A DNA stretch of 21,995 nt from a virus. Both the position numbers and the translations under genes were made by a program. The stretch lies in IMG/VR virus record IMGVR_UViG_3300044614_001577, positions 1 to 21,995 of that record, one strand, 5' to 3'. Shown here in pieces: positions 1 through 21,995 of the stretch (its first letter is position 1; each line of letters opens with the position of its first letter). Under the pieces are notes generated by a model that saw nothing but the letters and a program-made list of their open reading frames with translations, made no database searches and was not told the DNA's origin.

Positions 1-2729
1 TGCATGGGTTGATTAATCGTTGGCGTTCTGTCCAACTGCCTCTTTGCCGCAATCAAGTCCGCCAAGCGTGACTCAGCACGACTGCTAGTGCCAAGCGCAA
101 GCTGCGACAACCGTTGGGCGTTTGTTGGAGCCGTTGCCGACATCATCTGCCGGGCCTCCCTGACCACAGACACATTCTCGAGAATCTGCTGCTCGGTCAC
201 GCCGGTAATCTGACCGGTCGTCCGCATATTGTTCGCCCATTGAGTGACCTTGCCTAGGTCTTCATTTATGTCGTTGAGAAACGAACGGCTATTGGCCATT
301 TTCTCAGCGAGGTTTGTATAGTAATCCTTTCGGGTCTGTTGGTACACCACGTCGGCAAGCGTGAGCGGGTTGCTCGACATACCGCCGGCTCCGAGCGCTT
401 CACCAAGTATCTCAATAGAATTTAACTCTTGGCCTGACACAAACTGAGCCGCCGCTTCACCAAAAGCCTCCGATACCGGTTCAATAGCCAAAGCCTGACC
501 GGCGGCCTGAGTCGTCCTGCGAGCCGTTGACGCAAGCGAAGACGGTGCTATTTTGCGTAGCATCCCGGCCGTAATGGCGTCAACAGCAGCGATGGTCAAT
601 CCGCGCTTTACGCCGATGTTTCTGGCCTCTTCCCATACCTCAGGGTCGTTAAGCCATTCGCCCTCTTGGGCTTTCTCGAGCGTGTTGTATTTTTCGCGGA
701 TGGCATCAAGAACAGACGCCGTGTACTCTAGCGAAAAACCGCTAGCGGCATTGGTGATTTTCATACCAACAGACAAAGCGGCCCTAGCACCCGCGGGACC
801 ACCAAAAACTCCGCCGATAGCCGTTGACACGGGGATAATGACCGAGCCAGTCTTCCATAAAATCGGGAACATCCGAGCCATAGAGTTTAAGGACATATTT
901 GCTACGCCCGAAATAAACGTCACAGGGTCTGCCCCAAGAGCGCGCAAATAATCACCGAACTCTCCTGACTCTGCCGCTTCAGCGATTCGCTCCTGACCGG
1001 CCGACATTGCTGTTGATATAGCCGGGTCGTTCATCATCTTAAAAAGCTGCTCGTTGTATATCGCAAGTTTTTCTTCGTCACTTGCAACCTTTGCGGCTTG
1101 TGCGTCTAAAACCACGTTTGACATCTTTCCCTCATTCCATCCGGTGCGAATGGAGTTCCATAATCCTTGCCACTCACTCGCATATTTATCTTGGGCCTCC
1201 TTGTCGTATTTGGCATCAAAATAAGTGCGTTCTTTGAGATATACCTGAGCCGCTTGCTTTTGCCGTTGAGCTAAAAGATTGTAGGCGTCAATGGATTCGT
1301 TAAACACCCTCGCCGAAGCCGCATCAGATGGCTTGACATTCTTGATTTCCGGATTGATGGTTCCATCCGGATTCAGAAACGGAACGCCAAAATAGTCGTT
1401 AAATTTCTGATTGAGATTTCCTTGAATGGTTTTTACTTCACGATTCAGAGCAATCGCTTGTTGTTCAGCTTTCTTGCGTTCTGCCTCAAGTTGCCGGTCG
1501 GCCTCCTGACGAATGCTAGACAATGACTGAAAATAATCCTCTATGGAATCTTTCTGTTTGCGCTTTTCGTCAAGGACTTTCTCTAAACCATCAACGGTCC
1601 CTACGCCGTAAGCCTTCTTCATCTTAGCGGCTAGTCGAGCCTTTTGGGGCTCAAGCCCCGGGCGATTGGAAGACAAAATATCAATAGCATCTTCTAGGCT
1701 ATTAATTTCTTCACGACTATACTTTCGCTCGAGCTCGTTCTGCTTCATTACCCCGTACTCAATGCCGTTCTGCTCCGCTACTTGTTTGCGCATCAAGTCG
1801 CCTTGGTTAATGTTCTTCCAAGAACCTTTCGCAAAAGACTCCGCCTGCCCCTTGGTGTCAAACTGATACAACTCGCCCCTCCGAACTGCTTCCTTAAAAG
1901 CCTCGTCCGGACTCTTGTACTCAACCCAATCATTCGGGTCGGACGATTGAGAATTTGGTGTCTTTTGGTATAAGGTTGGAACGGCGTAATGTTTGCCGTC
2001 AACCTCCATAGTCGTAAACAAATGCGTCGACCTAGTTCCGTCAGGATTAATCCGGGCGGCCGGCCTTGTTTCCTGAGCCTTTAATGATAGGTCAACAAAT
2101 TCCTCGTTTTGGTACTGCGTTTTTTTGGCGTTTTTTGCAATAAAGCCTTTCAGCTTATCGGCCGCCTGCGCTCCATCGCCGTACAAATCAACCTCAATGT
2201 TTCCGCCACTGCTTCGGGCGACATAGTTGCCCATGGGTGTCAAATCAAAAGAAAACCCGTACTTCCCGTAATTCTTCTTCAACTCATCCAAGACGCGCTC
2301 CTTCTTCCGAAGACGAGCCGTAGCATCATATCCAAACGCATTGGTTTCGCCCGGCACGTCCTTGGTCATATCCAAGATTGACCCGCTAATCATAGCGAGC
2401 TCAGACAATGGCACTGACGCCATTTCCTCGGCCGGTTGTGCATCCGATTCCTCGCGATACTTTGCCGCCGCACCGGTTAGCTCTTCAGTGAACTGCTCTC
2501 TAAACGCTTCGGTTTTTGATTTGATTTGTTCAGAGAACTCAGGCGTGAGAAGTTCCTCGGTTTTGAGCTCTAGCTCTTCACTCGGAATGGCAGCGGCCTC
2601 CGATGCCAAGTACGGAGTCTTGGCTTGCTGCTGCGCTCTGTATATGGCATTGAGGTCAACCTTAACAGCGCCCTTCACGGGCTCTGCTTGTTTCAATGCC
2701 CGTAAAAGGTCATTCTGCTGTTTAGCCAT
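1..2729 (-). CDS. Very large internal virion protein, T7 gp16-like position (partial)
   Basis: The frame is open from the ATG at 2729 to the left edge, 909 complete codons, so the C-terminus is missing. Segments by residue: charged helical N-terminus; about 225-300 a compact domain with RSTHLFTTMEVDGKHYAVPT, LYQKTPNS, KSPDEAFKEAVRRGE and FDTKGQAESFAKGSW, which I recall as a recurring module of phage virion proteins; about 395-450 coiled coil (RQEADRQLEAERKKAEQQAI); about 615-665 a hydrophobic, Gly/Ala-rich region (MFPILWKTGSVIIPVSTAIG, GVFGGPAGARAA) that could enter a membrane; and from about 705 RGLTIAAVDAITAGML followed by EPVSEAFGEAAAQ. Order after gp14-like and gp15-like genes, size and the membrane-like region suit an inner-membrane-spanning ejection protein. 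No lytic transglycosylase motif is visible in this part. Confidence 0.75.
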   Translation of the reverse strand, partial: MAKQQNDLLRALKQAEPVKGAVKVDLNAIYRAQQQAKTPYLASEAAAIPSEELELKTEELLTPEFSEQIKSKTEAFREQFTEELTGAAAKYREESDAQPAEEMASVPLSELAMISGSILDMTKDVPGETNAFGYDATARLRKKERVLDELKKNYGKYGFSFDLTPMGNYVARSSGGNIEVDLYGDGAQAADKLKGFIAKNAKKTQYQNEEFVDLSLKAQETRPAARINPDGTRSTHLFTTMEVDGKHYAVPTLYQKTPNSQSSDPNDWVEYKSPDEAFKEAVRRGELYQFDTKGQAESFAKGSWKNINQGDLMRKQVAEQNGIEYGVMKQNELERKYSREEINSLEDAIDILSSNRPGLEPQKARLAAKMKKAYGVGTVDGLEKVLDEKRKQKDSIEDYFQSLSSIRQEADRQLEAERKKAEQQAIALNREVKTIQGNLNQKFNDYFGVPFLNPDGTINPEIKNVKPSDAASARVFNESIDAYNLLAQRQKQAAQVYLKERTYFDAKYDKEAQDKYASEWQGLWNSIRTGWNEGKMSNVVLDAQAAKVASDEEKLAIYNEQLFKMMNDPAISTAMSAGQERIAEAAESGEFGDYLRALGADPVTFISGVANMSLNSMARMFPILWKTGSVIIPVSTAIGGVFGGPAGARAALSVGMKITNAASGFSLEYTASVLDAIREKYNTLEKAQEGEWLNDPEVWEEARNIGVKRGLTIAAVDAITAGMLRKIAPSSLASTARRTTQAAGQALAIEPVSEAFGEAAAQFVSGQELNSIEILGEALGAGGMSSNPLTLADVVYQQTRKDYYTNLAEKMANSRSFLNDINEDLGKVTQWANNMRTTGQITGVTEQQILENVSVVREARQMMSATAPTNAQRLSQLALGTSSRAESRLADLIAAKRQLDRTPTINQPM

Positions 2730-4378
2730 TATTCGTTAATTTTTTGTTGGACTTTTTCGTTAAGCGCCTTGAATGCTTCGGCGTATTGCTGGCCTATATT
2801 GCCTTTTCCCTTTTCAACATTAATTACGACAAAAGCCCCTGACTTTTTGTCAACAAACGTCCTGAGAGCCGGATTGCCTGAAACTTCTTTTACCACATGG
2901 TAGTCTAGTCCCATTTTTCGAATAGCACTTTTATAGGCATCAACGCCTTTTGAAAGCGTTTCTCCGTCTTTTGTGTCAAATGCGTCTTCAAGACTATCGT
3001 TAATCTTTGTGATTATTTGGTCATGCTGGTCTGTTGATGGTGGCGAAACCATAACTTTCTCTCCCGAAACGCTGCCTGTTCCAGCAGACCTGCTCGCGCT
3101 TATGTCAAGTTCGGGGCGGGCAAGAAGGCCACCAGCGCCCAAAACGTCTGCAAGACCACTTGAGGCAAATTCACTCAATGAATTTCCGTAGGGATACGTT
3201 GTCTTTATGGTTTTTGTCTTACCACCTTCTACGACTTGCTTTGTAGCAATAATTCCCTCATTTGTGTAGTCAATCTTTGTCACTCCTAGTTTCTTGGCGA
3301 GCCTATCTGCGGCGACTTTTTTCTGCGCCGGGGTTCCGGAGTATAAGCTTTTTATTGTGCCAAGAGCCGCTTTCTCATTGTCCGTCATTTTATCTTCTTT
3401 ATCGCCAGTCGTTGTAGATGCCTTTGGCATAGGCGTTTCCTCATAGGGTAGGTAGACGGATAATTGACGCTCCATAAAGTCCATAGCCGCTTTCCGTTGA
3501 GATTCGGTAATTTGAGGCTGATAGCCGTTTGGCGTTTGAACTATCTTGATTTCCTTATCGCTTTTCGGTTCACCGGTCGTGTAGGTATAGCCGTCAAGAC
3601 CATTGTCGGTGAGAACGCTAGCAGCCGTATAGGGGTTCTCCAATATGGCGCCAAAGGTGCTGTTCTTTACTTCATCAAACCCCTTACGAAGGGTCACGTC
3701 GTCCTTCAACTGAACACCGGACCTACCAATAACCCTCTTGTATGGCGCGAACGTCTTACCCATCTTGACCAACTCGGAGTTTAAGTCGTATTTATCAACT
3801 TGCGTTCCGGTAATCTTGAACATGTTCTTTGCCGATAGCAAGCTCGACTTATCCGGCTTGCCGCTTTCGTCGGTCTTTGAAAAGAACAAACTGCCAGTCA
3901 TGGGGTCAAAGTATCCAGAGGTGTTCTTCAGGTCGGCAATTTTTTCCGCTTGTTCATTAAGCGATAACTCAAGACCTGAAGCCTTCCCGGATTGAATGCG
4001 AGCAAGGCGGCCTTTGTGCCACTCTTGATACGACTTAATCTGGGTGAACAAACCATTCACGTCATCCGTCACATTCTGCCTCGCAATGGTGAAATCCTTT
4101 GGGCTCATGCGCCCGGCCTTTAGTTCGTTATTGATAGTCCGAAGATACTCGGCGGCATTGTTCGTGACGTTCAAAGTCCATGAGTTGACCTCGTTGTCCG
4201 ACCCTTGGGGCGAATCAACGACGGCCTTCATCGTTTCACGGAACTCCTTGTCGAGAGTGGCTTTCTTCTCCTCCCGAATCTTGCTCTGCTCCTGAATCGT
4301 GTCGCTTATGCTCTTACCTATCTCTCGCCAATTAATAAATTGGTCAGCGGTACGTTCCGCGTATTTGTAGTATGTCAT
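2729..4378 (-). CDS. Internal virion / ejection protein, T7 gp15-like position
   Basis: A 549-residue, mostly helical, soluble protein (MTYYKYAERTADQFINWREI at the start, then charged helices such as EQSKIREEKKATLDKEFRET and NNAAEYLRTINNELKAGRMS). The middle has mixed alpha/beta sequence (SGYFDPMTGSLFFSKTDESG; KRVIGRSGVQLKDDVTLRKG), with a Ser/Thr-rich linker near 430-450, and the C-terminal part has VVKEVSGNPALRTFVDKKSG and AFVVINVEKGKGNIGQQYAE. No signal peptide or membrane helix was seen. It lies between the gp14-like gene and the very large gp16-like gene, the T7 gp15 position, and both junctions overlap (ATGA, TAATG). The name is positional; no specific motif identifies it. Confidence 0.6.
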   Translation of the reverse strand: MTYYKYAERTADQFINWREIGKSISDTIQEQSKIREEKKATLDKEFRETMKAVVDSPQGSDNEVNSWTLNVTNNAAEYLRTINNELKAGRMSPKDFTIARQNVTDDVNGLFTQIKSYQEWHKGRLARIQSGKASGLELSLNEQAEKIADLKNTSGYFDPMTGSLFFSKTDESGKPDKSSLLSAKNMFKITGTQVDKYDLNSELVKMGKTFAPYKRVIGRSGVQLKDDVTLRKGFDEVKNSTFGAILENPYTAASVLTDNGLDGYTYTTGEPKSDKEIKIVQTPNGYQPQITESQRKAAMDFMERQLSVYLPYEETPMPKASTTTGDKEDKMTDNEKAALGTIKSLYSGTPAQKKVAADRLAKKLGVTKIDYTNEGIIATKQVVEGGKTKTIKTTYPYGNSLSEFASSGLADVLGAGGLLARPELDISASRSAGTGSVSGEKVMVSPPSTDQHDQIITKINDSLEDAFDTKDGETLSKGVDAYKSAIRKMGLDYHVVKEVSGNPALRTFVDKKSGAFVVINVEKGKGNIGQQYAEAFKALNEKVQQKINE

Positions 4379-5175
4379 CGGCTAAATGATAGGGGGTTGG
4401 TCGAAAAAATGCTTTGAAGCTGAGGATTCTGTTGAGAGAAAGCCGTTGGATTCATTCCGATATAAGGGATTTGCCCTGGATAGGAAGGCATAGATACTGA
4501 TGGGAGAAACTGAGAGAAATTCATAGGGTCATAAGTGCCATCGCTTACGTTAGCTGCCGGCTGCTTAGACTGAACCAAATTGCCCTCCGGCATAAAATCA
4601 CCCTTGGCTTGCCCTCCGGGATACAGCGGCGCCGCTTGCATCCCAAGCTTTGCTAAATCGCCAAGACCCGCCACTCCCTGCGCAATAGACCTCGCCCGTG
4701 CTGCCTCTTGTTCTCTGACCGCGAGCTGAGCGCCTTCGGCCTCTCCAAGTGAAAGACCGGCCAATGCGCCGGCAAGCCTTGCGTCTTCGGCTTTCTTCAT
4801 CTGCTCAAGCTGGAACATGTCTTGGGCTACCTGTGCGTTCAGCTGACGCTCGGCCTCTGTGCGAGCCGCCATAACGCGCCCTGCGGCTGCACCAACGCCC
4901 CGCTGTTCGCCCTGAGTTGCCTCGGCTAATATGTCTGCCGCCTGCTGCCCTACGGCCTCGCGTTGAGCCTCGTATGCGGTCGTTGGGAGGGATAGTGCCT
5001 CTAGGTAATTGACGCCAAGTTGAGCCTTGGCTTCGCTGACTGCGCGCTGCGCTGACTCTCTAGCTTTTTCAGCGGCCTTGCGCTGCTTGCCGGCCTGAGC
5101 GAAAGACATAGCCGTTCCGGCGCCCGATACCGCTGCGCTTGATAAAGCAATAATTGCTGCTGTTTCTAGTCCCAT
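4375..5175 (-). CDS. Internal virion / ejection protein, T7 gp14-like
   Basis: A 266-residue protein. The N-terminus (MGLETAAIIALSSAAVSGAG, TAMSFAQAGKQ) is a small-residue hydrophobic helix that could insert in a membrane. Residues about 28-175 are Ala/Glu/Gln-rich helices (KAAEKARESAQRAVSEAKAQ; LEQMKKAEDARLAGALAGLS), and the C-terminal 90 or so residues are Pro/Ser/Gln/Asn-rich and probably flexible. Small Ala-rich helical proteins of this kind with an N-terminal hydrophobic helix are typical of the T7 gp14 group, which forms the outer-membrane part of the ejection channel. Position before two larger internal proteins agrees. Its stop overlaps the next ATG (ATGA). Homology to gp14 was not tested; the call rests on composition and order. 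Confidence 0.65.
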   Translation of the reverse strand: MGLETAAIIALSSAAVSGAGTAMSFAQAGKQRKAAEKARESAQRAVSEAKAQLGVNYLEALSLPTTAYEAQREAVGQQAADILAEATQGEQRGVGAAAGRVMAARTEAERQLNAQVAQDMFQLEQMKKAEDARLAGALAGLSLGEAEGAQLAVREQEAARARSIAQGVAGLGDLAKLGMQAAPLYPGGQAKGDFMPEGNLVQSKQPAANVSDGTYDPMNFSQFLPSVSMPSYPGQIPYIGMNPTAFSQQNPQLQSIFSTNPLSFSR

Positions 5176-5567
5176 AATTTTACAAGTTCATGTGCGTTGG
5201 TTGATGATGTAATAAATCCGGCATCTTTAAAATTCCGGATTGCATGTGCGTTATTTGTGACGGTAAAGACCGCGTTATATCCTGCTCTTTTAGCGCTTTG
5301 ACACGCCTCTTCAAGCATGTCCTTGAGAATTAACCTGCGATTTGGTTTTTTGCGATATTCCCGATTTGACAGAACCCATGTTATCCAAGCTATTTTTGAA
5401 TTAGTCATGTAAACCATGCAAGAGCATACGGGAACGTCTTCGTCAAAAGCAATAAAGCCAGTATCAGGAAGCATTTCTTTTGGAGGCGCAGATTCAAAAC
5501 CCCATTCCCCCCACCACTTGGTGAGGATATTCTCGTAATCTCCGTCTTGAATTTGCCTAATTTTCAT
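5166..5567 (-). CDS. GNAT-fold protein with degenerate cofactor loop, likely T7 gp13-like
   Basis: A 133-residue protein with GNAT layout: N-terminal MKIRQIQDGDYENIL, strands GFIAFDEDVPVCSCMVYM and KIAWITWVLSN, a helix after REYRKKPNRRLILKDMLEEA (69-88), the strand YNAVFTVTNN (97-106), and a final 'NAHAIRNFKDAGFI' segment that fits the GNAT C-terminal helix and strand. The acetyl-CoA pyrophosphate loop (normally R/Q-x-x-G-x-G/A) reads R72-K-K-P-N-R77, lacking both glycines, so catalysis is doubtful. T7 gp13 is 138 residues, is known to me as GNAT-like, and lies just before gp14; this gene lies just before a gp14-like gene (10-base overlap). A structural or assembly role in the internal core is therefore more likely than acetylation. 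Modification of a host target remains possible. Confidence 0.75.
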   Translation of the reverse strand: MKIRQIQDGDYENILTKWWGEWGFESAPPKEMLPDTGFIAFDEDVPVCSCMVYMTNSKIAWITWVLSNREYRKKPNRRLILKDMLEEACQSAKRAGYNAVFTVTNNAHAIRNFKDAGFITSSTNAHELVKLWD

Positions 5568-5574
5568 GCGTATG

Positions 5575-5582
5575 CAAAGATA
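5575..5582 (-). promoter_or_regulatory. -7 promoter element before the ejection-protein cluster
   Basis: The minus strand reads TATCTTTG in the 20-base gap after the nozzle-domain gene, seven bases before the GNAT ATG at 5567. It belongs to the recurring decamer TATCTTTGCA. It would drive the GNAT-like gene and the three ejection-protein genes, which all overlap one another. Confidence 0.6.
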
Positions 5583-5587
5583 TTATT

Positions 5588-6370
5588 TTATGGAAAGCTC
5601 TTCATATAATCAATCTCAACTGAGAAAAGCTCCGATTGAGTTGCCGGAGTATGAGTAAGGGTCATCTGGGAATAGCCCCCTGATATGCCATACGATTCAG
5701 CCTGAGCGTTTTTGACAACAACAACAAAGATTCCGGCGGTCCCGACGGAGGGGTCTCCAAAATCATTAGTCGTAATTGTGTTTCCGGAAATAGCACTTAT
5801 CGTTCCGCCAACACTCAAAGAAGGAACAGTTGCTCCAACGGGATTTCCATAAAAAATCCTGTCCCCAATAGAAATAGACGTGCTCAACTCTATATTGGCA
5901 GCAAACGTGAAAGTCCTCGTTAGTCCGGCGCCGGTTATTGGCGAAGCAATAATGCCAACACCTATCGTTGACCGGTTCTTAAAGTTAGGCGTAGTTACAA
6001 GGCCCGAATCATGTTTGATATTTGAGAAATACATCCCCTCCTTCAATACATATTGAGCCGTTGTGACGCTAGCCGTTTGCTGTGATTCATCCGTTGAAAA
6101 ATCAGCCTGCCACGGAGCGTCGCTCTCAAGCGCTACTGCTTTAAATAGCTTTCGCTCCAATGGTCGCTCATTCACCATTGAGGTTATTGTTGAAATGCCC
6201 TGAACGGCATAAAAATTGCAGACAGGTACGCTCCCTGAATTGTGGACATAAAGTTGCCCGCCTTTAAAGCTATAAAAAGCATTGTTCATGCCAATCATAA
6301 ACTCTGGGGAGTAACTGAAGAACGACGACCATCCTTGGGTCGGCTCGTTGTATGATACTGTAAATGCCAT
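5588..6370 (-). CDS. Stand-alone domain normally found at the C-terminus of the nozzle protein
   Basis: A 260-residue protein with the start MAFTVSYNEPTQGWSSFFSY, then SPEFMIGMNNAFYSFKGGQL, YVHNSGSVPVCNFYAV, and SMVNERPLERKLFKAVALES. I recall this block (SYxExxxGW.SF.SF, NN.FY.FK.G.L..H) as a C-terminal part of stabilisation proteins in crAss-like and related phages; here it is a separate gene. The rest is beta-rich, with TIGVGIIASPITGAGLTRTF, a Gly/Ser middle, and a final strand SELFSVEIDYMKSF. I chose the ATG at 6370, not 6418: 6370 gives a TAATG overlap with the upstream stop like its neighbours, and it starts at MAFTVSY; the extra 16 codons overlap the fibre gene. It probably sits at the tail tip with the nozzle. 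Confidence 0.7.
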   Translation of the reverse strand: MAFTVSYNEPTQGWSSFFSYSPEFMIGMNNAFYSFKGGQLYVHNSGSVPVCNFYAVQGISTITSMVNERPLERKLFKAVALESDAPWQADFSTDESQQTASVTTAQYVLKEGMYFSNIKHDSGLVTTPNFKNRSTIGVGIIASPITGAGLTRTFTFAANIELSTSISIGDRIFYGNPVGATVPSLSVGGTISAISGNTITTNDFGDPSVGTAGIFVVVVKNAQAESYGISGGYSQMTLTHTPATQSELFSVEIDYMKSFP

Positions 6371-6381
6371 TAGCAGGTTCC
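6366..6381 (-). repeat. 16-bp direct repeat at a gene junction, copy 2
   Basis: Plus-strand GCCATTAGCAGGTTCC spans the stop of the putative fibre gene and the ATG of the next gene. It differs from the copy at 7328-7343 at one base. The two copies bracket the 963-base fibre gene. Confidence 0.7.
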
Positions 6382-7332
6382 TATTTGTGTAACGATTCCG
6401 TTTTGCACTCTTATCCACGCTTTAGGCGTTCCGTAATTAAGTGCATAATACCCATCGGCGACAAGGTTTTGAGAATATTCATCCGCAAACACCCAGTCAT
6501 ATAAACCAAACGAAGCGCCGGCTACGCCATTAACGTGCCCCTGATAAATCATGCTGTCCCTAGCCGCTCCACAAGCGAGTACAGATGTTGCATACATAGT
6601 TGTTGATGTAAACCCGTTTAGCAAAGCCGGGCAAAAAACGCGGGCCGAAGAAGCATATCCTCCGACATTGCAAGCCTCAACGATTCGTCCGCGCAACAAG
6701 TTTATGTCAGGGCTTGTCTTTGGAATATACAAAACCATTGTCCCCGGGTCGGCAAGAATGTTGACGGCTTCAGTTATATATTCAGAATTGGTAATGTTTG
6801 TCCAATTCCAAGCGGAATTGTAGTACTGATATAGCTTGAGTCCGGTTACAATAGTCGCGGCCGCATTACACGGATTTCCTGCCGTACCAAAAGTGTATCT
6901 CTCAGCAATAGGGGTGGCAGAGCCGTATGCTGCAAGTAGATTTTGAGCACTTCGCCTCCCCCTAATTTCGTATGTTGGATTTGGATACGCATCCTCTCCG
7001 AGTTGAAAGATAAATGCCGTTGACGATTGCGCAAGCGAAACATTCATTTCAACACGGACAGCTCCAGTTGCGCCTGACAACTCAACCTCAAATTCATACA
7101 TTCCATTATTATTTCCGCTAAGGCTGGTTGACACCAATGTGTTGCATGGAATACTGCACCCAATCGAAAGGTCACTACAAGAAACCTCGGGCAACAAAAT
7201 ACCGCCCGATTGCTCTCTTAATATTCCGCAGTATTGATAATAACCATCGCTTGCCTTTATCGTTAAGGCAGACGTTGTGTAAACCGCGGTAGCAGTTGAA
7301 AATGTTTCGGAGTCAATATAGTAGATAGCCAT
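6370..7332 (-). CDS. Putative tail fibre / receptor-binding protein
   Basis: A 320-residue, beta-rich, Gly/Ser/Thr/Ala-rich protein between the nozzle and the detached nozzle domain. It starts MAIYYIDSETFSTATAVYTT, has a Cys-containing segment (SCSDLSIGCSIPCN, about 51-64), a beta middle, further cysteines (CNVGGYASSARVFC), and ends with DGYYALNYGTPKAWIRVQNG followed by IVTQIGTC. That C-terminus matches the end of the nozzle protein (aromatic residues, W, then G-V/I-V, then G-x-C-stop). The module is reminiscent of exchangeable tips of phage fibre proteins. No enzymatic motif is seen. Its start and stop both lie in TAATG overlaps, and near-identical 16-bp repeats flank it, as if it were a cassette. 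Receptor binding is inferred from context and composition. Confidence 0.6.
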   Translation of the reverse strand: MAIYYIDSETFSTATAVYTTSALTIKASDGYYQYCGILREQSGGILLPEVSCSDLSIGCSIPCNTLVSTSLSGNNNGMYEFEVELSGATGAVRVEMNVSLAQSSTAFIFQLGEDAYPNPTYEIRGRRSAQNLLAAYGSATPIAERYTFGTAGNPCNAAATIVTGLKLYQYYNSAWNWTNITNSEYITEAVNILADPGTMVLYIPKTSPDINLLRGRIVEACNVGGYASSARVFCPALLNGFTSTTMYATSVLACGAARDSMIYQGHVNGVAGASFGLYDWVFADEYSQNLVADGYYALNYGTPKAWIRVQNGIVTQIGTC

Positions 7333-7343
7333 TAGCAGTTTCC
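7328..7343 (-). repeat. 16-bp direct repeat at a gene junction, copy 1
   Basis: Plus-strand GCCATTAGCAGTTTCC spans the nozzle stop and the next gene's ATG (TAATG overlap). It matches 15 of 16 bases of the copy at 6366-6381, at the equivalent junction of the next gene. On the minus strand it includes GGAAA about eight bases before the ATG, so it could double as a weak ribosome-binding site. Confidence 0.7.
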
Positions 7344-10300
7344 AGTTTTAATTACAACGCCAGAAGAGTTCAGTTCAAACCACCTAAAGGCGGAGTCATA
7401 ATAGCTATACACGCCCGGATATGCCGTAAATGTGCAACTATTATCGTAATAAAATTGCTTTCCGATTGCGATACCACCTCCTTCATAATAAAGCGACATA
7501 ACTATTCTTGCGCCACAGGCATCTACTGAGCTTGTGAAAACGCCGGTTGTTTGAACCTCTACGCATGTCGGACATGAAACATTACAATTACAACAAGCAG
7601 AAGCCGGAATTGTTGAATGATAACACATATCAATCGATACGGAGCGCCTATAATCCCAAATTAAATAAAGGTATGGGAACACTGTTCCAATGCTTATTGC
7701 GGTATTGTAAGCCTCATACGGCTCATAATCAACAACAGGGCCAGTTAATGCACTTGATGTTGCTGCTGAAATTAAGTTGTTAAGACCAACAGGTGTGTCA
7801 AAGGCGTAAAGAATATTTGAGCGAAGAACCCTAAACCTATCAAGGGATGTGTTAATTAAAAAGTCGCCACTTTCAATGCCATACATCGTTATTGGGTCGG
7901 AATTGATTGGTAAAAAAGCCGAACCGGGACGAATCGGAGGAAAAGTTGATAAATGAGAAATAATTGGATACGAAGTCCCAGATTGAGCTACAAATGCCTC
8001 AACATTCATCTGATTTGGATAAGTTCCAAAAGCAATAGACCCATTTAATCCAGCGTCATTAGCGTTTGTAAGTACGATTGCGTAAACGGTTACGAATGGA
8101 GCGCTTACGGGGCATGTTGTTGATAGCAAAAACCCAACTTCTCCACCGGCCGGAGTCACAATAATGTCCGCATAATCAAGATTTGGTAAATTTTTGTTAA
8201 ATGTTACCGTTCCTCCAGTTGAAATCACGATGTTCCCGACATTCGCTGAATCATAAAATACACCAATGGTTCCATTGCCAACAATAGGCCCGCTAATAAT
8301 TACGCTCGCATTGCCGACGTTTGATGGATAATAAACCCTTATTGTAGTGGGGACAGTAATATTTCCATAATATTTTTTGCCGGAGCACTCAATATAAGTT
8401 ATAGGAGGGGCAGGTTCGTCGCCGACATGCAAAACGTAATCTTTTACAAATGGGTCGTATGCGCCTCTCACCGGAGCATTTTTGATTGGAGAAAACGAAT
8501 CTCGGAAATAAGAGCGCATTCCAATATCGGAAATGACTAGTAGCTGTTCGCCTGATAGCTTTAATACGGCGCCTTTTTTTATGTCGGTAAAGTATATGTC
8601 ATTGCCAAAAGACGCAAAACTTTCCGGCTGCTTACAAATACCAAACTCTTCTATCCTTGCAATCTGATTGCCTAATACCTCCGGGACACTTGCAACAGCT
8701 CCGCCTCCAGTTGAGTCAGCAAGAATGTTTTTGCCAACAAGAACTCTAGAAACTCTATCTTCTTGGAAGACCAATAGGTCCGTTTGCCTTGGGTGCATTC
8801 GTTGAATGCTTGCGTAAAGAGCCTCTAGGTTTTTAAAGTTAAGCAATCCAAGGTTAAACTCGTTAAGTTTATTCACATTGGATTCTCGATTGTAAACGCC
8901 GCTGTATGTTATGTCCGAAAAACGATGCACCTCGCTAAAGTCTGTTTCAGCAACAGACGTGACACGCTGACCAAGCAGAAACGAATCACCAACTATTGAG
9001 TCTTTTATCCTAAAACTCTCAACACCATTACCAAAGGCATAACAGTTGTAAAAATCAAGAATACTAACGCCAGATATTGACCCTATAATATCTTGGTTAA
9101 CACTATTGCACAAATGATTTCCAGAGCCATCAATGCCAAAAGATTCGTGATTTTCGTAGTACAAATCCGGAAGCGCATCCGTTGGTTCAGTTTCAAAAAC
9201 AAGGGCTCCTCCGGCTTTTTGAATTACTATTCTTGCTTCAATACGCGATGTCTTTACGTTAGGCCATGAGCAAGCAGGGCTTCCATGCCTAATTGTCAAA
9301 TAAAGAGGATTGGTTGTCGCTGACCCTGTTGCATCCGAAGCAAATTGGTATCTGTTTGTGCCCTGTAAAAATCCCGGAACAGCACCCGCTCCAATAAGAA
9401 CGGTGCTATTATACACATCACTATTTTGGCCGGCATCATCAGGACATCCATAATCCGGATGAATTGCCGCCGCAACATTTACGCCTTCTCCTAACCAAAA
9501 AAGTCTAAAATCAGAATAGTTCTGAGAAGCAACTATTTTTAAAGACAATAGAGAGTCAACTCTTCCACAAGCATTGCTATTTCCGCCGCAGTTTCTTCCA
9601 AATCGGAAGACCCAAATGCTAATGGTTACAACCGACCCGGCAGGTATATTCCAACGAGAAATAACTCCATTAACGGTATTAAAGCATGGTATTCGTAAAA
9701 CAGCATAAGCATTTGTATTGCTCCCTCCTGTATCGGTTGATTCGGCCGTTAATGTTCCTGTATCAATGTAATTATTTGGGTTGAAATTTGCCGACCAACC
9801 ATCATTTCTCAAACGCATATAAACGCCGGGCAACTCTTGGATGGGCTGCCCGGTTGTTGTTTGGTTTCCTAAAATCCAGTTCTCAAGCTTAGCCTCTTTA
9901 TCAAGAACGACGGTGGTGACATAATTCTGCAATGCGCCTTGCGTATCGGATTTTACAATAAGCGTATCACCGGCTTTTACTTTGTTTTGAGACTCGCCGT
10001 CAAGCTTTACCCATATACCATTATCCAATGGGTCATTGTAAAAGATATTTGCGTAAATGGTATCGTAGCGCTCTTTCGTTGGCTTTATCACGAACTTATA
10101 CCTCTTCGCCCACGATGGAGCCTTTTGAGATATAGGTATTGTGACCTTAATCCTATTCCTTGTATTTGAATTTCCGGCCGGGAAAAATACCGTATTATTC
10201 TGACTCGTAAGAGCGGTAGTTGACCGATTGTATTCGTCCATATAGACAATGCCGACTTGGTAATCACGATTGCTATGTAGGCTTTTTGGAACGCCAGCTT

Positions 10301-11993
10301 TTGAAATTGTGGCGGTTATTTTTTGAACTCTAAACCACTCGTATTTATCTATCGATAATGTGCTAGCATTTTGATAGGCCATTGCCGGAACGACAATTTC
10401 CAAGAATGTATTGCTGCCAAACCCCCAAGTAAAACCGGTCTTTAAAATTGTTGTTGAGCCAACGGCAAACTTGTTGTAATTAGGGGATATTGATGTCTTG
10501 TTGGATATTGCGCAAGCAAATCTATCCGTCAAAGAATTTCCAGTACACGACAATGGCAATCCATTGGATGACGCATAATAAATAGACGTAGTTCCTATTT
10601 TTTGTTGAAACTCAACAGAGTTCACCATTGAAACCCAACTAGCGTATGTCTTTTGAGTCGTGAACGTAAAGTTTATTGAAAATGCGTTTTGTGCTGGAAT
10701 CCCAACAGATGTTTGAGCGCTTTCTAGCGTTAGCGTAAACGAAAAAACAAGCCCTTCTGGAATGTTGTTCTGATACGCGGCAGGAACGTCTATACGAAAT
10801 TTCGCATTAGTTATTGTGGCAGGTGGAGCCGCCGTGTACCATCCGGAAGGATAGCCATAAGAAGACAATGTTGTCGGCATTGGCTCAGAAAGAATTTCCT
10901 CAGATAATGGTTGAACTCCATAGGTAATATTTACGCTATTGTTATCGCTGTCAATAAGATTGTACCCCTCAACATAATTTCCGTACATAAGCCTATTGCC
11001 CATAATCGCTTGGGCTTTGGCTTTGTGCGGCACATTGTCGTACAACCTAAACCACTCTGACGATGGAAGCGTCGTGTATATCTTGTTGTTTGAAAACAAG
11101 AAGTCATAAACAACATCATCGATAAGTGACTCTTTCTCCTTGTTTATCCGTTGAATAACCTTGATTTCATTTCCGCTTCCTTTTTTGTAACAAATCTCTA
11201 TCTCTTTAACCAAAGAGCTTCCAGAGTTGTATGATATGTAGGCGGCATTGTATTGATTAATCATACCTTCGTTGAGGTATGTGCTTGGGTCAATAGAGAA
11301 ATCAGAAGGCACAAAAGCTATTTCGCTAAATTGAGAAAGCGCGCTATACTCGCCATTCGCGTATCTATAACGATATGCAAACGATATGAAGTTTTCTTCT
11401 AGAAAATTTCCAACCGTTGAAATGTATGTGAGTGAAATCTGCGGAGCTGCACTAGGAGGCTTAACAATCACATTGAATACTTCTCCACTAAGAATGCCAG
11501 TGTAAGCCGACGTAATGTCTATGCGTCTTGGTGGATTTAAGTTGTCCGTCCAAAAAAGCAAATTCTCAACAATGCTGATGCCAGTAATCGGATAGTCATA
11601 GGAAAAATTCAAAAAGCCAGCAAAGTCAATGACATGATATGTCAAAGTTCCCAAATTAATGTCGTATGAAACGATAAGGTCGCATTTGTCATTGGTCGGA
11701 TAACTCCCGCCCGGATTAAAGTCATGAATGAACCAATAAATGACCTCTCTAGATTCATCCTTGAATACGCCTATACACTTTGCGTTTACCGATATTTTTG
11801 CCTGCGTAGAAGGGTTATAGTATATCTCCGTAACCAACGAATTGCCACGGGCTTTTTCGACCGAACCAATTTCAGTAGACTCGGTAGAGCCGGTCCTTAC
11901 ATTTAAGGCATCAACATAGTCGCCGGGCGGAACAAGCCTCTCATCGAGGTCTTTGTTCATTTTGCCACCGGTATAGTTTATTACTGTCTTCAT
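7332..11993 (-). CDS. Tail nozzle / stabilisation protein, enlarged at the C-terminus
   Basis: A 1553-residue protein. The N-terminus (NYTGGKMNKDLDERLVPPGD, YVDALNVRTG) is the characteristic start of Bacteroidota phage stabilisation proteins; it also parallels the Gly-Gly start of T7 gp12. Other family-like blocks are FAYRYRYANGEYSALSQFSE (about 205-225), YFTDIKKGAVLKLSG (from about 1134) and GAYDPFVKDYVLHVGD (1177-1192). In related proteins, as I recall, this last block leads into a 'SYxExxxGWxSFxSF' domain. Here it leads into about 270 residues of Gly/Ser/Val-rich beta sequence, a Cys cluster (CCNCNVSCPTC, 1467-1477) and a C-terminal module ending WFELNSSGVVIKTGNC. The missing domain appears as a separate gene at 6370-5588. 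It would form the DNA exit channel of the short tail and may carry fibre-like C-terminal parts. Confidence 0.85.
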   Translation of the reverse strand: MKTVINYTGGKMNKDLDERLVPPGDYVDALNVRTGSTESTEIGSVEKARGNSLVTEIYYNPSTQAKISVNAKCIGVFKDESREVIYWFIHDFNPGGSYPTNDKCDLIVSYDINLGTLTYHVIDFAGFLNFSYDYPITGISIVENLLFWTDNLNPPRRIDITSAYTGILSGEVFNVIVKPPSAAPQISLTYISTVGNFLEENFISFAYRYRYANGEYSALSQFSEIAFVPSDFSIDPSTYLNEGMINQYNAAYISYNSGSSLVKEIEICYKKGSGNEIKVIQRINKEKESLIDDVVYDFLFSNNKIYTTLPSSEWFRLYDNVPHKAKAQAIMGNRLMYGNYVEGYNLIDSDNNSVNITYGVQPLSEEILSEPMPTTLSSYGYPSGWYTAAPPATITNAKFRIDVPAAYQNNIPEGLVFSFTLTLESAQTSVGIPAQNAFSINFTFTTQKTYASWVSMVNSVEFQQKIGTTSIYYASSNGLPLSCTGNSLTDRFACAISNKTSISPNYNKFAVGSTTILKTGFTWGFGSNTFLEIVVPAMAYQNASTLSIDKYEWFRVQKITATISKAGVPKSLHSNRDYQVGIVYMDEYNRSTTALTSQNNTVFFPAGNSNTRNRIKVTIPISQKAPSWAKRYKFVIKPTKERYDTIYANIFYNDPLDNGIWVKLDGESQNKVKAGDTLIVKSDTQGALQNYVTTVVLDKEAKLENWILGNQTTTGQPIQELPGVYMRLRNDGWSANFNPNNYIDTGTLTAESTDTGGSNTNAYAVLRIPCFNTVNGVISRWNIPAGSVVTISIWVFRFGRNCGGNSNACGRVDSLLSLKIVASQNYSDFRLFWLGEGVNVAAAIHPDYGCPDDAGQNSDVYNSTVLIGAGAVPGFLQGTNRYQFASDATGSATTNPLYLTIRHGSPACSWPNVKTSRIEARIVIQKAGGALVFETEPTDALPDLYYENHESFGIDGSGNHLCNSVNQDIIGSISGVSILDFYNCYAFGNGVESFRIKDSIVGDSFLLGQRVTSVAETDFSEVHRFSDITYSGVYNRESNVNKLNEFNLGLLNFKNLEALYASIQRMHPRQTDLLVFQEDRVSRVLVGKNILADSTGGGAVASVPEVLGNQIARIEEFGICKQPESFASFGNDIYFTDIKKGAVLKLSGEQLLVISDIGMRSYFRDSFSPIKNAPVRGAYDPFVKDYVLHVGDEPAPPITYIECSGKKYYGNITVPTTIRVYYPSNVGNASVIISGPIVGNGTIGVFYDSANVGNIVISTGGTVTFNKNLPNLDYADIIVTPAGGEVGFLLSTTCPVSAPFVTVYAIVLTNANDAGLNGSIAFGTYPNQMNVEAFVAQSGTSYPIISHLSTFPPIRPGSAFLPINSDPITMYGIESGDFLINTSLDRFRVLRSNILYAFDTPVGLNNLISAATSSALTGPVVDYEPYEAYNTAISIGTVFPYLYLIWDYRRSVSIDMCYHSTIPASACCNCNVSCPTCVEVQTTGVFTSSVDACGARIVMSLYYEGGGIAIGKQFYYDNSCTFTAYPGVYSYYDSAFRWFELNSSGVVIKTGNC

Positions 11994-12913
11994 TTAATCC
12001 ATTTATCGCGGCCCCTCATATTCATCAAGAGGCGACCCGGGTGAATGTTGCTAAGTCTAATTTTTGCATTCATCAAAAGAGCCCTTCGGTCTTTTTTGGC
12101 CCGGTTCACGATATATTCCTGAACACCAAAACGATTGTTCAAGATGGCGTATTTGATTGCAGCGTATATGTAATCTTCAAAAAGCTTGTTGATTTTAACG
12201 GAGCCATCATTGCCATTCTCCATGCCATCGGACACATACTCGATGACGCAAAGAAGTCCGCTCATGTTCGAACTAAAATTAATGACCCCACTCTGCTTGT
12301 CAATCTTGAAGACGGGGTTTCCATTGGCCGTCTCTGTATTCAGTCCATAGTTGCCGCCAATGCCCCACCGGAAATACCAAACGTCATCAATGCACCATCC
12401 GTAGTTGCCGTTGTATGGGCTTGATGGATTGACATACAGACTTGGCGCCGTATTGTTTATTCTGCCTAGGTCCAAGTCCGAATACTGCGGAGATAGCACG
12501 TTGCCATTTTGGTCGTAAAGCAACGCTCCGCTTTGGTCTTGTAGATAAGCCGTTGCGAAGTTGGTCTGAAAGTTTTCGCTGAGCGGGAATAGTACACCAT
12601 TAACCTCTGCGGAAATCCGGACCCAATTCACATAATCAGATGGAAGAAAAATTTTCAAGTCGCTGCCAACCGGTAGCTCCAATACTTTAATCTCCTTGAG
12701 GGCATCGTAATTCAGCTCCTGTATTGCGCGCTTTGCAAAAAACAATACCTGATACCGGTTGATGTTATTGATAAGCTCATGGTTGCCCTGATACATCAAC
12801 ATGAAGTTGTTGACGATGTCCTCTAGCGACACATACTGATAGCTGCCCCAATTAGCGTCTTGAGGGGAATTGCCCCCATTGTCGTAATACTGATACTGAG
12901 TTATGTATGCCAT
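11990..12913 (-). CDS. Second head-tail ring / neck protein (crAss-like)
   Basis: A 307-residue protein. Its N-terminus (YQYYDNGGNSPQDANWGSYQ, then VSLEDIVNNFMLMY and QVLFFAKRAIQELNYDALKE) and the adjoining segment EIKVLELPVGSDLKIFLPSD with YVNWVRIS are very like a conserved neck protein I know from crAss-like and other Bacteroidota phages. The C-terminus has a helical stretch (FEDYIYAAIKYAILNNRFGV) and ends in a basic tail (NMRGRDKWIK), also typical. The middle, with WCIDDVWYFRWGIGGNYG, is beta-rich. It would sit between portal and nozzle with the preceding ring protein. The stop overlaps the nozzle start in an ATGA junction, so the two are coupled in translation. Confidence 0.85.
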   Translation of the reverse strand: MAYITQYQYYDNGGNSPQDANWGSYQYVSLEDIVNNFMLMYQGNHELINNINRYQVLFFAKRAIQELNYDALKEIKVLELPVGSDLKIFLPSDYVNWVRISAEVNGVLFPLSENFQTNFATAYLQDQSGALLYDQNGNVLSPQYSDLDLGRINNTAPSLYVNPSSPYNGNYGWCIDDVWYFRWGIGGNYGLNTETANGNPVFKIDKQSGVINFSSNMSGLLCVIEYVSDGMENGNDGSVKINKLFEDYIYAAIKYAILNNRFGVQEYIVNRAKKDRRALLMNAKIRLSNIHPGRLLMNMRGRDKWIK

Positions 12914-13632
12914 TATGAACGCTCTTTTTGTAGGGTTTCCGTTTCGGTTGCCTGACCAAACTGATAGACATCGCCTTCGCGAATAGAGATTCCGGCATAC
13001 TGAAGAATCCTTGCAATAAGCGCCGGCATGTCTGATTGCGGAAGCTCAAAGTCCATATAATCGGCGGCGCCTTGGTTAAAGATAGGGTCTCCATTGGCGC
13101 CAAACGAAAGCCATGTCCACTTGGGGACTCTAGGGTATCGAATGTACTGAGCAGAAACATTTTGAGTTATACTGCTCGGATACACGGTGATTCTTTGAGA
13201 CAAACTCGAACCGGTTCCCGTCCCAGTCATTAAATAGGCCGGAAATGAAGTCGATGGCGCCGTAAGGTTTGAGGCTAAAAGCTGATTGATTTTATTCAGA
13301 GAAACCCGGTCAATAGGCTTCGTGAAATATAGGACATTCATCATGATGTAACAATCCGATGGCACTGAAAATGTTGCTCCGTTATGCGTCAACACAGACG
13401 TTGTGCTAAAGGTGTCAATGACCTCTTCGGTTATCTGTCTTAGGTCGGCGTATCCCGTTCCGGATTGCCGGGCATTCTCCTTGCGGATTTGGTCGTTATA
13501 CAACTGAAAATAACCCTCAAACACATCAAGCTGCGCTTGCTGAGCGTATAAGTTAAAGTCCGACGGAGTTATGTATCCGTAGTTGTTCTTGTTTGCAACG
13601 GCGAGTACCGCATTTCTAACGTCGTCAATCAT
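12913..13632 (-). CDS. Head-tail adaptor / ring protein (T7 gp11-like position)
   Basis: A 239-residue protein expected to form a ring between portal and nozzle. The N-terminus has a helical segment with YGYITPSDFNLYAQQAQLDV and FEGYFQLYNDQIRKEN, a pattern I recall from ring/adaptor proteins of Bacteroidota podoviruses. The middle is a beta-rich region (FSVPSDCYIMMNVLYF, RITVYPSSI, VSAQYIRYPRVPKW), and the C-terminus is helical (MPALIARILQYAGISI, then REGDVYQFG). Such helix plus beta-domain architecture suits T7 gp11 or P22 gp4-type adaptors. Its stop overlaps the next gene's start by one base (TAATG). The exact place in the neck cannot be told from sequence. Confidence 0.75.
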   Translation of the reverse strand: MIDDVRNAVLAVANKNNYGYITPSDFNLYAQQAQLDVFEGYFQLYNDQIRKENARQSGTGYADLRQITEEVIDTFSTTSVLTHNGATFSVPSDCYIMMNVLYFTKPIDRVSLNKINQLLASNLTAPSTSFPAYLMTGTGTGSSLSQRITVYPSSITQNVSAQYIRYPRVPKWTWLSFGANGDPIFNQGAADYMDFELPQSDMPALIARILQYAGISIREGDVYQFGQATETETLQKERS

Positions 13633-13637
13633 AAATG

Positions 13638-13645
13638 CAAAGATA
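13638..13645 (-). promoter_or_regulatory. -7 promoter element before the first ring protein gene
   Basis: The minus strand reads TATCTTTG within the 18-base gap between the small paralogue and the ring protein gene, five bases before the ATG at 13632. It is part of the decamer TATCTTTGCA that also precedes the scaffold and GNAT genes. The short distance implies an almost leaderless transcript. Confidence 0.6.
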
Positions 13646-13650
13646 CTTTA

Positions 13651-13941
13651 TTATACAAACAACACGGAACTAATGGTTACGGCGTCATTGTTGGGTACTT
13701 TTGGCAATGGCCCCAAGACATAATAAGAAACATCCGATTGACCGGCTAAAGTTACTTGCCCTAAAAACCATCGTTGTAGGTTATAGCTGGAGTCTGTAAC
13801 TGAAAAAGTAACCGTGGCCGTATTTGTGCCGCCATAGTAAAAAACAACGGTGCTTGTCGTGGCTAAAACTGATTTTGCATCCTTGATGTTCAGCAGGGAC
13901 GGAACGCCCGCCAAAGTGTTGATTTGCATAAATTCAGCCAT
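13651..13941 (-). CDS. Small structural paralogue 5 (candidate decoration or neck protein)
   Basis: A 96-residue protein starting MAEFMQINTLAG, followed by LLNIKDAKSVLAT, strands TVVFYYGG and ATVTFSVTD, the helix YNLQRWFLGQVTLAG, the loop GPLPKVPNN and the C-terminal strand TISSVLFV, so it follows the plan of the other four. The longer reading frame to an ATG at 14004 is rejected: its extra 21 codons are exactly the terminator hairpin, and the chosen start gives the MAxF N-terminus shared by the family. It stands alone between a terminator and a promoter, so it may be expressed at a different level from its paralogues. Function unknown. Confidence 0.7.
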   Translation of the reverse strand: MAEFMQINTLAGVPSLLNIKDAKSVLATTSTVVFYYGGTNTATVTFSVTDSSYNLQRWFLGQVTLAGQSDVSYYVLGPLPKVPNNDAVTISSVLFV

Positions 13942-13944
13942 ACA

Positions 13945-13952
13945 CAAAGGTA
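13945..13952 (-). promoter_or_regulatory. -7 promoter element directly after the array terminator
   Basis: The minus strand reads TACCTTTG (TAnnTTTG), only three bases before the ATG at 13941 and directly after the terminator T tract. If used, the transcript would begin at or just after the start codon region, so it would be leaderless or serve the next start; it may chiefly restart transcription for the tail genes. Confidence 0.5.
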
Positions 13953-13992
13953 ATAAAAAAGCCACCCTCCTGAGTTTCAGGGGGTGGCTTTT
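13953..13992 (-). terminator. Intrinsic terminator inside the small-paralogue array
   Basis: Plus-strand bases 13957-13992 form a long hairpin: AAAAGCCACCC pairs with GGGTGGCTTTT, and above a single bulged T the arms CCTGA and TCAGG close a GTT loop. On the minus strand the stem runs into a T tract (TTTTTTATTA). It follows the stop of the gene ending at 14010 after about 17 bases and lies before the ATG at 13941. A promoter element starts right after it. Confidence 0.9.
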
Positions 13993-14009
13993 GAAATAGC
14001 TCAAATCAA

Positions 14010-14321
14010 TTATGCAATAGCAATACTAGTTATCTTATTATTTGCGGCAGCTTCACCATTTGTAAAAGTAGCAGGTAAATCAGAAAAAACAACGCCTGTT
14101 TTAGCCGCGCCTAAAATAGAGGAAATTATTTCTCTTTGAAACCTGCCAGAGGTATCGGATGGAATAGTTATAGTAATTGTCTGCGTTCCACTAGCACCCG
14201 GATAATTAAGAACAACAGTTGTAGCGTTAGTAAAAATTCTCCGAACATTATCAACTTCTATGTATGTGTCAAAATTGGTTGGGGTGGTTAAATTTCCACC
14301 AAGTATTCGTATTAGTGCCAT
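14010..14321 (-). CDS. Small structural paralogue 4 (candidate capsid decoration protein)
   Basis: A 103-residue protein, MALIRILGG at the N-terminus, then YIEVDNVRRIFTN, strands TVVLNYPG and TQTITITIPS, the helix FQREIISSILGAA, the loop SDLPATFTNGEA and the C-terminal ITSIAIA. Every block lines up with the other small proteins of the array, although identity is low. A strong terminator follows directly after the stop codon, ending this part of the array. Function not known; same inferred virion surface role as its paralogues. Confidence 0.72.
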   Translation of the reverse strand: MALIRILGGNLTTPTNFDTYIEVDNVRRIFTNATTVVLNYPGASGTQTITITIPSDTSGRFQREIISSILGAAKTGVVFSDLPATFTNGEAAANNKITSIAIA

Positions 14322-14335
14322 AATTTCAAAAAAGA

Positions 14336-14656
14336 TTAAGCGTAGACGATAGAATTGATAGTTCTTACAAGACCATCGCCACCAATAATTGGGGGTAGGT
14401 CATAAATGCTCGATTTTTGGTCTGAAGAAGCAGCGCATATTGCATCGCAAAAATTACGGTGAGCAGTAAAAGTGTTGTCTGCTGAACTAAAAGTGACATC
14501 AGCAAAATCGGCTCCTGTGTCAATATTATTCACAACAAGCCGGCAAACAGTGTTAGAACTGGCCTGCATCACTAAGATGGAGTCCGGGTCCAATAAAATA
14601 GGGCCGTTTGTCGTAGTGGTCTGCTGTGCTGGTAAAATCCTCAAAAATTTAGCCAT
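14336..14656 (-). CDS. Small structural paralogue 3 (candidate capsid decoration protein)
   Basis: A 106-residue protein starting MAKFLRILPA, nearly the same as the start of the propeller-bearing neighbour. Then come ILLDPDSILVMQ, the hairpin TVCRLVVNN and ADVTFSSAD, the helix HRNFCDAICAA, a Pro/Gly loop (YDLPPIIGGDG) and the C-terminal strand INSIVYA. It begins five bases after the stop of the propeller protein, so the two are probably co-translated. Compared with that neighbour it shows what the domain looks like without an insertion: a short TTTTNG loop replaces the propeller. Function unknown; a capsid decoration or cement role is inferred from context. Confidence 0.72.
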   Translation of the reverse strand: MAKFLRILPAQQTTTTNGPILLDPDSILVMQASSNTVCRLVVNNIDTGADFADVTFSSADNTFTAHRNFCDAICAASSDQKSSIYDLPPIIGGDGLVRTINSIVYA

Positions 14657-14661
14657 AGTCT

Positions 14662-15918
14662 TTAAGCTTGAACGGTTGTGTTAGAGTCAATAAATCGGCC
14701 ATCAGGCAGCGTTCCGCCAACCTCAAAAAATCCAGTTGGAGCCAGTTCTTGAGAGTTAGCCGCTATAATGGCATTCATGATAATCTCATGGGTAGCTCCG
14801 CTATAATCAGAGCCAAAAGTAAATGTCAATGTATCAGCGCCCGGGTTTCCGGAGTCAAGGTCAACGACTACGGTATTCTGAGCCCCCGGCCTCATGTACA
14901 AAAAGTTTTCAACATTGTAGTAGTTGGGGCTTTGAGTTTCAAACGTATTCACATACGACATATCATATCCAGCCCAAGTCGCTAATGCAGAACTCTTTGC
15001 CACCCTGTTTGTGTTTCCGCCTGAAGACGAAACAACAACAAAAGAGTTTGCTGCGGTAGACGCTGCTGCTGACCACATCTGTGATGTAGCGTCTGTGTTT
15101 GGGGTTGTTTGAACAGTAAAAGCTGTTCCGTTTGCACTCGTAGTAATCCTAGTTGCCCCGGGTCCAACTTGTGATAAGATAACCATTCCGGCCGTTCCGT
15201 CGCTTGCTGCTGCCACATAAGTGCCCGTTGCTAGGGTGGTCTGAACGGTCCAAGTGACTCCATCTTGAGTTCCAGTAGCAGCTCCAGCAGCTCCACCCGT
15301 TGAGGTTATTGCAACGACCGTTGTTCCAAGTCTTACCAACTCAATCCAAGCGCCAGCAAGACCGCCGGCTTGAGTGTTCCAACTAGTTATATTCTCGGCA
15401 TTTCCAGTGATAAATGCAGTTCCAGCAGCTCCGTCGTTTCTGCAAGCAATCCAAGTGGTTCCACTCCAAACAACGCTTTGATAAGCGGCATTAAGTACCG
15501 GATAAGCACCAACAGCTGTCCAAGTATTGCCGTCTGTACTTTGATGAGCAGTTCCGCTTGTGCCTACGGCAAGGAATCTTGTCCCACTCCAAGCAACGCA
15601 AGTTAAAGCATCTGTAACAGGAGTTGCTGCTAAGGCCCACGTTAGTCCGGAATCTGTACTTCGCATAATATGGTTTATGTTTCCTCCAACAGCTACGGCA
15701 ACAAAGGTGGTGCCTCCGTTGTGAGCAATGTGCGACCAGTTTTTACTTAATGCACTGGCTAGTTCAATAAATGACCAAGTGACACCTCCGTCCGTGCTTC
15801 TAGCGGCCCTAAATCTTCCGGTATTTGCCAAAGCAACAACTGTATTCCCGTTTGCCGCTACGGCAGTCCATAAACTATTAGTTGCTGGTCCTACGGGTAA
15901 TTTTAAAAATTTTGCCAT
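14662..15918 (-). CDS. Small paralogue 2 with inserted seven-repeat Asp-box beta-propeller
   Basis: A 418-residue protein. Residues 1-8 (MAKFLKLP) match the N-terminus of the small paralogues, and about 328-418 match the rest of their fold (YYNVENFLYM, then VVVDLDSG, TLTFTFGS, helix HEIIMNAIIAA). Between them lie seven regular units of roughly 40-48 residues carrying Asp-box-like motifs: STDGGVTW (41-48), STDSGLTW (87-94), STDGNTW (127-133), a degenerate ENITSW (175-180), TQDGVTW (217-223), SANGTAF (261-267) and SSALATW (309-315). The repeat number suits a seven-bladed sialidase/BNR-type propeller. No sialidase catalytic arginine triad or other active site is evident, so glycan or protein binding is more likely than hydrolysis. 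The best reading is a virion surface protein displaying a propeller, anchored through the small-paralogue domain. Confidence 0.82.
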   Translation of the reverse strand: MAKFLKLPVGPATNSLWTAVAANGNTVVALANTGRFRAARSTDGGVTWSFIELASALSKNWSHIAHNGGTTFVAVAVGGNINHIMRSTDSGLTWALAATPVTDALTCVAWSGTRFLAVGTSGTAHQSTDGNTWTAVGAYPVLNAAYQSVVWSGTTWIACRNDGAAGTAFITGNAENITSWNTQAGGLAGAWIELVRLGTTVVAITSTGGAAGAATGTQDGVTWTVQTTLATGTYVAAASDGTAGMVILSQVGPGATRITTSANGTAFTVQTTPNTDATSQMWSAAASTAANSFVVVSSSGGNTNRVAKSSALATWAGYDMSYVNTFETQSPNYYNVENFLYMRPGAQNTVVVDLDSGNPGADTLTFTFGSDYSGATHEIIMNAIIAANSQELAPTGFFEVGGTLPDGRFIDSNTTVQA

Positions 15919-15922
15919 ATTA

Positions 15923-16258
15923 TTATCCTAAAGCGATAGAGGTAATTGGTGACGCTGAACTTGGAAGAGTGTCATAAGTATACACATTCATTGCGTTTGA
16001 ATATCCATTGGTGCTCGCCGTTGCAATAGCCTCAATGAAAGAAACGATATTAGCCGTGCTGGCCGGTGATATAGATACGACAATCACATCCCTTGTCGCC
16101 AAGAAATTACGATTGATGCGAAGAGCCGCAGTCGTAGTGCTAGTCCATCTAGCATCGCAAATCTTGCTCAAATTAATGTAGTGAGAAGCCAATCCGGACG
16201 TATTATTTGAAGGAGTCTGAGCCATTACTGACTTAGCAAACTTAATGAACTTTACCAT
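15923..16258 (-). CDS. Small structural paralogue 1 (candidate capsid decoration protein)
   Basis: A 111-residue protein, first of five that share one plan: a start like M[AV]KF[IL][KR], a variable loop, a strand of the type 'YINLSKI', a beta hairpin, an amphipathic helix (here IVSFIEAIATA), a loop with proline, and a C-terminal strand ITSIALG. The N-terminus MVKFIKF matches MAKFLKL and MAKFLRI of the next two proteins. The gene sits four bases before the next paralogue and has its own -7 element. Function is not known from sequence. Position between head and neck genes suggests a capsid surface or cement protein; a neck or fibre-attachment role is also possible. Confidence 0.72.
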   Translation of the reverse strand: MVKFIKFAKSVMAQTPSNNTSGLASHYINLSKICDARWTSTTTAALRINRNFLATRDVIVVSISPASTANIVSFIEAIATASTNGYSNAMNVYTYDTLPSSASPITSIALG

Positions 16259-16272
16259 ACTAGAACTTTTGG

Positions 16273-16280
16273 CAAATATA
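16273..16280 (-). promoter_or_regulatory. -7 promoter element before the small-paralogue array
   Basis: The minus strand reads TATATTTG (TAnnTTTG consensus), 14 bases before the ATG at 16258 and inside the 26-base gap after the 238-residue gene. It would drive the array of small paralogues. The base at TAnn differs from the TATCTTTG copies elsewhere in the window. Confidence 0.5.
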
Positions 16281-16284
16281 CTAA

Positions 16285-17001
16285 TTATTCAGAGATATAT
16301 TTTTCAAGCGTAGCCATCACTTCAGCTCCTTCTTCGGTCACGAAATAAGAGCTAACCGCCTCATGGGCATCTTGACCGGCCGGAATGATAAGCAATTTTG
16401 ACTTATTATTGGTCAAATTGTAATGAACAGCATTTCTTTTTACAACAAGAGTCCCATAGTCAAATAGGCGGGCGACCAAGCCATCATGAGCGACATTTGG
16501 GTCGTTGACGATTGACAAAAACTCTTCTGGATTGTTTTTTGCATAAATGATAATGTCTCGCTTTAACTCCTGCGTACTAATCCGAGAGGGGTCAATACTG
16601 AGAGCAATTCGAGCAACATTCTCCATCATGGCATAGTCGATTGTTCTAGCCTTGGACAAAGCGTCAGCTTCAAGCTCTAGCCAATCAAGTTCTTTTTGTG
16701 CATCTTTCTTGCTATCAACCTCGACAAATGAAGTCCCATTGTCTGGATGTAATTCGAGAAATTTTTGAAGAACGGGGTTTGAGTCTTCAACTCTTAAAAA
16801 GCCATCTTCAAAAATGATAGGTTCAAGGATAAAATTGCCATCTTGTTCATCAACAAAAGGGCTTTTTTGATTTCGAGCGTAGCGTAGCTCGCGATTGACC
16901 TTGCCGTCAAAATGGTAAAGTCTTTTTGCGATTGTGTTTCTGCTTGCAAGCATAAAGCTCATAGGCGCAGCGCCTCCGGTTAGTTTATAGATTTTAGGCA
17001 T
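16285..17001 (-). CDS. Conserved-looking head-region protein, function unknown
   Basis: A 238-residue soluble protein directly after the capsid gene and its terminator. It starts MPKIYKLTGGAAPMSFMLAS. Visible segments include NRELRYARNQKSPFVDEQDG (about 36-55), FEDGFLRVEDSNPVLQKFLE (about 64-83) followed by LHPDNG and FVEVD, then a helical middle and an alpha/beta C-terminus ending TLEKYISE. I have an impression of similar segments in structural-module proteins of other Bacteroidota phages but cannot name a function. No signal peptide or membrane segment is present. No TAnnTTTG element was seen in the short leader, so expression probably depends on read-through of the terminator or on an unrecognised promoter. 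It may be a minor head or assembly protein; this is inference from position only. Confidence 0.75.
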   Translation of the reverse strand: MPKIYKLTGGAAPMSFMLASRNTIAKRLYHFDGKVNRELRYARNQKSPFVDEQDGNFILEPIIFEDGFLRVEDSNPVLQKFLELHPDNGTSFVEVDSKKDAQKELDWLELEADALSKARTIDYAMMENVARIALSIDPSRISTQELKRDIIIYAKNNPEEFLSIVNDPNVAHDGLVARLFDYGTLVVKRNAVHYNLTNNKSKLLIIPAGQDAHEAVSSYFVTEEGAEVMATLEKYISE

Positions 17002-17021
17002 TTGATTTGAATTTAAAGGTT

Positions 17022-17061
17022 AAAAAAAATAAAGGAGGGGGTGTTCAAACACCCCCTCCTT
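17022..17061 (-). terminator. Intrinsic terminator after the major capsid gene
   Basis: A perfect 13-bp stem (arms 17032-17044 and 17049-17061, read AAGGAGGGGGTGT on the plus strand) closes a four-base TCAA loop. On the minus strand it is followed by TTTATTTTTTTT-like sequence (positions 17031 down to 17022: one T, one A, eight T). It begins 11 bases beyond the capsid-protein stop and lies before the ATG at 17001. This is a textbook Rho-independent terminator for minus-strand transcription. Confidence 0.93.
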
Positions 17062-17071
17062 CGGTAATCGT

Positions 17072-18526
17072 TTAGGCTCGGAACAAGAAGAAGTTGTTGG
17101 AACCAAGTGTGCAAACACAACGCTCAGATAGGTAGTGGACCTCCATTGCGTCAAGGTCGCTTGTTGCAGCGCCTCCGGCAGAACCGGTCGCCCAAGTTTT
17201 GAACTTCCTGTCTTCTGACTCGGTTTGGCGATAACGAACGTGCAAGAATGGGCGCTTGGCGTTTTGGCCCATTACTTGGTCGTAAACATTGGTAGAGCCC
17301 GCAGGCACAAGCATTCCATTGATTGCGCCACCAACAGTACCGGTTGCAGTACCCTGACCGCGCATAGTGGGGTCATTCAGGTATTTCCAGTCGGTCTTGT
17401 AGAAATCGTAACCGCGACGGAAGCCACGGAAGCCGAGGTTCAAAGCCATCTGCTCGCTGTTGTTGAACAAACCGTAAGATGTTCCACCAACACCGTAAGA
17501 GTTCTGAGCGGCCAAGAAGTCGTCCATGGCGAAAGAGGCAGCACGGTTTACGAACAGGGCATTCTCCTCAATAGCACCCTGCTTGTCAAGACGCTGAACA
17601 ATCGCGTCAAAGTCAACAAGGCTAGTAGGATAACCACCACTGAATACGTTTCCGTTTGCAGCGACTTCAAAGAAGACGCCCTTTGTGCCTTTCAGCGCAG
17701 GAGAAACAGCAATAGCACCAGAAGCCGTTTCAGCAGGAACCGCCTCAAGCATAGATGACTCTAGATAATCTTCAAAGCGAAGACGGGTTTCGTGTTCGGC
17801 CTTCATGTACCACAAATATCCAGAAGCCCCGTTTTCGGCAGTGACTTCGACCCAGCCAATTTGGGTCATGTCAGAACCGGTCACGGTGAATTTGTCCTTC
17901 AAAATGATAGGGTTGTTGTCTTTGAAAATGTCAAAAGACTGAACCGACTGAGTCATTCCGGCAGAACCTTTTGCAAATTCAGAGCCATATACCCATAAGG
18001 TAAAAGTGTTGGAGGCACCGGCAACGCCGATACCAGCCCCTTCGTAAAAGGCAACGGTAACAGTTCCATCAGCAACAGCGGTTACAACTGCGTGATTAAC
18101 GACTGAGCCATTTTCTTGCTGAACAAGAAGGGTTTGGCCAATACGAATACCGTTTACGTTGTTTGTTCCTGTTCCACCCAAAAGAGGGTTGTTTGCAGGG
18201 GTTTGATACTGAGTTGCCGGAGTGATGGTGAAAACCGCGGTGTCAGCGTTAAGAATCGCTGGAGTGGTACAGCCGGTATATTTAACGTGAAGACGGCCTT
18301 GCTCTGCCCATTTGATAAGGTCGGAAGCACAAGGCATTTCAGCACCTACCATACGCAAGAAACCCGAGATACTACGATTACCATAGCGCTCAAATTCTGA
18401 CTCATAAATATCTGGCAAATACTGATTTAAAAAGTTGAAGTTAGAACTATCAATATAGTTCGTGGCGGTTGTTTGCCTATTAATACTAGGCTGCAACGCA
18501 AAAGTTGGAGAAGCTAAAACTGGCAT
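17072..18526 (-). CDS. Major capsid protein (crAss-like, HK97 fold expected)
   Basis: The 484-residue product builds the icosahedral shell. It starts MPVLASPTFALQPSINR and has the N-terminal segment NQYLPDIYESEFERYGNRS followed by the motif FLRMVGAEMPCASD. The C-terminus HYLSERCVCTLGSNNFFLF (about 464-482) is the kind of ending I recall in crAss-like phage capsid proteins. Residues around 75-185 form a Gly/Thr/Val-rich segment, probably an insertion domain exposed on the capsid surface. A strong intrinsic terminator lies directly after the stop codon, as expected for the most highly expressed structural gene. No Shine-Dalgarno sequence is present; the leader just before the ATG is A-rich (CTTCTTAAAA), typical of Bacteroidota. 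Position after portal and scaffold supports the call. Confidence 0.9.
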   Translation of the reverse strand: MPVLASPTFALQPSINRQTTATNYIDSSNFNFLNQYLPDIYESEFERYGNRSISGFLRMVGAEMPCASDLIKWAEQGRLHVKYTGCTTPAILNADTAVFTITPATQYQTPANNPLLGGTGTNNVNGIRIGQTLLVQQENGSVVNHAVVTAVADGTVTVAFYEGAGIGVAGASNTFTLWVYGSEFAKGSAGMTQSVQSFDIFKDNNPIILKDKFTVTGSDMTQIGWVEVTAENGASGYLWYMKAEHETRLRFEDYLESSMLEAVPAETASGAIAVSPALKGTKGVFFEVAANGNVFSGGYPTSLVDFDAIVQRLDKQGAIEENALFVNRAASFAMDDFLAAQNSYGVGGTSYGLFNNSEQMALNLGFRGFRRGYDFYKTDWKYLNDPTMRGQGTATGTVGGAINGMLVPAGSTNVYDQVMGQNAKRPFLHVRYRQTESEDRKFKTWATGSAGGAATSDLDAMEVHYLSERCVCTLGSNNFFLFRA

Positions 18527-18528
18527 TT

Positions 18529-19602
18529 TTAAGAAGTTTTAAAGGGTCTAATTTTTAATCCCATTCCTGACGATGTTGGGCTTACATCTGCAACTTTGAC
18601 TCCTCCGGTTGTTGTAACTGGCTGTCCGGAAGTTCGAATATCCATGTTGATATTCTTGCTTCTTTTTGCCATGTCTTCCGTAGCAGAGGCTACGCCTTGC
18701 TCGTAGAAGAACTTTGCAAACTTGTCCGGGTTCATCGCGATTGAAAGAGCCTTATGATAACCAGCAGCATCCTTAATCAATCCCTGCTCGTCGATAAACT
18801 TTGAAATAAGGTTTACCGGAGTAGAGTTTTGACTTTTGATTTCAGAAGCTTCACCGGGCATGAAAGTGTACTTTTTTTCACCGATGCCGAACTCAAAACC
18901 TTTGAACTCGGGTGAGAAAAGTTCTTCCGTCTTTTTTTGGAACCACTCTCCTTTCCGCTTTGCCTCTTGCTGCTCGCCATTGGCTCTGTCGAGGTACTCT
19001 TTGTATTGTTTGTACTCGGGCGATTCTTCGGGCAAGCTCCCTCTTGACTCAAGCGGAACTTTGTATTGCTCTTTTAAATCGTTAAAGTACTTTTTTGCTT
19101 TGGCTAATTCCCTTTTCTTGGCGGCCTTTTTCTTTTTGACATCCGACTCTTGGTCTAAGTCTTCATCGTATCCAAACTTGTCAGCTAGGATTCCGACGGC
19201 GTCTTCCCGGTCCAAATATTCTTCTTGGGCTATGGTGTAGTCCAAAAGAAGTTGGTCGGGGTCAGCCGAGTCAAAGTCTTGATTGAGCTTCATGAAATCG
19301 CCAATTCCCCGACCGGTCTCTTTCTTATACTTGAGAAATGCAGACACGTCCTCGGGTAATTGCTCTGGCTGTTGAGGCGCAACAAGAAGGTCGTCAATAG
19401 AGGTAATCTCTTTTTTGTACCTTTCTTTAATAAATGAAAGAACGTCACCCTCTTCGATACTTGGTTTCGCAGCGGGCTCCGGGGCGGGCGGAGTCTGCTG
19501 TTGTTGTTGTTGCGCCTCAAGCTGAGCTTGATTTTGCTGTTCCTTTTCTTGAATAGATGGTTGCCCAGCTGAATCAAGTGCTCTGACTTTAAATTCACTC
19601 AT
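18529..19602 (-). CDS. Probable capsid scaffolding protein
   Basis: A 357-residue, strongly hydrophilic, mostly helical protein lying between portal and major capsid genes, the classic place for a scaffold. Visible features: a Gln-rich stretch followed by a Pro/Ala linker (residues about 21-48), acidic helices in the middle, a Lys-rich basic segment (KKKKAAKKRELAKAKKYF, about 155-172), a further charged helix, and a Gly/Thr/Ser-rich C-terminus ending in IRPFKTS. Such composition suits an internal scaffold that binds the capsid protein and leaves during maturation. It has its own promoter element upstream, and its stop is only two bases from the capsid-protein ATG, so the two are probably co-expressed. 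Function is inferred from position and composition; no scaffold-specific motif is claimed. It could instead be another minor head protein. Confidence 0.7.
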   Translation of the reverse strand: MSEFKVRALDSAGQPSIQEKEQQNQAQLEAQQQQQQTPPAPEPAAKPSIEEGDVLSFIKERYKKEITSIDDLLVAPQQPEQLPEDVSAFLKYKKETGRGIGDFMKLNQDFDSADPDQLLLDYTIAQEEYLDREDAVGILADKFGYDEDLDQESDVKKKKAAKKRELAKAKKYFNDLKEQYKVPLESRGSLPEESPEYKQYKEYLDRANGEQQEAKRKGEWFQKKTEELFSPEFKGFEFGIGEKKYTFMPGEASEIKSQNSTPVNLISKFIDEQGLIKDAAGYHKALSIAMNPDKFAKFFYEQGVASATEDMAKRSKNINMDIRTSGQPVTTTGGVKVADVSPTSSGMGLKIRPFKTS

Positions 19603-19619
19603 AAGATTAGATTTAGTTG

Positions 19620-19627
19620 CAAAGATA
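19620..19627 (-). promoter_or_regulatory. Bacteroidota-type -7 promoter element before the scaffold gene
   Basis: The minus strand reads TATCTTTG, matching the Bacteroidota -7 consensus TAnnTTTG, within the 32-base gap after the portal stop and 17 bases before the scaffold ATG. The decamer TATCTTTGCA is identical at two other gene starts in this window (13636-13645 and 5573-5582). I do not see a convincing -33 TTTG at the usual distance. Confidence 0.6.
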
Positions 19628-19634
19628 TAAAAAA

Positions 19635-21995
19635 TTAACGAGGGCTAAATTCGGCCAAATCAAAGCCGTCTAAGCTGTCTTCGTTTGATTCAAACCTCAT
19701 TGGCGGAAGGTTGTTTTTGCGTTGGTCAATCAGGCTAGATTGCTGCGTGTTTTGAAGCCCTATGCGTTTTGCCTTTTCTTTTTCCCGGGCAGCCTCTCGT
19801 TCGGATAATGTTTTGCCCTGCATTTCAGCAAGTTGAATATTATACTCAAATTCACGTTGCATCAGCAAGCTCTTCGCTTCAACCTCGGCCTTCATTCGCT
19901 CAATCTCAAAAGCGACCTCCGCTTGCTTGACCTTCATATCGGCTTCAGCCTGCGCATTGACCTTCATCATAGTCGTCTGAGCGGCCATCTTCTGAGACTC
20001 CATATTTCCTTGAATAGCCATTTGCTGCTTCTGCATTTCGTTGGCCTGAAGGTTCTCAAGGTTCTTTCGGCGTTTCAGCTTGAGCAGCTGATTGGCCATC
20101 TTGATATTCTTTATCTCGCGAATATCAATCGCGTCTTCAAGGTTGATGTCGCCTTTTTGTAACGCCATCTGAATATTGGCCTCCATTTGGCTTCTTTCTT
20201 CTTCGTCCGGAGCGACCTCAATGAATATTCCAAAGTCATAAATGTACAAGTCCTTGATTTCATCAAGCAACGCGACATTGTAGCGACCTATCTGAGAAAT
20301 AAACTCTTCTTTAAATGGCGCGTATTCAAGGACATCCGAGATACGGCATGTCAAAGCCTCTGAAAGACTTTTTGTTATGTAAACGGATGCGTCAAGAATA
20401 TGGCGCGTTGCCGTATTGGAGTTCATTGCGGCAAGTTTCTGCACGCCGACCAACGACCGAGAATCCGGAACTGTGCCGTCCCTCGCTTCATTAAGACCGG
20501 TTACGGCCCTAATCATTCCTAGGTAATGGTTATAGTTCCCGATAAGAGCCGCCATTTTTTGCTGGCCGGAACTCGAGTTAAGCTCCTGAATTGGAATCCG
20601 GGCATTGTTGAACTCGCCATCTTGCGTATAGCTACGCCCTACGACGCTACCTGTCTGGAAGTAAAGCCTCAAGGCGTCCTCTGGATTGTATGCCTGGCCG
20701 TTCCCTAGGTCAACATCGTTGACACCATCAGCGTCAAGAAAAACACCATCGGGGACCATACGAGCAACTACTTGCTGAAGCTTCAGGTGCGTCAGCTGAA
20801 TGAGGTCTGCAAACGGAATCATCCGGCGTACTAAGGACTCAATGTTCCCTTTGTACATCCTTGGAGCGCATGCTACATAATTTGGAACGGCATTCTGGGA
20901 TGCAGACTTAGGACGGACCATGTTTTCCATCACCTGCCATTTAAGCATAATGTTGGTCCCCATAACCATAATGCCCTCATACCAAACGTCAATAGTCTTT
21001 GTGACGCGCTCGAACCCCTGCTCCTCCATCATTTCTTCGGGAGGATTAAAGTTTTCGTCTTTCTCGATTATTCTTTCTCCGCCGTTGTCAAGTTTTTTCT
21101 TTTTGTAAACAAACGTCTTAGTGGTTTTGTAATTAAAGAAAAGAAGTGTAGCGGTATCGCTTTTAAAAAGGCTATTGTCATAAAATTGAGATACATTATA
21201 GTAGTCGTACCAAGACTGACTGTACTTGGATATTTCTTCAAGTTGCTCGTTGTTTAATCCGGGCTTTATCTTAGGCAGCTCGGTCAATGGGACAGTCTTG
21301 ATTTCGCCCCAATAGAAACAATCCCTAAAATAGGGGTCTTCAGTATAGCTATAAACCACGTTTGCCGGGTCAACGTACTCAACCCGTATACCATCCCCGG
21401 GATAAAATTGGTGCTTACATATTCCAATGCCTAAAACGGTAAGGTCATAGTCAATCCTTTTCCTTAGGTCATTATACCGATTGTCCTCCAATACAGTAGA
21501 AATGGCTTCTTCCTCCGCAATCTCAATAGCCGGCTTGTAGTTGAGCTGCATGTAAAGTTGCAACTCTTGGTCGTTTTCTGGTAAGTCTTCCGGATTAATG
21601 GCAAATCCATTAACGCCCATGTTTTTCTGAAGACTCATAAATAGCTCTTTACCAGCCATTTGAGTCTCAATCATGTCCTGATACCGGTTTCTCCGAGAAG
21701 AAGACATGCCGTCTTGGGCAAAAGCCTTAATCTTAAAAAACCTGTCTGACATGCCGTTTACAACGATGTCAACGAATTTTGGCAAAATAGGAACCGGCGT
21801 CCAGTCTAGATTTAAATAGGACAAATCCCCATTTACGGACATCTCGTTCTTATACTTTTCAACCGATTGTTCGCCCCTTGCATAAAGCTTTAGGTAGTGA
21901 AAATCCCTCCATTGAGAGTAAAATCGTCCAGAACGAGAGTCCTTCCTAAACCACTCATATTGAATGGCTTGGCCAATTCTTAACCCAAACGCCTC
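19635..21995 (-). CDS. Portal protein (partial, N-terminus beyond the right edge)
   Basis: This would form the dodecameric portal ring at the capsid vertex, the channel for DNA packaging and ejection. The frame is open to the last base of the window, giving 786 visible residues. The ATG at 21842 is only an internal methionine: the 51 codons upstream of it are typical portal sequence (YARGEQSVEKYKNE) running straight into NGDLSYLNLDWTPVPI and PKFVDIVVNGMSDR, which I recall as hallmarks of Bacteroidota/crAss-like portals. The C-terminal 170 or so residues are a long, charged, Met/Gln-rich helical region (QMAIQGNMESQKMAAQTTMM), as is usual for the portal barrel and crown helices, with an acidic tail. 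It is followed after 32 bases by the scaffold-like gene, the normal head-gene order. Family assignment is from motif memory; role confidence is high. Confidence 0.9.
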   Translation of the reverse strand, partial: EAFGLRIGQAIQYEWFRKDSRSGRFYSQWRDFHYLKLYARGEQSVEKYKNEMSVNGDLSYLNLDWTPVPILPKFVDIVVNGMSDRFFKIKAFAQDGMSSSRRNRYQDMIETQMAGKELFMSLQKNMGVNGFAINPEDLPENDQELQLYMQLNYKPAIEIAEEEAISTVLEDNRYNDLRKRIDYDLTVLGIGICKHQFYPGDGIRVEYVDPANVVYSYTEDPYFRDCFYWGEIKTVPLTELPKIKPGLNNEQLEEISKYSQSWYDYYNVSQFYDNSLFKSDTATLLFFNYKTTKTFVYKKKKLDNGGERIIEKDENFNPPEEMMEEQGFERVTKTIDVWYEGIMVMGTNIMLKWQVMENMVRPKSASQNAVPNYVACAPRMYKGNIESLVRRMIPFADLIQLTHLKLQQVVARMVPDGVFLDADGVNDVDLGNGQAYNPEDALRLYFQTGSVVGRSYTQDGEFNNARIPIQELNSSSGQQKMAALIGNYNHYLGMIRAVTGLNEARDGTVPDSRSLVGVQKLAAMNSNTATRHILDASVYITKSLSEALTCRISDVLEYAPFKEEFISQIGRYNVALLDEIKDLYIYDFGIFIEVAPDEEERSQMEANIQMALQKGDINLEDAIDIREIKNIKMANQLLKLKRRKNLENLQANEMQKQQMAIQGNMESQKMAAQTTMMKVNAQAEADMKVKQAEVAFEIERMKAEVEAKSLLMQREFEYNIQLAEMQGKTLSEREAAREKEKAKRIGLQNTQQSSLIDQRKNNLPPMRFESNEDSLDGFDLAEFSPR

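Follow-up and report, generated by a model that had tools for sequence, protein, structure and literature searches.

Optional capsid accessory proteins that combine a docking part with a display domain thought to bind carbohydrates have been described in several phages, as head fibres or Ig-like decoration proteins such as Hoc of T4, gp21 and gp29 of phicrAss001, and gp8.5 of phi29 (PMC7602432, PMC10172136). The crassvirus phicrAss001 also carries gp36, an auxiliary capsid protein that covers the whole shell and consists of a PH-like domain with a FliD-like domain inserted at residues 75-237 (PMC10172136). In phage phi11, the receptor-binding protein Gp45, a trimer of the tail baseplate, has a five-bladed propeller platform that has been proposed to hold a cell-surface sugar (PMC4901313). 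Here, we describe a 418-aa protein for which the head fibres and Hoc-type proteins are the most likely working model. Unlike in those proteins, where display domains of other folds are joined end to end, the putative display module sits in a loop of the dock. It has a propeller in common with Gp45 and might likewise hold a sugar, but has seven blades. Asp-box motifs and the propeller fold are also shared with GH74, sortilin, Ycf48 and many phage BNR proteins, none of which was seen nested in this docking family. A limited literature search found no paper on a nested slot of this kind in a phage structural protein.

The window, that is, the whole stretch of DNA analysed, is a virus record of 21,995 bases and probably a fragment. 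In gene order, a portal gene is followed by those for a scaffold-like protein, the major capsid protein and a 238-aa protein, then by a cassette of five small-domain genes including that of the 418-aa protein, and then by the genes for the ring protein, a 307-aa protein and the muzzle (Table 1).

Table 1 Features of the capsid-to-ring interval of the window.
Feature	Position	Strand	Basis or remark
Major capsid protein	17072..18526	-	PHROG 13704, virion structural protein
Intrinsic terminator T1, junction of capsid gene and 238-aa gene	17031..17062	-	
Conserved 238-aa protein, function unassigned, precedes the cassette	16285..17001	-	PHROG 34748
Insert-free family member, 111 aa	15923..16258	-	
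Gene for the 418-aa insert-bearing protein	14662..15918	-	ATG at 15918, stop 14664-14662
N-terminal docking-domain strand MAKFLKLP	15895..15918	-	Family start motif; pairwise alignments
Propeller insert, residues ~9-326	14941..15894	-	AlphaFold2 blades, structural matches, Asp-box profile relatives
C-terminal part of docking domain, residues ~327-418	14665..14940	-	hhalign against the insert-free family; HMM match 1.5e-24, with this protein itself in the HMM seed
Insert-free family member, 106 aa	14336..14656	-	Modelled, mean pLDDT 85
Insert-free family member, 103 aa	14010..14321	-	
Intrinsic terminator T2, separating the cassette from the tail-side genes	13955..13988	-	
Insert-free family member, 96 aa	13651..13941	-	From the likelier ATG; after the second terminator
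Tail ring / adaptor protein	12913..13632	-	Similar to phicrAss001 ring protein gp34

The window probably stems from an uncultured phage with a short tail and a relationship to the crAss-like phages. Crassvirales are marked by a portal and a capsid of crAss type, several ring genes and a muzzle. The ring gene resembles gp34 of phicrAss001 (E 0.0066), and the muzzle matches the crassvirus muzzle family of Pfam (E 4e-12). The capsid protein shares 22-62% identity with its counterparts in a Manatee Spring podovirus, Maribacter phage Panino, Elemovirus and Cellulophaga phages including phi38:1; a search of its profile against the PDB found no relative. Among named cultured phages, the closest are Maribacter phage Panino, Elemovirus and phi38:1 (Pervagoviridae). 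Since the genome-collection matches are mostly contigs from Bacteroidota bins and the hosts of the cultured relatives are Flavobacteriia, a bacterium of the Bacteroidota is the probable host. The 238-aa protein was considered as a relative of gp36, and the search gave no match. A C-terminal domain common to the muzzle and the 320-aa protein was likewise considered, but the match fell short of significance (E 0.15). Elsewhere in the window, a large open-ended gene (3-2729, minus strand, 909+ aa) leaves the window edge and likely encodes an internal or ejected protein, and a 133-aa protein among the structural genes (5166-5567, minus strand) looks GNAT acetyltransferase-like by sequence inspection.

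The 418-aa open reading frame is real and lies on the minus strand; a plus-strand reading of 14662-15918 is ruled out by 17 stops. Residues 1-8 form beta1 of the small domain, residues ~10-326 a seven-bladed Asp-box propeller, and residues ~327-418 the remainder of the small domain. The sequence-only reading had listed seven propeller units with Asp-box-like motifs, and all seven motifs are present at the proposed positions. Two of them, at residues 41 and 87, fit the strict pattern S-x-D-x-G-x-T-W (2 observed against 0.016 expected in shuffles), and the other five are degenerate (STDGNTW, TQDGVTW, TSANGTAF and two more). An AlphaFold2 model built from an alignment of nine propeller proteins only resolved residues 16-322 into seven blades of four strands each, and confidence was good over about residues 20-270. 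The best PDB matches were 7-bladed propellers over residues 11-317, led by virginiamycin B lyase (Z 28.5, 2.6 A over 271 residues); WD40 proteins and designs, and GH74, were further close folds by VIA-align. As modelled, the insert is thus a seven-bladed Asp-box beta-propeller with a closed ring. The propeller in itself is ordinary, because BFVD contains many phage propellers with similar models.

These matches bear on the alternative that the propeller, carried by the particle, degrades glycans as an enzyme and does not serve for binding alone. The profile search that had been proposed for this region did recover Asp-box proteins, with a GH74 enzyme the closest (E 3e-5) and sortilin and Ycf48 as further matches, and the folds nearest to the model include those of GH74 and virginiamycin B lyase. 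However, the GH74 match is limited to residues 23-148, and sortilin and Ycf48 match in a similar way, so that it probably reflects the Asp-box repeat. GH74 xyloglucanases consist of a pair of seven-bladed propellers whose intervening cleft holds the catalytic aspartates, and the single propeller in the model speaks against that identity. Sialidases of GH33 are six-bladed propellers with an arginine triad and a Tyr-Glu pair; judged by blade count, this identity is unlikely as well. No enzyme family exceeded the Pfam cut-off for the 418-aa protein, and Pfam and PHROG searches of this protein and its small neighbours gave sub-threshold matches only. We therefore regard an enzymatic role as quite improbable.

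The small neighbours, four of which are found in the window as had been noted before, belong to a previously unnamed family of proteins of ~95-115 residues; the shortest one is encoded within a 117-aa open reading frame (13651-14004) that holds a likelier ATG at 13941, giving 96 aa. In the model of the 106-aa neighbour, beta1 (residues 4-7) is followed by beta2 (20-22), three further strands, a helix (64-78) and two strands, and in the 418-aa protein the propeller enters after beta1, in the beta1-beta2 loop. The earlier claim that the first 8 and last ~90 residues match the small neighbours was borne out: the propeller proteins aligned with the insert-free family profile over residues 332-416 (hhalign, 97.3%, E 2e-11), and the family has an N-terminal motif of its own: 59 of 91 members show it at their annotated start, compared with 2 of 521 other genes in these operons. 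In many of the remaining members, the motif sits after a mis-called start. Since most residues in the C-terminal part of the AlphaFold2 model have pLDDT under 50, the homology of this part rests on the sequence profiles. The 418-aa protein thus has the start motif, the ~85-residue core and the gene position between the 238-aa and ring genes that characterise the family.

Comparison among relatives points in the same direction. Insert-free paralogues adjoin insert-bearing ones, loci L010 and L090 encode small, propeller-less members that share 36-39% identity with the propeller protein in its C-terminal part, and L009, with a capsid protein 91% identical to that of the window, has no propeller gene. 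These alignments support the view that a complete propeller is nested within the beta1-beta2 loop of a domain shared with the small neighbours. The sequence-only reading had called this a virion-protein domain; profiles, start motif and blades uphold the nesting, and the term virion protein, a putative assignment, draws on gene position and operon structure.

Sequence searches of the small family against solved structures, and a Foldseek search of the small-domain fold against the PDB, gave nothing significant. A second aligner returned FERM, PH and PTB chains as the best PDB matches of the small-domain model, all weak (Z up to 5.0). This PH-like resemblance may be just a common arrangement and is no test of kinship. 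It does recall gp36, a capsid-bound PH-like domain with a nested domain in a crassvirus, given the weakly PH/FERM-F3-like model here. No sequence match between gp36 and the small family was found, and the two differ in the insert (FliD-like at 75-237 in gp36, a propeller after residue 8 here) and in occurrence, as gp36 coats the entire shell whereas the present family forms an optional cassette of 0-5 copies. Translated searches found no member in the cultured phages of the collection; the family is widespread, yet unrecognised by Pfam, PHROGs and the cultured-phage collection searched.

The propeller is one of several modules found at this site. In L073, L146 and L172, adjacent paralogues agree at the start (e.g. 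MQKFLSIPV and MEKFLNIPV) and again from NQLVS/NSQLVS onward, and between these ends lies a domain of roughly 70-85 residues. Single copies of such a ~75-aa domain are found in L074, L111, L116, L126, L136, L147, L153 and L167; L067 and L070 apparently have a tandem pair, and L010 bears a different insert of ~95 aa. Judged from these alignments, related phages bear at least two other, unrelated insert types in the same loop, which accommodates domains of about 75 to 320 residues. On the docking-domain tree, the three insert types require 5 state changes; branch support is modest (83 columns), so the estimate of at least three independent insertions is suggested mainly by the three insert types being unrelated in sequence. 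We consider it rather probable that the beta1-beta2 loop of this small virion domain is a general socket into which unrelated modules have been inserted at least three times, giving optional and exchangeable display proteins, 0-5 per genome, in uncultured phages of probable Bacteroidota hosts.

In the first locus set, the family kept to one position: each of its 113 matches (113 of 113) falls into the interval bounded by the 238-aa gene and the ring gene. This set, which preceded the scan of L097-L176, includes L001 (the window copy) and near-duplicates such as L002 and L090/L091, and where the ring gene is off the contig the count applies the 238-aa-side bound only. Three examined loci on genome-bin contigs carry members, likewise in this interval. 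Of the 77 cassettes that are complete, 38 lack the family altogether, 19 hold a single member and the remaining ones hold two to five. Other contents occur there too: a NUMOD4/HNH homing endonuclease gene takes the cassette position in L193 (10297-10944), and Maribacter phage Panino (L094) has in its place a 1.3-kb stretch (about 8200-9490) with five short hypothetical genes and no family match.

The interval is framed by intrinsic terminators. A T1-type terminator occurs at the capsid/238-aa junction in 73 of 90 loci and another directly before the ring gene in 62 of 77, against none at four other junctions (0 of 71, 89, 70 and 57) and a background of 0.005 per 170 nt of coding DNA; in the window, T1 and T2 each fold at about -26 kcal/mol (z below -5). 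Where a single terminator was detected in a cassette, 63 family genes lie upstream of it and 9 downstream, and these nine are of the 96-aa type adjoining the ring gene. Some relatives have an extra terminator between the 238-aa gene and the cassette. This arrangement suggests that the cassette would be transcribed together with the head-side block, and T1 and T2 probably set head-to-tail expression ratios.

Between close relatives, the cassette changes more than its surroundings. Compared with L004 and L006, its proteins are 46-89% identical in amino acids, flanking proteins mostly 98-100% (scaffold 93% in the L006 comparison), and nucleotide identity changes in sharp steps. Mixes of opposite kind also occur, with L008 combining 87% capsid identity with 34% for the propeller protein and L003 68% with 81%. 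A diverged cassette between near-identical flanks, together with these opposite mixes, indicates that the cassette has been swapped by recombination or has changed much faster in place. Purifying selection is seen in all regions (dN/dS 0.11-0.29). In 4 of 6 pairs compared, conservation is lower in the propeller than in the dock, and in most pairs the dock is under the stronger constraint. The dN/dS analysis of the propeller gave no sign of positive selection, nor of diversifying selection on a binding face, a point that counts against a virion accessory protein with a binding module.

The optional cassette, its faster change relative to the flanks and the homing endonuclease gene at the same place in L193 would fit a non-virion, non-structural, moron-type cassette that merely sits between head and tail genes. 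We hold this to be very improbable, as the genes are co-directional, stand within the structural operon between the 238-aa and ring genes in every genome that has the cassette, and encode a docking domain under purifying selection. The ring protein raises a different alternative, namely that the nested proteins belong to a tail collar or ring-bound adhesin complex, docking on ring proteins and holding the propeller near the tail. It too has diverged from L004 and L006 (80% aa), varying along with the cassette between close relatives, which would also fit a tail-collar location; against L004, nucleotide identity within its gene dips to 59% at 13121-13420 between stretches of 94-97%, which suggests a variable patch. 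The 96-aa member, after the second terminator and next to the ring gene, agrees with such a location. Most members, in contrast, precede the second terminator, in a block with the 238-aa gene after the capsid gene, and phages lacking any member retain the same ring gene. We therefore rate a collar location as unlikely.

We favour, with a probability of about 0.6, the reading of the 418-aa protein as an optional accessory component of the virion that docks on the particle, most likely the head, and presents its propeller outward as a binding module. On this reading, the protein would be present in the virion, located at the head and exposed on its surface. The docking domain (~95 residues: beta1, four more strands, a helix and two strands) would bind the particle, most likely the head, and the insert-free paralogues would bind it likewise. 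The N and C ends of a closed propeller lie close together. Placed in the beta1-beta2 loop, the propeller would project outward, with a host-surface or environmental polysaccharide as its most likely ligand, and could give reversible attachment before the tail engages; related phages of the group have put other domains into the same loop. By analogy with known display proteins, the earlier proposal of a module shown at the particle surface that tethers virions to glycans, mucus or exopolymers may apply here.

Taken as a family, the small domain looks like a reusable socket that would put binding modules on the virus particle. The locus offers a natural case of display modules that are nested and can be swapped within structural operons of phages, where the paralogues lacking an insert serve as internal controls, and gives a name to a widespread protein family absent from Pfam, PHROGs and the cultured-phage collection searched. 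It also makes head-mediated attachment by uncultured Bacteroidota phages directly testable.
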